From the NCBI GenBank assembly GCA_949285135.1, contig CASDXO010000008.1:62001-126000 (forward strand): DNA of 64,000 nucleotides, read 5' to 3'. The notes under the pieces were generated by a model. The model ran no database searches, was not told where the DNA came from, and worked only from the letters and a program-made list of their open reading frames with translations. Every line of letters starts with the position of its first letter. Within the stretch, counting starts at the first letter, position 1. A program made the translations under genes and the position numbers. This document shows, piece by piece, positions 1 through 64,000 of this stretch. The stretch is from an uncultured Phascolarctobacterium sp. (lineage in GTDB: Bacteria > Bacillota > Negativicutes > Acidaminococcales > Acidaminococcaceae).

Positions 1-1511
1 AGCGGCAGGTGATTGGAACGTTTTTTCAGCCAGAGAACAGAAAATAGTTCTGCATTGCCGGTTCTGTTCAGCAGCAGTGCCCTCAGAATAGGAGCCATAA
101 TTATTAAGGTAATACCTCCGGCGATAATATTGGCAAAAGGCAGCTGCAGTGTATCATTCAGATAGGGTAAAAGGTAGAAAACAGAGCCTAAAGCAATGGC
201 TACCAGCAAAGTTATAAAGATAAGCATACGGATAAAATAAGCACGCAGTAATTTGGGCCAGTCGGCATCTTCTTTGGTGCTGTCGCTGTTATTGCTTGTA
301 TAACGGTTAAGTAAATTTAAAATCTTATCAGGCAAGAGTTTGCTGACATAATTATAAGCTGGTTCAGAAGCCATAATGCAGAAGGGAGTGGTAAATGTAG
401 TTGTTACAGATACTGCAACGATGATAGGGTAAAGAAAATCACTGGTAAGTCCCAGCGAACTGCCCAAAGAAGCAAGGATAAAAGAAAATTCTCCTACCTG
501 AGTAAGACTGAAACCGCAGCGCATGGCGGTTTTCAAATCCTGTCCGGAGGCCAGTACACCGGAAGTCGAAAAAATAATTTGGCCGACAATGGTAACAATG
601 ATTATACACAGTATCGGCAGGGCATATTCTATCAACAAGGAGGGGTTAACCAACATGCCTACAGATACGAAGAAAACAGCGCCGAAAAGGTCTTTGAGAG
701 GCTGAATCAGATGCTCGATATGTTCCGCATTAGGTGCTTCAGCAATCAAAGAGCCCATAATAAACGCACCCAGCGCAGAAGAAAAACCCATATGAGTAGC
801 CAGTACAACCATACCAAGACATAGACCTGTGGAAGCAACTATCAGTGTTTCGTCATTGACAAGATTTCTGGTCTTTTTGAAAAAAGTAGGAACAAGATAC
901 ATGCCAAGTACGAACCAAAGAACCAGAAAAAATATTAGCCGCAAGATACTCTGCAAAAGGTCAATAGTGGAGATGCCTGCGGTGGCGGCAGCAAGTGTAC
1001 TTACCATTACCATCATAACAATGGCGGCAATATCCTCAATAATCAGGATGCCAAGAACGATGGAAGCAAAGCGTTCATTTTTCACTTTCAGATCGTCGTA
1101 GGCCTTAATAATAATGATGGTTGAAGACATTGTAAGCATGCAGCCAAGAAACAGGCTGTCGGTCTGACTCCAGCCAAGGAGGCTGCCGCACATAAAACCT
1201 GAAGCGAACATACCGCCGAGAATAATGGTTACGGCAATAAAAGCGGTACTGCCAACACTTTTCAGTTTATAAAAACTGAATTCGAGACCAAGGGCAAACA
1301 GCAGAAAAATAACGCCGATTTCGGACCAGGTCTGAATATTTGCAGCATCAGAAATGGTTGGGAAAAAATTAAAATGCGGGCCGGTGATAAAACCTGCAAT
1401 GATGTAACCGAGTACTACGGGTTGATTGATTTTTTTAAAAAGGATGGTGGTGAATCCAGCGACCAGCAAAATCATTGCCAGATCAATAATAATCTGCGGT
1501 AAATGAGACAT
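1..1511 (-). CDS. CPA2-family cation:proton antiporter (Kef/NapA type), truncated by the window edge
   Basis: An uninterrupted reading frame runs from an ATG at 1511 leftward off the window, giving about 503 visible residues. The protein is very hydrophobic, with repeated membrane helices through roughly residue 390. It shows the pattern of the CPA2 monovalent cation:proton antiporter family: a start with an early helix, then QPVVLGYIIAG, then FLLFALGLEF, then helices rich in Gly and Ser, then FFVSVGMLVNP. A hydrophilic stretch near residue 405 is followed by more hydrophobic sequence. Family members exchange K+ or Na+ for H+ across the inner membrane and serve pH and ion homeostasis. The C-terminal end, where a TrkA-type nucleotide-binding domain could sit, lies outside the window, so the subtype cannot be set. 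It is divergent from the aminotransferase gene at 1696. A weak ribosome site (cagga) lies about 9 bases before the start. Confidence 0.85.
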   Translation of the reverse strand, partial: MSHLPQIIIDLAMILLVAGFTTILFKKINQPVVLGYIIAGFITGPHFNFFPTISDAANIQTWSEIGVIFLLFALGLEFSFYKLKSVGSTAFIAVTIILGGMFASGFMCGSLLGWSQTDSLFLGCMLTMSSTIIIIKAYDDLKVKNERFASIVLGILIIEDIAAIVMMVMVSTLAAATAGISTIDLLQSILRLIFFLVLWFVLGMYLVPTFFKKTRNLVNDETLIVASTGLCLGMVVLATHMGFSSALGAFIMGSLIAEAPNAEHIEHLIQPLKDLFGAVFFVSVGMLVNPSLLIEYALPILCIIIVTIVGQIIFSTSGVLASGQDLKTAMRCGFSLTQVGEFSFILASLGSSLGLTSDFLYPIIVAVSVTTTFTTPFCIMASEPAYNYVSKLLPDKILNLLNRYTSNNSDSTKEDADWPKLLRAYFIRMLIFITLLVAIALGSVFYLLPYLNDTLQLPFANIIAGGITLIIMAPILRALLLNRTGNAELFSVLWLKKRSNHLP

Positions 1512-1695
1512 AAATTTGGTTCCTGCTTTCTTAAAATTTTACGTATAATGCAGTATGACGATTAATTAAAGACAAAAACAAGGAAATGTTGTATAATAAT
1601 TATCTGCATATGATATTATACAGTATTTTGCGTGAAGAAAATATGAATTTTATTTGGAATGATGTATTTTTAATAATAATTTGGAGGTATAAAGA

Positions 1696-2562
1696 ATGGC
1701 AGAAGAACTGGTTTTAATTAATGGTGAAATAATGCCTAAGCAGGAAGCCTATGTTGATGTTGATGATCGCGGACATAATTTTGGCGATGGTGTTTTTGAA
1801 ATTGTTCCGGTATATAACGGACGCTGCTTTGCGTTGTTGCCGCACATGAATAATCTGTTTGAATCCGTTATTCACAGCAAAATTCCTGGAGTATATATGA
1901 TTGAAGAGCTGGTAGAGTTCCATGAAAATCTTTTGCAGGCTGCAGGTGTAAGTGAATGTGAAGTTTATACCCAGGTAACCCGTGGCAGCGGTGCCTATGG
2001 TCTGGCATATCCGGAGCAATGCATTCCGAGTCTGACAATGTTCATTGTGCCGGTTGACAGAAAAGTTCTGGCAGAAAAACGTGCGAAAGGAGTTAATCTG
2101 GTTACGGAAGAAGATATCCGCTGGCAGCATTGTGATATCAATACACTTAACAGGATGCCCGAAGCTATGGCCAAACAGAAAGCATACATTTCCAATGCTT
2201 TTGATGCTTTATTTGTGCGTGACGGTAAAATTACTGAAACTACGGAAGCCAGCTTTGTTATTTATAAAGACGGTATTCTATGGACACATCCGGAAAATAA
2301 TTTAATTCATAAAAATATAACCAGGAAGCTGTTAAAGGAAAGACTGGCACCTGATTTACAGTTACAGGTCATTGAACGCGCTTTTGATAAGGAATTTGCC
2401 TTAAAAGCAGATGAAGCTTTTATCTGTGGCCCGCGCTGTGAATTTATGCCGGTAGTAAAAATTGATCGTGGCTTTGTCGGTGATGGAAAGCCAGGAGAAG
2501 TAACAGCTGCACTGCAAAAAGCATATCAGGATTTTGTTGCTGCTGAATGTCCTGTAAGATAA
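1696..2562 (+). CDS. Class IV PLP aminotransferase, D-amino-acid transaminase-like
   Basis: The 288-residue protein has the fold-type IV transaminase layout: DVDDRGHNFGDGVFE near residues 21-35, the PLP lysine at K160 in MAKQKA, and ITETTEASF near 185. Overall it is closest in pattern to bacterial D-amino-acid aminotransferase (about 283 residues), a cytoplasmic enzyme that makes D-Ala or D-Glu for the cell wall. However, the residues that form the carboxylate trap in the Bacillus enzyme (Tyr31, Arg98, His100) correspond here to F34, Y101 and L103. Either the substrate differs or the substrate is bound another way. Branched-chain aminotransferase and aminodeoxychorismate lyase are the alternatives, but their signatures fit less well. 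The start is supported by ggaggt 11 bases upstream of ATG 1696. It is followed 7 bases later by a membrane protein gene. Confidence 0.8.
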   Translation: MAEELVLINGEIMPKQEAYVDVDDRGHNFGDGVFEIVPVYNGRCFALLPHMNNLFESVIHSKIPGVYMIEELVEFHENLLQAAGVSECEVYTQVTRGSGAYGLAYPEQCIPSLTMFIVPVDRKVLAEKRAKGVNLVTEEDIRWQHCDINTLNRMPEAMAKQKAYISNAFDALFVRDGKITETTEASFVIYKDGILWTHPENNLIHKNITRKLLKERLAPDLQLQVIERAFDKEFALKADEAFICGPRCEFMPVVKIDRGFVGDGKPGEVTAALQKAYQDFVAAECPVR

Positions 2563-2569
2563 TATTGCC

Positions 2570-3073
2570 ATGAATAATAAAAAGATGGTGCAGGCGGCAT
2601 TACTGATGGCACTGGCAATCGTACTGCAGTCGTTGAGACTGGTGCTGCCTCTGCCGCCCGTTTTAAGCACTTTTATTATAGGGACACTGGTAAATATGAT
2701 GCTTGTTATTACCTGCCGCATCTGCGGTTTGACGGCAGCAGTAATGCTTACCTTGCTATTACCGGTGCTTGCTTATATGCAGGGACAGTTGCTTTTGCCG
2801 CTGCTTATTCCTGTGGTTGTAACAGGCAATCTGCTTTATGTGCTGCTGGTAAGAAAAAGAGGCAGTCTTATACTGACGTATTTTCTCCCGCCACTGTTGA
2901 AAGCTGCAGCTATGTATGCAGGTGCAAGGATTGTACTTATGTTTGTGTATATTCCCGTTGGTGCAATGGCTGATAGTATTCTTTTTGCCATGAGTGTGCC
3001 TCAGCTTGTCACTGGTATTGCGGGTATTGCCGCTGGAGAACGCATATTGCTTAAACTTAAAAATTCATATTGA
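2570..3073 (+). CDS. Small integral membrane protein, probable ECF transporter S component
   Basis: The 167-residue protein is almost wholly hydrophobic, with about five or six predicted helices and short loops. It begins with a short positively charged segment and a Met/Ala/Leu-rich first helix (QAALLMALAIVLQ), then a second helix and RICGLTAA. This resembles the substrate-binding S components of energy-coupling-factor vitamin transporters, which pair with a shared ATPase and EcfT module encoded elsewhere. No ligand can be assigned, and no riboswitch leader is present to suggest one. The gene starts 7 bases after the aminotransferase stop, so the two are likely co-transcribed. A strong hairpin with a T-run follows. 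It could instead be an unrelated small membrane protein. Confidence 0.55.
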   Translation: MNNKKMVQAALLMALAIVLQSLRLVLPLPPVLSTFIIGTLVNMMLVITCRICGLTAAVMLTLLLPVLAYMQGQLLLPLLIPVVVTGNLLYVLLVRKRGSLILTYFLPPLLKAAAMYAGARIVLMFVYIPVGAMADSILFAMSVPQLVTGIAGIAAGERILLKLKNSY

Positions 3074-3075
3074 AA

Positions 3076-3110
3076 AATAACGCTGCTTGCTAAGGCAGCG
3101 TTATTTTTAT
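3076..3110 (+). terminator. Rho-independent terminator after the ECF S-like gene
   Basis: Arms aataacgctgc (3076-3086) and gcagcgttatt (3095-3105) form an 11-bp perfect stem with an 8-base loop, followed by tttttat. It overlaps the stop codon region of the preceding gene and closes the aminotransferase operon. Confidence 0.88.
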
Positions 3111-3120
3111 GTGAATTTAG

Positions 3121-3169
3121 TGTTAACAAGTTAACAATTAAAACAAAAGCAATGGTTTTATGATATAAT
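3121..3169 (+). promoter_or_regulatory. Perfect 7-2-7 inverted repeat and extended -10 promoter upstream of the DUF2156 gene
   Basis: TGTTAAC (3121-3127), two bases, then GTTAACA (3130-3136) make a perfect inverted repeat. It lies 27 bases before TATAAT at 3164-3169. That hexamer has the extended -10 form TGaTATAAT, and no good -35 is visible at the right distance. An extended -10 promoter with a regulator bound upstream would fit, but the regulator is unknown. Confidence 0.5.
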
Positions 3170-3208
3170 ATAAAAGTAAAAATATATTTAACACTGGGGG
3201 AATTAGCG

Positions 3209-4093
3209 ATTTTAGAGTTTAAACCGATAACACTTGAACAGAAGGATTTATTTGAAAGCTATATGTCAAATCCGTTGTATAGAGGCAGTGAGTGCGCCTT
3301 TTCAAATTTGTTTGTCTGGCGTGATTGCTATAATATTTACTGGTGTATGGCACATGGCTTTTTACTGATAAAGGTAAAACGTGATAATGTTGACTTTTTT
3401 TTACCGCCTATAGGTGGCAAAGATGAGGATTTGTCGCTGGTTATTGATGAACTGCGTGAGTTTTCTCAGGGCAGACCTTTTGAGGTACACGGTATTTATG
3501 AAATGACCAGAGAAAGATTATTAAAGGCACTGCCGGAGGCGGAATTTACTGAAGACAGGGATAACTGGGATTACATTTATCTGCAGGAAAAGCTGGCAAC
3601 ATTATCGGGGAGAAAATATCATGGGCAGAAAAATCACTATAATTCATTTAAAAAGAATTATCCTGATTATGCTTATGAACCGATAGATGGAAATAATATT
3701 GCGGAATGCCTTGGCTTTGGTGAGCAGTGGTGTGATGACAGAATTGCAGAAGACCCATCGTTAATCTGTGAAAAATATGCTATCCGTCAGGCACTTACCA
3801 ATTTTGATGCGCTGGGATTGCGCGGTGGCGCAATACGTGTATATGGAAAAATAGAAGCTTTCAGCTTCGGTAAAAAAATTAATGATGATACTGCTGTGCT
3901 GCACGTTGAAAAAGCCAATCCTGAAATACGTGGCCTGTATACAGCTATTAATAAGGAATTTGCCGAACATGCCTGGCAGGATGTCACCTATATTAACAGA
4001 GAAGAAGATATGGGGCACGAAGGTTTGCGCAGGGCTAAAGAATCTTATCATCCGGAATTTATGGTTAAAAAGTACAGCCTGATTGTAAAATGA
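3209..4093 (+). CDS. DUF2156 family protein (phosphatidylglycerol lysyltransferase C-terminal-like GNAT fold)
   Basis: The frame encodes 294 residues if read from ATT at 3209, or 276 from the first ATG at 3263. The ATT has a strong ribosome site (ggggg, 3196-3200) 8 bases upstream and gives the N-terminus (M)LEFKPITLEQK. That opening is typical of DUF2156 proteins in Firmicutes. The ATG at 3263 has no ribosome site and would cut off this part. The family has a GNAT-like fold related to the C-terminal domain of MprF. These stand-alone cytoplasmic proteins are of unknown function and lack the membrane flippase part. Conserved-looking segments are ECAFSNLFVWRD and the C-terminal YINREEDMGHEGLRRAK. 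A second acyltransferase-fold gene follows 10 bases later, so the two probably form one unit. Confidence 0.75.
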   Translation: MLEFKPITLEQKDLFESYMSNPLYRGSECAFSNLFVWRDCYNIYWCMAHGFLLIKVKRDNVDFFLPPIGGKDEDLSLVIDELREFSQGRPFEVHGIYEMTRERLLKALPEAEFTEDRDNWDYIYLQEKLATLSGRKYHGQKNHYNSFKKNYPDYAYEPIDGNNIAECLGFGEQWCDDRIAEDPSLICEKYAIRQALTNFDALGLRGGAIRVYGKIEAFSFGKKINDDTAVLHVEKANPEIRGLYTAINKEFAEHAWQDVTYINREEDMGHEGLRRAKESYHPEFMVKKYSLIVK

Positions 4094-4103
4094 GGTAACG
4101 AAG

Positions 4104-5279
4104 ATGATTTTTAAAATGATAAATGAACAGCGCATTGCTCAGGTTATGCAGCTGTGGGACTATTCTTTTGAAAAGAAAGATGATCCGTTTTATCAGTGGT
4201 ATTTCAGTGAATTTTGCTGCAAAAATAATATGGTGATTGGCGGTTTTGACGAGCAGGATAATTTGCTCAATATGCTGCATCTTAATCCTTATCTGCTGAG
4301 AATCAGAGGTTTTGAACAGCTGACGCCATATATTGTCGGTGTTGCTACTGCACCTGCTGCCAGAGGCAGTCACCTGTTTGGGCCTTTGCTGAAAACTACC
4401 TTTGATATTCTGCGTACGCAGCAGATTCCTTTTGTGCTGTTGATGCCGATAAATGCGGGAATTTACCAGCCATACCAGTTTGGTTATTGTTATTTCACAC
4501 ATAACTATACGATGGATTTGGACAAACTAAGAATAAAAGGCTACAGCGGTGATTTGAAAGTAGAATATTTACCACTGAATAAGGAAATTTTAGCAGAAAT
4601 TTATTATAATATTACTAAGCAGTGGAACGGTGTGCCTGTACGTACTGAGTTTCAGTGGGACAAATTACTGACGGTACATAAATTGGAGAAAATTCATTGC
4701 GCTGTTTGCTATGAGAAAGAAGTCCCTGCAGGATACATGCTGTACAGCCTGCAGGATAGGGTCTTTAATATTATTGAGCTGCTTGCGATTAAGCAAAAAG
4801 TGAAAAATCGGCTGCTTCAATATGCTGCGCAGCATCGAAGTGAAGCTGATAAATTAACCTGGCTGGCTGAAAGCTGGGATAAGACCTATCTCCATTTTTC
4901 GGATCAACAACTCAGCGGCAGCCTGCAGCCATTTATGATGGCACGCTGCATTGATGCGCGGCTGGCACTGGATAAACTGCCTGTTGACGAAAAAATTGCT
5001 GATGGTTGTGTTAATTTGCTTCTGACTGATAATATTATTTCCGGAAATAATCACCTGTTGCAACTAAGTGCCGTTAAAGGTAAAATTAATACTGTCAGTA
5101 CTACGGAGCAGGAAGAAATTACCATGAACATGGCTGCTTTTACTCAGATGTTTTTTGGAGCCTTTACGGCGTCTGAACTGGCTGAAGCAGGGCTCATTGA
5201 AGTTGAGAAGCCTGAGAAGCTGTCTGTACTGGATAATATGTTTCCTAAGTGTCGTAACTTTATTAACGAATATTTTTAA
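4104..5279 (+). CDS. GNAT family N-acetyltransferase, Eis-like with SCP2-like C-terminal domain
   Basis: The 391-residue protein has the length and layout of the Eis family (enhanced intracellular survival). It has an N-terminal GNAT domain, with the acetyl-CoA loop in VATAPAARGSHLFGPLL around residues 75-92, followed by MPINAGIYQPYQFGY. A second degenerate GNAT half and a C-terminal sterol-carrier-like domain follow, the latter ending near NMAAFTQMFFGAFTASEL. In this family these C-terminal acidic and aromatic segments help form a hexamer and bind amine substrates. The physiological acceptor in anaerobic Firmicutes is not known. It is cytoplasmic, with no signal peptide. It follows the DUF2156 gene by 10 bases and lies 30 bases before purL. 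Confidence 0.72.
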   Translation: MIFKMINEQRIAQVMQLWDYSFEKKDDPFYQWYFSEFCCKNNMVIGGFDEQDNLLNMLHLNPYLLRIRGFEQLTPYIVGVATAPAARGSHLFGPLLKTTFDILRTQQIPFVLLMPINAGIYQPYQFGYCYFTHNYTMDLDKLRIKGYSGDLKVEYLPLNKEILAEIYYNITKQWNGVPVRTEFQWDKLLTVHKLEKIHCAVCYEKEVPAGYMLYSLQDRVFNIIELLAIKQKVKNRLLQYAAQHRSEADKLTWLAESWDKTYLHFSDQQLSGSLQPFMMARCIDARLALDKLPVDEKIADGCVNLLLTDNIISGNNHLLQLSAVKGKINTVSTTEQEEITMNMAAFTQMFFGAFTASELAEAGLIEVEKPEKLSVLDNMFPKCRNFINEYF

Positions 5280-5309
5280 CCCTCGAATAAAATTGGGAGG
5301 CTGATGTTT

Positions 5310-8300
5310 ATGAGTAGTATCAGAAGAATTTATGTGGAAAAAAAGGATGCTTTTGCTGTAGAAGCTCATGGTTTGCTGGGAGATTTACGTAATAATCTGG
5401 GGATGACAGGTCTGCGGAATATTCGTATTATCAACCGTTATGATGTTATGGGGCTTGATGATAAAGAATTTGCCATGGCAAAGGAGCTTGTCCTCTCTGA
5501 ACCGCCTGTTGATACGGTGTCTGAAGAATTACAGGTTGCAGAAAATAATTTCACTTTTGCTGTGGAGCTGCTGCCCGGACAATATGACCAGAGAGAGGAT
5601 TTTGCTGAACAGTGCATCCAGTTGATTACTCAGAAAGAACGTCCTGTCGTTGCTGCGGCCAAGGTATATGTGCTGGAAGGAACTCTGACGGAAGATGAAT
5701 TTGCCAGAATCAAGGCTTACTGCATAAACCCCATTGAGGCACGTGAAGCTGACTGGGAAATGCCGGAAACTTTGGAAAGCACTTGTGAAGAACCTGGCAA
5801 GATTCAGTCTGTTAAGGGCTTTTTGTCCATGACTGGTGAAGAAGCTGAAGCACTGCGACAGGAAATGGGACTGGCCATGAGTCTTGAAGATTTACTCTGG
5901 TGCCAGAAATACTTTAATGAAGAACATCGCGAACCTACCATTACTGAAATCAGAGTGCTTGATACATATTGGTCTGATCACTGCCGTCATACTACTTTTA
6001 TGACCCAGATTGATGATGTAGAAATCATACCCGGCGTATATACAAAACCTGTTCAGGAAGCATATGACAAATACATGGCTGCTCGTGACGGAGTATATGG
6101 TGAAGATACAGAAAGACCTGTTACTTTGATGGATATTGCCGTTATCGGTATGAAGAAGCTGCGTGCTGAAGGGAAATTGGCTGACCTTGATGTTTCTGAA
6201 GAAATCAATGCCTGCTCCATCGTTGTGCCGATAGAGGTTGACGGTCAAGAAGAAGAATGGCTGGTAATGTTCAAAAACGAAACTCATAACCATCCTACAG
6301 AAATCGAGCCGTTCGGCGGGGCAGCTACATGTCTGGGCGGTGCTATCCGTGATCCGCTGTCTGGCCGTTCTTATGTATATCAGGCTATGCGTGTTACCGG
6401 TGCTGCAGATCCGCGCGTACCTGTGGCGGAAACTCTTCCCGGCAAGCTGCCGCAACGTAAGATTACCATTGGTGCTGCTGCAGGCTACAGCTCTTATGGT
6501 AACCAGATTGGCCTGGCTACCGGACATGTGCAGGAATATTACCATGATAAATTTGTTGCCAAACGTATGGAGGTTGGCGCAGTAATAGGTGCAGCTCCGC
6601 GCAGTGCAGTAAGACGTGAACGTCCTGTTGCAGGCGATATTGTAATATTGCTGGGTGGTAAAACCGGTCGCGATGGCTGCGGTGGCGCAACCGGTTCATC
6701 TAAAGAACATACTGTTGATTCACTGATGAGCTGCGGTGCAGAAGTGCAGAAAGGTAATCCTCCGACTGAGAGAAAGATTCAGCGTTTGTTCCGTAATCCG
6801 GAAGTGACGGCAATGATTAAGCGCTGCAACGATTTTGGTGCAGGCGGTGTTTCTGTTGCTATCGGCGAACTTACTGACGGACTTGTAATCGACCTTGATA
6901 AAGTACCGAAAAAATATGAAGGACTTGACGGTACCGAACTTGCCATATCTGAATCTCAGGAACGTATGGCAGTTGTAATTGCGGCTGCTGATAAAGATAA
7001 GTTTGTTGCTTTTGCTGACCAGGAGAATTTGGAGGCAACTGTGGTAGCAGAAGTTTCTGCTGATCCACGCCTTGTTATGTATTGGCGCGGAGATAAAATT
7101 GTTGATTTGTCCCGTGCTTTTCTTGATACCAATGGTGTAGCGCAGCATACAGCTGTTACTGTTGAAGAAGCACAGGGAGAAAATATTTTTGAAAAAGTTC
7201 CGGATGCAGTTGCAGCTGCTTCTGATCTTAAAGGAGCATGGCTCAACAATCTGGGACGACTCAATGTATGCAGCCAGAAAGGGTTGTCTGAGCGTTTTGA
7301 CAGTACTATCGGACGTGGAACTGTTATGATGCCTTTTGGCGGTAAGGAGCAACTTACACCGTCTGAAGGTATGGTAGGTCGTATACCGGTACTGCATGGA
7401 AAAACAACTGCGGCTTCTGTAATGGCCTGCGGCTACAATCCTGAGGTTGCCTGCTGGAGTCCGTTCCACGGTGCTGTATATGCTGTAACCGAGTCTGTAG
7501 TACGTGCCGTTGCTTTGGGTGCTGATCCTGCCAAACTGCGTCTTACTTTGCAGGAATATTTCCCCAAATTGCATAACAGTGCAAGCTGGGGACAGCCGTT
7601 CAGTGCGTTGTTAGGTGCATTTACTGCTCTGGATGCCCTCGAACTTCCTGCTATTGGCGGCAAGGACAGCATGTCCGGTACTTTTATGGATAAGACTGTA
7701 CCGCCAACACTGGTTTCTTTTGCAGTAGGCGTTATCGACGGCAATAAATCTGTTTCTGCTGATTTTAAAGCGGCAGGTGATAAGGTAGTATTCCTGTCCT
7801 GCCCGCGTGATAATGCGGAAGTGCCTGATTTTGGTGCGCTGCGTAAAAATCTGACTGCTGTACATAGTGCTGTTGAAGCAGGTAAGATTGCTGCTGCTGC
7901 CGCTGTTAAAGACGGTGGCATTGCCGCTTTGGTTACTACCATGTGCCTGGGAAGCGGTTTAGGTTTTGAGTTCATTAAACCTTTTAATGATACTGATAAT
8001 CTGTTTACGCTGCAGCCCGGTGGTATCGTACTTGAACTTGCTGATGGCTGTGAGCCGGAAGAACTGTTTGACGGGCTTGATTACATGCTTTTAGGCCATC
8101 TGACTGATAAAGCTGAAATCAGTATTAACGATACAGTTATTACTGGTGCAGAAGCTAAGGCTGCTTATATGCAGCCGCTGCAGGGAATTTTCCCGTATAA
8201 ACTGCCGGATACAGAAAATCCTGCTGACATTTGCCAGCCGCTGTATAAAGAACAGCTGCCGCTGACTGCGCCTGTTACCATTGCAAAACCGCGCGTATTT

Positions 8301-9083
8301 ATCCCTGTATTCCCTGGTAACAACTGCGAATATGACAGCGCTCGTGCTTTTGAAGATGCCGGAGCAGTGGCTGATACGTTTGTTGTACGCAATCTGACTG
8401 CCCAGGCAGTAGAAGAATCTGTCGAACAGATGGTTAAATATATCAACAATGCCCAGATTATTATGATTCCTGGCGGCTTTAGTGCCGGTGACGAACCGGA
8501 TGGCAGCGGTAAATTTATTGCTACCATGTTCAGAAATCCACGTATTAAAGAAGCAGTGAGCGATTTGCTTGAAAATCGTGACGGATTGATTTTAGGTGTT
8601 TGCAACGGCTTCCAGGCTTTGATTAAACTTGGACTGGTACCTTATGGTGAAATCAGAGATCTGACTGCAGAGTCTCCGACTTTGACTTTCAATACTATTG
8701 GACGTCACATTTCTCAGATTGTAACTACCAGAGTAGTATCCAATAAATCGCCGTGGCTGAGCTGCTGTGAACCAGGTGATGAACATGCTATTGCAGTTTC
8801 TCATGGTGAAGGACGTTTCTATGCGCCTGAAGCAGTTATTAAGGAACTGTTTGCCAACGGTCAGGTTGCTACTCAGTACGTAGATGGCAAGGGTATGCCA
8901 ACCATGAATATGCCTTATAATCCTAATGGCAGCCTTTATGCTATCGAAGGTATTACCAGCCCTGATGGTCGTGTATTTGGCAAGATGGGCCATACTGAAC
9001 GCTTTGCTGACGGATTGTACAGAAATATTTATGGTAACAAGGATCAGATGCTGTTTAAATCTGGTGTAAACTACTTCAAATAA
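5310..9083 (+). CDS. purL: Phosphoribosylformylglycinamidine synthase, single-chain type
   Basis: This enzyme converts FGAR, glutamine and ATP to FGAM in purine synthesis. From the ATG at 5310 it has 1257 residues, which is the large single-polypeptide form. It has an N-terminal PurS-like part, the two AIRS-type synthase halves (HNHPTEIEPFGGA and GGKDSM are visible), and a C-terminal glutaminase. The glutaminase nucleophile is C1098 in GVCNGFQAL, and its His-x-Glu pair is in SHGEGRF. Most Firmicutes such as Bacillus split this into PurS, PurL and PurQ; many Clostridia and Negativicutes use the fused form. Two ATGs are possible. The one at 5304 sits only 3 bases after gggagg, and the one at 5310 is 9 bases after it, so 5310 is preferred. 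No other pur gene is nearby, and a terminator follows directly. Confidence 0.96.
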   Translation: MSSIRRIYVEKKDAFAVEAHGLLGDLRNNLGMTGLRNIRIINRYDVMGLDDKEFAMAKELVLSEPPVDTVSEELQVAENNFTFAVELLPGQYDQREDFAEQCIQLITQKERPVVAAAKVYVLEGTLTEDEFARIKAYCINPIEAREADWEMPETLESTCEEPGKIQSVKGFLSMTGEEAEALRQEMGLAMSLEDLLWCQKYFNEEHREPTITEIRVLDTYWSDHCRHTTFMTQIDDVEIIPGVYTKPVQEAYDKYMAARDGVYGEDTERPVTLMDIAVIGMKKLRAEGKLADLDVSEEINACSIVVPIEVDGQEEEWLVMFKNETHNHPTEIEPFGGAATCLGGAIRDPLSGRSYVYQAMRVTGAADPRVPVAETLPGKLPQRKITIGAAAGYSSYGNQIGLATGHVQEYYHDKFVAKRMEVGAVIGAAPRSAVRRERPVAGDIVILLGGKTGRDGCGGATGSSKEHTVDSLMSCGAEVQKGNPPTERKIQRLFRNPEVTAMIKRCNDFGAGGVSVAIGELTDGLVIDLDKVPKKYEGLDGTELAISESQERMAVVIAAADKDKFVAFADQENLEATVVAEVSADPRLVMYWRGDKIVDLSRAFLDTNGVAQHTAVTVEEAQGENIFEKVPDAVAAASDLKGAWLNNLGRLNVCSQKGLSERFDSTIGRGTVMMPFGGKEQLTPSEGMVGRIPVLHGKTTAASVMACGYNPEVACWSPFHGAVYAVTESVVRAVALGADPAKLRLTLQEYFPKLHNSASWGQPFSALLGAFTALDALELPAIGGKDSMSGTFMDKTVPPTLVSFAVGVIDGNKSVSADFKAAGDKVVFLSCPRDNAEVPDFGALRKNLTAVHSAVEAGKIAAAAAVKDGGIAALVTTMCLGSGLGFEFIKPFNDTDNLFTLQPGGIVLELADGCEPEELFDGLDYMLLGHLTDKAEISINDTVITGAEAKAAYMQPLQGIFPYKLPDTENPADICQPLYKEQLPLTAPVTIAKPRVFIPVFPGNNCEYDSARAFEDAGAVADTFVVRNLTAQAVEESVEQMVKYINNAQIIMIPGGFSAGDEPDGSGKFIATMFRNPRIKEAVSDLLENRDGLILGVCNGFQALIKLGLVPYGEIRDLTAESPTLTFNTIGRHISQIVTTRVVSNKSPWLSCCEPGDEHAIAVSHGEGRFYAPEAVIKELFANGQVATQYVDGKGMPTMNMPYNPNGSLYAIEGITSPDGRVFGKMGHTERFADGLYRNIYGNKDQMLFKSGVNYFK

Positions 9084-9090
9084 AGTATAA

Positions 9091-9125
9091 AACTGCGTCT
9101 CTAAAATTAGAGACGCAGTTTTTTA
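9091..9125 (+). terminator. Rho-independent terminator of purL
   Basis: A perfect 13-bp stem (9091-9103 with 9108-9120) with a 4-base loop is followed by tttttt. It begins 8 bases after the purL stop. Confidence 0.92.
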
Positions 9126-9131
9126 GCAAAA

Positions 9132-9180
9132 AATAACCTCTGAATCTATGTTTTTATGAAGGATTCAGAGGTTATTTTTA
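9132..9180. terminator. Bidirectional terminator between purL and the Arc-type gene
   Basis: Arms 9132-9146 and 9162-9176 form a perfect 15-bp stem with a 15-base loop. T-runs follow on the plus side (tttttattt), and A-runs precede it (gcaaaaaa), which are T-runs on the minus strand. It therefore can end the minus-strand gene and back up the purL terminator. Confidence 0.85.
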
Positions 9181-9432
9181 TTTGTTTTTTTCAAGTTTGA
9201 AAAGCATATCCATAGGTGCATCAGGATAGGGCTCTACAGCAGTAGGCTTTTTTGAAGGCTGTTCTTCTTCGGAAAGCTGAATACGACCACATTTACGTTC
9301 ATAATCATCTACAACCCATTTTAGAATTTGTTCTATTTCTTTATTTAATGAACGACCATTATTTTTAGCAATATGCTTCATTTTGTTCATAATAATTGGA
9401 TGTATGCGCATGGTAAAACGAGCTTCTTCCAT
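9178..9432 (-). CDS. Arc-like ribbon-helix-helix DNA-binding protein
   Basis: The frame is 84 residues when started at the ATG at 9432, which has gggagg 8 bases upstream. Longer in-frame starts lie upstream but would overlap the gene's own promoter. Residues 4-45 match an Arc/MetJ-type ribbon-helix-helix: a short strand (ARFTMRIHP), then two helices with KNNGRSLNKEIEQIL. The basic strand would enter the major groove, and such proteins bind as dimers. The C-terminal 40 residues are charged and Pro-rich, with no recognised domain. Its targets are unknown. It is divergent from the M16C protease gene, and their promoter regions are close together, so it may regulate itself and that protease (inference). 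Confidence 0.75.
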   Translation of the reverse strand: MEEARFTMRIHPIIMNKMKHIAKNNGRSLNKEIEQILKWVVDDYERKCGRIQLSEEEQPSKKPTAVEPYPDAPMDMLFKLEKNK

Positions 9433-9481
9433 TGTAAATTCCTCCCGTGACATCATAGTAATGCTATGCTTTCTTTCTTTA

Positions 9482-9510
9482 ATTATAGGCATTCTTAAGC
9501 GCTTGTGCAA
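9482..9510 (-). promoter_or_regulatory. Near-consensus promoter for the Arc-like gene
   Basis: On the minus strand, TTGCAC (9505-9510) and TATAAT (9482-9487) are separated by exactly 17 bases. This places the start of transcription near 9475, about 43 bases before the ATG at 9432. A weaker plus-strand element (TTGAGA at 9526-9531, TAAAAT at 9551-9556) lies back to back for the protease gene. Confidence 0.78.
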
Positions 9511-9583
9511 GTATTCACACAGATTTTGAGATTTTACCGGCAGGATATGGTAAAATAATAAGAAAAACTTAACGGAGGTAACG

Positions 9584-12508
9584 ATGAAGTTAGAAGTAAG
9601 TAACATATATCATGGCTTTCTTGTTCTGCAGCGAGATTACATTAAAGAAATAGAGGCTGACGCCTATCTGATGGAACATACTGTCAGCGGGGCACGATTA
9701 TTTTATCTGGCATGCAATGATGATAATAAAGTTTTTTCTATTTCCTTTCGCACACCGCCTAATGATGATACGGGTGTAGCACATATTTTAGAGCACTCTT
9801 CATTATGCGGCTCGCGTAAATACCATTTAAAAGAGCCTTTTGTGGAGCTGGTAAAAGGTTCTATGAATACTTTTTTAAATGCAATGACTTATCCGGATAA
9901 GACAATGTATCCGGTAGCCAGTCGTAATGATAAGGATTTCCGTAATCTGATGGATGTTTATCTGGACGCAGTGTTTTATCCGTTGATTTATGAAAATAAG
10001 TATACCCTCCGTCAGGAAGGCTGGCATTATAATCTGAACAGTCAGGATAGTGAGCTTACTTATAACGGCGTAGTATATAATGAAATGAAGGGTGTTTATT
10101 CTTCTCCGGATGCGCTGCTTGAAAACGAGGCTATGAAAGCATTATTCCCGGATACGCCTTATCGTTTTGAGTCAGGAGGCTATCCTGATGCAATTCCACA
10201 GTTGACACAGGAGGCTTTTGAAAACTTCCATAAGACTTATTACAGTCCTGAAAATTCGTTTATTTATTTATATGGCGATATGGATATAGATGATACTCTT
10301 GCATATCTGGACAGAGAGTATTTATCTGCTTTTGCAAAAACAGGGACAGTAAATTCTCAGATTAACATGCAGCAGCCTTTAGAAAGAACGCAGGAAGTAG
10401 AAGCTTTTTATCCTGTTGACAGCGGAGAAGATCTGCATAACAAGACATATCACGAGCTATCTATTGCTGTTGGCTGTGCCAAAGATGTGAAAACTTCTAT
10501 GGCTTTACGTATACTTGAAGGGGTACTGCTGGAATCTGAGTCATCGCCTTTGCGCCGTGCACTGCTGGAGGCAAAGCTGGGGCAGAACGTAAGTGGGAGC
10601 TATGCAGGCAGTATGCTGCAGCCGGTTATGAGTATTAAGGTTTCCGGCAGTGAATATGAGGACAAAGATAAATTTATCAGTGTTATTTATCGTACTTTAC
10701 AGCAGCTGACTGTTAAGGGCATAGAGAAAAAACTGCTGGAAGGAGCGTTGAATGCAGCAGAATTTAAGTTGCGTGAGGCTGATTTCGGCGTTTATCCCAA
10801 GGGCCTTATTTACGGCATAGGTATTATGGATAACTGGCTTTACGGCGGTAATCCTGTTGATGGACTGCGTTATGATGCTATTTTAAAAGAGCTGCGTGCC
10901 GGTATTAGCAATGGATATTTTGAACGTTTAATAGAAAACTATTTGCTTGACAATACGCATAAGGTTCTTGTAAGCTTGCGTCCCCAGCCTGGCAAAGAAG
11001 AAGCAGATGCAGCAGCTACTGCTGCTGTGATGGCGCAAATAAAGGAACAGATGAGCGCTGAGGAAAAAGAGCGTTATATTGCTGAATGTGCAGAACTGCA
11101 TAGAAGGCAGGCGTTGCCAGACAGTCCGGAAGATTTGGCATCAATTCCAATTCTACAGCGCAGTGATATTCGCAGAGAAGTAGAAAAGTTTGCTTTGTCA
11201 GAAGAGGATACTGCACAGGGGAAATTTTTATATCTGCCTGCTGCTGCTCATAATATTGCCTATCTGAACTGGTACTTTGATATGACGGGCGTACCTAAAG
11301 AACAGTTGCCGTATTGCTATCTGCTGGCTGATGTATTAGGAAAATTTAACACTAAACGTTATTCCTATGAGGAAATAGCTACTGAAAGTATTATGTATAC
11401 CGGTGGTGTAGCTTTTAATGTTCGGGCTGTATCAGAGGCTGAAAATGCTGATAGTTATAAAATATACTTTACTATGAAAGCCAAGGTTATGGCAGAAAAT
11501 ATGGTGAAGCTTTTCGATATTCTGACTGCTGTGGCGCTGGAAACTTCTTTCGATGACCTGCAACGGCTGCATGATTTGGTCGATGAAATAAAATCTGACT
11601 GGGATGACAATTTCTTCAATCGCGGTCAAAATATTGCTATTTCCCGTCTCTATTCATACTCATCGGCAGCTGCGAGAGTGAATGAGCAGGACCAGTTCAG
11701 CTATTACGAATTTATAAAGAAGCTGGCGGATGATTTTGAAAACATGGGTGAGAGAACTCTGGAAATTTTAAAATCTCTTATGCCGGTATTTTTCCATAAA
11801 AACGGTTATATTTTTGCTTATTCCTGTGACGAAGCAAACAAAAAACAGGTTCGGGAAATGACGTCATGCTTTAACAGTCAGTTGCCGGATTCTGCTGCAG
11901 CTTGTGCTGAACCTGATATTATTGCTTCAGGAGAAGTAAATGAAGCCATTACAACAGCCGGTAAGGTACAATATGTAGCAGCAGGCGGCAATTTTATTAA
12001 ACACGGATATAAATTTACCGGTGCAATGCGTGTTTTGGAAACCATACTGCGTTACGAATATCTATGGACTAAGATACGTATTCAAGGCGGTGCATACGGT
12101 GCCACGGCGCGTTTTGAAATGAATGGTTTGGGTGTTTTGGCCTCCTATCGCGATCCTAAGCTGCAGGAGTCACTGCAAGCTTACAAGGGTTTGGCTGATT
12201 GGCTGCGTAAGGCAGATTTTACGGAACGCGAGCTGAATAAGTACGTTATTGGTACTATCAGTGGTATGGATGTACCTATGACAAATTCAATGCGTCTGGA
12301 TGCAGCCGTAAATATTTATCTGAAGCAGATTTCTGATTCTGTACGTCAGCAGATTCGTAATGAAGTGTTGCAGGTCAGCAATGATGATTTGCGTTCTCTT
12401 GGACAGGTTGTGGAAGATATGCTGAGTGACGGTTATATTTGCGTTGTCGGTGGTAAGCAGATTATTGAGGATAATAAAACCTTGTTCAACAAAATAATAA
12501 ATATTTGA
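9584..12508 (+). CDS. M16C zinc metalloprotease, presequence-protease-like
   Basis: The 974-residue protein carries the inverted zinc motif HILEH (H67, E70, H71) typical of M16 peptidases, with a downstream conserved NEMKGVYS segment expected to supply the third ligand. Its length and the two-half design in a single chain match subfamily M16C (PreP/Cym1), which degrades unfolded peptides of limited size in a closed chamber. The C-terminal half is the catalytically inactive part, with the conserved RIQGGAYG segment that helps bind substrate. No signal peptide is seen, so it is probably cytoplasmic and acts in peptide turnover. Its start is clear from cggaggt 6-7 bases before the ATG. A bidirectional terminator separates it from the convergent hydF. 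Confidence 0.9.
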   Translation: MKLEVSNIYHGFLVLQRDYIKEIEADAYLMEHTVSGARLFYLACNDDNKVFSISFRTPPNDDTGVAHILEHSSLCGSRKYHLKEPFVELVKGSMNTFLNAMTYPDKTMYPVASRNDKDFRNLMDVYLDAVFYPLIYENKYTLRQEGWHYNLNSQDSELTYNGVVYNEMKGVYSSPDALLENEAMKALFPDTPYRFESGGYPDAIPQLTQEAFENFHKTYYSPENSFIYLYGDMDIDDTLAYLDREYLSAFAKTGTVNSQINMQQPLERTQEVEAFYPVDSGEDLHNKTYHELSIAVGCAKDVKTSMALRILEGVLLESESSPLRRALLEAKLGQNVSGSYAGSMLQPVMSIKVSGSEYEDKDKFISVIYRTLQQLTVKGIEKKLLEGALNAAEFKLREADFGVYPKGLIYGIGIMDNWLYGGNPVDGLRYDAILKELRAGISNGYFERLIENYLLDNTHKVLVSLRPQPGKEEADAAATAAVMAQIKEQMSAEEKERYIAECAELHRRQALPDSPEDLASIPILQRSDIRREVEKFALSEEDTAQGKFLYLPAAAHNIAYLNWYFDMTGVPKEQLPYCYLLADVLGKFNTKRYSYEEIATESIMYTGGVAFNVRAVSEAENADSYKIYFTMKAKVMAENMVKLFDILTAVALETSFDDLQRLHDLVDEIKSDWDDNFFNRGQNIAISRLYSYSSAAARVNEQDQFSYYEFIKKLADDFENMGERTLEILKSLMPVFFHKNGYIFAYSCDEANKKQVREMTSCFNSQLPDSAAACAEPDIIASGEVNEAITTAGKVQYVAAGGNFIKHGYKFTGAMRVLETILRYEYLWTKIRIQGGAYGATARFEMNGLGVLASYRDPKLQESLQAYKGLADWLRKADFTERELNKYVIGTISGMDVPMTNSMRLDAAVNIYLKQISDSVRQQIRNEVLQVSNDDLRSLGQVVEDMLSDGYICVVGGKQIIEDNKTLFNKIINI

Positions 12509-12520
12509 GACGCTAAAAGA

Positions 12521-12560
12521 AAAAGCTGAGGTCAGTTTTTATACTGATCTCAGCTTTTTA
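12521..12560. terminator. Bidirectional terminator between the M16C protease and hydF
   Basis: The hairpin arms aaaagctgaggtcagt (12521-12536) and actgatctcagctttt (12543-12558) pair with one G-T wobble. T-runs lie on the plus side and A-runs just before the stem, so it serves both convergent genes. Confidence 0.88.
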
Positions 12561-12567
12561 TCTGTTC

Positions 12568-13782
12568 TTATAAAAGGCAGGCAATATCCGGCAGAGGAGC
12601 AATGCTGCGTTGTAAAATACCATGCATATGAGCAATAAGGATACCATAATTGGTCATGGGGATATTCTGGTCAGCAGCACATTTATAACGGTAAAGCATT
12701 TCTCTTTCATTAAGCATGCAGCCACCGCAGTGTACGATCATTTTATAGGGAGAAAGGTCGACGGGGAATTCGGTGCCGCTGGTGAACACAAATTCCGGTT
12801 TTTTTCCTGTGTAATTTCTAATCCAGCCGGGCATTTTGACTGTACCAATATCATTGCACTGACGATGGTGGGTGCAGCCTTCGCTGATAAGTATTTTATC
12901 TCCGTCCTGGATGCTGTTTAAGGCTTTGATGCCTGCCACCGCATTTGCTAAGCTGCCCTTATATCGGGCAAACAGAATGGAAAAGGAGGTAAGTGGTATT
13001 GCGGGGTCTGCAATCTTGGCAACATATTCAAAAGCCTGGCTGTCAGTAATAATCAGACGAGGAGGTTCCTTGAGTTTTTCGAGTGCAGCGGCAAGCTGGT
13101 TTTCCTGTACAACTACTGCAATTCCGTTATTATCAAGAATGTTACGCAAAACTTGTTGCTGTGGTAAAATTAAGCGGCCTTTGGGTGCAGCATTATCAAT
13201 TGGTGTAACCAAAACGACTGTATCCAGCGGCTTGAGCAGGTCGCCTACAAGTTCTTTGGGCTTTTCCTCAGGGATAAGTGTTGTCAGCAGCTCTTTAAGC
13301 TCGTTGATGTTATGTTTTGTCTGAGCACTAACGAATAAATATGAAACTGTCAGATTTTTTATTAATTCGTGCTGCTGTAATTCACTTATAGAATCGCTTT
13401 TGTTAAATACCAGCACAAGCGGGATATTTTTATTCTGGATATGTGATAACAGTGCTGCATCTTCTGCAGACAGACCAATTACAGCATCTACGACAAGGAT
13501 GGCAACATCTGTTTTGTTAAGAACCTGATAGGCTTTTTGGATGCGCATTTTACCAAGTTCACCCTCATCGTCGATGCCAGGAGTATCAATAATCATCACC
13601 GGCCCAAGAGGAAGTAGTTCCATTGCTTTATAGACCGGGTCGGTGGTTGTGCCGCGAAAATCGCTTACTATGGCCAGATTTTGGCCTGTAAGTGCATTGA
13701 TAAGACTGGATTTGCCGGCATTACGTCTGCCAAAGATACCGATATGGATTCGTTCTGATGACGGTGTTGCATTAAGACTCAT
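12568..13782 (-). CDS. hydF: [FeFe]-hydrogenase H-cluster maturation GTPase HydF
   Basis: HydF is the scaffold that carries the 2Fe precursor made by HydE and HydG and delivers it to HydA. The 404-residue protein has an N-terminal Era-like GTPase domain (GRRNAGKSSLINA near 18-30, DTPG at 66-69, NKSD at 127-130). It also has a C-terminal iron-sulfur domain with the family pattern CTHHRQC at 303-309 and HCGGC at 351-355, providing the Cys and His ligands of the 4Fe-4S cluster. The start has aaggaggt upstream. It stands alone here: hydE, hydG and a hydrogenase are not in the window. Its presence indicates a strict anaerobe that makes or uses hydrogen. Confidence 0.95.
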   Translation of the reverse strand: MSLNATPSSERIHIGIFGRRNAGKSSLINALTGQNLAIVSDFRGTTTDPVYKAMELLPLGPVMIIDTPGIDDEGELGKMRIQKAYQVLNKTDVAILVVDAVIGLSAEDAALLSHIQNKNIPLVLVFNKSDSISELQQHELIKNLTVSYLFVSAQTKHNINELKELLTTLIPEEKPKELVGDLLKPLDTVVLVTPIDNAAPKGRLILPQQQVLRNILDNNGIAVVVQENQLAAALEKLKEPPRLIITDSQAFEYVAKIADPAIPLTSFSILFARYKGSLANAVAGIKALNSIQDGDKILISEGCTHHRQCNDIGTVKMPGWIRNYTGKKPEFVFTSGTEFPVDLSPYKMIVHCGGCMLNEREMLYRYKCAADQNIPMTNYGILIAHMHGILQRSIAPLPDIACLL

Positions 13783-13905
13783 GAGAATACCTCCTTACCC
13801 GTAATAAAAGTACTTAATTTGTATTAAATAAGTATGAATTTAGACGCGCTTAAATAAGAAAAATTGCATAGTTTTCAGTTTAAAGAAAATTTGTGTAACA
13901 TGATA

Positions 13906-13947
13906 TTGACGACATGAAATTTTGTATATATATTTATTGTATACAAT
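13906..13947 (+). promoter_or_regulatory. Promoter of the acetate transporter gene with a GntR-like operator palindrome
   Basis: TTGACG (13906-13911) and TATATT (13929-13934) are separated by 17 bases. Directly downstream, ATTGTATACAAT (13936-13947) is a perfect 12-bp palindrome covering the expected transcription start. Its core TTGTATACAA is the form bound by many FCD-type GntR regulators of organic-acid genes. A repressor bound here would block initiation. The regulator itself is not in the window. Confidence 0.7.
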
Positions 13948-13985
13948 GTGCAAACGCACAAAACCATTATAAAGGAGGCGTATTA

Positions 13986-14603
13986 ATGAATACCAATACT
14001 ACGCAGCATTTTCAACTTTCTGTGGCGGATCCGACACCTTTGGGCTTATTTGGTTTGGCAGTTGTTACCATGGTGGCTTCCGCACAAAAAATGGGTATCG
14101 TGTCTGATGTATCTTGGGTACTGCCTTGGGCTCTTTTTTGTGGCTCGCTGGCACAAATTATTGCCGGAATCTTAGATTACTGTCACAAAAATATTTTCGG
14201 TGCTACCATCTTTTCGGCCTTTGGTTTATTCTGGTCGGCAGTTGGAATGAGCTGGATGATTAAAGCTGGAGCGTTTGGAGCGGGGTTAAGCGCCGGAGTT
14301 GATGCTAAAGCTATAGGTTTTGCTTTTTTTGCTTTCTTTTTATTTGCGTGCATTGGTACTATTGCCGCTTCTTCAGCTAATTTATTTTTGTTTGCTGATA
14401 TGGTTTTAATCGATATTTTATTGATTTGTCTGGCACTTGATGCCTGGAAGATTGGTGGTCATGCACCTCATGCCATTGCTGCCTATTCTGAGCTGGCCAT
14501 TTCTTTGTTGTCCATGTATGGGGCAGGCGCAGCATTTCTGAATAACTTTTACGGCAGAACCTTCTGGCCTTTAGGTGCTCCTCTTAATAAATGGAAGCAA
14601 TAA
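13986..14603 (+). CDS. satP: Acetate/succinate uptake transporter, GPR1/FUN34/YaaH family
   Basis: From the ATG at 13986 (aaaggagg about 5 bases upstream) the protein has 205 residues and six hydrophobic helices. It shows the family hallmark ADPTPLGLFGLAV (the NPAPLGL-type motif) just before helix 1 and a channel-like Gly/Ala-rich interior. An in-frame ATG at 13914 would add 24 residues but would begin within the promoter, so it is rejected. Family members (SatP of E. coli) move acetate, and in some cases succinate, with protons in the inner membrane. In a fermentative anaerobe it could export or recapture acetate. It is monocistronic, with its own promoter and terminator and a candidate operator at the start site. 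Confidence 0.85.
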   Translation: MNTNTTQHFQLSVADPTPLGLFGLAVVTMVASAQKMGIVSDVSWVLPWALFCGSLAQIIAGILDYCHKNIFGATIFSAFGLFWSAVGMSWMIKAGAFGAGLSAGVDAKAIGFAFFAFFLFACIGTIAASSANLFLFADMVLIDILLICLALDAWKIGGHAPHAIAAYSELAISLLSMYGAGAAFLNNFYGRTFWPLGAPLNKWKQ

Positions 14604-14615
14604 TTTTATAAAATA

Positions 14616-14644
14616 AAAGCACTGCCAGAGCAGTGCTTTATTTA
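14616..14644. terminator. Bidirectional terminator between satP and the nicotinate phosphoribosyltransferase gene
   Basis: aaagcactgc (14616-14625) and gcagtgcttt (14630-14639) form a 10-bp perfect stem with a 4-base loop, with T-rich sequence after it and A-rich sequence before it. It serves both convergent genes. Confidence 0.85.
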
Positions 14645-15694
14645 TTTTACCAGTTCAAGACGTTCATTGGGAAGATATCTGCGGCCAGCCTTTGCACAGG
14701 GCTTTCCGTCTACCATAACGATATCTGCGGTAAAGTTGATGTTGCCGTCAAAGAAGCTTGAACCGACAGCATATGTATCAACTGGTACCCCTGCAGCTTC
14801 AAAGGCAGCAATGCGCTTGGCATCAAAGCCACCGGAAACAATGATTTTGACATAATCAAAACCTTCTGCATCAAGGGCTTTACGCACGTTGCACACAAGT
14901 TCCTTGCATACGCCTGTGGGGTTGAACATACCCATCTGATCAAGCAGGCTTTTATCTACCATGCTGCCGGAAGTATCAAGGCGTACACCTTGCAGTTTAT
15001 GACCAAGTTTACGAGCTACAGTCAGAGAAGTGTTTACGCAGTCATTATCAAAATCTACTAAAGCGATGCGTGCGATCTTGGAATCTACATATTTATCAAA
15101 AGCTTCGGTTGCAGCAACGGTATTGCCGTTATAAGCAGCAATAAGTGCATGGGGGATGGTTCCGAGACCCTTGCCGTTGCTGGGCAGTGCATTGGCGTCA
15201 GTAGAAAAACCTTTTATACCGCCGATTTTAGCTGCATAGCCGTCGCTTTCCTGAGTATGGTAGATATCATAGCGGGCGGGGAAAAAGAGTACAGGCTTAC
15301 CGTTAGCTGCTTTGACAACATTGCGGACGTTAGTAGCAATGCGGCTCTGGCGTGCCAGAATGCCAAGATAGATGGTTTCCAGATGAGCAAAATCAGCCAA
15401 ATCTCCTTCGATAGTCATAAGGGTTTCCCACGGTTCAACTTCATCACCGTCATGCAGCGCGTGGATGGTAATGTTTTCCGGGTTGTGAGCGCAGGTCTTA
15501 ATCAGAGCGATAACTTCATCAGTTCCGCAGACAACAACATGTTCGCGGGTGAAAATCTGCATGAGGACGCGGGGATGATGGTTGTCACCGTTTAATATTT
15601 CTGCAGTGCGCAGAAAATAAGCGTCGCTGTAATAACCAGCTTTAATTTTTTCTATTGGAAATGTAAAACTTTCGACAGGCAATCTGTTTTTCAT
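14642..15694 (-). CDS. pncB: Nicotinate phosphoribosyltransferase
   Basis: This enzyme joins nicotinic acid to PRPP to make nicotinate mononucleotide for NAD salvage. The 350-residue length matches the shorter bacterial and archaeal form. Family features include the early segment AGYYSDAYFLRT, the catalytic-site region around PARYDIYHTQESDGYA, and ALVDFDNDCVNTS followed by GVRLDTSGS, then the PRPP-site loop VSGGFDAKRIAAFE. It has a good ribosome site (ggagg) before the ATG at 15694 and stands alone, divergent from the glycosyltransferase gene. On the minus strand a candidate promoter (TTGTAT at 15744-15749, TATACT at 15722-15727, 16-base spacing) lies upstream. Confusion with nicotinamide or quinolinate phosphoribosyltransferases is unlikely from these motifs. 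Confidence 0.9.
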   Translation of the reverse strand: MKNRLPVESFTFPIEKIKAGYYSDAYFLRTAEILNGDNHHPRVLMQIFTREHVVVCGTDEVIALIKTCAHNPENITIHALHDGDEVEPWETLMTIEGDLADFAHLETIYLGILARQSRIATNVRNVVKAANGKPVLFFPARYDIYHTQESDGYAAKIGGIKGFSTDANALPSNGKGLGTIPHALIAAYNGNTVAATEAFDKYVDSKIARIALVDFDNDCVNTSLTVARKLGHKLQGVRLDTSGSMVDKSLLDQMGMFNPTGVCKELVCNVRKALDAEGFDYVKIIVSGGFDAKRIAAFEAAGVPVDTYAVGSSFFDGNINFTADIVMVDGKPCAKAGRRYLPNERLELVK

Positions 15695-15817
15695 TTTTAC
15701 CTCCGTTTATTTGTTTGAGATAGTATAATATAATAAAAATATGATACAATAATAACGTTTCTTATTCAAGGGATTTCACAAAATTATTAAAAAAGACTTA
15801 ATTTCAAGGAGGCCTTT

Positions 15818-16930
15818 ATGAACGCAGCCAATAAAAAATATACCGTATTGCTGCTTTCTGCACCTATCGGGTCAGGACATAAGCTTGCGGCAGAAGCACT
15901 GGAACAGGTGTTAGCAGCAAATGAGGCTGTTCATGTTGTTCATGGTAATATTTTTGACTTTTTTCCGCATTTTATTGGTACTGTTTTTCTGAAATCTTAT
16001 TTACAGATGCTGCAGCATTTTCCATGGATGTATAAATTTATGTATCGATGGGGCAATCAGGAAAATGGCTCTCTTTGGATGAAAAATATTATTAACGGCA
16101 TTTTAGCCAAACTTGGCAGAAAATATCTCGAAAATATTGCACCTGATGTTGTAATTGCTACTCACGCTACACCTGCAGGTATAGTTGGTCTCTACAAGCG
16201 TTCGTTACCGCATAAACTGTTTTTGGGTGCTGTGATAACTGATTTTACTGTGCACAAATGGTGGATATGTCAGGGAGTAGATACCTATTTTATTGCTGAT
16301 AGCCGTCTGGCATGCAGACTTCCTGCAGCAGCCGAAATTAAGGCCTTTGGTATACCAGTACGCCAAAAATTTGCTGAAGCTGATGGTGATGCAGTAAGGC
16401 AGGAATTCGGCTGGCAGCCTCATGATAAAGTATGTCTGCTGCTTGGCGGTGGAGAAGGTTTATTGCCTATGGCAGAAATTGTTGCTGCTTTGACCAGGGC
16501 TCAAATTACGGGATTACAGATAGTGGCAGTTACAGGACATAACAGTCAGTTAGAGCGAGCGCTGCAGAATTATCAGGTGAAGAATTTGGCTGTATATGGT
16601 TTTACAGAGCGTTTACCGGAAATAATGGCTGCTGCTGATATTGTAGTTTCAAAAGCAGGTGGACTTACATCTGCAGAGGTGCTGAGTCTTGGTAAAAAAT
16701 TTATTATTTATAAGCCACTGCCTGGTCAGGAAGAAGGCAATGCTGTTTTTTTACAACAGTATTATGGTTCCGTAATTGCTAAAAATACGGATGAAGTAGC
16801 AGAATATGTAAGAAAGTTCAGCAAGGAAGCAAGCACTGCCATAGAAAGTGCTGATACGGTAAGGCTGCAGGCGGCAGAAAAAATCTGCACCTGTGTTTTG
16901 GAGCATATAAAGAAAAATGAAAGTGCTTGA
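15818..16930 (+). CDS. MGDG-synthase/UgtP-like glycolipid glycosyltransferase (GT28)
   Basis: The 370-residue protein starts with the family pattern LLSAPIGSGHKLAAEAL near residue 14, where the Gly-rich loop after strand 1 faces the lipid acceptor. A C-terminal nucleotide-sugar domain has LLLGGGEGL, VTGHNS, then VVSKAGGLTSAEVLSLGK and PLPGQEEGN. These match diacylglycerol glucosyl/galactosyl transferases and related enzymes that act at the inner face of the membrane. The sugar donor and lipid acceptor cannot be told from the sequence alone. Its ribosome site is aaggagg. A gap of about 100 bases without a terminator leads to dprA, so the gene may head a longer operon. Confidence 0.82.
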   Translation: MNAANKKYTVLLLSAPIGSGHKLAAEALEQVLAANEAVHVVHGNIFDFFPHFIGTVFLKSYLQMLQHFPWMYKFMYRWGNQENGSLWMKNIINGILAKLGRKYLENIAPDVVIATHATPAGIVGLYKRSLPHKLFLGAVITDFTVHKWWICQGVDTYFIADSRLACRLPAAAEIKAFGIPVRQKFAEADGDAVRQEFGWQPHDKVCLLLGGGEGLLPMAEIVAALTRAQITGLQIVAVTGHNSQLERALQNYQVKNLAVYGFTERLPEIMAAADIVVSKAGGLTSAEVLSLGKKFIIYKPLPGQEEGNAVFLQQYYGSVIAKNTDEVAEYVRKFSKEASTAIESADTVRLQAAEKICTCVLEHIKKNESA

Positions 16931-17030
16931 CCGGACGTGACAAGGTTACTATAATGAAAGAAATCTATGTCTTGCCGGCACAACTGGATGTTGCGTCTGA
17001 TATGACTTAATGATAAAAGGAGCTGAGGTA

Positions 17031-18176
17031 TTGGACGCATTTTATCTGGCAGCCTTGTGTGCTGTTACTCCTGGTCTTGGCAGAAGCAGAATACCGAGAC
17101 TGATAGAATTTTTTGGCAGCGCCCGTGCAGTCTTTATGGCATCTGAAGAAGAGCTGCGACAGGCACATATTTGCACGGAAAAGCAGATAAGTAGTTTTAT
17201 CAGTGGCAGAACAAGTGATTTGCCAGAGCGGCTGGCACTTTTTTGCAATAGAAATAATGTAAAAATTTTAAGTATTTTTGACCACGAATATCCGGCAATG
17301 CTGAAAGAAATTCACGATCCGCCATTAGTGCTGTATGTGCGTGGGGTATTACCTGACAGTATGTATAATCTTGCTGTTGTTGGTTCCCGTGATGCTTCGC
17401 CTTATGGCGTGAAGGCTGCTGCGTATTTTGCGGCTGCCTTTGCTGGAGAACGTATTCCGGTTATCAGCGGTGGAGCAAGAGGCATTGATACAGCTGCACA
17501 TAAGGCCTGTCTGCAGGCTGGCGGAGTTACTGTGGCCGTACTTGGCTGTGGTATTGATATTTGTTATCCGGCGGAAAATAAAAAACTTTTTGACTGTATT
17601 GCTGGCAGCGGTGCTGTTATTACTGAATTTGCACCGGGAACAGGGCCGAAAGCATATAATTTTCCTACTCGCAACAGAATAATAGTCGGATTGTCCAGAG
17701 GTGTACTCGTTGCTGAGGCAGCCCGAAAAAGCGGGGCTATAATTACAGCGGGTATTGCTGCCGATGAAGCACGAGAAGTATATTGTGTACCTGGAAATAT
17801 CTTTACTGGCGGCAGCATAGGTTGTCACGACTTAATCCGTACTGGTGCAAAACTGGTTGACAGCCCTAATGATATATTTGAAGATATGCGAGACTGGTAC
17901 AGCAGAAATCATATTGTACAGCAGAATATCTTTACAATGACTGAAAGTAATACATATGATATAGCAGTTATACGAAAGAAAGAACAGGTTGAATCAGATA
18001 TAAAGTCTGCTTTGGGCAAAAAGCTTTTGCAATTACTTTTACAGGGGCCGTTATCTTTGGAAGAGTTAACGGAACAGAGCGGGAAGCCTTTTGCTGATGT
18101 AAGCATGGAGCTTTTGAATATGCAGGTTGAAGGACTGATTGCTGCGGATCAGGCTCAAAGGTATTACCGCATTTAG
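17031..18176 (+). CDS. dprA: DNA-processing protein DprA
   Basis: DprA binds incoming single-stranded DNA during natural transformation and loads RecA. The protein has a helix-hairpin N-terminal part (residues 1-80), a Rossmann-like core with GSRDASPYG, the signature SGGARGIDTAAHK and NFPTRNRIIVGLS, and a C-terminal winged-helix domain (LLQGPLSLEELTEQSG to the end). A TTG at 17031 has aaaaggag 8 bases upstream and gives a 381-residue protein starting MDAFYLAAL, typical of the family. The ATG at 17010 lies before that ribosome site, so I prefer the TTG. The neighbour topA follows by 11 bases, the usual dprA-topA-trmFO order of Firmicutes. Confidence 0.93.
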   Translation: MDAFYLAALCAVTPGLGRSRIPRLIEFFGSARAVFMASEEELRQAHICTEKQISSFISGRTSDLPERLALFCNRNNVKILSIFDHEYPAMLKEIHDPPLVLYVRGVLPDSMYNLAVVGSRDASPYGVKAAAYFAAAFAGERIPVISGGARGIDTAAHKACLQAGGVTVAVLGCGIDICYPAENKKLFDCIAGSGAVITEFAPGTGPKAYNFPTRNRIIVGLSRGVLVAEAARKSGAIITAGIAADEAREVYCVPGNIFTGGSIGCHDLIRTGAKLVDSPNDIFEDMRDWYSRNHIVQQNIFTMTESNTYDIAVIRKKEQVESDIKSALGKKLLQLLLQGPLSLEELTEQSGKPFADVSMELLNMQVEGLIAADQAQRYYRI

Positions 18177-18187
18177 GAGGAACGCAA

Positions 18188-20284
18188 ATGGCAAAGAATC
18201 TGGTGATTGTAGAATCACCGACTAAATCCAAAACAATAGAGAAATTTTTGGGGAAAAATTATACAGTCCGCGCTTCCATGGGACATTTGCGCGATTTGCC
18301 GAAAAGTACTTTTGGTGTTGATGTAGAGCATAATTTTGAACCTAAATATATTAATATCCGTGGTAAAGGCGATTTAATCAAAGAACTGAAAAATCTGGCC
18401 AAAAAATCGGATAAAATCTTTCTGGCAACAGACCCTGACCGTGAAGGAGAAGCTATCAGCTGGCATCTGGCTTATATTCTTGGCATCGATCCGGAGAAAA
18501 AATGCAGGATTGAATTTCATGAAATTACTTCTAACGCTGTCAAGGACGCGCTGAAAAATCCACGTCCCATAGATATTGACAAAGTAGATGCGCAGCAGGC
18601 ACGCAGGATAATAGACCGTATTGTCGGTTATCAGCTGAGTCCGCTTTTATGGCGTAAGATAAGAAAAGGTTTAAGTGCAGGACGTGTACAGTCTGTGGCT
18701 GTAAAGATTATTGCGGATAGGGAAAAAGAAATTGCTGATTTTGTTCCGCAGGAATATTGGACTGTAAACGCCAAGCTGCGTGAACATGCAAAAGCTCCCA
18801 TATTTGAAGCTGAAGCAGTTAAATATAACGGTAAGAAACTGGAAATTCGTAATGCTCAGGAGGCACATGCGGTAGAGCAGGCTTTGGCAGATGCTGAGTA
18901 TATAATTGGCGAAGCGGTTAAAAAGGAACGTCGTCGTCGTCCTGCACCGCCATTTACTACTTCAAGCCTGCAGCAGGAGGCCAACAAAAAACTCAATTTT
19001 ACTGCCAAGAAAACCATGTTGGTGGCTCAGCAGCTTTACGAAGGTGTATCATTGGGTAAGGCTTCTGTCGGCCTTATTACTTATATGAGAACTGACTCGG
19101 TAAGATTTGCTGATATAGCTTGTCAGGAAATACGCGAATATATCAAAAATGAGCTTGGCAACGAATATTGCCCGGCGAAACCGAATGTTTTCAGCAGTAA
19201 GAAAAATGCACAGGATGCCCACGAGGCCATCAGGCCAACAAGTGTACTGCGCACACCTGAAGAAGTTGCGCCTTTTCTGTCCAAAGATCAGTTAAAGCTT
19301 TATACACTTATCTGGCAACGCGCGGTTGCAAGCCAGATGACTGATGCGGTATATGATGTGACTACTTTGCTAATTGATGCAGGTCAATATCAGCTTCGTG
19401 CCAGCGGTGCAGTTTTAAAATTTGCCGGTTTTCTGAAATTAAACAGTAAACATTCTGATGAAGAAAAGGAAAAGATTGTACCGTTCATTGAGGCTGGAAC
19501 AAAAGTGCTGCTGCATAAGCTTCTGCCGGCAGAGCAGCATTTTACTGAAGCCCCTGCGCATTTTACTGAAGCTACATTAGTCAAGGAGCTTGAAGATAAG
19601 GGGATAGGCCGCCCCAGTACTTATGCACCTACAATTCAAACTATTTTGGACAGAGGGTATATTGCCAAAGACGGTAAAAAACTTGTCATTACGGAACTTG
19701 GACTTTTAGTTGTAGATATGCTTACCAAGTATTTTACTGATTTGATAGACATTCCTTTCTCAGCAGAGCTGGAAAGTGAACTGGATGAAATAGCCGAACA
19801 TCATGCTGATAAAAATGAGATTATCAAAAAGTTTTATGAGCCTTTTTCCAAATTGCTTGCCGTTGCTGATAAAGAAATAGAAACTGTTGAGATACCTGTA
19901 CAGGTAACAGACATTCCCTGCGAAAAATGCGGTCGTATGATGGTTGTAAAGCAGGGGCGCTTTGGAAGCTTTCTGGCATGTCCAGGCTTTCCGGAATGCC
20001 GCAATACCAAGCCGATTTTGAAAAAGATTGGCATTAAATGTCCTGAATGTGGCGGAGAGGTTATTGAGCGAAAAACAAAGACAAGAAAAATATTTTATGG
20101 GTGTGAGAATTATCCTGCCTGCTCTTTTACTTCCTGGGATAAACCTACAGAAGAAAAATGCCCCGTATGCGGTAAAATTTTGTATGAACATGTGGAAAAA
20201 GGCGGTCAGAAAAAGCTGCATTGTCTGAATCAGGAATGCAGTAACTGTAAAATAATGAGAAAGGGAACTGTTAAAAGTGAATAA
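18188..20284 (+). CDS. topA: DNA topoisomerase I (type IA)
   Basis: This enzyme relaxes negative supercoils through a transient 5'-phosphotyrosine link. The 698-residue protein has the N-terminal Toprim domain ([17 protein letters not shown], then [15 protein letters not shown]). The DNA-gate domain carries the catalytic tyrosine in [10 protein letters not shown] near residue 302. The C-terminal part holds three Cys4 zinc ribbons (CEKCG...CPGFPEC; CPECGG...CENYPAC; CPVCG...CLNQEC). Its ribosome site (aggagg) lies 6-7 bases before the ATG. It is co-transcribed with dprA upstream and overlaps trmFO downstream by 8 bases. Confidence 0.97.
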
Positions 20285-21599
20285 TAATCCTATTCATGTC
20301 ATAGGTGGTGGATTAGCTGGCTGCGAAGCAACCTGGCAGATTGTTAAATACGGTATTCCGGTAATCCTTCATGAAATGCGGCCTGGAAAATCTGATGAAG
20401 CGCATAAAACTGCTTATTTTGCAGAATTAGTCTGCAGTAATTCGCTGCGGGCTAATAATATAGAAAATGCAGTAGGACTGCTTAAGGAAGAAATGCGACG
20501 CCTTGGCTCATTGATAATGAAGCAGGCAGATTTATGCAAAGTGCCAGCTGGCGGAGCACTTGCAGTAGACCGGGAAGGGTTTGCAGCCAGCATTACCGAT
20601 ATCATCAGAAATCATCCGTTAATTACTGTTATTAATGAAGAAGTTACAGATTTAGAGAGCTTGGAGGGTACAGTAGTCGTTGCCAGCGGCCCTTTAACTT
20701 CTCCTGCGCTTTCTGCTTCAATACAGAAACTTCTGGATGCTGATTACTTTTATTTTTATGATGCGGCAGCTCCGATTGTTTCTGCTGATTCTCTTAATTA
20801 TGATAAAGTGTACCGTGCTTCCCGTTATGATAAGGGCGATGCCGATTATCTTAATTGTCCTTTTGAGACAAAAGAGGAATATTTGGCATTTTGGCAGGCA
20901 TTATGTACAGCAGAGCTTGCACCCGTTAAAGATTTTGAAAAAGAAGTTTTTTTTGAGGCTTGCATGCCTATTGAAGAAATGGCTTCCCGTGGGGAAGATA
21001 CCATGCGATTTGGCCCATTGAAGCCAGTTGGATTAGTCGATCCGCGTACAGGTAAGGAAGCTTATGCAGTAGTGCAGCTGCGTCAGGATAATGCGGCAGC
21101 GTCTTTGTATAATATTGTCGGATTTCAGACTCATTTAAAATGGCCTGAGCAAAAGCGTGTTTTTGGTATGATTCCTGGACTGGAAAATGCAGAATTTGTC
21201 AGATATGGCGTTATGCATAAGAATACTTATATGAATTCACCGCAGCTTTTAACCAATAAATTCTGCCTGCGCCAAAATAATAAATTATATTTTGCCGGAC
21301 AGATGACGGGTGTGGAAGGCTACGTGGAGTCTGCAGCTTCCGGTTTAATGGCTGGATTACATGCTGCCAGAGCAGTCTTACAATTACCGGAAATTAATTT
21401 TACCAATGAAACTGCTCATGGGGCATTAGCTGATTATATCAGTAATAAGGAAGTCAGAAACTTTCAACCAATGAACGTGAATTTTGGATTGATTGCACCC
21501 TTAGGACAAAAGATCAGAAAGAAACGTGATAAAAATGCTCTTATCGCACAACGTGCATTGGAGAAGATTGATTTAATTAAACAACAGTATGGTGTTTAA
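20277..21599 (+). CDS. trmFO: Methylenetetrahydrofolate-tRNA-(uracil-5-)-methyltransferase TrmFO
   Basis: TrmFO makes ribothymidine at U54 of tRNA with methylene-THF as carbon donor and FADH2 as reductant. It is the usual enzyme of Firmicutes in place of the SAM-dependent TrmA. The 440-residue protein opens with the FAD-binding motif [16 protein letters not shown] and shows [20 protein letters not shown] and [10 protein letters not shown]. The N-terminal Cys region and [18 protein letters not shown] are family signatures. The start is a GTG at 20277 that overlaps the end of topA by 8 bases, which suggests translational coupling. A terminator follows. Confidence 0.96.
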
Positions 21600-21647
21600 A
21601 AAAGCAATTATTTTGCCAAATAAAAAGATTTTAAATTATTAAATTAA

Positions 21648-21674
21648 AAACAGTGCCTGTGGCACTGTTTTTTT
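21648..21674 (+). terminator. Rho-independent terminator of the dprA-topA-trmFO operon
   Basis: aaacagtgcc (21648-21657), a 3-base loop and ggcactgttt (21661-21670) form a perfect 10-bp stem followed by a run of T. Confidence 0.92.
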
Positions 21675-21703
21675 ATTGTATAATTTTAAGAGAATACTTA
21701 GTA

Positions 21704-21758
21704 AATATTCAGGAAAATAAAATTTTTTCTTGAAAGCGATTTTTATTTATGATATTAT
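21704..21758 (+). promoter_or_regulatory. Promoter of xerC-codY with a possible CodY box just upstream
   Basis: TTGAAA (21730-21735) and TATTAT (21753-21758) are 17 bases apart. At 21704-21718 lies aatattcaggaaaat, which differs at three positions from the classical 15-base CodY box (AATTTTCWGAAAATT). CodY sites with this many mismatches are functional in Bacillus-type bacteria. The promoter is well supported; the CodY box is a suggestion. Confidence 0.6.
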
Positions 21759-21781
21759 TAACAACGCAAGGAGTAAGCAAA

Positions 21782-22693
21782 ATGGCTATTTTACAGTCTG
21801 ATGTAACTGAAAAGTTTTGTGCATATTTACATATTGAAAAAAACGCATCTCCGCTTACTGTTACTAACTATCGAAAGGACATAAATGCCTTTGCGGAGTT
21901 TCTGCGGGAGCGCTTTAAAAATGATTTTCAGTGGCAGCAGATTGGAGCTCTTGATATAAGGGCTTACCTTGCAGAACTTAATAAACATAATTATGCAAAA
22001 CGTACCATAGCACGTAAAATTTCGTCTTTACGTTCATTTTATAAATATATGGTACGTGAAAATTTTCTTGATTATAATCCTTTTGTCAATGTAAAAACTC
22101 CCAAGCTGGATAAAAAGTTGCCTGGATTTTTAGAGGAATTTGAAATCAATGAACTGCTGCAGCTGCCGCCTAAAACACTTTTAGGCATGCGAGATCAGGC
22201 AGTTCTGGAGCTTTTGTATGCTACGGGATGCCGTGTTTCTGAGCTTGTAGGCCTGACGCTTGACCGGGTGGACATTGCCAACAGATATGTGCTTCTGCAT
22301 GGCAAAGGTGACAAGGAGCGTATTGTTCCTCTGGGAACAGTGTGTTGCTCTGCTCTCACAGAGTATTTTGACAACAGCAGAAGGGCAATAATGCAGAAAT
22401 ATTCGGTTACTGAACATAATCATGTGTTTATTAACAGCCGTGGAGGAATACTAACTGACAGAAGTGTCAGAAGAATTTTAGAAAAATATATTTTGCAGCT
22501 GGCTGTACATAAAAAAGTCAGTCCGCATACTATCAGGCATACTTTTGCCACACATTTGTTAGATCATGGAGCTGATTTAAGGGCTGTCCAGGAGCTTTTG
22601 GGACATGCCAATCTATCTACCACGCAGATTTATACGCATATAACAGCAGAGCGCATAGCTTCTGTCTATCAGAAAAATCATCCGCGTGCGTAG
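21782..22693 (+). CDS. xerC: Tyrosine recombinase XerC/CodV
   Basis: Site-specific recombinase that, with a XerD partner, resolves chromosome dimers at dif. The protein is 303 residues from ATG 21782, which has aaggag 8 bases upstream; a more distal ATG at 21749 falls inside the -10 region. It has the N-terminal SAM-like core-binding domain (1-95) and the catalytic domain with all active-site residues: R151, K175, H249-x-x-R252, H275 and nucleophile Y284 in TTQIYTHI. A member of an integron or phage is unlikely because the context is the conserved xerC-codY pair. The codY start lies 25 bases downstream. Confidence 0.92.
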   Translation: MAILQSDVTEKFCAYLHIEKNASPLTVTNYRKDINAFAEFLRERFKNDFQWQQIGALDIRAYLAELNKHNYAKRTIARKISSLRSFYKYMVRENFLDYNPFVNVKTPKLDKKLPGFLEEFEINELLQLPPKTLLGMRDQAVLELLYATGCRVSELVGLTLDRVDIANRYVLLHGKGDKERIVPLGTVCCSALTEYFDNSRRAIMQKYSVTEHNHVFINSRGGILTDRSVRRILEKYILQLAVHKKVSPHTIRHTFATHLLDHGADLRAVQELLGHANLSTTQIYTHITAERIASVYQKNHPRA

Positions 22694-22718
22694 AATGCAG
22701 TTTTGGAGGGGGATTTAT

Positions 22719-23492
22719 ATGGAACTGCTTGAAAAAACAAGAAAAATCAATAAGCTGCTGCAAAATGGTGATAAAGTAGAGTTTAATGCTATTGCCAGAA
22801 CATTACGCGATGTTATAGGTGCCAATACTTACATTGTAGGAAGAAAAGGCGGCGTTAAAGGCTATTCTCTGATAAGTGAATTTGAATGCGATATTATGAA
22901 GGAGCATGTGCTCAGCATTAAGCGCTTTCCGGAAACCTATCTCAAATTTATAATGGGAATAAGCGAGACTGTTGCCAATATTCCGCATGCTGAACAGGAA
23001 TGTTCTTTTTTAAAGGATGCAAAGTGTATTTTTAATGATAAAATGACTACTATTGTACCTATCTATGGTAATGGTGAACGTCTTGGTACGCTTATTGTTG
23101 CCAAATATGATGCAGGTTTTAACGATGAAGATTTATTGCTTGCTGAGTATGCTGCAACTGTGCTTGGAGTAGAAATTCTGCATGATCGTGAGGCAAGGGT
23201 GGCAGAAGAAGCTCGTAAACGTGTTATGGTACAAATTGCTTTTTCTACGCTCTCTTATTCTGAGCTGGAAGCAGTTATCAATATTTTAGGCGAACTGAAT
23301 GGTGATGAGGGGTTGCTTGTTGCCTCCAAGATTGCTGACAGAGTCGGTATTACTCGTTCCGTAATTGTTAATGCGCTGAGAAAGTTTGAAAGTGCTGATT
23401 TGATTGAAACTAAGTCTCTTGGCATGAAGGGTACATACATTAGGGTTAAAAATGAATTTTTGTTCGATGAATTAAAGAAGAAGCAGCAGTAG
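22719..23492 (+). CDS. codY: GTP- and branched-chain amino-acid-sensing global regulator CodY
   Basis: CodY represses nutrient-stress genes when isoleucine/valine and GTP are plentiful. The protein is 257 residues from the ATG at 22719, which is preceded by ggaggggg. It shows the N-terminal GAF domain (residues 1-150, starting MELLEKTRKINKLLQ), a linker helix, and a C-terminal winged helix-turn-helix with ASKIADRVGITRSVIVNALR and SLGMKGTYIRV, nearly identical in pattern to Bacillus CodY (259 residues). In Bacillus the order is xerC-hslV-hslU-codY; here hslVU is missing between them. A terminator follows. Confidence 0.96.
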   Translation: MELLEKTRKINKLLQNGDKVEFNAIARTLRDVIGANTYIVGRKGGVKGYSLISEFECDIMKEHVLSIKRFPETYLKFIMGISETVANIPHAEQECSFLKDAKCIFNDKMTTIVPIYGNGERLGTLIVAKYDAGFNDEDLLLAEYAATVLGVEILHDREARVAEEARKRVMVQIAFSTLSYSELEAVINILGELNGDEGLLVASKIADRVGITRSVIVNALRKFESADLIETKSLGMKGTYIRVKNEFLFDELKKKQQ

Positions 23493-23500
23493 CTGTAACG

Positions 23501-23531
23501 GCCGAAAATAATTATATTTTCGGCTTTTTTT
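23501..23531 (+). terminator. Rho-independent terminator of xerC-codY
   Basis: gccgaaaata (23501-23510), loop atta, and tattttcggc (23515-23524) form a 10-bp perfect stem followed by seven T. Confidence 0.92.
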
Positions 23532-23594
23532 ATGGTTTTTTATCTATAGGTGAGTTATACTGAAGTCAGCAGAATTTTTATCGTGAAAGGATGA

Positions 23595-24380
23595 ATGAAT
23601 AAAATGGAAAATGCAGTTTTATATGAAGTCAATAATAATGTTGCAACAATTACATTAAACAGACCGCAGAGCCTGAATTCTATGAATGATGCTCTGATTG
23701 ATGGGCTGCACAGCGTTCTTGACAGAATTGAGCGGGATGATAATGTAAGATGCGTTGTGCTTACCGGTAATGGCAAAGCTTTTTGCGCTGGCGGTGATTT
23801 ACCCTTTTTAAACGGTATTGCTACTGCTGCTGACAGAAGAAAATTTATTGCCAGGGTAGGGGCCGTGGCTAAACGCATTACCATTATAGAAAAACCTTTT
23901 ATTGCCATGGTTAACGGGGTGGCAGCTGGAGCCGGTGTTAACCTCATGCTGGCCTGTGACCTTGTATATGCTGTGGACAAAGCGCGTTTTGCTCAAAGTT
24001 TTGCTAAAGTAGGACTAATACCCGATTGTGGAGGTCTTTATTTTCTTCCTAAAGCTGTAGGCCTGCATAAAGCCAAAGAGCTTATGTTTACTGCTGACCT
24101 GATTGGTGCGGCTGAAGCTGCTTCCATAGGTATGCTTAATCATGTTTGTGGTGAAGATACTTTGGCAGCAGAGGTCTATGCCATGGCGCAGCGCCTTGCA
24201 GTAAGTGCACCGCTTTCTCTTGGTCTGACAAAAAAATATCTTAACAACACATCTCTTGGTCTCGATGAAATTCTGGCCGCTGAGGAAAGTACTCAGGCTC
24301 TTTTAATGGATACAGATGACTGTCGTGAAGGTATTGCTGCTTTTAAGGAAAAACGTACTCCTGTTTTTACAGGTAAATAA
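23595..24380 (+). CDS. Enoyl-CoA hydratase/isomerase family protein (crotonase fold)
   Basis: The 261-residue protein has the two crotonase oxyanion-hole segments, GKAFCAGGDL near residues 60-69 and MVNGVAAGAGVNLMLACDLVYA near 100-121, then AKVGLIPDCGGLYFLP near 135. The last segment, with Asp rather than the Glu of classical hydratases, is closer to PaaG-type isomerases. The reaction is therefore uncertain; hydration of a short enoyl-CoA or isomerisation are both possible. It is cytoplasmic and stands alone between two terminators, with no neighbouring fatty-acid genes. An in-frame ATG at 23604 is an alternative start. Confidence 0.82.
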   Translation: MNKMENAVLYEVNNNVATITLNRPQSLNSMNDALIDGLHSVLDRIERDDNVRCVVLTGNGKAFCAGGDLPFLNGIATAADRRKFIARVGAVAKRITIIEKPFIAMVNGVAAGAGVNLMLACDLVYAVDKARFAQSFAKVGLIPDCGGLYFLPKAVGLHKAKELMFTADLIGAAEAASIGMLNHVCGEDTLAAEVYAMAQRLAVSAPLSLGLTKKYLNNTSLGLDEILAAEESTQALLMDTDDCREGIAAFKEKRTPVFTGK

Positions 24381-24401
24381 AATTATTTAATTTAAATCAG
24401 G

Positions 24402-24432
24402 CGGAATCGGCAATCGATTCCGTTTTCTTTTT
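24402..24432 (+). terminator. Rho-independent terminator after the crotonase gene
   Basis: cggaatcg (24402-24409), a 5-base loop, and cgattccg (24415-24422) are followed by ttttcttttt. Confidence 0.85.
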
Positions 24433-24479
24433 ATTATAAATGTTGTATAATTGTACTTATTAGACTAATGGAGGTATAT

Positions 24480-25100
24480 ATGTTAGATTTCAGTACAATG
24501 ATCTACCGGATACCGGCACTGCTGTTTGCTATTTCTATACATGAATATGCGCATGCTCAGTGTGCTGACAGCATGGGAGATTCTACTCCGCGCCTGATGG
24601 GCAGGCTTACCTTTAACCCTATGGCTCATCTTGATCCGATAGGTGCGTTACTGCTTGTGTTTGCCGGTTTTGGCTGGGCCAAACCAGTAGCTATTAACTC
24701 TGCCAATTTCCGTAACAGGAGAGAGGGGATAATCAAGGTATCTTTGGCGGGTCCCGCGGCTAATTTGTTTTTATGCTTTCTGGCAGCCGTTATCAGTGCG
24801 GTAATGACACGGTTTGGCTTTATGTCTGAAGGGGTCTTTAAATTCCTTTTATGGATGCAGCTGTATAATGTCTGGTTTGCTTTTTTTAATTTACTGCCAA
24901 TCCCTCCTTTGGATGGTTCAAGATTGGTTTCGGAGTTATTGCCTCCGAAACAGGCGTATAAATTTGATTATGTTGTTGGGCAATATGGGTTTTACATCCT
25001 GCTGTTTTTAGTATTTACCGGTATTATCAGCATGATTATTAATCCGCTGGCCACAGCATATATGGTTTTGATAAACACAGTAATCAGTGCTGTATTATAA
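24480..25100 (+). CDS. Site-2-protease-type membrane zinc metalloprotease (M50B, YwhC-like)
   Basis: From ATG 24480 (ggagg 5 bases upstream) the protein has 206 residues and about four to six helices. The zinc motif HEYAH (H21, E22, H25) lies in the first helix, and the second metal-ligand segment PIPPLDG (D145) is in a later helix, as in the family. It lacks the PDZ domain of RseP, so it belongs to the short, PDZ-less group whose substrates in Firmicutes are not known. It sits in the inner membrane. Gene order M50-trpS-scpA-scpB-rluB is common in Firmicutes, so position, not function, explains its neighbours. Confidence 0.88.
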   Translation: MLDFSTMIYRIPALLFAISIHEYAHAQCADSMGDSTPRLMGRLTFNPMAHLDPIGALLLVFAGFGWAKPVAINSANFRNRREGIIKVSLAGPAANLFLCFLAAVISAVMTRFGFMSEGVFKFLLWMQLYNVWFAFFNLLPIPPLDGSRLVSELLPPKQAYKFDYVVGQYGFYILLFLVFTGIISMIINPLATAYMVLINTVISAVL

Positions 25101-25127
25101 TATTAAATTTTAAAGGAGTTTTTAGTT

Positions 25128-26120
25128 ATGAACAAAGGCAGAATTTTTAGCGGTATGCAGCCTTCCGGCCGTTTCCATCTTGGCAATTATATGGGAGCAC
25201 TGGAAAACTGGGTGCGTTTACAGCATGAATATGAATGCTTTTTTTCAATAGTTGATCTGCATGCACTGACTTCTTCTTATGCAGATACTTCTAAATTACA
25301 GGAAAATATAATGGAGATGGCTATTGACTGGCTGAGCGCCGGACTGGACCCGGAAAAGAATGTTATTTTCGTGCAGTCTCATGTTAAAGAGCACAGCGAG
25401 CTGGCTTTGTTGCTGGGCATGATGACACCGCTTTCCTGGCTGGAACGTGTACCGACCTATAAAGATAAGATTCAAAATCTCAGTGCCCAGGGTAAGGATC
25501 TGCATACTTACGGATTTTTAGGTTATCCTGTGCTGATGGCTGCAGATATTGTTTTATATAAGGCAACCTGTGTACCTGTAGGTGAGGATCAGTCTGCGCA
25601 TCTTGAGCTGACACGTGAAATGGTACGTCGTTTTAATTATCTGTATAAAAAAGAAGTGTTCCCGGAACCTCAGGCTGTTTATTCAAAAGCTAAAGTTCTG
25701 CCTGGCATTGACGGACGTAAGATGTCCAAATCCTATGGCAATACTATTCCGTTTGGGGCATCACCTGAGGAGCTGACGGCAAAAGTCAAGATGATGACTA
25801 CTGATCCGAAGCGTATTAAGAAAACAGATCCTGGCGATCCGGAAGTTTGCATCGTATATCAGTTCCAAAAAGTATTTAATACTGAAGAATGCTCCGATAT
25901 TGCAGCAAAATGTCGTGCCGGTGAAATAGGATGCGTACAGTGCAAAAAATGTCTGGCAGAAAAAATGAATTGTATGCTGGCAGATATTCATATTAAACGT
26001 GAAGAATTATCCAAGAAGCCGGGCTACATTAAAGAAGTGCTTGAATATGGCGAAAAACGTGCCCGTGCCGAAGCGGAAAAGAACATGGCTGAAATAAAAG
26101 CTGCCATGAATGTGCTGTAA
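25128..26120 (+). CDS. trpS: Tryptophan-tRNA ligase
   Basis: Class I aminoacyl-tRNA synthetase that charges tRNA-Trp. It has 330 residues, the usual bacterial length. The HIGH-type motif appears as PSGRFHLGNYMGAL near residue 11, and the KMSKS loop is GRKMSKSYGN near residue 197. GEDQSAHLELTR is the Trp/ATP pocket segment of the family. A ribosome site (aaaggag) precedes the ATG. No T-box leader fits in the 27 bases before it, so it is expressed as part of the M50 operon. scpA starts 2 bases after its stop. Confidence 0.97.
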   Translation: MNKGRIFSGMQPSGRFHLGNYMGALENWVRLQHEYECFFSIVDLHALTSSYADTSKLQENIMEMAIDWLSAGLDPEKNVIFVQSHVKEHSELALLLGMMTPLSWLERVPTYKDKIQNLSAQGKDLHTYGFLGYPVLMAADIVLYKATCVPVGEDQSAHLELTREMVRRFNYLYKKEVFPEPQAVYSKAKVLPGIDGRKMSKSYGNTIPFGASPEELTAKVKMMTTDPKRIKKTDPGDPEVCIVYQFQKVFNTEECSDIAAKCRAGEIGCVQCKKCLAEKMNCMLADIHIKREELSKKPGYIKEVLEYGEKRARAEAEKNMAEIKAAMNVL

Positions 26121-26122
26121 AA

Positions 26123-26833
26123 ATGCAGCAGTTATCAGTCAGGGTAAGCAGTTTTGAAGGTCCATTAGACCTGCTGATACATCTGATCGAAAAAGATAAG
26201 ATAGATATTTATGATATACCAATTGTTTCCATAACGAAGCAGTATATAGCATATTTAAAACAGCTCAGCGAATTTGATATGGAGCTTGCCAGTGAATTTT
26301 TGGTTATGGCGGCGACATTGCTGCAGATAAAGTCAAGGATGCTGCTGCCTAAAAATACAGAAAATGATGAGGACGATGAAAGCGACCCGCGTCAGATGTT
26401 GGTGGAAATGCTGGTTGAATATCGTAAAATTAAAACTGTTGCAGGAAAACTTGCTGCAATGAAACAAGCGGCTGAAAAGTTTTATGCCCGTCAGCCTATG
26501 TTTGATGGAATATGTGAACGTGTTCTGGCTTCTTATACGCCGGAGGTGCTATTAAAAGCGCTTGCCGGTATTGGTGAGTATAGTCAGCAGCAGACTGCTT
26601 ATATCAAACCGCAGGCATTTAGTGTGCAGGATAAAATGGAAGCCATTCTTAAAAAGTTGCGCGGCTCTCGTCAGGGGTTCAGGATGGACGACTTATTTCA
26701 GACCGGAAATCGTGGAGAAAAGGTTGCTGCTTTTCTTGGCGTGCTGGAACTGCTTAAGCTGGGGTTGATTACCATAAATCAGTCCTGCAGATTTGCTCCT
26801 ATCTATATTTTTGCCAAACAGGGAGAATGCTAA
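26123..26833 (+). CDS. scpA: Segregation and condensation protein A (kleisin)
   Basis: ScpA is the kleisin that bridges the SMC heads and, with ScpB, drives chromosome segregation. The 236-residue protein starts with VRVSSFEGPLDLLIHLIEKD, the ScpA hallmark, shows DIYDIPIVSIT, EFLVMAATLLQIKSRMLLP, an acidic linker, and a C-terminal winged-helix (MDDLF to the end). It has no ribosome site of its own and starts 2 bases after trpS, so coupled translation is likely. Confidence 0.96.
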   Translation: MQQLSVRVSSFEGPLDLLIHLIEKDKIDIYDIPIVSITKQYIAYLKQLSEFDMELASEFLVMAATLLQIKSRMLLPKNTENDEDDESDPRQMLVEMLVEYRKIKTVAGKLAAMKQAAEKFYARQPMFDGICERVLASYTPEVLLKALAGIGEYSQQQTAYIKPQAFSVQDKMEAILKKLRGSRQGFRMDDLFQTGNRGEKVAAFLGVLELLKLGLITINQSCRFAPIYIFAKQGEC

Positions 26834-26834
26834 A

Positions 26835-27398
26835 ATGTATTTTGATAGATTACTGGGCGCGTTAGAGGCATTGCTGTTTGCTGCCGGAGAACCTTTGCCA
26901 GTTGGTGAGATTGCCGGTTTTCTCCATATTGAAAAGGCTCAGGTATGGAATCTGCTGAGCGCTCTCAAAGAGCAGTACGCAGCAGAGAATCGTGGTTTGA
27001 TGTTGCGGGAGGTGGATGGCGGCTATCAGCTTGTAACCAAGCCGGAGTTTTATCAGCTGGTGGCTGCGCTCTGTCAGAGTAAAGAAATCAAGCTTACTAA
27101 TGCAGCGATGGAAACACTTGCGATAGTTGCTTTTAAACAGCCTGTTACCCGTGCAGAAATAGAAGCAATCCGTGGAGTAAAGGTTGACGGCGTATTAAAT
27201 ACACTGCTTGAGTTGGAACTAATTGTTGAAGCAGGACGTAAAAAATCCGTTGGTAATCCTATTCTGTATGCTACAACGGGTAAATTTTTAACGGTATTTG
27301 GTCTGGCCTCACTGGAAGATTTGCCGCGTCCTGATGCTGATGAGTCTGATACAGGGCAGGCAGAACAACAGTTGCTTGTTATGCCTGATGAAAAATAA
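26835..27398 (+). CDS. scpB: Segregation and condensation protein B
   Basis: ScpB dimerises through two winged-helix domains and clamps ScpA in the SMC complex. The protein has 187 residues from ATG 26835, one base after the scpA stop; ggagaatgct supplies the ribosome site. Family segments are LEALLFAAGEPL near the start, LREVDGGYQLVT, and AMETLAIVAFKQPVTRAEIEAIRGV. An alternative upstream start would overlap scpA and is less likely. The C-terminal 20 residues are acidic and not conserved. Confidence 0.95.
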   Translation: MYFDRLLGALEALLFAAGEPLPVGEIAGFLHIEKAQVWNLLSALKEQYAAENRGLMLREVDGGYQLVTKPEFYQLVAALCQSKEIKLTNAAMETLAIVAFKQPVTRAEIEAIRGVKVDGVLNTLLELELIVEAGRKKSVGNPILYATTGKFLTVFGLASLEDLPRPDADESDTGQAEQQLLVMPDEK

Positions 27399-27420
27399 AT
27401 TTATGCAAAGGAATGCATTT

Positions 27421-28146
27421 ATGGAAGAACGTTTACAAAAAATACTGGCTGCTGCCGGTGTTGCTTCCAGACGTGAGGCAGAAAAAATAATACTTGCCGG
27501 GCGTGTGAAGGTTAACGGTAAGACAGTTACGGAATTAGGAAGTAAATTTAACGCCGATTCCTGTCGCATTACTGTTGATGGTAAGGCAATCACGGCAGAA
27601 AAAAAGGTATACTATCTTTTTTACAAGCCTCGCGGTGTGGTAACGACCATGTCTGACCCGCAGAATAGACGTACTGTTGCCGACTTTATGAAAGATTTGC
27701 CGGAAAGGGTGTTTCCGGTAGGGCGTCTGGATTTTAACACTGAAGGCCTGCTTTTAATGACTAATGACGGCGAACTGGCGCAGAAGCTTATGCATCCAAG
27801 CCATGAAATCAACAAGACATATCTTGTCAGGGTGCCAGGAATCGTACCTCAGGAAAAACTGGATTTACTGCGCATGGGAGTAAAACTGGAAGATGGTATG
27901 ACTGCTCCTGCTGTTGTTAATCTGCGTGCCTATGACCATGAACGCAACAGCACACAGTTTGATATTACTATTCATGAAGGCCGCAACAGACAGGTACGCA
28001 GGATGTGTGATTTTATAGGTTTTCCGGTGCGTGATCTCAAACGTATTAAGATGGGACCACTGAATCTCAGCGGTTTAAGTAAAGGTAAGTACAGGCAGCT
28101 GAGTGAAACAGAGCTGTCTGCCTTAAAAAAGGCGGCTGCATTATGA
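27421..28146 (+). CDS. rluB: 23S rRNA pseudouridine synthase, RluB/RsuA family
   Basis: The 241-residue protein has an N-terminal S4 RNA-binding domain (EERLQKILAAAGVASRREAE) and an RsuA/RluB catalytic domain, with the catalytic Asp in PVGRLDFNTEGLLLMTNDG. Members modify uridine in the 23S or 16S rRNA; its place directly after scpAB fits the RluB-type (23S U2605) of Firmicutes. The ATG at 27421 has aaagga about 9 bases upstream; earlier ATGs would overlap scpB. Its stop overlaps the next start (ATGA) by 4 bases. Confidence 0.92.
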   Translation: MEERLQKILAAAGVASRREAEKIILAGRVKVNGKTVTELGSKFNADSCRITVDGKAITAEKKVYYLFYKPRGVVTTMSDPQNRRTVADFMKDLPERVFPVGRLDFNTEGLLLMTNDGELAQKLMHPSHEINKTYLVRVPGIVPQEKLDLLRMGVKLEDGMTAPAVVNLRAYDHERNSTQFDITIHEGRNRQVRRMCDFIGFPVRDLKRIKMGPLNLSGLSKGKYRQLSETELSALKKAAAL

Positions 28147-29375
28147 ATACGGTACTGATTATCGGCGCTGGTGCTGCCGGGTTGATGGCAGGTATTGCCG
28201 CAGCGGAAAACGGCAGCAAGGTAACGATTTTTGAAAAAATGCGTATGCCAGGCAAAAAGATGCTTATTACTGGCAAAGGCCGCTGTAATATAACTAATAT
28301 CTGTGAGCTGCAGGAATTTATTGCCAATATTCCGGGTAACGGGAGATTTCTTAACAGTGTGCTGCGACGCTTCAGTAATACAGATGTTATCAATTTTTTT
28401 AATGATAACGGACTTCTTACCAAAATAGAACGAGGTGGCAGGATTTTTCCTGTAAGTGATAAAGCCAGCGATGTGGTAGAAACTCTGGTAAGGGTATTTA
28501 AAAGTAAGGGCGGCAAATTATTTACGGACAGTAAGGTTCTGAGCATAATGCTGCAGGAAGGTATGGTCTGCGGTGTTAAAACGGTAAATGGCAGTTTTTA
28601 TGGTGACAGGGTGATACTGGCTGCCGGAGGGGCATCTTATCCCGGAACTGGCAGCGACGGAAGCGGAGCAAAGCTTGCAGCACAGGCAGGTCATACCATA
28701 GAAGCATTAAAACCATCTTTGGTTCCTCTTGAAAGCGATAATCCGTATCTGCAAGAACTGCAGGGATTGTCGCTGAGAAATGTCAAAGTAACTCTTTTAG
28801 GCAATGGTAAAAAGCTTTTTGAGGATTTTGGGGAAATGCTTTTTACTCATTACGGAGTTTCCGGACCATTGATACTGTCTATGAGCAATACTGCTGCGGC
28901 GGCGCTGGATAAAGGGATTGAACTTGATATATCCATAGATTTGAAACCAGCGCTGAGTGAAGAAAAACTTGATGCAAGGATACAGCGTGATTTTACTCAG
29001 TACAGCAGAAAACAGCTTGGCAACGGTCTTAAGGATCTGCTGCCGCAAAGTATGATAGCTCCTGTATGCGATATGTCTTTTCTTGATGAAGAAAAATTTA
29101 TTAACCAGATTTCAAGAGAAGAGCGCAGAAGGCTGCTGCATACATTGAAAAACTTTACTATTCCTGTTACAGGAACCAGACCACTGGCAGAAGCTATTGT
29201 TACTGCAGGCGGTGTTTCAGTAAAAGAGATAAATCCTAAAACTATGGAATCAAAACTGATAAAAGGGCTGTATTTTGCTGGTGAGGTTATGGACGTTGAC
29301 GGATATACCGGCGGCTTTAATCTGCAGGCAGCATTTTCCAGCGGCTATGCTGCTGGCTGTGCAGCCTCTGAATAA
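28143..29375 (+). CDS. HI0933-family flavoprotein (BaiN/YhiN-like NAD(P)/FAD oxidoreductase)
   Basis: The 410-residue protein begins with the FAD Rossmann motif IIGAGAAGLMAGIAAAENG, followed by the family marker KKMLITGKGRCNITN near residue 40. It ends with the second FAD segment GLYFAGEVMDVDGYTGGFN. The family is widespread in Firmicutes. One member (BaiN of Clostridium scindens) has been linked to bile-acid reduction, but the general cellular role is not established, so no substrate is claimed. It lies between rluB (4-base overlap) and cmk, a position seen in many Firmicutes. Confidence 0.88.
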   Translation: MNTVLIIGAGAAGLMAGIAAAENGSKVTIFEKMRMPGKKMLITGKGRCNITNICELQEFIANIPGNGRFLNSVLRRFSNTDVINFFNDNGLLTKIERGGRIFPVSDKASDVVETLVRVFKSKGGKLFTDSKVLSIMLQEGMVCGVKTVNGSFYGDRVILAAGGASYPGTGSDGSGAKLAAQAGHTIEALKPSLVPLESDNPYLQELQGLSLRNVKVTLLGNGKKLFEDFGEMLFTHYGVSGPLILSMSNTAAAALDKGIELDISIDLKPALSEEKLDARIQRDFTQYSRKQLGNGLKDLLPQSMIAPVCDMSFLDEEKFINQISREERRRLLHTLKNFTIPVTGTRPLAEAIVTAGGVSVKEINPKTMESKLIKGLYFAGEVMDVDGYTGGFNLQAAFSSGYAAGCAASE

Positions 29376-29389
29376 AGGGTGAGATATTG

Positions 29390-30076
29390 ATGAATAAAAA
29401 ATTAGTAGTTGCAATAGATGGACCTGCTGGTGCAGGCAAAAGCACCATTGCCAAACTTGTTGCCGAAAAATTAGGTTATGCTTATATTGATACAGGAGCC
29501 ATGTATCGCAGCGTTACCTGGAAGTTTCTCCAGACAAAAAAGAATTTTGATGAACAGCTGATAAGTGATCTGGCTGCGAAGATGGTTATTGAATTCCGAC
29601 CGGAAGCAAGTGTTAACAGAGTATTTGTTGACGGAACGGAGGTTACGGACGAAATACGCAATGCTGAGGTTACCTGTAATGTTTCGCGTGTTGCTGCTAT
29701 CGGTCCTGTACGTGAGGCAATGGTTGACCAGCAGCGCAGGATGGGAGAAAGCGGCGGTGTACTGATGGATGGCCGCGATATTGGTACAGTTGTTTTTCCT
29801 AATGCCGATTTAAAAATATTTCTTACTGCAACTGTGGAAGAACGGGCAAGAAGGCGGTATAAGGAACTGACTGCTAAAGGTGAGCAGATCGATTTGGCGG
29901 TACTGCAGCAGGAAATAGCGCAGCGCGACAAACAGGACAGTGAACGTGAAATAAGCCCGCTGCGGCAGGCAGATGACGCATTTTTGCTGGATTCTTCGGA
30001 TATGACTATTGCGGAAGTAGCCGCTTTTATCATAAAGATGGTTCAGGAGAAAGAAAATGTTTTATGCAATAACTAA
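29390..30076 (+). CDS. cmk: Cytidylate kinase
   Basis: Cmk phosphorylates CMP and dCMP to the diphosphates. The 228-residue protein has the P-loop AIDGPAGAGKSTIAK near residue 8, the family segment YIDTGAMYR, DGRDIGTVVFP, and the lid segment EERARRRY. It starts at ATG 29390, with a purine-rich ribosome site (aaagggtgag). The end overlaps plsC by 20 bases. The cmk-plsC-ispH/rpsA order is a typical Firmicutes cluster. Confidence 0.97.
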   Translation: MNKKLVVAIDGPAGAGKSTIAKLVAEKLGYAYIDTGAMYRSVTWKFLQTKKNFDEQLISDLAAKMVIEFRPEASVNRVFVDGTEVTDEIRNAEVTCNVSRVAAIGPVREAMVDQQRRMGESGGVLMDGRDIGTVVFPNADLKIFLTATVEERARRRYKELTAKGEQIDLAVLQQEIAQRDKQDSEREISPLRQADDAFLLDSSDMTIAEVAAFIIKMVQEKENVLCNN

Positions 30077-30650
30077 GATTATTTTTAAAGTTGTTTTTAA
30101 AATTTTGCTTCGGCTGGAAGTAAGCGGTACAGAAAATATACCTGCCAAAGGGCCTTTGGTTATTGCCAGCAATCATTTGAGCTTGCTTGACCCACCTGTC
30201 TTGGGGACGGCAGCAACACGTAAGGTTAATTTTATGGCCAAGCAGGAACTGTTTGTGCCGATACTGGGAGATATTTATAAAGCGTTAGGTGCGTTTCCGG
30301 TTAAACGCGGCGGTGCGGACAGAAATGCGATCAAGCATGGACTTGATATTCTGCAGCGAGGTGACGTACTGGCGATTTTTCCTGAAGGTACTCGCAGTAA
30401 AACAGGTAATCTTGGTAAGGCTGAACCAGGAGCACTTATGATGGCTGGTAAAGCACAGGCAGTTATCATACCTGCCTGTATTGCCGGTACTGATATCAAG
30501 CGCTGTGGCAGACTGTGGCCTAAAGTTAAGGTGGTTTTTGGCAAGCCCATGTATTTCCCGGAGGGGCAGACAATCAACAAGGAGCTTCTTAAAGAACTTA
30601 CGGATGAGCTGATGCAGCGTATTGCCGAACTGCAGAAAGGATTGCGTTGA
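30057..30650 (+). CDS. plsC: 1-acyl-sn-glycerol-3-phosphate acyltransferase
   Basis: PlsC adds the second acyl chain to make phosphatidic acid at the inner membrane. The 197-residue protein has the acyltransferase motifs SNHLSLLDPP (H40, D45) and FPEGTRS (E110), with an N-terminal hydrophobic stretch near residues 5-20. It has its own ribosome site (caggag) inside the end of cmk. With plsY at 37.1 kb and psd-pssA at 46-47 kb, much of the phospholipid pathway is in this window. ispH starts 6 bases later. Confidence 0.94.
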   Translation: MFYAITKIIFKVVFKILLRLEVSGTENIPAKGPLVIASNHLSLLDPPVLGTAATRKVNFMAKQELFVPILGDIYKALGAFPVKRGGADRNAIKHGLDILQRGDVLAIFPEGTRSKTGNLGKAEPGALMMAGKAQAVIIPACIAGTDIKRCGRLWPKVKVVFGKPMYFPEGQTINKELLKELTDELMQRIAELQKGLR

Positions 30651-30656
30651 CAGAGT

Positions 30657-32729
30657 ATGGAAGTAAAAGTTGCAAAATATTGCGGGTTCTGTTATGGTGT
30701 AAAACGTGCAGTGGATATTGCCAGAAAAGCTGCTGCAGAGCATGTATGCGGTGGAACTCTTGGCCCGCTGATTCATAATCCGCAGCTTATTGCTGAACTG
30801 GCGCAGCAGGGGATTGCCTGTCATGACAGTCTGGAGAAATTTTCTTCCGGTCAGGCTGTTATCTTCAGATCTCATGGCGTGGGACCAGAAACATACAGAA
30901 TGGCAGAAACAAAACAGCTGCAAATCATAGATGCGACCTGTCCTAATGTCAGGATGGCACAGCAAAAAGCTGCAGCAGCAGCTCAGGATGGTTTTTATCC
31001 GATTATTGTTGGAGAAAAAAATCATCCTGAAGTAAAAAGTATTTTAAAATGGGCAGGAAAAAACGCTATCGTTATAGAATGTATAGAAGATATCCCTGAT
31101 ATTCCGCTGAAAGAAAAATATGCGGTTATAATTCAGACCACATTTGAACTGCAAAAGTTTGAAAAGATTCTGGAGGCTGTCAAAGAAGCACGACCCGGCG
31201 AATACCGAATCGAAAAGACTATATGTCTGGCTACTTCTCAAAGACAGCAGGCAGCGCTGGCACTTGCAGGCGAAGTTGATGCAATGATTGTTATCGGCGG
31301 CCGCAACAGTGCTAATACCAGACATCTGTATGAACTTGTTGCAGATAAATGCCGTCTGGCTTATCATATTGAAACTGCTGCAGAGTTACGGCAGGATATG
31401 TTCAGAGGATGTACTAAAATAGGAATTACGGCAGGAGCATCGACTCCGGACCGTTTAATTAAGGAGGCTATTATTGTAATGGAAAACATGGAATCTTTTG
31501 AAAGTATGCTTGACAAAAGTATGGAGGACGTTAACGTATATCCCGGTAAAATCGTTGAAGCAACCGTTATTCAATTAGATAAAGACGGTGTTTATGTTGA
31601 TTTTGGTTATATGCGTGAAGGCATGATTACCTATGCTGAATGGTCTTTGACTGAAACTGCTGAAGATTTGATGCAAAGCATTAAAGTTGGTGATACCGTA
31701 GAAGCAAAGGTTATTCCTGGCAGCTCTAAAGACGACTTTGTGCGTCTTTCCAAAGTGAAAGCAGAACGTGATGCAGCATGGAAAAATGTTGCTGAACTGC
31801 CTGAAGGTGAAAAACGTGCTGCTACTGTAAAAGTTTTACGCATCATTAAAAATAAAGCTAAAAATATTGTTGGTCTCGCTGTTTCTGTTGAAGGTGTTGA
31901 AGGTTTCATGCCTGCATCTCATGTAGAATTACGCCGTGTAGAAGATTTCAGCGATTATGTTGGTAAAGAATTGGAAGCTGAAATTATCGAAGTGGATTTG
32001 GAGAAAAAACGTATTGTTGTATCTCGCCGCGACCTGTTGAAAGCAGAAAAAGAAGCTAAAGCCAAAGCTTGGAAGGAAGCAAAGGAAGCAAGAATCCAGG
32101 CTGCTAAAGAAGCAAGAGCTGCAGCAGAAGAAGCTGCTTATAATTCTGTGAACGAAGGCGAAATCGTTGCCGGCAAAGTAGTTAAAATTGCTGATTTCGG
32201 TTTATTTGTTGAAGTAGGTCAGGGTCTTGTAGGTCTTGTACATAATACTGAACTGTCCTGGGATCGCAATGTGAAGGCAGCTGATGCAGCTCAAGTGGGT
32301 GACGAAGTACAAGTTCTGGTTAAGAAAATTGACCGTGAAAATAAACGTGTTGCCCTCAGCATCAAAGCTACTCAGGAAGATCCCTGGAAAGTTGAAGCAG
32401 GCAAGCTGCATGTTGGTGAAATTGTTGAGTGCAAGGTTGTACGTTTCCTGACTTTTGGTGCTATCGTTAAAGTAACCGACAAAGTTGAAGGACTTGTACA
32501 TATTTCTGAGATTGCTGAAGAACGCATCAATAAACCTGAAGATGTTCTTGAAGTTGGTCAAATTGTTAAAGCCGAAATTTTAAAAATTGACCTCGACAAT
32601 AAGAAAGTAGGCCTGAGCATCGCTAAAGTTAAAAGAGATGCCGAAAAAGCTGAATACAGTTCTTATCTGAATGAAAAACCGAGCCTGACTCTGGATTTAG
32701 CTGAACAGCTGGAAAACATCGAAAAATAA
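30657..32729 (+). CDS. ispH: Fusion of HMB-PP reductase IspH and ribosomal protein S1-like domains
   Basis: Residues 1-280 are IspH, which makes IPP and DMAPP from HMB-PP at the end of the MEP pathway. The three 4Fe-4S Cys residues are C12 (FCYGVKR), C95 (DATCPNV) and C190 (TICLATS). After a short linker near residues 283-295, four S1 OB-fold repeats follow, starting around residues 297, 382, 495 and 580 (for example GEIVAGKVVKIADFG and GEIVECKVVRFLTFG). A Lys/Ala-rich helix at about 458-490 separates repeats 2 and 3. Fused IspH-S1 proteins are known in Clostridia and Negativicutes; the S1 part likely binds mRNA on the ribosome. The reading frame is intact, so the fusion is not an assembly artefact. 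The fni gene follows. Confidence 0.94.
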   Translation: MEVKVAKYCGFCYGVKRAVDIARKAAAEHVCGGTLGPLIHNPQLIAELAQQGIACHDSLEKFSSGQAVIFRSHGVGPETYRMAETKQLQIIDATCPNVRMAQQKAAAAAQDGFYPIIVGEKNHPEVKSILKWAGKNAIVIECIEDIPDIPLKEKYAVIIQTTFELQKFEKILEAVKEARPGEYRIEKTICLATSQRQQAALALAGEVDAMIVIGGRNSANTRHLYELVADKCRLAYHIETAAELRQDMFRGCTKIGITAGASTPDRLIKEAIIVMENMESFESMLDKSMEDVNVYPGKIVEATVIQLDKDGVYVDFGYMREGMITYAEWSLTETAEDLMQSIKVGDTVEAKVIPGSSKDDFVRLSKVKAERDAAWKNVAELPEGEKRAATVKVLRIIKNKAKNIVGLAVSVEGVEGFMPASHVELRRVEDFSDYVGKELEAEIIEVDLEKKRIVVSRRDLLKAEKEAKAKAWKEAKEARIQAAKEARAAAEEAAYNSVNEGEIVAGKVVKIADFGLFVEVGQGLVGLVHNTELSWDRNVKAADAAQVGDEVQVLVKKIDRENKRVALSIKATQEDPWKVEAGKLHVGEIVECKVVRFLTFGAIVKVTDKVEGLVHISEIAEERINKPEDVLEVGQIVKAEILKIDLDNKKVGLSIAKVKRDAEKAEYSSYLNEKPSLTLDLAEQLENIEK

Positions 32730-32752
32730 TTATAATAAAAAGGAGAATGTTC

Positions 32753-33811
32753 ATGCAGCGGGCTCAGCGTAAACTTGAACATATCAAATTCGCATTAGAA
32801 ACGGGTTTTGGCCCGGAGAGCACGCATTTTGAAGATATCCGTTTTATCCATAACTGTCTGCCGGAATTGAATCCGGCAGACATTGTTTTATCTGCGGATT
32901 TATTTGGTAAAATGCTGTGTGCTCCTTTTTTGATTGATGCCATAACCGGCGGTACTGATGCGGTAACTGAGATAAACAGTAAAATTGCGTCAGTAGCATG
33001 TAAAACTGGTATAGCGATGGCTGTAGGTTCACAGTATGGAACAGTTAAAACAGGTGTGGGGCGCAACAGCTATACGGTGGTGCGTGAAAATAATCCTGAT
33101 GGCATTGTGTTTGCTAATGTAAGTGCTTTGTCAACACCACAGCAGGCACAGGACGCAGTAAATATGCTGGAAGCTGATGCTCTGGAAATACATCTTAATC
33201 CTGCTCAGGAGCTTATGATGCCGGAAGGAGACAGATATTTCAGCGGTCTTCTGGACAATATGATGCAGATACGGGATAAAGTGGATGTGCCTGTAATTGT
33301 AAAAGAAACTGGCTGTGGAATAGCAGGAGAGTCTTATAGCTTATTAGCTGAAAATGGTTTTACTTTTTTTGATTGTGCTGGCTGTGGAGGAACAAATTTT
33401 CCTGTGATCGAGGCCAGAAGAGCAGATGTAGAACCGGAAGAAATGGCTTTTTGGGGAAATCCCACGGCATGGAGCCTTCTGGATGCTGCAGCAACGCTTG
33501 ATGACGAGTCATTTCTTATTGCGTCAGGTGGAATAGATGATGCTGCTAAGGCTGTAAGAGCTTTTGCTCTTGGAGCTGATATGGTGGGAATGAGCGGTAT
33601 TATCCTCAAAATTATAAGTGAACAGGGGACAGATGCAGCAGTTAAGTTTATAGAACATATGCAGCAGAGGCTGAGTGATTATCTGCTGCTGCTTGGCTGT
33701 CGTAACATAAAGGAGCTGCGTAATACTCCTATTATATTCAGCGGACAGACAATAGATTTTATGCAGTGCCGTGCTTATGCTGCTGCTGCTTTCAGTAAAA
33801 AACGCAGATAA
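32753..33811 (+). CDS. fni: Type 2 isopentenyl-diphosphate delta-isomerase
   Basis: This FMN- and NADPH-dependent enzyme interconverts IPP and DMAPP. It has 352 residues from ATG 32753, which is 7 bases after aggag; the ATG at 32747 is too close to that site. Family signatures include RKLEHIKFAL, LIDAITGGT, MAVGSQYG, EIHLNPAQELMMPEGDR, VKETGCGI and IASGGIDDAAKAVRAFALGAD. It lies 23 bases after ispH, the enzyme that makes its substrates. Organisms with IspH do not strictly need it, so it likely balances the two isomers. Confidence 0.94.
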   Translation: MQRAQRKLEHIKFALETGFGPESTHFEDIRFIHNCLPELNPADIVLSADLFGKMLCAPFLIDAITGGTDAVTEINSKIASVACKTGIAMAVGSQYGTVKTGVGRNSYTVVRENNPDGIVFANVSALSTPQQAQDAVNMLEADALEIHLNPAQELMMPEGDRYFSGLLDNMMQIRDKVDVPVIVKETGCGIAGESYSLLAENGFTFFDCAGCGGTNFPVIEARRADVEPEEMAFWGNPTAWSLLDAAATLDDESFLIASGGIDDAAKAVRAFALGADMVGMSGIILKIISEQGTDAAVKFIEHMQQRLSDYLLLLGCRNIKELRNTPIIFSGQTIDFMQCRAYAAAAFSKKRR

Positions 33812-33815
33812 AATT

Positions 33816-33856
33816 AAAAGATTCTGTTATCAGTTATTGATGACAGAATCTTTTTT
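33816..33856 (+). terminator. Rho-independent terminator of the long housekeeping operon
   Basis: aaaagattctgt (33816-33827) pairs with acagaatctttt (33843-33854) around a 15-base loop and is followed by T-rich sequence. Confidence 0.88.
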
Positions 33857-33902
33857 GTATAGCGATGTGATTTATTAGCCTATGGAATTTATTTTCATAC
33901 TA

Positions 33903-33911
33903 TGATATAAT
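33903..33911 (+). promoter_or_regulatory. Extended -10 promoter of the DUF512-btuR-der-plsY operon
   Basis: TGaTATAAT is an extended -10 element 35 bases before the ATG at 33946. The -35 region is weak (tggaat at 33883). The same TGaTATAAT form occurs before the DUF2156 gene and the ACT-protein gene. Confidence 0.6.
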
Positions 33912-33945
33912 CAAGTGATAAATATTTTGCACAAAGGAGATATAC

Positions 33946-35241
33946 ATGTTAGGACGCATTAACAAAGTACGCAGACATAGCCTGGCTGAAAAAGCAGGTA
34001 TTTTATCTGGTGAAAAACTGTGTACAGTCAACGGCTGCAGCGTTCAGGATATTATTGATCTCAGCTTTCTGACAGCTGATGATATGGTTGAATTGGAAAT
34101 TGAGAATGCTGCTGGCGAAAGACGTTTTTTGCAGATAGAAAAATATCCTGACGAAGATTTGGGAATAGAATTTGAAGCTGCTGTATTTGACAAAGTGCGT
34201 ACGTGCTATAATAACTGTATTTTCTGTTTTGTTGACCAGATGATTCCTGGTATGCGTCCGGGGCTGTATGTTCGTGATGATGACTACAGGCTTTCATTTC
34301 TTTATGGTAATTTTATTACATTGACCAATATGCGTGATGAGGATTTTAATAGAATTATCAGGACCCATTTATCGCCTTTATATATATCAGTTCATGCAAC
34401 TGATCCTGATGTGCGCTGTAAAATGATGAATAATCGTTTTGCAGGTCAGCTTATGGATAAGCTTAAACTATTGTTAGAAGCAGGCATACAGATTCATACG
34501 CAAATAGTATGTTGTCCAGGCTATAATGACGGTGCTGTTCTGCAAAAGACCTTTGAAGATCTTTATGAACTGCATCCAGGAGTTCTGACGATGGCTGTTG
34601 TACCTGTAGGTCTGACTAAGCATAGAGAACACTTACATCCAATGCGTACTTTTACTGCCAGGGAAGCAGCTGAGATAGTAGACACTGTTTCCGTATGGCA
34701 AAAAAAATGTCGTGCAGAAACTGGCAAATCGTTCGTTTATCTGGGGGATGAATTTTATCTGCTGGCTGAAAAAGAGTTGCCTGCATCGGAATACTATGAC
34801 GGCTTTCCGCAGCTGGAAAATGGTATTGGTCTGACACGTAATTTTCTTAATGAATGGGACAATGCCTTGAAAACTTTGGCACATGCTGACGGAACAGAGG
34901 CCGCAATCATACCTGTGGGTGAAAGTGCATTTCGCGTATTGCAGCCGCTTATGGAACAGTTTAACGACAGATATGCCACGAGGCATGCTTTTGTGCCGGT
35001 AAAAAATCTTTTCTTTGGCGGGCACGTCAATGTAACCGGGCTGCTGACAGGAGGAGATATTCTTCAAGCCACAAATGGATGTTCACGCCTTATCCTGCCA
35101 GGGGTAGTGTTAAATAATGATAATCTGTTTTTGGATGATATGTCATTAGAAAGTTTCCGCAATTCATTTAAGGGAAAAGTAGAGATTGCCAAAGATGCAG
35201 GTGAACTGCTGCATCTGTTGACTATGCCCCGGGAGGGATAA
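33946..35241 (+). CDS. DUF512 protein: PDZ plus radical-SAM-like iron-sulfur domain
   Basis: The 431-residue protein has an N-terminal PDZ-like domain (residues 1-65, SLAEKAGILSGEKLCTVNG) and a radical-SAM-like domain with CYNNCIFC at 87-94, the CX3CX2C pattern. A C-terminal DUF512 domain follows, with LTGGDILQA and the conserved LPGVVLNND. Its function is unknown in any organism I can name; the gene is commonly next to der in Firmicutes and Cyanobacteria, so a ribosome or RNA link has been suspected but not shown. It is cytoplasmic. btuR begins 1 base after its stop. Confidence 0.85.
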   Translation: MLGRINKVRRHSLAEKAGILSGEKLCTVNGCSVQDIIDLSFLTADDMVELEIENAAGERRFLQIEKYPDEDLGIEFEAAVFDKVRTCYNNCIFCFVDQMIPGMRPGLYVRDDDYRLSFLYGNFITLTNMRDEDFNRIIRTHLSPLYISVHATDPDVRCKMMNNRFAGQLMDKLKLLLEAGIQIHTQIVCCPGYNDGAVLQKTFEDLYELHPGVLTMAVVPVGLTKHREHLHPMRTFTAREAAEIVDTVSVWQKKCRAETGKSFVYLGDEFYLLAEKELPASEYYDGFPQLENGIGLTRNFLNEWDNALKTLAHADGTEAAIIPVGESAFRVLQPLMEQFNDRYATRHAFVPVKNLFFGGHVNVTGLLTGGDILQATNGCSRLILPGVVLNNDNLFLDDMSLESFRNSFKGKVEIAKDAGELLHLLTMPREG

Positions 35242-35242
35242 T

Positions 35243-35752
35243 ATGCTGCAGATTTATACGGGTGACGGAAAAGGGAAGACAACGGCTGCTCTGGGAGTGG
35301 TTTTAAGGGCGGCAGGTTATCAGAAGAAAAGCATGATGTTTTCTTTTTTAAAAGATGATCCTGGTTACGGAGAAGCAAAGGCTGCTGGCCTGATTCCTGG
35401 TTTTATTCTGCATCAGGTTGGCAGGGATGCGTTTGTAGATTTTAAAAATCCGGCTGCTGAGGATCTGAAGCTGTGCCGTGAGGGCTGGGAAGCTGCGAAA
35501 TTAGCCATTTGTCAGCGTCAGGCTGATATCTTTATTCTTGATGAGCTGAATATAGTTCTTGCTGCTGGCATGCTGCCAGTTGATGAAGTAACAGATTTTA
35601 TAAAGCTACATAAACATGATGTGGAGATTATTATTACCGGAAGATATGCTCCGGAGCAGATTATAAAAATAGCTGATTTAGTTACCGATATGCGGGAAGT
35701 AAAGCATTATTTCCATAAAGGGATATCTTCTCGTAACGGTATTGATCATTAA
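35243..35752 (+). CDS. btuR: Cob(I)alamin adenosyltransferase, CobA/BtuR type
   Basis: This enzyme transfers the adenosyl group of ATP to cob(I)alamin, making coenzyme B12. The 169-residue protein has the P-loop [14 protein letters not shown] near residue 6 and the segment [17 protein letters not shown], both typical of the BtuR/CobA family. The C-terminal part has [10 protein letters not shown]. The organism therefore uses adenosylcobalamin, in keeping with propionate- or amino-acid-fermenting anaerobes. It lies between the DUF512 gene and der, with short gaps. Confidence 0.93.
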
Positions 35753-35766
35753 GGAGACAGGATAGT

Positions 35767-37095
35767 ATGGGAAAACCGATAGTTGCAATTGTTGGCAGGC
35801 CTAATGTAGGAAAGTCGACTTTGTTCAATATTTTTGCCAATAGCAGGATATCTATTGTAGAAGACACTCCTGGTGTTACCAGAGATCGCCTTTATGCTAC
35901 TGCTGAATGGCTGGATAATGAATTTATGATGGTAGATACAGGCGGTATTGAAATTATGAATGCAGATGCTATTGCTGTATCTATTCGCCAGCAGGCACAG
36001 ATAGCAATTAAAGAAGCTGATGTAATTTTGTTTGTCTGCGACGCGCGTACTGGGATTACTGGTGAAGATGCTGAAGTTGCAAAAATGCTGCGTCAGTCTA
36101 AAAAGCCTATTGTATTGGCCATAAACAAATCAGATTCACCCAAACAGGAAATGAATATCTATGAATTTTATAATCTTGGTATTGGGGAGCCAATACCGGT
36201 ATCTGCTGCCAATCATTTAGGTTTGGGTGATCTTCTCGATGCAGTGGTTGCAAAATTTCCTGATAAAAAAATAATGGGCGAATTCGATGACGATGATGAA
36301 ATCAAGGTTGCGCTTATTGGCAGACCTAATGTAGGAAAATCTTCTATTTTTAATACTTTAGTAGGTGAAGAACGTTCCATTGTCAGTGATGTTGCCGGTA
36401 CAACACGCGATGCTATTGATACTCCTGTTGTCAGAGATGGTCAGAAATATCTTTTCATTGATACCGCAGGTATGCGCAGAAAAGCGCGTATTGATGAACC
36501 TATCGAAAAATACAGTATTATGCGTTCCTTGCGGGCAGTTGACCGCAGTGATGTTGTTTTAATGGTTTTTGATGCGGTTGAGGGTGTTACTGAACAGGAT
36601 AAGAAGATTGTCGGTTATGCTCACGAAGCAGGTAAAGGTATCGTGCTTGTAGTAAATAAATGGGATTTATATGAGAAGGATAATACTTCTACATTGCGTT
36701 ATACAGAAATGCTGCGTAAAGAGCTGGTATTTTTACAGTATGCGCCGGTTGTTTTCGTTTCTGCTGTTACGAAACAGCGCATTCACAGGTTGCCGGAAGT
36801 TATTTCCTATGTAGCTGAGCAAAATGCCATGCGTATATCTACCAGCGTTCTCAATCAGGTTATCGAAGATGCTGTTGCCATTAATCCTACGCCGACAGAA
36901 AAAGGGAAACGCCTGAAAATTATGTATACTACGCAGGTAAAAATCAAGCCGCCTACATTTGTGATTTTTGTCAATGAACCGGAAATTATGCATTTTTCCT
37001 ATCAAAGATATCTGGAAAATAAACTGCGCGAAGCTTTTGGTTTTGAAGGTACGCCGATTCAGATGATTATACGCGGCAAAAACGAAGATGAATAG
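35767..37095 (+). CDS. der: Ribosome-associated GTPase Der (EngA)
   Basis: Der is a tandem GTPase needed for 50S ribosome assembly. The 442-residue protein has two G domains. The first has [12 protein letters not shown] near residue 10, DTPGVTRDR and NKSD near 119; the second has [12 protein letters not shown] near 185, [11 protein letters not shown] and NKWD near 298. A C-terminal KH-like domain follows ([18 protein letters not shown]). A good ribosome site (aaggagac) precedes the ATG. plsY follows by 13 bases. Confidence 0.97.
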
Positions 37096-37108
37096 GTGAT
37101 GGTTTGCA

Positions 37109-37738
37109 ATGGGAAGCGAAGTTAGTATATTTCATTTCATAATTGGCTTTGTCTGCGGACATTTGTGCGGTTCGATACCAAGCGGTTTGTGGATTGTAAG
37201 AAGCCTTTTCGGAATAGATATCCGCGAATATGGAAGCAAGAACATCGGTACGACTAATGTATTCAGAACTGTAGGTGCCAAAGCGGCCTTAATGGTACTG
37301 GTTTTGGATATATTAAAAGGTATTATAGCCGTATCTGTTATGAACTATTTCTTTGCCAATCCGCTGTTAAATGTTGTAACTGCACTGGGTGCACTTTTAG
37401 GACATAATTATTCTGCTTTTCTGGGCTTTAAAGGTGGAAAAGGTGTTGCCACCGGACTCGGCCTTTTGGTGTATCTGATGCCGAAAGTATCCCTTGGTTG
37501 TTTCCTGGTGTGGCTGGTTATTGTTATTGTAACCCGTTATGTGTCTTTGGGTTCGGTAGTAGCCGCCGTATTGGCGCCTGTTTTTGCCTGGTATTTTGCA
37601 TATCCGCCTGCATATATTGTATTTGGTGGGATAGCCGGTCTTTTTGTTGTTATACGGCACAAGGAAAATATCAAACGCCTGTTGAACGGTACGGAAAGTA
37701 AAATTAAACAGGGTAGTGCAGAAAATATTAAAAAATAG
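37109..37738 (+). CDS. plsY: Glycerol-3-phosphate acyltransferase PlsY
   Basis: PlsY transfers an acyl group from acyl-phosphate to glycerol-3-phosphate, the first step of phosphatidic acid synthesis. It is an inner-membrane protein of 209 residues with about five helices. The three conserved loops are visible: GSIPSG near residue 21, SKNIGTTNVFRTVG near 44, and GHNYSAFLGFKGGKGVATG near 101. It starts 13 bases after der, and a terminator follows. Confidence 0.96.
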   Translation: MGSEVSIFHFIIGFVCGHLCGSIPSGLWIVRSLFGIDIREYGSKNIGTTNVFRTVGAKAALMVLVLDILKGIIAVSVMNYFFANPLLNVVTALGALLGHNYSAFLGFKGGKGVATGLGLLVYLMPKVSLGCFLVWLVIVIVTRYVSLGSVVAAVLAPVFAWYFAYPPAYIVFGGIAGLFVVIRHKENIKRLLNGTESKIKQGSAENIKK

Positions 37739-37745
37739 ATTTATT

Positions 37746-37775
37746 AAAAAGGACTGAAAAAATTCAGTCCTTTTT
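37746..37775 (+). terminator. Rho-independent terminator after plsY
   Basis: aaaaaggactgaa (37746-37758) and ttcagtccttttt (37763-37775) form a perfect 13-bp stem with a 4-base loop and a T tail. Confidence 0.93.
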
Positions 37776-37794
37776 ATATTTTTTGTGAAAACTA

Positions 37795-37824
37795 TTGTGT
37801 TTTTAGAAAGAACAGTGATATAAT
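37795..37824 (+). promoter_or_regulatory. Promoter of the ACT protein-hom-thrB operon
   Basis: TTGTGT (37795-37800) and TATAAT (37819-37824) are 18 bases apart, and the -10 has the extended form TGaTATAAT. It lies about 38 bases before the ATG at 37863. No riboswitch or attenuator is visible in the short leader. Confidence 0.65.
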
Positions 37825-37862
37825 AATTAAGTATTAAGTTTGTATTTTAAGGAGGCAATAAA

Positions 37863-38306
37863 ATGGCTGAAAAATCTACTTTTTATTTAGTACGTGAAGA
37901 AATACTGCCGGAAGCAATTAAAAAGACTATTAAGGTCAAAGAAATCCTTAAACGTGGTGAAATCAAAACTATTAATGAAGCTGTTGAAAAAATGGGCTTG
38001 AGCCGCAGCGCTTATTATAAATACAAAGATTATGTATTTCCGTTTTATGAAGCAAGTAAAGAAAAGATCATTACTCTTTCTTTACTTCTGGAGCATAAGT
38101 CAGGTGTTTTATCCAAAGTGCTCAATACAGTTGCCGACGATTCCGGCAGTATAATGACTATTAATCAAGGCATTCCCCTGCAGGGAGTTGCTAATACTAC
38201 TATTTCTATTGAAACTAAAAACCTTACTATAGATTTGGAAGCATTACTGGATAAATTGCGCATGATTGATGGCGTAAAACGTTTAGAAGTGCTTGGTCAG
38301 GTATAA
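37863..38306 (+). CDS. ACT domain protein, UPF0735/PheB family
   Basis: The 147-residue protein has an N-terminal helix-turn-helix-like part (residues 1-65, with EAVEKMGLSRSAYYKYKDYVFP) and a C-terminal ACT domain (residues 67-147, ITLSLLLEHKSGVLSKVLN). ACT domains bind amino acids. In Bacillus pheB lies before pheA; here it lies before homoserine dehydrogenase. An amino-acid-responsive regulator of the threonine/methionine branch is plausible but unproven. It has a clear ribosome site (aaggagg) and its own promoter. Confidence 0.87.
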   Translation: MAEKSTFYLVREEILPEAIKKTIKVKEILKRGEIKTINEAVEKMGLSRSAYYKYKDYVFPFYEASKEKIITLSLLLEHKSGVLSKVLNTVADDSGSIMTINQGIPLQGVANTTISIETKNLTIDLEALLDKLRMIDGVKRLEVLGQV

Positions 38307-38335
38307 TATAATTTTGTTGTACGGAGGGGTTTGCT

Positions 38336-39637
38336 TTGCAGAATTATATTAAAGTTGGATTATTAGGTGCCGGTACTGTTGGCGGTGGCGTTATATCCGT
38401 TATGGAAAAAAATGCTGATGTTATAGAGAAGAAGATAGGTAAGAAAATTATTATCGCCAAAGTATTCGGCAGAGATATCAAAAAGTTGCAGGAGCAATAC
38501 GGTTCCAATTATTTTTACACTACAAATATTGATGATATTCTGGAGGATCCGGAAATAGATATTGTAGTAGAGCTTTTGGGCAGAGAGCATCCTGCTAAAG
38601 AATATATTGCCAAAGCTTTTGAGCAAGGTAAAAATGTTGTAACGGCAAATAAAGATGTGCTGGCTAAATATGGTAAAGAATTATTCCCTTTAGCTGCTGA
38701 GAAAAACTGTGATTTTATGTTTGAAGGCAGCGTATGCGGAGGTATTCCTATTATCCAGCCTTTAAAGACATCTCTTGCGGCTAATAAGATTACCTCCATT
38801 ATGGGTATTGTCAACGGTACGACAAATTATATGCTGACTAAGATGTCTAATGAACATCTTGACTACGCCGACGTACTGCAGGAAGCCCAGAACAAAGGTT
38901 ACGCGGAGTCTGATCCTACTGCCGATGTAGGCGGTTTTGATGCGGCGCGCAAGCTTGCAATCCTGGCTTCAATTGCTTTTAATACAAGGATAAGCCTTGA
39001 CGATGTGCAGGTCGAAGGCATTGAAAGTATCAGTTTACGTGATATTAACTATGCTGCTGAGCTTGGCTATGCCATTAAGCTCCTTGCCATTGCTAAAAAT
39101 GATCCGGAATTTGGCATCAGTGTACGTGTACATCCGACTATGCTGCCGCTGTCGCATCCGTTGGCAGGAGTAAATGATGTGTATAATGCTGTATTTGTGA
39201 CTGGCGATGCTATTGGCGAAGCCATGTTCATGGGCCTGGGAGCAGGAAGAATGCCTACCGCCAGTGCTGTATGCGGTGATATTATTGATGTGGCCCGCAA
39301 TTTACAGCACGGTGAAACAGGCCGCATAAACTGTACCTGTTTTGAGGATAAAAAACTCTGCTCTCTGGAAAATATGTGCTCTCCTTGCTATATCCGTATG
39401 CATGTTATGGATAAACCGGGTGCTCTGGCAGCTATTGCAGCTGCTTTTGGCGCGCAAAACGTCAGCCTGCGTAATGTCGTACAAAAAAATAAGATTGGTA
39501 ATGAGGCAGAAATAGTTGTAATTACGCATAATGTATCAGAATTTAATCTACAGATGGCTGTTCAGACTTTGAAAGCACTGCCTGTAGTAAATGAAGTTTG
39601 CAGTGTCATCAGGGTTGAAGACAGCAGTCTGGCATAA
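38336..39637 (+). CDS. hom: Homoserine dehydrogenase
   Basis: This enzyme reduces aspartate semialdehyde to homoserine with NAD(P)H. The 433-residue protein starts at a TTG (38336) with acggagggg about 6 bases upstream. It has the Rossmann motif GLLGAGTVGGGV near residue 8, the catalytic segment GYAESDPTADVGGFDAARKL near 205, and a C-terminal ACT domain (residues 350-430, MHVMDKPGALAAIA) for feedback control, usually by threonine. The neighbours are an ACT protein before it and thrB 15 bases after, so this is a threonine-branch operon; thrC is not present. Confidence 0.96.
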   Translation: MQNYIKVGLLGAGTVGGGVISVMEKNADVIEKKIGKKIIIAKVFGRDIKKLQEQYGSNYFYTTNIDDILEDPEIDIVVELLGREHPAKEYIAKAFEQGKNVVTANKDVLAKYGKELFPLAAEKNCDFMFEGSVCGGIPIIQPLKTSLAANKITSIMGIVNGTTNYMLTKMSNEHLDYADVLQEAQNKGYAESDPTADVGGFDAARKLAILASIAFNTRISLDDVQVEGIESISLRDINYAAELGYAIKLLAIAKNDPEFGISVRVHPTMLPLSHPLAGVNDVYNAVFVTGDAIGEAMFMGLGAGRMPTASAVCGDIIDVARNLQHGETGRINCTCFEDKKLCSLENMCSPCYIRMHVMDKPGALAAIAAAFGAQNVSLRNVVQKNKIGNEAEIVVITHNVSEFNLQMAVQTLKALPVVNEVCSVIRVEDSSLA

Positions 39638-39652
39638 GCAGGCGGTAAACTT

Positions 39653-40567
39653 ATGGACAAAATATATATTCAGGTACCGGCGACATCGGCTAACTGCGGA
39701 CCAGGTTATGACTCGCTGGGCGTGGCTTGCACGCTGTACAATACACTTTCTTTTGAAATATTGCCTGAAGAGGCAGGCCTTATGCTGGAAGCAGAAGGAG
39801 AAGGCTCAGAATATTTAAAAGCATCAGCAAATAATCTGGTATTTAAAAGTTTTTTTGCAGTTTGGAATTTTGTGCAGCCTGATAATGCTATTGGACTGAA
39901 AATAACGATGCAGAATAATATTCCTATGTCTCGAGGATTGGGCAGCAGTTCCAGTGCTATCGTCGCAGGTGTTTATGCTGCCAATGTATTATCTGGAAGC
40001 CGGTTATCGCAGGAAGAGTTATTAAATTTTGCTACAGAAATAGAGGGACATCCGGATAATGTGGCTCCAGCTTTACTGGGCGGTTTTACTGTAAGTTATA
40101 TGGATGGTGCAAAAGCTCATTCGCTCAGTTTTAAACCTGCTTTACCGTTAAAGCTCATTGCTGCTGTTCCTGAGCAGAGACTTGCGACAGCGCTGGCACG
40201 CAAGGCGATACCTAAAGAAGTAGCACATGTTGATGCTGTCTTTAATGTATCCAGAGCTTCCTTACTTATTGCATCACTGATGAGTGGCTCTGCCGAGCAT
40301 ATTGCGGCAGCTTTAGAAGATAAATTGCATCAGCCATACCGTGCGCATCTTATTAATGGATTGCAGGATGTGTTTAATGCTGCACGCGATGCTGGCGCTT
40401 ACAACGCAATTATCAGTGGTGCAGGTTCGACGATTCTGGCCTATGCTCCAGCTGATGCTGAGCATGAAAAAATTGCTGCGGCCATGCAGCAGGCATTCAT
40501 TGCTAATGGGCAATCTTGTAGGACACATATTTTGGATATTGATTATCAGGGAGTGCGTCAGTTGTAA
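39653..40567 (+). CDS. thrB: Homoserine kinase
   Basis: ThrB phosphorylates homoserine for threonine synthesis. The 304-residue GHMP kinase has PATSANCGPGYDSLGVA near residue 6, the ATP-binding segment PMSRGLGSSSSAIVAG near 90, and EGHPDNVAPALLGG near 130. The C-terminal GAGSTILAYA is the third GHMP motif. It ends the ACT-hom-thrB operon, 33 bases before the strong tRNA promoter. Confidence 0.95.
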   Translation: MDKIYIQVPATSANCGPGYDSLGVACTLYNTLSFEILPEEAGLMLEAEGEGSEYLKASANNLVFKSFFAVWNFVQPDNAIGLKITMQNNIPMSRGLGSSSSAIVAGVYAANVLSGSRLSQEELLNFATEIEGHPDNVAPALLGGFTVSYMDGAKAHSLSFKPALPLKLIAAVPEQRLATALARKAIPKEVAHVDAVFNVSRASLLIASLMSGSAEHIAAALEDKLHQPYRAHLINGLQDVFNAARDAGAYNAIISGAGSTILAYAPADAEHEKIAAAMQQAFIANGQSCRTHILDIDYQGVRQL

Positions 40568-40600
40568 TTTATTGGCAGAGAATTTTCATTTATAAAACAG

Positions 40601-40629
40601 TTGACAAATCTTTTGGTATCAGATATAAT
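40601..40629 (+). promoter_or_regulatory. Consensus promoter of the tRNA-Pro gene
   Basis: TTGACA (40601-40606) and TATAAT (40624-40629), 17 bases apart, match both hexamers of the sigma-70/sigma-A consensus exactly. The tRNA begins 13 bases after the -10. Confidence 0.93.
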
Positions 40630-40642
40630 TGTTTTTGTGATT

Positions 40643-40719
40643 CGGGGCGTGGCTCAGTTTGGTAGAGCGCTTCCTTGGGGTGGAAGAGGTCGTGGGTTCA
40701 AATCCCGCCGCTCCGACCA
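40643..40719 (+). tRNA. tRNA-Pro (anticodon GGG), with encoded CCA end
   Basis: The 77-base sequence folds as a full cloverleaf. The acceptor stem is cggggcg with cgctccg (one G-U pair), discriminator A, then CCA encoded at 40717-40719. The anticodon stem is cttcc/ggaag around loop ttggggt, giving anticodon GGG at positions 34-36. The T stem is gtggg/cccgc with loop ttcaaat. It reads CCC and CCU codons. A consensus promoter precedes it and a hairpin with a T-run follows. Confidence 0.97.
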
Positions 40720-40729
40720 TTTCGGATCG

Positions 40730-40763
40730 AAAGCCTTTACGGGTTCCCGTAAAGGCTTTTTTT
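40730..40763 (+). terminator. Rho-independent terminator after tRNA-Pro
   Basis: aaagcctttacggg (40730-40743) and its complement (40746-40759) form a 14-bp stem around a very short loop, followed by seven T. Only 26 bases lie between its T-run and the next ATG. Confidence 0.9.
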
Positions 40764-40789
40764 ATGTCTTATTTTGGAGGAATACTGTC

Positions 40790-41347
40790 ATGATTCGCAC
40801 TTTGGAACTTGTCTGCAGCGAGTGCCATAAAAATTTTATCCCAGAGGGGAAATTATATTATCGTGATAATTATATGAATACCATTCGTGATACACAGTTT
40901 ATTTGTTCAGATTGTATTCAAAAATGGCATGATAAATGGAAAATAAAAAAAGCAGTTTTCAACGAAGTAGATTACGTATTATCTGTTACAATAGAATTAG
41001 AAGACGGTACTGTATATCAGAATATGGACTGTACGCCTATACATGAAACGGAAACCGTTGTGACAGGAGAAGATATACCAGTTGAAGCTCAGCAACAACT
41101 TTATGCTGTGTATGCAGCGTGGGACAGGGAGCGTAAATCACATTATTTGAAGGATTGTACTTTTAAGGATGAATTTATGCGTACGACTTTTAGCTGCGAA
41201 ACATATGCCGGTGATAAATATGAAGATATTGCGTTTAGATTTAATCTGCGCGGTGAAATGGAAACTGAAAAACCGGTACCGGAGTATGTAAAAAAACAAA
41301 TTATTGATGCTTACAGGATTTATGAAGCACAAAATATGGATGAATAA
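40790..41347 (+). CDS. Uncharacterised protein with N-terminal CxxC zinc ribbon
   Basis: I do not recognise this 185-residue protein. It starts at ATG 40790, with ttggagg about 9 bases upstream; an in-frame extension through the tRNA is not credible. Residues 9-44 hold two Cys pairs (CSEC and CSDC) that would bind a zinc ion. The rest is hydrophilic, with a strand-rich middle (EVDYVLSVTIELEDGTVYQ), a Trp/Tyr-rich region and no membrane segment. It lies directly after the tRNA terminator and 12 bases before prfC, so it is expressed with prfC. There is no room for a separate promoter between terminator and start. A role near translation is only a guess from its position. Confidence 0.75.
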   Translation: MIRTLELVCSECHKNFIPEGKLYYRDNYMNTIRDTQFICSDCIQKWHDKWKIKKAVFNEVDYVLSVTIELEDGTVYQNMDCTPIHETETVVTGEDIPVEAQQQLYAVYAAWDRERKSHYLKDCTFKDEFMRTTFSCETYAGDKYEDIAFRFNLRGEMETEKPVPEYVKKQIIDAYRIYEAQNMDE

Positions 41348-41359
41348 CAGGGGGAACAC

Positions 41360-42970
41360 ATGCAGGATTTATTAGAGAAGATTGAAAAGAGAAGAACTTT
41401 TGCCATTATTTCGCATCCTGATGCCGGTAAAACTACTTTAACAGAAAAATTATTGCTGTACGGTGGTGCAATTCATCTTGCAGGCTCAGTAAAAGCAAGA
41501 AAAAGTAATAAGCATGCTGTTTCTGACTGGATGGAAATAGAGAAGCAGCGCGGTATTTCAGTTACTTCTTCCGTACTGCAATTTGATTATGATGGTTACA
41601 GGGTTAATATTTTGGATACACCGGGCCATCAGGACTTCTCGGAAGATACGTACAGAACGCTTATGGCAGCAGATAGTGCGGTTATGCTGATAGATGCCGC
41701 CAAAGGCGTGGAGCCGCAGACTAAAAAACTGTTCTGGGTATGTCATAGACGTAAACTGCCTATTTTTACCTTTATTAATAAATTAGACCGCTATGGACGC
41801 AATCCATTTGATTTGATGGACGAACTGGAAAAAGTACTTGGCATCAGAGCATTTCCGGTTAACTGGCCTATCGGTATCGACGGGCATTATAAAGGTGTTT
41901 ACGACAGGCTGAAAAATACCATTGAACTTTTTGAAGATGATACCAGCCATGGTGCTAAGCAGCTGAAATCTACGACTGGTTCACTTGATGACCCTAAAAT
42001 CAAGGAAATGCTTGGTGATGAGCTGTATGAAAACTTGTGTAATGATATAGAGCTTTTGGATATGGCCGGTGATGAATTTGACATGGAAAAAGTAAATGCC
42101 GGTGAATTAACACCCATGTTCTTTGGCAGTGCCATGACTAACTTTGGTGTGCAGAGTTTTCTGGAGAAATTTTTGGAACTGTCTCCCAAACCTCAGCCGC
42201 GTATGCTGCAGAACGGAGATTCGATTGATCCTGCCAATGAAGCTTTTTCTGCCTTCGTGTTTAAGATTCAGGCTAATATGAATCCTGCTCACCGCGATAG
42301 AATATCTTTTATGAGGATTTGTTCCGGTGTTTTTGAAAAGGGTATGAGTGTTTATCACAAGCAATCCAATAAAATGATTAAACTGACTCAGCCGCAGCAG
42401 TTCTTGGCACAGGAAAGAACTATTGTCGAAAAGGCTTATCCTGGCGATATTATCGGTGTTTTTGACCCCGGGATTTTTGGTATTGGTGATTCCTTAAGTG
42501 ACAGCAGTCTGAAGCTGCAGTTTGAAGATTTCCCGGTTTTCCCGCCGGAAATTTTTGCGCGTGTTCAGCCGAAAGATTCTTTAAAACGCAAGCAGTTTGA
42601 AAAAGGCATTATCCAGCTTTCTCAGGAGGGTGCTATTCAGGTTTTCGAGCAAAAAGGAGTAGGTCTCGAGTGCTACGTTGTCGGTGTTGTAGGTGTATTG
42701 CAGCTGGAAGTATTGGAATACAGGCTGCTGAATGAATACAGTGCGCAGCTTCTGATGAATCAGTTACCATATTCAGTGGCACGTTGGGTTTATACGGAAG
42801 ATAAGAAACTCATTGATAATATTAAAGGACTTGACAATGGTATGCTGGTATATGATAAAAAAGGTCGTCCAGTGATTCTGGTAAATAATGAATGGTCATT
42901 AAACTGGATTCTTGAACGCAATCCCGGCATCCAATTCTTGACGGTACCTGCAGATGTTGCAAAAATTTAA
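41360..42970 (+). CDS. prfC: Peptide chain release factor 3
   Basis: RF3 is a GTPase that removes RF1 or RF2 from the ribosome after peptide release. The 536-residue protein is of family length. It has the P-loop SHPDAGKTTLTEKLL near residue 18, RGISVTSSV (switch I), DTPGHQDFSEDTYR (G3) and NKLDR (G4). These RF3-specific forms separate it from EF-G, which is about 690 residues. The start has gggggaa upstream, and the end overlaps the histidine kinase gene by 17 bases. Confidence 0.96.
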   Translation: MQDLLEKIEKRRTFAIISHPDAGKTTLTEKLLLYGGAIHLAGSVKARKSNKHAVSDWMEIEKQRGISVTSSVLQFDYDGYRVNILDTPGHQDFSEDTYRTLMAADSAVMLIDAAKGVEPQTKKLFWVCHRRKLPIFTFINKLDRYGRNPFDLMDELEKVLGIRAFPVNWPIGIDGHYKGVYDRLKNTIELFEDDTSHGAKQLKSTTGSLDDPKIKEMLGDELYENLCNDIELLDMAGDEFDMEKVNAGELTPMFFGSAMTNFGVQSFLEKFLELSPKPQPRMLQNGDSIDPANEAFSAFVFKIQANMNPAHRDRISFMRICSGVFEKGMSVYHKQSNKMIKLTQPQQFLAQERTIVEKAYPGDIIGVFDPGIFGIGDSLSDSSLKLQFEDFPVFPPEIFARVQPKDSLKRKQFEKGIIQLSQEGAIQVFEQKGVGLECYVVGVVGVLQLEVLEYRLLNEYSAQLLMNQLPYSVARWVYTEDKKLIDNIKGLDNGMLVYDKKGRPVILVNNEWSLNWILERNPGIQFLTVPADVAKI

Positions 42971-44645
42971 TTTTCATAATGAAGAAAGTTTTAAAAATAC
43001 TGTTGCATCATACCAAAAACGGTCTAAATTCTTTACGCTTTCACAGAAAATAGTGCTTCTGATAACACTTGTAGTCTGTGTTGCGTTGCTTCCGACTTCA
43101 GTATTTACTACTTTTCGTGTGGCTAAAGTCATTTATGACCGCATCAGTATTAACGCTGTCAGCATAACCACGATACTGTGCAATTCACCTGAAATCCATG
43201 ATGGACTTATGCAGCCGGATGGAGTTCCTGATGCTGAAGTGGATAAAGTAATGCAGGATTATGTTAATGATGTAGATAATTCTGATGAAGCCAGTGTCGC
43301 AATATTTGACAGAAATTATAATCTGCGTGTACTGTATAATCCAGGCAATCTGGAAAATTTCAGAAAAAGTGCCGAAGATATTGTACGCAAATATGCTTCT
43401 GACGAAAGTATAAGCTGGCAGGAAAATTATAATATGCCCAACAAAGCACTGGGTTTTATTAAGGATAAGAACAATAAGACTATCGGGTATGTTGTTACAG
43501 GTTATTCAGACAGTATCTTTAACAATTCTACGATGGACTCAGTATTTTTCCTGCTTTTTATGACTTTTGTTGGTCTGTCTGTAGGCATTGCCGGTGCAAT
43601 GTATCTGGCTCGTCATATTAAGAGAGTACTGTTTGGTTTGGAACCGGAAGAAATTGCTGCCCTGCTGCAGGAACGTAATGTTCTTTTGAACTCCGTCCGT
43701 GAAGGGGTTATTGATGTTAACAACCAGGGGATTATTACGCTTGCCAATACGGAAGCTAAAAATCTTTTGACAGAGGCGTCTATTGATGACGCAGATCAGC
43801 TGGTCGGGAAAAAAGCCAAAGAAATTTTGAATAAAATTAATTTTGATGATATTATAAAAAATGGTAAGATATTATCTGATGCTGGTGCTAAAATAGGCAA
43901 TACGGTATTTGTTGTTACAGCAGTACCGTTAATGCTGGAAAAAAATATTCTTGGTGCAGTTGTTACGTTCAGAAAAAAATCTGTAGTTGAAGAGATGGCC
44001 AATCAGCTCACCGGATTCAAAAATTACGCTACTGCACTCAGAGCTCAGACCCATGAATTTATGAATAAAATGCACGTCATCATGGGACTTATTGATATGA
44101 AGGCATATGATGAACTGAAAAAGTATACCCAGGAAATTGCTTATAACAGGCAGTCAGAGGTTGCTTATGTGGTGACCAGATTAAAAGACATTACGTTAGC
44201 TGGTTTTATTTTAGGTAAAATCAGTCGCAGCCGTGAGTTGCAGATAGATTTTTCATTATCTGACGAAAGCGAAATTCACAGTGAGCTGGAAGTACCTTCA
44301 GTGCATGATTTAGTTCTTATAATAGGAAATATTGTGGAAAATGCATTTGATGTACTGAAAAAATTCCAGGGAGAACGTATTGTCAATCTGAGTATCTTAG
44401 ATTTTGATAAAGAAATAGTTATAGTTGTAGAAGATTCCGGCCCGGGTATGAGTGATGAAGTACGCGAAAATCTTTTCAGGCGCGGATATTCCAGTAAGGG
44501 CGACGGACATGGCTTTGGTTTATATCTTGTAAAGCAAAGTATCGATAACCTTGATGGCACCATAACCGTCGAATCTTCTCTTGGCGAAGGAACAACATTT
44601 ACTGTAAGACTGCCAATCAAAAAGGATGGTGAAGCAAATGATTAA
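42954..44645 (+). CDS. Sensor histidine kinase, CitA/DcuS family
   Basis: The 563-residue protein has a first membrane helix at about 30-52, a periplasmic sensor domain at 53-190, and a second helix near 195-218. A cytoplasmic PAS domain follows at 235-345 (ERNVLLNSVREGVIDVNNQG), then the kinase. The phospho-accepting histidine is H367 in RAQTHEFMNKMHVIMGLI, and the ATP-binding part has VENAFDVL, DSGPGMS and GHGFGLYLVK. This pattern is that of sensors for citrate or C4-dicarboxylates. Its start overlaps the end of prfC by 17 bases and has no clear ribosome site, so coupling is likely. The partner regulator follows, overlapping by 8 bases. No transporter for the ligand is next to it, so the ligand is unknown. 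Confidence 0.88.
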   Translation: MLQKFNFHNEESFKNTVASYQKRSKFFTLSQKIVLLITLVVCVALLPTSVFTTFRVAKVIYDRISINAVSITTILCNSPEIHDGLMQPDGVPDAEVDKVMQDYVNDVDNSDEASVAIFDRNYNLRVLYNPGNLENFRKSAEDIVRKYASDESISWQENYNMPNKALGFIKDKNNKTIGYVVTGYSDSIFNNSTMDSVFFLLFMTFVGLSVGIAGAMYLARHIKRVLFGLEPEEIAALLQERNVLLNSVREGVIDVNNQGIITLANTEAKNLLTEASIDDADQLVGKKAKEILNKINFDDIIKNGKILSDAGAKIGNTVFVVTAVPLMLEKNILGAVVTFRKKSVVEEMANQLTGFKNYATALRAQTHEFMNKMHVIMGLIDMKAYDELKKYTQEIAYNRQSEVAYVVTRLKDITLAGFILGKISRSRELQIDFSLSDESEIHSELEVPSVHDLVLIIGNIVENAFDVLKKFQGERIVNLSILDFDKEIVIVVEDSGPGMSDEVRENLFRRGYSSKGDGHGFGLYLVKQSIDNLDGTITVESSLGEGTTFTVRLPIKKDGEAND

Positions 44646-45342
44646 TGTTTTAGTTGTCGAAGATGACCCCATGGTTGCCCAGCTGCATGAGCATTATTTA
44701 AGCCAGATTAAAGGATTTCAGTTGTGCGACATTGCCCGCAGCGGAGACGAAGCTTTAAAACTTTTACAGACCAGAGAATATGATTTGCTCATTCTTGACG
44801 TATTTATGCCTTTTATGGATGGTTTACAGACACTGGAGAAAATACGTGAATCAAAATATGATGTTGATGTAATAATAGTGTCTGCAGCGAATGATAAGGA
44901 CAAAATTAAACAGGCTTTGCGATTGGGTGCTGTTGACTATATTATTAAGCCTTTTGAATTTGAAAGATTTAATCTTGCACTTAGTAATTATCAGAAGCGC
45001 TATCATATTGTTGAAAATCAGGATATTCTTAAGCAATCCGAGCTTGACAAGACAATTATCAAACATGAAAAAGAAGCACTTGTGGCTTTACCAAAAGGTT
45101 TAGATAAGCATACGCTTTCTACCGTTTGGGATTGTATTGTTACCTTTGACGGCATGTTTACCACGGAAGAAGTTTCCGCAAAAGTTGGAATTTCTAGAGT
45201 ATCCATCCGTAAATATCTTGAGTTTTTAAAAACATTACATCTGCTGAAACTTGATCTGCATAGAGGCAGTGTTGGCAGACCAGTGTATAAATATCTTTGC
45301 GTGGATAAGCAAAGTGATTTATTAAACGTTTATATTCAATGA
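44638..45342 (+). CDS. Response regulator, CitB/DcuR family
   Basis: The protein has 234 residues from ATG 44638, with aagga about 10 bases upstream. It has a receiver domain with the phospho-accepting D54 (LLILDVFMPFMDG), conserved D9-D10 and K104, a linker, and a C-terminal winged helix-turn-helix (TTEEVSAKVGISRVSIRKYLEFL). This is the usual partner of CitA/DcuS kinases and commonly activates dicarboxylate or citrate uptake and fermentation genes. Its targets lie outside this window. It overlaps the kinase gene, so the two are made together. Confidence 0.9.
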   Translation: MINVLVVEDDPMVAQLHEHYLSQIKGFQLCDIARSGDEALKLLQTREYDLLILDVFMPFMDGLQTLEKIRESKYDVDVIIVSAANDKDKIKQALRLGAVDYIIKPFEFERFNLALSNYQKRYHIVENQDILKQSELDKTIIKHEKEALVALPKGLDKHTLSTVWDCIVTFDGMFTTEEVSAKVGISRVSIRKYLEFLKTLHLLKLDLHRGSVGRPVYKYLCVDKQSDLLNVYIQ

Positions 45343-45356
45343 GGGAAGATCGACTA

Positions 45357-46091
45357 ATGCAGATAAAAGAGCCTGTAAAAATTTTAGGCGTTCCTGTACA
45401 TCCGCTGACAATGGATGAATCAGTTGCAGTATTAGAAACAAAACTTGTGCATAAAGAGCAGGCCTTTGTGGTAACTGCAAATGCCGAGATTATTATGATG
45501 TGCCAAAAGGACAAAGAATATAATACCATTGTATCTGAACAAGCTGATTTGGTGCTGCCTGATGGTGCCGGAGCCGTATGGGCTGGCAGATATCTTGGCT
45601 ATAATATTCCTGAACGTGTAGCAGGCTTTGATTTGTATAATAGACTGCTGCAACTTTCTGCAACTAAAGGCTATAAGGCATATTTTTTTGGAGGTGCTCC
45701 GGGAGTAGCTGAAGCCGCTAAAAACAAGGCTGAAGAACTTTATCCAGGAGTTAAGATAGTTGGTTGCCGTAACGGCTTTTTTAAAGACAGCGAAGAAGAT
45801 ACAATTATTCAGGATATTAATACTGCAGCTCCGGATATGCTGTTTGTTGCCTTAGGTGCTCCCAAGCAGGAGAAGTGGTTGATAAAAAACAGAGAAAAGC
45901 TGCAGGCAAAGATTTTAATGGGAATTGGCGGCAGTTTTGATGTTCTGGCTGGAAAAATGGAGCGTGCTCCTAAATGGATGCAGGACTCTTCGTTGGAGTG
46001 GGCATTTAGATTATATAAGCAGCCAAGCAGATTTATGCGTATGCTGGCATTGCCTAAATTCGTTTTAAAAGTACTGTTCAGTCATAAATAA
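45357..46091 (+). CDS. WecG/TagA/CpsF family glycosyltransferase
   Basis: The 244-residue protein matches the family that transfers N-acetylmannosamine(-uronic acid) to a lipid-linked sugar. Signature segments are EIIMMCQKD, LVLPDGAGAVWAGRYLG near residue 62 and APKQEKWL near 170. In Gram-positives TagA starts wall teichoic acid; in enterics WecG builds enterobacterial common antigen. In a diderm Firmicute it would serve an envelope glycan of unknown type. It starts 14 bases after the response regulator. It acts at the inner face of the membrane and has no helix of its own. Confidence 0.88.
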   Translation: MQIKEPVKILGVPVHPLTMDESVAVLETKLVHKEQAFVVTANAEIIMMCQKDKEYNTIVSEQADLVLPDGAGAVWAGRYLGYNIPERVAGFDLYNRLLQLSATKGYKAYFFGGAPGVAEAAKNKAEELYPGVKIVGCRNGFFKDSEEDTIIQDINTAAPDMLFVALGAPKQEKWLIKNREKLQAKILMGIGGSFDVLAGKMERAPKWMQDSSLEWAFRLYKQPSRFMRMLALPKFVLKVLFSHK

Positions 46092-46104
46092 TTTCTTTGA
46101 TAAA

Positions 46105-46168
46105 TGGACAAAAAGACTTCTGTGTATTATAATAGTGTGATGAAATATGTCGTCACACTATTTTTTAG
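46105..46168 (+). promoter_or_regulatory. Promoter for psd-pssA overlapping a hairpin with T-run (terminator of the upstream operon)
   Basis: TGGACA (46105-46110) and TATAAT (46128-46133) are 17 bases apart. The -10 shares bases with a hairpin, arms aatagtgtga (46131-46140) and tcacactatt (46153-46162), followed by tttta. Transcripts coming from upstream would form the whole hairpin and stop. Transcripts starting near 46140 would lack most of the left arm and escape. The two signals thus share the same bases. Confidence 0.65.
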
Positions 46169-46226
46169 TTTTTTTATTTATTGAAGATGGTGCTAAATAA
46201 AAGAAAAGATGAAAGAGAGGATTATG

Positions 46227-46856
46227 ATGGTAATTGTAAAAGATGGTTATCCATTTATTATTGCAGCTGTAATTCTTACCTTGATTGTTTATTACTTTTT
46301 TGGAATGGTGGCCGCTGTTGTTCCGGCAGTGTTGGCTGCATTTTTTATTTATTTTTTTCGTAATCCATCAAGATCGATGCCATATGATCCCAATATTTTA
46401 TATTCTCCCGCAGATGGCACGGTAATGGCTGTTGAAGATATTTATGATGATGAGTATCTTAATGAGCCAGCTACCAAAGTGACTGTGTTTCTTTCAGTAT
46501 TTAATGTGCATGTAAACCGCAGCCCTATTGACGGGGAAATTAAATATCAACGCTACACCTGTGGACAGTTTGTACCTGCTTATAAAAAATCTGCATCGTT
46601 TGAAAATGAAAGACATGCTATCGGCCTTGATAATGGCAGGATGCGTATTTTAGTTACTCAAGTTGCGGGACTTTTAGCGCGTCGCATAGTTTCATGGGTA
46701 ACGCTTGGTCATCAGATGAAACAGGGCGAATGTTACGGTATGATCAAGTTTGGTTCCAGCACAGAGCTTGTTGTTCCTAAAAATGTTGAAATAACTGTAA
46801 AAAAAGGCGATACCGTTGTAGGCGGCATTACCGTTATGGGGAGGATTAAACAGTAA
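46227..46856 (+). CDS. psd: Phosphatidylserine decarboxylase (short, self-cleaving form)
   Basis: Psd makes phosphatidylethanolamine. The 209-residue protein has one or two N-terminal helices (residues 7-40) and the family segments YSPADGTVMAVED, FNVHVNRSP and the self-cleavage site KFGSSTELV. Cleavage between Gly and Ser there creates the pyruvoyl group. It is of the short type II form seen in many anaerobes. Of three adjacent ATGs, the one at 46227 has the best distance from agagagg. pssA overlaps its stop by 1 base. Confidence 0.93.
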   Translation: MVIVKDGYPFIIAAVILTLIVYYFFGMVAAVVPAVLAAFFIYFFRNPSRSMPYDPNILYSPADGTVMAVEDIYDDEYLNEPATKVTVFLSVFNVHVNRSPIDGEIKYQRYTCGQFVPAYKKSASFENERHAIGLDNGRMRILVTQVAGLLARRIVSWVTLGHQMKQGECYGMIKFGSSTELVVPKNVEITVKKGDTVVGGITVMGRIKQ

Positions 46857-47530
46857 TGAATTATCGTCGTATAGTTCCCAACAGCATCAGTTCCATAAGT
46901 CTGATTTTTGGCATTTTATCCATATTTAAAACCTTTGAACAGGACTTTTTTTATGCAGCTGTTTTCATTATTCTGGCAGTGCTTGCTGATTCCATGGATG
47001 GCAGAGCTGCACGTCTGTTAGGTGTCAGCGGAGATTTTGGCAAAGAGCTTGATTCCCTTTGTGATCTTGGTTCTTTTGGTGTTGCACCTGCAATTATGAT
47101 TTATTATTATGGCATGACAGAGCTTGGCTTTGTCGGACAGATTGTCGCAGCGTTCTTCACTATTGGCGGTGCGATGAGACTTGCCCGTTTTAATGTTAAT
47201 GCTGCCACTGTAAAAGGATATTTTCAGGGAATGCCTATTCCGGCAGGCGCCTGCTGCCTGGCCACCTATGTTTTGTCCGGTTACAGTTTTGCACCTATTA
47301 CCGTTGCTGTTATGACTTTTGTCATTGCGGTTATTATGTACAGTAATGTGAAGTTTCCTGATTTCAAAGGTAAAGGAAACCCGATGTTTGCTGTGCCTGT
47401 TGTTATAGCATTACTTATCGGTGCTTATATGATTTATGAGCGTCCGACAGCATGGCCTTTTATTATTATGTTTACCTACACTGTTGCAGGTATTATCAAT
47501 TTTTTTTATGTGCTTATTTTACGTAAATAA
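46856..47530 (+). CDS. pssA: CDP-diacylglycerol-serine O-phosphatidyltransferase
   Basis: PssA condenses CDP-diacylglycerol with serine to make phosphatidylserine, the substrate of Psd. The 224-residue membrane protein has the CDP-alcohol phosphotransferase motif DSMDGRAARLLG...GKELDSLCD, where all catalytic Asp residues are in place near residues 44-67. About six to eight helices follow. It starts on the last base of the psd stop codon (TAATG), which indicates coupling. Together the pair shows that this organism makes phosphatidylethanolamine. Confidence 0.95.
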   Translation: MNYRRIVPNSISSISLIFGILSIFKTFEQDFFYAAVFIILAVLADSMDGRAARLLGVSGDFGKELDSLCDLGSFGVAPAIMIYYYGMTELGFVGQIVAAFFTIGGAMRLARFNVNAATVKGYFQGMPIPAGACCLATYVLSGYSFAPITVAVMTFVIAVIMYSNVKFPDFKGKGNPMFAVPVVIALLIGAYMIYERPTAWPFIIMFTYTVAGIINFFYVLILRK

Positions 47531-47570
47531 TTACAGATTGTTAAAAATAATGAAACAGAGGAGTTAGTAA

Positions 47571-48863
47571 ATGAATACGTATTTTGATATTATCATGATA
47601 CCTTTGCAGTTCTTAATCATTTTTTTTACTGTATATTATTTCGTAATTTCCTGGTTTGGTTTGTTTGGTAAGAAAAAAGAAGTAAAGATATATGATGAAA
47701 GTAAAACTTTTGCTCTGGTAGTATGCGCACACAATGAAGATAAAGTAATTGCGCCGCTGGTAGAAAATTTAAAAAGACTTAATTATTCAAATGAATTGTA
47801 CGATATTTTTGTTGTAGCAGATAACTGTTCTGACAATACGGCGCAAGTTGCGCGTAATGCAGGGGCCATCGTACACGAACGTTTCAGTGAAACCGGTAAG
47901 GGTAAAGGCTACGCTATGGACTGGATGTTTAACAGATTGTTTCAAATGGAAAGGCAATATGATGCCGTATGCGTTTTTGATGCTGACAATCTGGTGCATC
48001 CTAATTTTCTGCGGGAGATGAACAGCAGACTTTGCAATGGTGAGCGCCTTATTCAAGGCTATCTTGATTCTAAAAATCCTAATGATACCTGGATTTCCGG
48101 TGTTTTTTCCATTTCTTTCTGGGTTGTTAACCATGTATGGCATCTGGCAAAATATAATATCGGTCTTTCCAGCTGTCTTGGCGGTACCGGCATGTGCATT
48201 GATTCTGAGATACTGAGACGCTATGGCTGGGGAGCTACTTGCCTCACTGAAGATATGGAATTTACCATGAAGGCCATGATGGAAAATATACCGACAACGT
48301 GGGCGCATGATGCTATTATTTATGATGAAAAGCCATTGACGTTTAAAGCAGCCTGGAATCAGCGTAAACGTTGGGCACAGGGGCATTTTGATGTTGCTAA
48401 CAGATATCTGGGTCCCATGCTCAAGAAAGCCATTAAGGAACGTAATATAGTAGTACTGGACTGTATGGTAAATTTGTTCCAACCTTATTTCCTGTTAATT
48501 TCTACTTTCTTTTTGCTATGCAGTTATATTTATGAATTTGTTCCGTTTTATGATAATATCCTGTACAGGGTTCTGCCATTGGAAGTTTGGACACTGATTG
48601 GCTTTGGGCAATACATTTTCCCGATGGCTGTTCTGTTTAAAATAAGAGCTTCGTTTAAATCCTGGTGTTATCTGCTTTTGTATCCTATTTTCATTTACAG
48701 CTGGGTACCAATTACTGCTCTGGGATTTATTCATAGAAACGAGCATGAATGGAGCCATACAGCACATACAAGAGGTATCAATTTTGACGATGTGCTTATT
48801 CCTGAGGATGCCGCTAAAGTTGGCCCTAAACAGGTTGCTTTTGTAAAAAAACAAACAAAGTAA
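47571..48863 (+). CDS. Membrane glycosyltransferase, family 2
   Basis: The 430-residue protein has an N-terminal membrane helix (residues 8-30), a GT-A domain, and C-terminal helices at about 300-390. The catalytic motifs of processive-type GT2 enzymes are present: the nucleotide Asp in VVADNCSDNT, DAD at 137-139, TED at 226-228 and QRKRW at 264-268. Such enzymes extend or export polysaccharides; the sugar is not known. It probably belongs to the envelope group begun by the TagA-like gene. It follows pssA by 40 bases and is closed by a terminator. Confidence 0.87.
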   Translation: MNTYFDIIMIPLQFLIIFFTVYYFVISWFGLFGKKKEVKIYDESKTFALVVCAHNEDKVIAPLVENLKRLNYSNELYDIFVVADNCSDNTAQVARNAGAIVHERFSETGKGKGYAMDWMFNRLFQMERQYDAVCVFDADNLVHPNFLREMNSRLCNGERLIQGYLDSKNPNDTWISGVFSISFWVVNHVWHLAKYNIGLSSCLGGTGMCIDSEILRRYGWGATCLTEDMEFTMKAMMENIPTTWAHDAIIYDEKPLTFKAAWNQRKRWAQGHFDVANRYLGPMLKKAIKERNIVVLDCMVNLFQPYFLLISTFFLLCSYIYEFVPFYDNILYRVLPLEVWTLIGFGQYIFPMAVLFKIRASFKSWCYLLLYPIFIYSWVPITALGFIHRNEHEWSHTAHTRGINFDDVLIPEDAAKVGPKQVAFVKKQTK

Positions 48864-48881
48864 TCCAATAAGATGTATTTC

Positions 48882-48914
48882 AAAGACACTGGTTGTTTTC
48901 CGGTGTCTTTTTAT
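48882..48914 (+). terminator. Rho-independent terminator after the GT2 gene
   Basis: aaagacactgg (48882-48892) and ccggtgtcttt (48900-48910) form an 11-bp stem with one wobble pair, followed by ttttat. Confidence 0.9.
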
Positions 48915-48928
48915 TTTGGCGTAAAAAT

Positions 48929-48957
48929 TTGGATTCAATAAGATTTTATGATATTAT
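48929..48957 (+). promoter_or_regulatory. Promoter of the SAM by-product salvage operon
   Basis: TTGGAT (48929-48934) and TATTAT (48952-48957) lie 17 bases apart and 37 bases before ATG 48994. No SAM, SAH or T-box type leader fits in the short untranslated region. Confidence 0.6.
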
Positions 48958-48993
48958 ATATTAGATAGAGTTTAATTGATAAAGGAAGAATCC

Positions 48994-49674
48994 ATGCCTA
49001 TTAAAGGAGTATTATTTGATTTTGACGGAACGTTGGCCAATACCAACGAGCTGATTTTATCAGCTTTTGAGCATACGTTTGCGAAATTTCTGTCAAGAAA
49101 TGTTCCCAGAGAAGAAATAGTCAGGACTTTTGGTCTGCCTCTGGCGGATGCGATGGCCTTATATGCGCCATCTCCCAATTTGATTGTCGAGATGCGTGCG
49201 GTTTACAGGCAGTTCAATCTTGAGCATCACGATGAAATGATTAAGACTATTGACGGTGTAGCAGAAGCCTTGACTGCTTTACATGCCAATGGTTTGAAAA
49301 TGGCTGTTGTGACGTCCAAAAAATCACCTATGGCATACAGAGGGTTAAAATGCTGCGGCCTTGAAGCATTTATTTCTGCTGTTGTCGGCTGTGATGATAC
49401 AGAGCATAATAAACCGCATCCTGAACCAATGCTAAAAGCCTGTTCCATGTTGGAGCTTAAACCAGAAGAGTGTATCTGTGTAGGGGATAGCCCCTATGAT
49501 TTACAGAGTGGACAGAGTGCAGGTGCCTTGACTGCTGCTGTTCGATACACATCCTTCAACTGGCCACAAATATTGCGGGAGGGCAAACCTGACTTTATTC
49601 TTGAAAATATGCTGGATTTACCGGCTATCATAGATAAACTTAATTTTTCTGAGGAGGGAAGATACAATGCGTAA
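48994..49674 (+). CDS. HAD-family phosphatase, PpaX-like
   Basis: The protein has 226 residues from ATG 48994, with aaggaag 6 bases upstream. It has the HAD nucleophile motif FDFDGTLANT near residue 8, TSKK in motif II, KPHPEP and the acidic motif IV VGDSPYDLQ. The stretch NTNELILSAFEHT and RQFNLEHHDE match the Bacillus pyrophosphatase PpaX closely in pattern; phosphoglycolate phosphatase is the main alternative. It overlaps the next gene by 8 bases, so it heads the salvage operon. A link to that pathway (for example PPi removal or a sugar-phosphate side activity) is only inference. Confidence 0.82.
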   Translation: MPIKGVLFDFDGTLANTNELILSAFEHTFAKFLSRNVPREEIVRTFGLPLADAMALYAPSPNLIVEMRAVYRQFNLEHHDEMIKTIDGVAEALTALHANGLKMAVVTSKKSPMAYRGLKCCGLEAFISAVVGCDDTEHNKPHPEPMLKACSMLELKPEECICVGDSPYDLQSGQSAGALTAAVRYTSFNWPQILREGKPDFILENMLDLPAIIDKLNFSEEGRYNA

Positions 49675-50464
49675 AATTGCCATCATTGGCGGTACCGGGA
49701 TATACAGTCCGGAAGCATTGAGCGGATTTGAAAGCAAGATAATCCAGACTCCTTATGGTCCTGCTTTGTGTAATATTGGAGAAATGTCAGGCAATATGGT
49801 AGTATTTATTACCAGACATGGTGTAGGACATAAGACTCCGCCGCACAAAGTAAACTATCGTGCTAATATCTGGGCTTTAAAGAGTCTGGGTGTGGAGGAA
49901 ATTTTTGCTACGACTGCCGTAGGTTCTTTAAATAAAGAGATGAAAGCAGGGCATTTTGTAGTATGCGATCAGGTACTTGATTTTACCAAGAGCAGAATCA
50001 ATACATTTTATGATACACCAGAGCGAGGAGTTGCACATGTGGATTTTACTAATCCATATTGTCCTGTGCTGCGTGAAAAGGTTATTAACTGTCTGAAAAA
50101 TACTGATATAGTATTCCACGAGCACGGAACCTATGTATGTACTGAAGGCCCTCGTTTTGAAACGGCTGCTGAAATCAAAATGTTCGCCCAGATGGGTGGT
50201 GATTTGGTAGGCATGACAAATATGCCGGAGTCGCTGCTGGCGCGTGAGGCGGAGATGTGCTATACAAACTGCTCTATTGTTACTAATATGGCTGCCGGAA
50301 TTTCACCAACACCGTTATCCCATAGTGAAGTAGTTGAAGAAATGCAGCGCAGTATTGCCAATATGGAGAAACTTATCTCCGCATTTATTGCTTATGATGG
50401 GCCAGTACATACTGAGTGCGGCTGTCATAACTGTATGGCAGAATTTGGTGGATTTAAACTGTAG
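49667..50464 (+). CDS. MTA/MTI phosphorylase family protein, probable 6-oxopurine (methylthioinosine) type
   Basis: The 265-residue protein belongs to the trimeric purine nucleoside/MTA phosphorylases: IIGGTGIYSPE at the start, RHGVGHKTPPHKVNYRAN for phosphate and ribose, and TEGPRFETAAEI plus GMTNMPESLLAREAEMCY for the nucleoside site. In human MTA phosphorylase two Asp residues (220, 222) bind the adenine N6/N7; the matching segment here is VTNMAAG, with N207 and A209. This resembles the Asn of 6-oxopurine enzymes, so methylthioinosine or 5'-deoxyinosine are likely substrates. The C-terminal CGCHNC at 251-256 is an added Cys cluster. Neighbours mtnA and a deaminase fit this view. It is cytoplasmic. 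Confidence 0.85.
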   Translation: MRKIAIIGGTGIYSPEALSGFESKIIQTPYGPALCNIGEMSGNMVVFITRHGVGHKTPPHKVNYRANIWALKSLGVEEIFATTAVGSLNKEMKAGHFVVCDQVLDFTKSRINTFYDTPERGVAHVDFTNPYCPVLREKVINCLKNTDIVFHEHGTYVCTEGPRFETAAEIKMFAQMGGDLVGMTNMPESLLAREAEMCYTNCSIVTNMAAGISPTPLSHSEVVEEMQRSIANMEKLISAFIAYDGPVHTECGCHNCMAEFGGFKL

Positions 50465-50476
50465 GGAAGTGTTCGT

Positions 50477-51529
50477 ATGACTGAAACCATGCGTTGGGAA
50501 GACGGCAGGTTAATATTATTGGATCAGACAAAATTACCGCAGGAAAGTGCCTTGATTTCCTGTAAAGACTATAAACGTGTTAAAGAAGCAATCAAGAAAC
50601 TGGAAGTTAGAGGAGCGCCGGCAATCGGTGCTGCTGCCGCTTTTGCAATGGTTTTAGGGGCAAAGGAAGCTGCAAATCGTCCTGATTTCTTAGGTGCCTT
50701 GACTAAGATAAAGGATGATTTAATCAGTGCACGTCCTACCGCAGTAAATCTGCAGTGGGGAGCAGAAAAGATATACAGACTTGCTGCCAAGCTGACAGAA
50801 GAGCTGACTGTGCCTGTTAAAATTATTGAGAAGCTGGAACAGCTTGCTGTAGAAATTTATAAAAATGATATAGCAGTAAATAAGAAAATAGGATGCTATG
50901 GTGCGGAAATACTGCCTGACAACGCCGTTGTCCTGACACATTGTAATGCCGGAGCACTGGCAACATGCGGCTGGGGAACTGCCTTGGGTGTTGTTCGTGC
51001 GGCTTATAGCCTTGGTAAGCTGCAAATGGTATATGCCGACGAAACCAGACCTTTGTTGCAGGGTGCACGTTTAACAGCTTATGAATTGTCTGAAGATAAT
51101 ATTCCCGTTACCGTTATAACCGATGGCATGGCTGCTTGGACGATGAAAACCAAAGGTATAAATGCTGTTGTTGTAGGTGCAGACCGTATTGCTGCAAATG
51201 GCGATACGGCAAATAAAATTGGTACTTACGGTGTAGCCTTGGCTGCTAAAGCACATAATATTCCGTTTTATATAGCAGCGCCGGTGAGTACTTTTGATTT
51301 TACGCTGACTGACGGCAGCAGTATACCGATTGAGGAACGCGGAGCCTGGGAAGTAAGAGGCTTTGGCCAGGAAAAAACAGTACCGTCGAAAGCAGGAATC
51401 TTTAATCCGGCCTTCGATGTTACTCCGGCTGAGCTTATTACGGGCATAATAACGGAATATGGCGTGGTTAAAGCGCCTTATAAAGAAAATATAAGATTAT
51501 TGCAGAAACATCTTGAGGAGGAAAACTGA
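50477..51529 (+). CDS. mtnA: Methylthioribose-1-phosphate isomerase
   Basis: MtnA converts the aldose 5-methylthioribose-1-phosphate to the ketose 5-methylthioribulose-1-phosphate; related enzymes also accept 5-deoxyribose-1-phosphate. The 350-residue protein has DQTKLP near 16, VRGAPAIGAAAAFAM near 44, and the catalytic pair C156 (THCNAGALAT) and D236 (GADRIAANGD), 80 residues apart as in the Bacillus enzyme (C160, D240). This fully matches MtnA rather than the related eIF2B subunits. It follows the phosphorylase by 12 bases; the hydrolase gene follows by 3 bases. Confidence 0.96.
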   Translation: MTETMRWEDGRLILLDQTKLPQESALISCKDYKRVKEAIKKLEVRGAPAIGAAAAFAMVLGAKEAANRPDFLGALTKIKDDLISARPTAVNLQWGAEKIYRLAAKLTEELTVPVKIIEKLEQLAVEIYKNDIAVNKKIGCYGAEILPDNAVVLTHCNAGALATCGWGTALGVVRAAYSLGKLQMVYADETRPLLQGARLTAYELSEDNIPVTVITDGMAAWTMKTKGINAVVVGADRIAANGDTANKIGTYGVALAAKAHNIPFYIAAPVSTFDFTLTDGSSIPIEERGAWEVRGFGQEKTVPSKAGIFNPAFDVTPAELITGIITEYGVVKAPYKENIRLLQKHLEEEN

Positions 51530-51532
51530 TTC

Positions 51533-52777
51533 ATGGAAAGCATGATTAAAGATATCAATTTAGCCGAATCAGGCAAACAGAAGATTGCCTGGGTTAAAGA
51601 ATACATGCCACTTTTAAATATTCTGAACGAAAAGTACAGCAAAGAGCAGATTTTTAAAGGTATCAATATGGTTGTTACTATCCATCTGGAAGCAAAAACT
51701 GCTTATTTAGCACAGGTATTAAAAAATGCAGGTGCTAATGTAGTTGTTACCGGCAGCAATCCTCTCTCTACTCAAGATGATGTTGCTGCTGCGCTTGTAG
51801 ATAGCGGTATTACAGTATTTGCTACTCATGCCTGCACTAATGAAGAATATGATACATACCTTCGTAAAGCGCTGGAAATTGAGCCTGATCTGATTATCGA
51901 CGATGGCGGCGATCTGGTAAATATGCTGCATGGCGAAAGAAAAGACCTTATTGGTAAACTTATCGGTGGCAGTGAAGAAACAACTACCGGCGTGCATCGC
52001 CTGAAAGCACTTTCCAAAGCAGGTCATCTTGCTTTTCCAATGATAGCTGTAAATGATGCTTACTGTAAGTACCTTTTTGATAACCGTTATGGTACGGGTC
52101 AATCCTCCTGGGACGGTATTATGCGTACTACCAACCTGTCAGTTGCCGGCAAGACAGTTGTCGTTGCGGGTTACGGCTGGTGCGGCAAAGGCGTTGCCAT
52201 GCGTGCTAAAGGTATGGGGGCTAATGTCATCGTTACTGAAATTGATCCGATTAAAGGTATTGAAGCAGTTTTTGACGGTTTCAGAGTTATGCCTATGGCA
52301 GAAGCTGCTAAGTATGGTGATATCTTTGTAACTGTAACTGGCTGCAAGGATGTAATTACCAAAGAACATATGCAAGTTATGAAAGACGGCGCGGTATTAT
52401 CTAATGCAGGCCATTTTGATGTTGAAGTTAACAAGCATCATCTGGAAGAACTGTCCGTAATTGCTCCGTATGAAGTGCGTAAAAATATCACTACCTATAC
52501 CATGGCTGACGGACGTAAACTTAATCTGTTAGGCGAGGGTCGCCTTGTAAATCTCGCTTGCGGTGACGGTCATCCTATCGAAGTTATGGACTTATCTTTT
52601 GCCATGCAATTTTTGGCAATGAAATATCTGCTGGAACATAAAGGCAGCATGGAAAACAAACTTTATGTTCTGCCGGAAGAACTTAATACTGAAGTAGCAG
52701 CACTGAAGCTTGCAGCCATGGGTGCAGGTATTGACAAGCTTACACCGGAACAGCAGGCATATCTGGAGCAGGAATAA
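51533..52777 (+). CDS. ahcY: Adenosylhomocysteinase-family hydrolase, archaeal type, possibly acting on S-inosylhomocysteine
   Basis: The family splits SAH into homocysteine and the nucleoside through an NAD-bound oxidation. The 414-residue protein lacks the 40-residue insert and the C-terminal Lys/Tyr tail of the common bacterial and eukaryotic form and so resembles the archaeal/Thermotoga group. Core residues are in place: H51, D123-D124, E149, K179, D183, H294 and H347, plus the NAD motif GYGWCGKGVA near 213. Where the human enzyme has T57 and E59 against the adenine, this protein has E53 and K55 (HLEAKTA). A Lys in place of Glu would suit the O6 of hypoxanthine. With a deaminase in the same operon, S-inosylhomocysteine is a plausible true substrate. 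Confidence 0.92.
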   Translation: MESMIKDINLAESGKQKIAWVKEYMPLLNILNEKYSKEQIFKGINMVVTIHLEAKTAYLAQVLKNAGANVVVTGSNPLSTQDDVAAALVDSGITVFATHACTNEEYDTYLRKALEIEPDLIIDDGGDLVNMLHGERKDLIGKLIGGSEETTTGVHRLKALSKAGHLAFPMIAVNDAYCKYLFDNRYGTGQSSWDGIMRTTNLSVAGKTVVVAGYGWCGKGVAMRAKGMGANVIVTEIDPIKGIEAVFDGFRVMPMAEAAKYGDIFVTVTGCKDVITKEHMQVMKDGAVLSNAGHFDVEVNKHHLEELSVIAPYEVRKNITTYTMADGRKLNLLGEGRLVNLACGDGHPIEVMDLSFAMQFLAMKYLLEHKGSMENKLYVLPEELNTEVAALKLAAMGAGIDKLTPEQQAYLEQE

Positions 52778-52779
52778 TT

Positions 52780-53457
52780 ATGTATAGTTTACAGGACAGG
52801 GATAAGTTGGCTTGCAGCAGTATTGTTGCGACAGGCAAGCTGTTGATGGAAAAGCATCTGGTAGCTGGGTCATGGGGAAATATCAGTTGTAAAATAGGTG
52901 AGAGTATTTACGCTGTAACTCCCTCCGGCAAAGGATATGCTGGACTTACTGAGAACGATATCGTTATTATTGATCATCAGTGTAATACTGTTTGGGGCAG
53001 ACATGTGCCTTCCTCAGAAAGTAAACTGCATGCTGCCATTTATTCAGCCTGTCCTGAGGCTCAGGCGGTAATTCATACGCACAGTATTTACGCCAGTGCA
53101 CTGGCAGCCATGCACAAATCTGTGCCGCCTATTATTGAAGATATAGTGCAAATTATAGGTGGAAGTGTCAGCTGTGCGGAATATGCTTTACCGGGTACTC
53201 AGCAACTTGCTGATAATGCTGTACGGGCTTTGAATGGACGCAAAGCTGTACTTTTAGCAAATCATGGCGCTGTCTGCTGGGGTAAATCGTTGGATGACGT
53301 GCTGATTGTTGCTGAGATCCTCGAAAAAGCGGCACAGATTGCCATAATATGCCAAAACTGCGGCGGAGCAATAGAGCTGCCTGAAAGTGATATTGCTGTA
53401 ATGCATGATTTTTATAACAGGCATTATTCCAAACGTCAAATGGGAGAAGAAGAATGA
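52780..53457 (+). CDS. Class II aldolase (FucA-like), candidate 5-methylthioribulose/5-deoxyribulose-1-phosphate aldolase
   Basis: The 225-residue protein has the zinc aldolase fold of L-fuculose-1-phosphate aldolase. Catalytic E80 (PSSESK) and zinc ligands H99, H101 (IHTHS) and H162 (ANHGAV) have exactly the same spacing as E73, H92, H94 and H155 of E. coli FucA. GSWGNIS and TPSGKGYAGL bind the phosphate. Being next to mtnA, it probably splits 5-methylthioribulose-1-phosphate to DHAP and methylthioacetaldehyde, and the 5-deoxy form to DHAP and acetaldehyde, as in the DHAP shunt. The other candidate, the dehydratase MtnB, is also a class II aldolase homologue, but MtnC/MtnD partners are absent and it needs oxygen later on. 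It overlaps the deaminase gene by 4 bases. Confidence 0.85.
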   Translation: MYSLQDRDKLACSSIVATGKLLMEKHLVAGSWGNISCKIGESIYAVTPSGKGYAGLTENDIVIIDHQCNTVWGRHVPSSESKLHAAIYSACPEAQAVIHTHSIYASALAAMHKSVPPIIEDIVQIIGGSVSCAEYALPGTQQLADNAVRALNGRKAVLLANHGAVCWGKSLDDVLIVAEILEKAAQIAIICQNCGGAIELPESDIAVMHDFYNRHYSKRQMGEEE

Positions 53458-54734
53458 GCAGATTATTACTGAAGAATATTGAGCTTCTGGATACACCAAA
53501 CGGAGAGAAAAACTGCATTGCTGTAGAAAATAACCATATCGTTTATGTCGGCAACAAACTTCCGGAGAGCTTCATTGCTGACGAAGTAATTGACGGACAT
53601 GGTATGCTGGCAACAGCAGGTATGGTAAACACCCATGGTCATGTATCTATGACGTTATTGCGCAGTTATGCGGATGACATGGCATTGATGGACTGGCTGG
53701 AAAATAAAATATGGCCCATTGAAGCAAAAATGAATGCAAAAGATATTTATTGGGGCGCCATGTTGGGTATTGCTGAGATGCTGAAAAGTGGTACAACCTC
53801 TTTTGCAGATATGTACTGCTTTATGGATGATGTAGCACGTGCAGTAGCTGAAACCGGTATTCGTGCCAATCTTTCCCGCGGGCTCATTGGACTTGGGCCT
53901 GATAAGGACAGTAAACTGGAAGAAAATACCAGGCTGGTAAAAGACTGGCAGGGCTACGATAATGGACGTATTCGTATAACCTATGGTCCGCATGCACCTT
54001 ATACTTGTCCTGTTGATTATCTGCAGCAGGTAGTTGCTGCTGCGGAGCAAAACAATGCTGAAATCCAGATGCATCTTTGTGAGACACAAGGTGAGGTAGA
54101 AAACTGCATCAAAGAACATGGTCTTACTCCTATTGCATTAATGAATAAATTAGGTATGTTTGAGCAGGGAACTATTGCTGCACACTGTGTTTATTTGTCC
54201 GAAGCTGATATGGATATTATGGCAGAAAAACATGTGCGTGTTGCTCATAACCCGCAAAGTAATCTGAAACTGGCAAGCGGTATAGCGCCTGTTGCCAGGA
54301 TGCTGGAAAAAGGAATCTGCGTAGGTTTGGGTACAGATGGTGCATCAAGTAATAATAATCTTGACATGCTTGAAGAATGCAGAGCCACTGCAATGCTGCA
54401 TAAGACAACGACGATGAATCCGCTGGCAATACCAGCTGCCAAGGCCTGGGAAATGGCAACTGAAAATGGAGCCAAGGTTCTGGGTTTTGAACAGCTGGGA
54501 AAACTTATCGCCGGACAGAAAGCTGATATTGTGCTTTGGAATATGCATAAGCCATATTGGTATCCCAGACACAATAAGCTGTCGCTGCTTGTTTATGCTG
54601 CCAGTGCCAGTGATGCTGATACGGTTCTGGTAGACGGTAAAATTGTGCTGCAAAACGGTACAATGACTTTATTTGACGAAGAAAAAATCTATGCAGAAGC
54701 AAGCCTGCGTGCTCAAAAATTGCTTCTCAAATAA
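53454..54734 (+). CDS. mtaD: MtaD-type MTA/SAH (5'-deoxyadenosine) deaminase
   Basis: The enzyme family deaminates MTA, SAH and in some organisms 5'-deoxyadenosine and adenosine to the inosine forms. The 426-residue amidohydrolase has the metal site H61 and H63 (NTHGHVSM), H207 with catalytic E210 (MHLCET), H244 (AHCVYL) and D295 (LGTDGASSNN). The motifs follow Thermotoga TM0936 and archaeal DadD rather than cytosine or guanine deaminases. It is the last gene of the operon, overlaps the aldolase by 4 bases and is followed by a long hairpin. Its products match the pocket changes seen in the phosphorylase and the hydrolase. Confidence 0.93.
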   Translation: MSRLLLKNIELLDTPNGEKNCIAVENNHIVYVGNKLPESFIADEVIDGHGMLATAGMVNTHGHVSMTLLRSYADDMALMDWLENKIWPIEAKMNAKDIYWGAMLGIAEMLKSGTTSFADMYCFMDDVARAVAETGIRANLSRGLIGLGPDKDSKLEENTRLVKDWQGYDNGRIRITYGPHAPYTCPVDYLQQVVAAAEQNNAEIQMHLCETQGEVENCIKEHGLTPIALMNKLGMFEQGTIAAHCVYLSEADMDIMAEKHVRVAHNPQSNLKLASGIAPVARMLEKGICVGLGTDGASSNNNLDMLEECRATAMLHKTTTMNPLAIPAAKAWEMATENGAKVLGFEQLGKLIAGQKADIVLWNMHKPYWYPRHNKLSLLVYAASASDADTVLVDGKIVLQNGTMTLFDEEKIYAEASLRAQKLLLK

Positions 54735-54765
54735 TCATATCATCACAATATTATAAAATAATTTG

Positions 54766-54814
54766 ATTAACAGTTTAACAGCATATATTTATGTTGTTAA
54801 ACTGTTAATTTTTA
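54766..54814 (+). terminator. Long hairpin terminator of the salvage operon
   Basis: Two 19-base arms, 54766-54784 and 54791-54809, pair with a single mismatch around a 6-base loop. They are followed by ttttt. The stem is AT-rich, which makes its strength less certain. Confidence 0.78.
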
Positions 54815-54864
54815 CTCTTTTGTGAAATTACCGCCAAAATTATGCAAAATTCTGTTTGCAAAGA

Positions 54865-54892
54865 TGACTTTAGATTGATATTAAGTTATAAT
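54865..54892 (+). promoter_or_regulatory. Possible promoter of pduL
   Basis: TATAAT at 54887-54892 is preceded by TGACTT at 54865-54870 (16 bases). The -35 is weak. It lies 36 bases before ATG 54928. Confidence 0.45.
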
Positions 54893-54927
54893 TTACTATA
54901 TAGAACAAAAATTTTTGAGGTGATAAT

Positions 54928-55503
54928 ATGAAATTTCCGTTAGTATTAGGTGTATCTGCACGTCATGCACATTTGAGCCGTGAACATATGGATATTTTAT
55001 TTGGAGAAGGAAGCGAACTTCATCCTAAGAAAATGATTGGACAGCCTGGCCAGTTTGCTTCTGAAGAACAAATTAAGCTGGTAACTGCCAAAGGTGAGAT
55101 GAAACTGCGTATTATCGGGCCGCTGCGTCCGGAGACTCAGATAGAACTGGCACTTACAGACGCCAGAAAAATGGGACTTGAAGCTCCTATTCGTAATAGT
55201 GGTGATATTAAGGGTTCTGCTGGCGGCAGGCTCATCGGTCCTGCTGGCGAATTTGAATTGCAGGAAGGTATTATTATAGCAGCACGTCATATTCATCTTT
55301 ATCCGGAAACTGCTGCCAAGTATGGTCTGAAAGATGGCGATATCGTTGATTTACAGACTAACGGCGAACGTGCACTGACTTTACATAATGTACTTGTACG
55401 CGCAGGTGAAAAACACGCTGATGAAGTACATATTGACACTGATGAAGCCAATGCCTGCAACCTGGACAGCGGCGTCATGGTAGATGTTGTTTTTAATAAA
55501 TAG
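54928..55503 (+). CDS. pduL: Phosphate propanoyltransferase PduL (phosphotransacylase)
   Basis: PduL interconverts acyl-CoA and acyl-phosphate. The 191-residue protein has two PduL domains, with the zinc-site His residues in VSARHAHLS near residue 11 and AARHIHLYPE near 118, and a final VHIDTDEANAC. It lacks the N-terminal encapsulation peptide of the microcompartment form, and no shell genes are near. It is therefore likely a free cytosolic enzyme for ATP formation from acetyl- or propionyl-CoA in place of Pta. The ATG has gaggtg upstream. Confidence 0.94.
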   Translation: MKFPLVLGVSARHAHLSREHMDILFGEGSELHPKKMIGQPGQFASEEQIKLVTAKGEMKLRIIGPLRPETQIELALTDARKMGLEAPIRNSGDIKGSAGGRLIGPAGEFELQEGIIIAARHIHLYPETAAKYGLKDGDIVDLQTNGERALTLHNVLVRAGEKHADEVHIDTDEANACNLDSGVMVDVVFNK

Positions 55504-55536
55504 TTTTCCTATTATCTGTAAGAAAGAGTGTATATT

Positions 55537-56838
55537 ATGACAAAATCTGCCGTTCTTGCTCTGGCCTTATTTACTTTAGCGTCTTTACCTGCTTATGCCT
55601 ATGTGGACAATCGGGCTGGCTACAGTATAGATGACCGTAAACCACAAATTATTATTCGGAGCAGCAATCTTTATGCTTTTATTGACGAAGATAAAAATAA
55701 TATTGCCGTACACACTTTCTCTGCTGCTGAAGTTGAGGCTCTGACGGGAGTAAAATTTTCTACTGCAGTGTTTCTGGAAGAGTATGAAAAGCTTGCTCTC
55801 CTGCAAAGATCTCAGTTAAGTTTAAAAACATTACCAATACCTTTACTGGATTTGGCTAAATATCAAAACGATGGTCAAAAGCTCTTTCTATCTGCTAATG
55901 TTGGGGAAAGAGAAGCAGACATAAGAATTGATAAATTCAACAAACTAAAAGCAATAACCTTATCTTATCCTGCCGATAAAGAAAGATCTACAGCTTATGC
56001 TTCATTTGTATCAGATAATGATTTACTTTATATCATTACTTTTTCGGATAATGGTATGGACAGCGATAAGCTTAAAAGTGAGCAAGCTGAAGATGTAAAT
56101 AAAGATGCATGGCAACAGTTTCTGCGTTCTGCCAAAACTTTCAAAACCAGAAAACCGAAAACAATACAGACTGCAATGGAACTGCAATATTATGATTCCA
56201 TAAGTAAGAATACAGTAAAATTACCGTCTGACTGGGTCTATGTTCAGGCTAATTTTAAGGATAAGTATAACCAGGGATGTCTGACAGCATCAGTACCTTT
56301 GGATAGTATGCGCGGTCTGGTAAAAATTATCCAGAGCGATTTAGAAATGAATTCAGCAGCTGAAATTAAGTCTGGAACGGATGCTATTCTTGATGATGAT
56401 TCAGTTTTCTTAGCGGTAGATGGTATTTTGCAGCGCCGCAGGCAGGTCGGGCAAAAAATAGCATCTGAATTGGACGAGGTGTTATTTACCGCTTCCTTAA
56501 AGATCAAGGAACATGAATGGAAGGATCTTTTTATCAATCCTGAATCGACACAGTTTGTACTTACGCCGATGCTGGAACATTCGTTACAACGGTTAAAATA
56601 TTTTAATAATGATAATTTTGCTTTGAATGATTATGTATATTCAGCTGATATCAATGATAGTGATTTATCCATAAAAATCAACAGCAATATCTCTTTATAT
56701 AAAGACAATGATTTCGATACATTAACTCAGATTTATTGTACTCCTAAAAATCAGATTAATTTATTACTGTATATGCAGAAAGATACAGTAAATCAACAGC
56801 TTGATATGATGGAAGTACAAAAAAACTGGCAATTTTAG
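55537..56838 (+). CDS. Secreted protein of unknown function, first of a related pair
   Basis: I do not recognise this 433-residue protein. Residues 1-21 form a clear signal peptide (MTKSAVLALALFTLASLPAYA) with AYA before the likely signal-peptidase I site. The mature part has no membrane helix and begins YVDNRAGYSID. It is rich in Asp, Lys and Asn. It shares a layout with the next gene: an N-terminal YVxxxAG(Y/F) segment, a middle LPxxWxYxQ segment (here near residue 235), and a C-terminal region around EHxLQ and DINDS. The two are likely diverged copies. In a diderm cell it would be periplasmic or on the surface. A GTG at 55528 is possible but ATG 55537 is preferred. Confidence 0.75.
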   Translation: MTKSAVLALALFTLASLPAYAYVDNRAGYSIDDRKPQIIIRSSNLYAFIDEDKNNIAVHTFSAAEVEALTGVKFSTAVFLEEYEKLALLQRSQLSLKTLPIPLLDLAKYQNDGQKLFLSANVGEREADIRIDKFNKLKAITLSYPADKERSTAYASFVSDNDLLYIITFSDNGMDSDKLKSEQAEDVNKDAWQQFLRSAKTFKTRKPKTIQTAMELQYYDSISKNTVKLPSDWVYVQANFKDKYNQGCLTASVPLDSMRGLVKIIQSDLEMNSAAEIKSGTDAILDDDSVFLAVDGILQRRRQVGQKIASELDEVLFTASLKIKEHEWKDLFINPESTQFVLTPMLEHSLQRLKYFNNDNFALNDYVYSADINDSDLSIKINSNISLYKDNDFDTLTQIYCTPKNQINLLLYMQKDTVNQQLDMMEVQKNWQF

Positions 56839-56879
56839 CCAGCAAATAATTACATCTGAATTAAAAATAGGTGGTAAAT

Positions 56880-58547
56880 ATGAAAAGAAAGTATGTAAAA
56901 ATATTGCTTACCAGTATTTTTTGCAGCTGTGCCTTAACAGCTAATGCGTTTGAATATGTAAGTAAAGAAGCGGGATTTGCAGTTACTGTCCCTGATCAAA
57001 ACATTATGGTGGTAGGCGAAAATCTTTTTGCAGTTGAAAATCGTGTTTTTGATATAGATAAACAGGTAGTCAAAACAAATGGTATACATGTTGTATCCTG
57101 CATAACCGAAGATCAGATGCAAAAGAATTTTGGTAAAGTTTTTACTACTGAAGCTTTCTATTCAGACTTAAATGATATTGCCAAATCTTCAAAGAAAACC
57201 AAAAGCCTTTTTGCAGATGAACGCTATAAATATTTGCAGCAGGCTGCTGCTGGTGCTTATATTAATTACACCACAGATGCTAATGATTACAGCGAGTTAA
57301 ATAAATTAAACGAACAGTTGAGCAATGTAATTGAAATAAATAAAATAGCTGTTGAAAATATCAATGGCAGCAAAGTTTTAAAGGTAGAAAGTGAAATAAA
57401 AAATATTGGATTAAGTATGAAACTACCTGTAAAACAATCTAAAGAGACTCAGAAACCACTTACATCCGGAGAAGAGCAGGGCATAAAATATGATTTTGCT
57501 GATGATGGCTACATGGTGCTGCACTTTGATAATCTTTACAGTATTAAAGAATTAACATATCTTCTTTCAGCAAATAATAATCTTTATGCTGTAACCAGCA
57601 TGTATCCTACTATGGAAAATCTTCCTGAAATGGAAAATTTGTATCAACTTGATCATAAGAGTTTTATTAAATTAAATAAAAACTTGGTTCGTCATCTTAA
57701 ATTTACTGATCTTGAGCAGCGGCATGATAATTTGGTAATTGCTGACAATATTACAGGGCGTAATCTGTCTTTACCGACACATTGGTTATATACACAGACT
57801 GATTTAGCAAGTATGTACGATTTAAAGAATAAAGGCATTCACCTAACAGCATATAATGCTTTGCCAGAGACGTCCTTGCAGGCTGCCAATGATGCGCTGC
57901 AAACTTTTGGTATAAATTTTGATGCTGATACAAAAACTTTCATGATGGATTTATCTCAGTTCAGTATGCATGATTTACTGAATTTTATTGATGAAGGAGT
58001 ATTGATGGTTAGCGGGAATCTTAACAGCTTGGCACAACTTGATCCTGAACTGGCATCATATACTGAGCAGTATAAAAATATCTTTAATACTCCTGATTTA
58101 ACGAAGTTTATGTTTGATAAGTCAATGGTACATCTTCAAAATGTTATAACCTCCCAACAAGCTGCTGCTATTGCTAAATATCTTAAAATTGAGAATCTTA
58201 CCTACAGCTTTGATATTAATCATTATAATGGACGCTTTAACTGTGATGCTGATATCCAGACCAACTTACCGGATATTTTTAAATTACTGCAGCAGGAAGA
58301 TTTTTTGGCACGATCTGACTCTGAGTATGCTGAAAGAGCAGAGAAGAGTAACATGGAAACTGACAGAGTACTGTTTTCTGTGTTGAATGATAATCTTGTG
58401 CCATTTAATTGTTACGTGAAGAACCAATTATATTTTAACAGAAGTCGTCATTTCAATAATTTATTGTATTTTACCAAGGGTACGCAGGAAACAGCCAATA
58501 AAGAAATTATGCAGCAATTTACTGCGAGTGATTTATATATTTATTAA
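56880..58547 (+). CDS. Secreted protein of unknown function, second of a related pair
   Basis: This 555-residue protein, started at ATG 56880 (aggtgg 5 bases upstream), has a signal peptide (residues 1-23, with SCALTANAFEYV) and a soluble, charged mature part. It starts with EYVSKEAGFAV, has SLPTHWLYTQTDLAS in the middle, and ends with a strand-rich region. The matching order with the upstream gene (YVDNRAGYSI, KLPSDWVYVQ) indicates a family duplication with loss or gain of about 120 residues. I found no catalytic motif, no Cys-rich domain and no lipobox. It is 41 bases after its partner, so they form one operon. Function is unknown. Confidence 0.75.
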   Translation: MKRKYVKILLTSIFCSCALTANAFEYVSKEAGFAVTVPDQNIMVVGENLFAVENRVFDIDKQVVKTNGIHVVSCITEDQMQKNFGKVFTTEAFYSDLNDIAKSSKKTKSLFADERYKYLQQAAAGAYINYTTDANDYSELNKLNEQLSNVIEINKIAVENINGSKVLKVESEIKNIGLSMKLPVKQSKETQKPLTSGEEQGIKYDFADDGYMVLHFDNLYSIKELTYLLSANNNLYAVTSMYPTMENLPEMENLYQLDHKSFIKLNKNLVRHLKFTDLEQRHDNLVIADNITGRNLSLPTHWLYTQTDLASMYDLKNKGIHLTAYNALPETSLQAANDALQTFGINFDADTKTFMMDLSQFSMHDLLNFIDEGVLMVSGNLNSLAQLDPELASYTEQYKNIFNTPDLTKFMFDKSMVHLQNVITSQQAAAIAKYLKIENLTYSFDINHYNGRFNCDADIQTNLPDIFKLLQQEDFLARSDSEYAERAEKSNMETDRVLFSVLNDNLVPFNCYVKNQLYFNRSRHFNNLLYFTKGTQETANKEIMQQFTASDLYIY

Positions 58548-58572
58548 AATATGCTATAGCATAGTTATTACA

Positions 58573-58611
58573 AAGAGGTTTATGCAGTAACATGCCTAAA
58601 CCTCTTAAAAT
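58573..58611 (+). terminator. Terminator of the secreted-protein pair
   Basis: aagaggtttatgca (58573-58586) and tgcctaaacctctt (58593-58606) pair with one mismatch around a 6-base loop. The following aaaattttt is only a modest T-run. Confidence 0.7.
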
Positions 58612-58892
58612 TTTTACTTTGATGAATAAAATAACCGCTAAATTTAAGCTGTAAGCTGTTTTTATATTAAAGCGCATAGAAGAACATTAGAGATGATATA
58701 AAAACGCTCAAAAAGTAAGAACGCCATATAAATTGAATTTAAAAAATTAATTAGAGAATCAGTTAAAATAATTTCCAACTAATGTCTTAACGGGTATAAA
58801 ATAATAGAATTTATTATGACGAGTCAGAATAATCATAACATAATTTTACATAATATATATTATCGGACGTAAATTATTATAATATTTTATCA
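58612..58892. other. AT-rich gap without a gene before lexA
   Basis: No open frame of note was found in this stretch. It contains an inverted repeat, gtttttatat (58658-58667) with atataaaaac (58696-58705), and a short palindromic AT run near 58850. It could hold a small RNA, but there is no strong promoter-terminator pair to prove it. It is the longest gene-free stretch in the window. Confidence 0.6.
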
Positions 58893-58932
58893 TAAACACC
58901 TGTTTGACCATAGTTATTTTATTTGGTATAAT
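58893..58932 (+). promoter_or_regulatory. lexA promoter with an overlapping LexA-box-like operator
   Basis: TTGACC (58904-58909) and TATAAT (58927-58932) are 17 bases apart. Overlapping the -35 is taaacacctgtttg (58893-58906), an inverted repeat of the AAAC-N4-GTTT form. It resembles the Firmicutes LexA box (CGAAC-N4-GTTYG) with changes on its left side. Binding here would block RNA polymerase, as expected for self-repression by LexA. Confidence 0.7.
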
Positions 58933-58970
58933 GTAATAAATAAGTACGAAATGATTGGAGGATTTTAATC

Positions 58971-59636
58971 ATGGGTCGACGCAAAGCTTTACCCCCTGAT
59001 TTTGACGGTAATTATACAGAAGACATGTTATCTGAGCGCCAGAGAAAAATATTGGATTTTGTCAGAGATTTTATAAATGCTAAGGGATATCCGCCTGCAG
59101 TACGCGAGATCGGTGCTGCAGTTGGTTTATCTTCCAGTGCCAGCGTGCATAATCATTTAAAACGGCTGCAGGAATATGGTTTCCTTGTTCGTGATGCAGC
59201 TAAGCCAAGAGCACTGGAGTTAATGTCAGAAAATGATGCCTGGCGTAATAAAATCGTTGTGCCAGTTCCTCTGGTTGGCAGAGTTACCGCCGGGCTTCCC
59301 ATCCTGGCTGTTGAGAATATTGAGGAGACCTATCCTATTCCTCGCGATCTGATAGGTTGTGATGAAGATGTATTTATGCTCTCTGTTTCTGGCGACAGTA
59401 TGATAAATGCTGGCATCCTTGACCATGATTATATTATTGCCAGAAAGCAGAACTTTGCCAATAACGGTGATATTGTTATTGCGCTTATAGATAACGAAAC
59501 CACAACCGTGAAACGTTATTTTAGAGAGCTACGATCTGTGCGTCTGCAACCAGAAAATGATAAATATGAACCTATTATCGGTACAGACAATATTCAAGTC
59601 CTTGGCAAGGTAATTTCCGTCTTTAGAATGTTATAA
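58971..59636 (+). CDS. lexA: SOS repressor LexA
   Basis: LexA represses DNA-damage genes and cuts itself when RecA is active. The 221-residue protein has an N-terminal winged helix (residues 20-78, YPPAVREIGAAVGLSSSASV) and a C-terminal S24 peptidase-like domain. The self-cleavage site is A107-G108 (RVTAGLP), with catalytic S143 (SGDSM) and K181 (TTVKRYF). A 15-residue N-terminal extension precedes the usual start region. The ribosome site is ttggagga. Its promoter has a candidate LexA operator, and a terminator follows. Confidence 0.95.
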   Translation: MGRRKALPPDFDGNYTEDMLSERQRKILDFVRDFINAKGYPPAVREIGAAVGLSSSASVHNHLKRLQEYGFLVRDAAKPRALELMSENDAWRNKIVVPVPLVGRVTAGLPILAVENIEETYPIPRDLIGCDEDVFMLSVSGDSMINAGILDHDYIIARKQNFANNGDIVIALIDNETTTVKRYFRELRSVRLQPENDKYEPIIGTDNIQVLGKVISVFRML

Positions 59637-59676
59637 TAATATTAAAATGATGTCATAAAAGTGTTATAAAAACATT

Positions 59677-59712
59677 AAAAACCTACTATCACATGTGATA
59701 GTAGGTTTTTTC
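59677..59712. terminator. Bidirectional terminator between lexA and the thioesterase operon
   Basis: The arms 59677-59693 and 59694-59710 are perfectly complementary (the innermost bases form the loop), with A-runs before and T-runs after. It ends lexA on the plus strand and the four-gene operon on the minus strand. Confidence 0.92.
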
Positions 59713-60162
59713 TTACCATTTTTCAGGTATATTTTCAAAGTTTCCGATAACATATGCAGTTCCCTGCAATTTAGTGAGCAAAGTATCCTTGCTGTCATAG
59801 GTAGCTACTTCTACAACGATAACTTTATGTCCTCGATGCAGAACACGTGCTACTGATTTCGCAGTATCACCGGCCTTAATATTTTTCAGAAAATTAATGG
59901 AATAGTCTATTGTTACAATGCGGGCACCAGTACTGGCACATGCAGCTCCAAGTGCTGTGTCTGCCAAAGCAGCCAAGGCACCTCCATGAACTACTGAATA
60001 CATATTGGTATGTTTATTGCTTTCAACCTTCATCGTCAATGTTGCAACACCACATTCAATGTTCGCAATGTTTATTCCGCACAATGCAACAAACGCATTT
60101 TTACTATAATTATCAACGATAATTTTAGTTATTTCTTCCTTAGAAAGCTGCTGCTCATTCAT
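59713..60162 (-). CDS. PaaI-family hotdog thioesterase
   Basis: The 149-residue protein has the hotdog fold of acyl-CoA thioesterases, with VVHGGALAALADTALGAAC near residue 58 (the HGG/Asp catalytic helix) and TIDYSINFLKNIKAGD following. Family members hydrolyse aromatic or medium-chain acyl-CoA esters; the substrate here is not known. It is the last gene of the minus-strand operon, its start overlapping the end of the previous gene by 8 bases. Confidence 0.86.
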   Translation of the reverse strand: MNEQQLSKEEITKIIVDNYSKNAFVALCGINIANIECGVATLTMKVESNKHTNMYSVVHGGALAALADTALGAACASTGARIVTIDYSINFLKNIKAGDTAKSVARVLHRGHKVIVVEVATYDSKDTLLTKLQGTAYVIGNFENIPEKW

Positions 60163-61396
60163 TTTTTCCGCCTACTCTTTTTGCTGCGGCCATGATAGCA
60201 AGGCGGCCATGCTCAAAAGTAAGTCCTCCCTGAAAAAATACGTTATATGGTTCACGACAAGGGCCATCTGCACTTAATTCTATGGATGCTCCCTGTACAA
60301 AAGTACCGGCAGCCATAATGATTTCGTCCTGATAACCTGGAAGCGGTGACGGAACTGGCTCTACATGCGCGTCTACAGGAGAATTGCTCTGAATGGCAAC
60401 ACAAAAGTCGCACAGACGTTTTTTTGTTTCCAGTGTAATGGCCTGAATGATATCGCTGCGTTTATCTTCCGGCTGAGGCTTTACACTGTAGCCAAGGCTT
60501 TTGAATACTGAAGCAGCAAAGATTGATGTTTTTACTGCCTGCATAACTATATGCGGCGCCATAAACAGACCCTGATAAAATTCGCGTGCAGTATCTCCGA
60601 GTGTTGCCCCCATTTCGCCTCCAAGCCCTGGAGCGGTAAGTCTGTAAGAAGCTTTTTCTACCAGGTCGCTCCTGCCTACTATGTAACCGCCTGTAGGTGC
60701 AAAGCCACCACCAAGATTTTTAATTAGTGAACCTGCCATAAGATCAGCGCCTACTTCGGTAGGTTCCTGCTTTTCGATAAACTCGCCGTAGCAGTTATCT
60801 ACAAAACAAATTACATCCGGATTTGCTTCCTTGGCTGCTTTACAAATACGTCCTATTTCAGCAATATCAATAGTTTTACGCAGACTGCTGTATCCACAGG
60901 AGCGCTGGATATGGATCATTTTGGTTTTTGCGGTCACAGCCTTTTTAACTGCTTCCAGATCAACATGCTCGCCAGTCATGGGAATTTCACGGTATTCTAT
61001 GCCTAAATCAACCAAAGAACCTTCTGTTTTTTCCGGATATCCGATAATAGTCTGCATGGTATCATAGGGAGTACCAGTAACCGCAATAAGCTCATCACCT
61101 GCCCTCAAATTGCCAAGCAGAGCAACAGCCAGTGCATGAGTGCCTGAAACAAACTGAGAACGCACCAGTGCAGCTTCTGTTTTAAATATTTCGGCATAAA
61201 TCAAGTCAAGCTTTTCGCGTCCTACATCTGAATATGCATAGCCTGTTGTAGGCTTTAAATAAAAATCTGATACCATATTATTACGAAAAGCAGTAATAAC
61301 TTTTTCCGTATTATAAAGTGCAGCCTCTTCCAATTCCTTACTGTGAAGCGCTACTGCAGCCAGTGCAGTTTCTTCAATCGTATTATAATCTATCAA
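60155..61396 (-). CDS. Methionine gamma-lyase-like PLP protein (YnbB / 'aluminium resistance' family)
   Basis: The 413-residue protein is a fold-type I PLP enzyme: FVSGTHALAVALLG near residue 83, IHIQRSCGYSSLRK, CFVDNCYGEF with the PLP-binding Asp, and the lysine in GSLIKNLGGG near 235. It belongs to the YnbB family, which is commonly placed after hflX in Firmicutes. The annotated names (methionine gamma-lyase, aluminium resistance) rest on weak evidence, so I make no firm claim on substrate. The start is a TTG at 61396, 3 bases after the hflX stop, with aaggtga 8 bases upstream. Confidence 0.85.
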   Translation of the reverse strand: MIDYNTIEETALAAVALHSKELEEAALYNTEKVITAFRNNMVSDFYLKPTTGYAYSDVGREKLDLIYAEIFKTEAALVRSQFVSGTHALAVALLGNLRAGDELIAVTGTPYDTMQTIIGYPEKTEGSLVDLGIEYREIPMTGEHVDLEAVKKAVTAKTKMIHIQRSCGYSSLRKTIDIAEIGRICKAAKEANPDVICFVDNCYGEFIEKQEPTEVGADLMAGSLIKNLGGGFAPTGGYIVGRSDLVEKASYRLTAPGLGGEMGATLGDTAREFYQGLFMAPHIVMQAVKTSIFAASVFKSLGYSVKPQPEDKRSDIIQAITLETKKRLCDFCVAIQSNSPVDAHVEPVPSPLPGYQDEIIMAAGTFVQGASIELSADGPCREPYNVFFQGGLTFEHGRLAIMAAAKRVGGKNE

Positions 61397-61399
61397 TTT

Positions 61400-63226
61400 T
61401 TATTCACCTTTGCTAAGATAATTTTCAAATTCTCCTATGGCCTCTGCGGTCAGTCTTACTTTTAATCGGGTACCTTCTACAAGGTATTCCTGCTCCAAAA
61501 CAGTACCAATATTATGCAGTCTGGCAGCCTTGTCAGAATCACTGTATGGAATTATAAACACAGCTTCCACAGCTTTCATATTAAGGTTTTCACCTATCAG
61601 CTCAAGCAGTTTGCCTGTGTTCAGACCACTTTTGGCAGAAATACAGATACTGTTTTCTTCCTGCTCCAATCTGTGAATTAGACCTGCAGCATCACTTAAT
61701 TTATCAACCTTATTATATACAGTGATGATAGTTTTATCCTTGACCCCTATTTCATTTAAAACCTGATATACAGCCTTGCTTTGTTCTTTATACAGCTCAT
61801 GACTTACATCAATAACATGCAGGAGGATATCCGATTCAATTACCTCTTCCAATGTTGACTGAAAAGCAGCAACGAGCTGATGTGGCAGGCGCTGAATGAA
61901 GCCTACGGTATCAGTAAGTATAACCTGCTGTTTATCAGGCAGATTGAGCTGTCTCATTGTAGGGTCAAGTGTTGCAAATAACTGATCTTTGGCATAAATA
62001 TCAGAATTAGTAAGTGTATTAAGTAAGGTGGATTTACCTGCATTGGTATAACCCACTAAGCTTACTGTAGGTACAGAAGCTTTGCTGCGCCCTGCTCTAT
62101 GCAACGTACGTACACTTTTTACCTTACTGATGCACTCTTTTAAGTACGCAATGCGATCCCTTATTCTGCGGCGATCTACTTCCAGTTTGGTTTCACCTGG
62201 GCCTCGAGTACCAATCCCGCCGCCTAAACGAGAAAGGCTGAGCCCTTTGCCCATGATGCGTGGCAGGGTATATTGAAGCTGTGCAAGTTCAACCTGCAGC
62301 TTACCTTCATTTGTATGAGCTCTTTGGGCAAAGATATCCAGAATAAGTGCTGTTCTGTCAAGTACACGAATACCCATCGCCTGCTCAATATTACGCTGCT
62401 GTGCGGGTGAAAGTTCATCATCAAAAATGCAGAGGTCAATATTTTCCTGCTGCACATAAAGCGCCAGCTCCTGAACCTTTCCCTTGCCTATAAAGAAGGC
62501 CGGGTCTGGTTTGGGACGTTTCTGGATAAATTTAGCTACTACTACGGCACCGGCAGTATCGGCAAGCTGTTTTAATTCTTCCACAGAATCTTCAATATTC
62601 CAGCCTGAAACATTAAAAAGTCCATTATATTCCATGCCTACCAAAATTGCTCTTTCGGCAGTCTGTGCTAAAGCTGTACTGTCTGACTGTTTGTCCAATA
62701 TACGTTCGACGGTATTTACCAGATTGGGGAAATAGATATTTTCAGTTTCTGCAAGTTCCAAGGGACCATATGTTTCGGTTATATACTGTTCGTTTTCATC
62801 AAGTCCCACAATCATGCCGAAGCTGACGGTTGAAGCAGCATAATCAGGAGACACCACGCCGATAGCAATCATGGCATCAAAGCGATTATTTTTCAGTGCA
62901 GATATATCTACACCACTGAGTGCGGAATTACCGTTAGGATGAGTATGGACGCATCTTATACCGTTTAAACGGCTGCTCTTGCGCCGACCATCTACGCCCG
63001 GCAAATCAACACTTTCATTATTTCCTACTGCTACGCTTAAAACCTGTCCGCTACGGTTTATATAAACAGAAATTTCTCTGTTGATAAATTCTGTAATATC
63101 TGCAAGCTTTAAGGCCAGTTCAGCAGTTAAAAGCTGCCCTGAGGACAGCTTAAAATCGTAAATAGTTTTTAATTCATCAATGACGGAGTTTCTGATACCT
63201 TTAAGATTACCTAAAATTTCTTTCAT
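61400..63226 (-). CDS. hflX: Ribosome-splitting GTPase HflX with an N-terminal JAMM-like domain
   Basis: HflX is a GTPase that splits stalled ribosomes. The 608-residue protein (from the ATG at 63226, ggag 9 bases upstream) is about 180 residues longer than E. coli HflX. Residues 190-340 are the HflX N-terminal domain (PDPAFFIGKGKVQEL, GGGIGTRGPGETKLE), and 370-530 the GTPase (GYTNAGKSTLLN, DTVGFIQRLPHQL, NKVD). The extra N-terminal part carries H94-x-H96, seven residues, S104, two residues, D107 (HTHPNGNSALSGVD), the exact JAMM metalloprotease pattern. It is intact in one frame. The operon continues with the YnbB-like gene. Confidence 0.93.
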   Translation of the reverse strand: MKEILGNLKGIRNSVIDELKTIYDFKLSSGQLLTAELALKLADITEFINREISVYINRSGQVLSVAVGNNESVDLPGVDGRRKSSRLNGIRCVHTHPNGNSALSGVDISALKNNRFDAMIAIGVVSPDYAASTVSFGMIVGLDENEQYITETYGPLELAETENIYFPNLVNTVERILDKQSDSTALAQTAERAILVGMEYNGLFNVSGWNIEDSVEELKQLADTAGAVVVAKFIQKRPKPDPAFFIGKGKVQELALYVQQENIDLCIFDDELSPAQQRNIEQAMGIRVLDRTALILDIFAQRAHTNEGKLQVELAQLQYTLPRIMGKGLSLSRLGGGIGTRGPGETKLEVDRRRIRDRIAYLKECISKVKSVRTLHRAGRSKASVPTVSLVGYTNAGKSTLLNTLTNSDIYAKDQLFATLDPTMRQLNLPDKQQVILTDTVGFIQRLPHQLVAAFQSTLEEVIESDILLHVIDVSHELYKEQSKAVYQVLNEIGVKDKTIITVYNKVDKLSDAAGLIHRLEQEENSICISAKSGLNTGKLLELIGENLNMKAVEAVFIIPYSDSDKAARLHNIGTVLEQEYLVEGTRLKVRLTAEAIGEFENYLSKGE

Positions 63227-63257
63227 TATGCTCATCTCCAAAGCATCGTGTACGCTG

Positions 63258-64000
63258 TTATCTTCTTACACGTGCGGGCTCTACATTGATTTTGAAACCT
63301 TTGATAGTATTGCGGTGCATAGCTCCCAGAACTTTTTCTGCCACATCTTCAGGAACCTCTACAAAAGAGAATTTATCATAGATATTGATGAGGCCGATAT
63401 CGCGTGCAGGGATGTCGGCTTCAATAGCGATAGTGCTTACAATATCTTTTACTGTAATTTTCTGTCCGCGGCCGATATTCATAAACAGACGCACCATTCC
63501 CGGACGTGCACCAGTATTTTTAAGTTCTGCAGCAATATCATCTTCCTGCGGTGCTTCCAGAGCTTTAATACCCTCCTGCATAAGCTTTAAGGCAGCTGCA
63601 GCGACTTCTTCAGCAGAATAATCATCAAGCAGGCTCTCAGCAATAGGCATATAATCATGGTAATTATTTAATTCCAGTACAGTCTGCATTTTGGAAATAA
63701 TCTGTTCTCGTTGACGCTCAATAACATTGGCAGCAGTAGGCAGCTGACGACGTACAATTCTGGTTTTAACGGTTCGTTCAATAAGCTTCAACTGACGGAA
63801 TTCACGCGGAGTAATAAATGTCATGGCAACACCGGTATTGCCGGCACGTCCAGTACGGCCGATACGATGAACGTAGCTTTCCGGATCCTGAGGAATATCA
63901 AAATTAATGACATGCGTGATATTGTCTATATCAATGCCGCGTGCAGCAACATCAGTTGCAATAAGGATGTCTACTGAACCTTCACGGAATTTCTTCATGA
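63258..64000 (-). CDS. DEAD-box RNA helicase, C-terminal part (CsdA/DbpA-like), truncated by the window edge
   Basis: The visible 247 residues start inside the second RecA-like helicase domain: [21 protein letters not shown], then [15 protein letters not shown] (motifs V and VI). A linker helix region follows, then a C-terminal DbpA/CsdA RNA-binding domain near residues 170-243 ([40 protein letters not shown]). The DEAD motif and the true start are beyond the window. Such helicases remodel rRNA in ribosome assembly, often in the cold. It is 31 bases before hflX and probably co-transcribed with it. Confidence 0.92.

Follow-up and report, generated by a model that had tools for sequence, protein, structure and literature searches.

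A predicted 6-oxopurine nucleoside phosphorylase of the methylthioadenosine phosphorylase family in a predicted operon of Phascolarctobacterium with a candidate deaminase gene

Does an enzyme that family models assign to the methylthioadenosine (MTA) phosphorylases (MTAPs) act on MTA, or does it act after deamination, on methylthioinosine (MTI)? This question is raised by a gene in a 64,000-nucleotide stretch of DNA from an uncultured Phascolarctobacterium sp., which was analyzed as a whole and is called the window here. The open reading frame starts with ATG, encodes 265 amino acids, and is preceded by AGGAGGG ∼7 bases 5′ of the start.

49667..50464, + strand: predicted MTAP-family 6-oxopurine (5′-deoxy)nucleoside phosphorylase, MTI phosphorylase (MTIP)-like (E165, N207, A209, H219, H124)
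50279..50299, + strand: VTNMAAG codons, residues 205–211, containing N207 and A209

Base pocket and family assignment of the phosphorylase

We aligned the phosphorylase jointly with human MTAP (sequence identical to PDB code 1cb0), human PNP, Pseudomonas aeruginosa MTIP (PaMTIP), Sulfolobus MTAP, and 257 relatives. The human PNP sequence was checked only by the classic residue numbers E201, N243, H257, and F159. The initial annotation had proposed that D220 and D222 of human MTAP are replaced by N207 and A209, with an Asn as found in 6-oxopurine phosphorylases, and the alignment bears out both points: N207 shares its column with N243 of human PNP and N223 of PaMTIP, and A209 lines up with D222 of human MTAP and A225 of PaMTIP. 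A second diagnostic site, absent from the initial annotation, is E165, which corresponds to S178 of MTAP, E201 of PNP, and E181 of PaMTIP. The Ser/Asp/Asp set of the MTAP base pocket (human S178, D220, and D222) is therefore not present in the phosphorylase, which features Glu, Asn, and Ala instead, and PaMTIP carries the identical set (E181, N223, and A225). Because of this second site, the 6-oxopurine reading is much stronger than it would be from the Asn alone. Outside this set, H219 occupies the column of PNP H257, and H124 retains the site of MTAP His137.

The structure prediction, based on 16 relatives (mean pLDDT 81), has a fold that matches the MTAPs and PaMTIP with hypoxanthine (PDB code 3ozb). 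In these matches of the predicted structure, there is no sign of an alternative residue at the N6/O6 site, the outcome that the initial annotation had named as speaking against its reading.

The phosphorylase matches PF01048 with 160.5 bits. The expectation that automatic annotation would label it an MTAP holds in part: it exceeds the cut-off of the MTAP model TIGR01694, with the higher score (302.8 versus 274.85), but also that of the curated MTIP model NF006599 (272.4 versus 223). Because PaMTIP likewise lies above the TIGR01694 cut-off, this model spans both activities. NF006599 is in turn a weak discriminator by itself, as one Thermococcus relative with the Asp-type pocket just clears it (224.8). 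The class II PNP models are not reached (TIGR01700, 112.9 versus 293.35; NF006054, 137.9 versus 218); the equivalents of the class II PNP residues Glu201, Asn243, and His257 are kept as E165, N207, and H219.

The C terminus of the phosphorylase (window 50414–50461) comprises a Cys-rich ECGCHNC motif and a conserved GGFKL tail, common to Negativicutes.

Operon and purine salvage genes

The phosphorylase gene lies second in a predicted operon of six genes, given here with the remaining members in order.

48976..49674, + strand: HAD-family phosphatase, PpaX-like (NF009804, 232 bits versus 218)
50477..51529, + strand: MtnA, methylthioribose-1-phosphate isomerase (TIGR00512, 416 bits versus 279)
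51533..52777, + strand: S-inosylhomocysteine hydrolase candidate of the SAH hydrolase family (IHLEAK = HxExK)
52780..53457, + strand: class II aldolase, candidate DHAP-shunt aldolase (PF00596, 178.9 bits)
53454..54734, + strand: amidohydrolase, candidate MTA/SAH/5′-deoxyadenosine deaminase, DadD/TM0936-like (R142 in the TM0936 R136 column)

The genes are tightly packed, with overlaps of 8 bases (HAD/phosphorylase) and 4 bases (aldolase/deaminase) and gaps downstream of the phosphorylase of 12 (to MtnA), 3 (to the SAH-hydrolase homologue), and 2 bases (to the aldolase). For the HAD gene, translation more likely starts at the ATG at 48994, which has a ribosome site, than at the TTG given in the list; a HAD gene is found upstream of the phosphorylase in several other families too. 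A search of the window with Rfam for a riboswitch gave none, the single match being a tRNA.

The SAH-hydrolase homologue carries the HxExK fingerprint, not HxTxE/Q, and its nearest solved structure is 7r3a (named S-inosylhomocysteine hydrolase), followed by 7r37 and 3x2e, both with HxExK. In a series of assays, HxExK enzymes favored S-inosylhomocysteine, whereas HxTxE(Q) enzymes favored SAH (PMC10978960), which makes the product of 51533–52777 a candidate S-inosylhomocysteine hydrolase. The class II aldolase is placed by its PF00596 match and its position near MtnA, and scores under every NCBIfam cut-off. The deaminase candidate has the amidohydrolase motifs NTHGH, HLCET, and GTDGASSNN, and its best solved relatives include MTA/SAH deaminases (TM0936 and 4f0r). 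Its R142 aligns with Arg136 of TM0936, and Lys154 stands at the position of Arg148; these two arginines of TM0936 reportedly bind the SAH tail. The curated equivalog cut-offs are not reached by this protein (NF004701, 513 versus 609; NF005557 for 5′-deoxyadenosine deaminase, 367.6 versus 522).

Family searches of the window genome detected HPRT (203.7 bits, cut-off 150). In the same searches, neither APRT (best 53.8 versus 185.85) nor adenine deaminase exceeded its cut-off, and a nucleoside hydrolase was not found; no additional PF01048 protein in this genome fits an MTA nucleosidase or another PNP. The one other PF01048 protein is uridine-phosphorylase-like and adjoins deoB.

Taken with the E165/N207/A209 set, the deaminase, the HxExK hydrolase, and HPRT without APRT make a predicted base pocket of the 6-oxopurine type well supported. 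That the protein is nevertheless an ordinary MTA phosphorylase despite its altered residues is very improbable: TIGR01694 is its top-scoring model and the cut-off is passed, but S178, D220, and D222 are all swapped for the 6-oxo set, the genome has no APRT over the cut-off to use the adenine, and the neighboring genes fit a deaminated route.

The claim of the initial annotation that the substrate is MTI rather than MTA thus stands as far as the pocket is concerned, but not in its narrow form of an MTI-only specificity. MTI as a substrate is supported by the context, as MtnA and the aldolase are predicted to act downstream on 5-deoxypentose phosphates. Inosine is probably also accepted, because H219 matches PNP H257. 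Moreover, inosine is expected from the SAH-hydrolase homologue in a genome without other PNP, which disfavors a specificity for MTI only. A broad 6-oxo nucleoside phosphorylase for MTI, 5′-deoxyinosine, and inosine would fit better, and the enzyme is most safely described as a 6-oxopurine nucleoside phosphorylase whose likely main substrates are MTI and 5′-deoxyinosine.

Distribution of pocket types and neighboring genes

The 257 relatives split perfectly into 198 proteins with Asn and Glu (N-type) and 59 with Asp, Ser, and Asp (D-type). All 198 N-types pair N207 with E165, and all 59 D-types combine D207, S165, and D209. H219 is present in 195/198 N-types but also in 27/59 D-types, and was ruled out as proof of a PNP on this ground. 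When the specificity columns are left out, the tree contains a single N/D change; the branch of PaMTIP is long and uncertain in it. Asn207 is therefore an old trait common to a large clade and not peculiar to the gene of the window.

A homologue of the phosphorylase occurs in 235 of the 250 genomes of the class to which the window genome belongs, some of these matches being distant, and the nearest named loci are from Phascolarctobacterium assemblies (84%). The 80 named loci, which belong to Negativicutes and to Desulfotomaculum, Pelotomaculum, Moorella, Syntrophomonadaceae, and Alicyclobacillus relatives, mostly show the cluster again, complete or partial. It is thus not unique to the window but found throughout Negativicutes and in many anaerobic Bacillota. 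Among the 157 N-type loci of at least 8 kb, 125 encode MtnA, and 113 of those 125 also contain a deaminase. Where a phosphorylase and an SAH-hydrolase homologue share a locus, N-type goes with HxExK in 113/113 cases and D-type with HxTxE in 3/3; in the single locus with both phosphorylase types, the SAH hydrolase is of the HxTxE kind.

We also compared 89 typed genomes in the phylum of G265, using lists compiled by hand from search outputs. Of the N-only genomes, 68/74 have a strong deaminase homologue, versus 3/15 of the D-only genomes (Fisher p 3e-8, kinship ignored); for APRT, the counts are 28/74 and 14/15 (Fisher p 9e-5, kinship ignored); because the N/D split is one change on the tree, these counts are not independent events. 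In G303 and G368 (loci L216 and L264), a D-type gene lies directly 3′ of the APRT gene, as expected if the D-type enzyme releases adenine.

The association has exceptions. Twelve genomes with an N-type gene lack a strong deaminase homologue (G252, G394, G280, G275, G361, G322, G458, G369, G402, G431, G330, and G403, the last with a weak match only), and APRT is found in 12/12. In Thermococci (L294–L318, phylum of G255), a D-type MTAP gene adjoins a deaminase homologue, with 41–44% identity to that of the window, in about half of the loci, and adjacency to a deaminase was rejected as proof by itself for this reason. The genomes of L294–L318 have a second MTAP-family gene, which is N-type in L089. 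Owing to the deaminase-poor N-type genomes and the Thermococci with D-type genes beside a deaminase, Asn207 alone is not decisive. In G418 and G445 (L330 and L331), only D-type phosphorylases were found, yet an HxExK hydrolase lies beside a deaminase; judged by these genes, one cell may process SAH and MTA by separate routes. All three sets of exceptions indicate that parts of the pathway can be mixed.

One cluster (L202/L079, genome G252) combines N-type and D-type phosphorylases, MtnA, an aldolase, an HxTxE SAH hydrolase, and APRT in a genome without deaminase homologue; its gene content suggests that the deaminated route was exchanged for the adenine-releasing one. Further N-types (L246, L249, and L355–L358), several beside MtnA, occur in genomes that have APRT and a D-type copy and no deaminase homologue.

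The N-type genes of genomes without deaminase, together with the Thermococcus paralogue L089, could also indicate a general inosine/guanosine phosphorylase, which would mainly serve inosine from the SAH-hydrolase homologue, with MTI as a minor substrate. The P. furiosus PNP is an MTAP-like protein that is specific for inosine and guanosine. The alignment of H219 with PNP H257, by which 5′-OH nucleosides may be preferred, and the lack of another PNP or nucleoside hydrolase in the window genome point the same way. However, H219 is not diagnostic, given its occurrence in D-types, H124 at the MTAP His137 site is retained, and MtnA, which needs a 5-deoxypentose-1-phosphate, is encoded directly next to the phosphorylase here and recurs in the N-type loci counted above. 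We consider this alternative unlikely. Instead, the phosphorylase is probably, and with good confidence, an MTAP-family 6-oxopurine nucleoside phosphorylase working after deamination.

A proposed deaminate-first route and its relation to known systems

In the route that we propose, the deaminase would convert MTA, 5′-deoxyadenosine, and SAH to MTI, 5′-deoxyinosine, and S-inosylhomocysteine. As suggested by E165/N207/A209 and the gene context, the phosphorylase would then cleave MTI and 5′-deoxyinosine with phosphate to hypoxanthine and a 5-substituted ribose-1-phosphate; after isomerization of this sugar by MtnA, the class II aldolase would yield DHAP and an aldehyde. The SAH-hydrolase homologue, according to its HxExK fingerprint, would split S-inosylhomocysteine into homocysteine and inosine. 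The latter is probably taken by the same phosphorylase, aided by H219, and hypoxanthine would be recovered by HPRT. As free adenine would not be formed on such a deaminate-first route, APRT could be lost.

Whether the main flux derives from MTI is a separate matter. M. jannaschii MtiP acts on both MTI and 5′-deoxyinosine (PMC6302742), and the DHAP shunt accepts 5dAdo as well as MTA (PMC10986504). It is therefore conceivable, if somewhat doubtful, that the main physiological substrate is 5′-deoxyinosine from radical-SAM chemistry and not polyamine-derived MTI, with the same enzyme and mechanism but another flux; the sequence cannot tell the two nucleosides apart.

The deaminate-first route consists entirely of enzymes of known kinds and is itself known from M. 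jannaschii and, for some of its steps, from T. maritima and P. aeruginosa (PMC6302742, PMC10978960). P. aeruginosa PA3004 (PDB code 3ozb; 40% identity by structural alignment) shares the Glu/Asn/Ala pocket, the fold, and the deaminate-first logic, acting after an MTA deaminase, but has M235 at the 5′ site, where the window phosphorylase has H219. The M. jannaschii route (DadD, S-inosylhomocysteine hydrolase, and MtiP) likewise features deamination, hydrolysis, phosphorolysis, and an HxExK hydrolase (PMC10978960, PMC6302742), whereas in the window, from a gut-type bacterium, a single predicted operon joins these genes to those of MtnA and a class II aldolase; MjMtiP is likened here by description. 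Human MTAP (1cb0) and Sulfolobus MTAP (2a8y) have the fold and the equivalents of M196/T197 and H137 in common with the window phosphorylase, and differ from it by S178/D220/D222 in place of E165/N207/A209. The bacterial DHAP shunt, composed of MtnP or MtnN plus MtnK, followed by MtnA and Ald2 (PMC10986504), likewise has MtnA and a class II aldolase act once the nucleoside has been cleaved. In contrast to this shunt, the route proposed for the window deaminates first and employs a 6-oxo-type phosphorylase, with an aldolase assigned by family alone.

As far as open papers show, what is new is that the genes form a compact predicted operon together with MtnA and the aldolase, and that this arrangement is widespread in anaerobic Bacillota, including gut groups. 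The S-inosylhomocysteine/MTI route has been described as limited to certain Euryarchaeota and related thermophilic bacteria (PMC10978960). We regard it as an evenly balanced proposition that in anaerobes one deaminase commits MTA, 5′-deoxyadenosine, and SAH to hypoxanthine nucleosides, with a single phosphorylase for MTI, 5′-deoxyinosine, and inosine encoded in the same operon, as the norm in Negativicutes and not as a peculiarity of thermophiles and methanogens. If true, the S-inosylhomocysteine/MTI route would extend to common groups such as Phascolarctobacterium, Acidaminococcus, and Veillonella relatives. It would also correct a likely misannotation in very many genomes of gut and anaerobic Bacillota, and the three-residue rule of Glu/Asn/Ala versus Ser/Asp/Asp would let pipelines tell 6-oxo from 6-amino enzymes.
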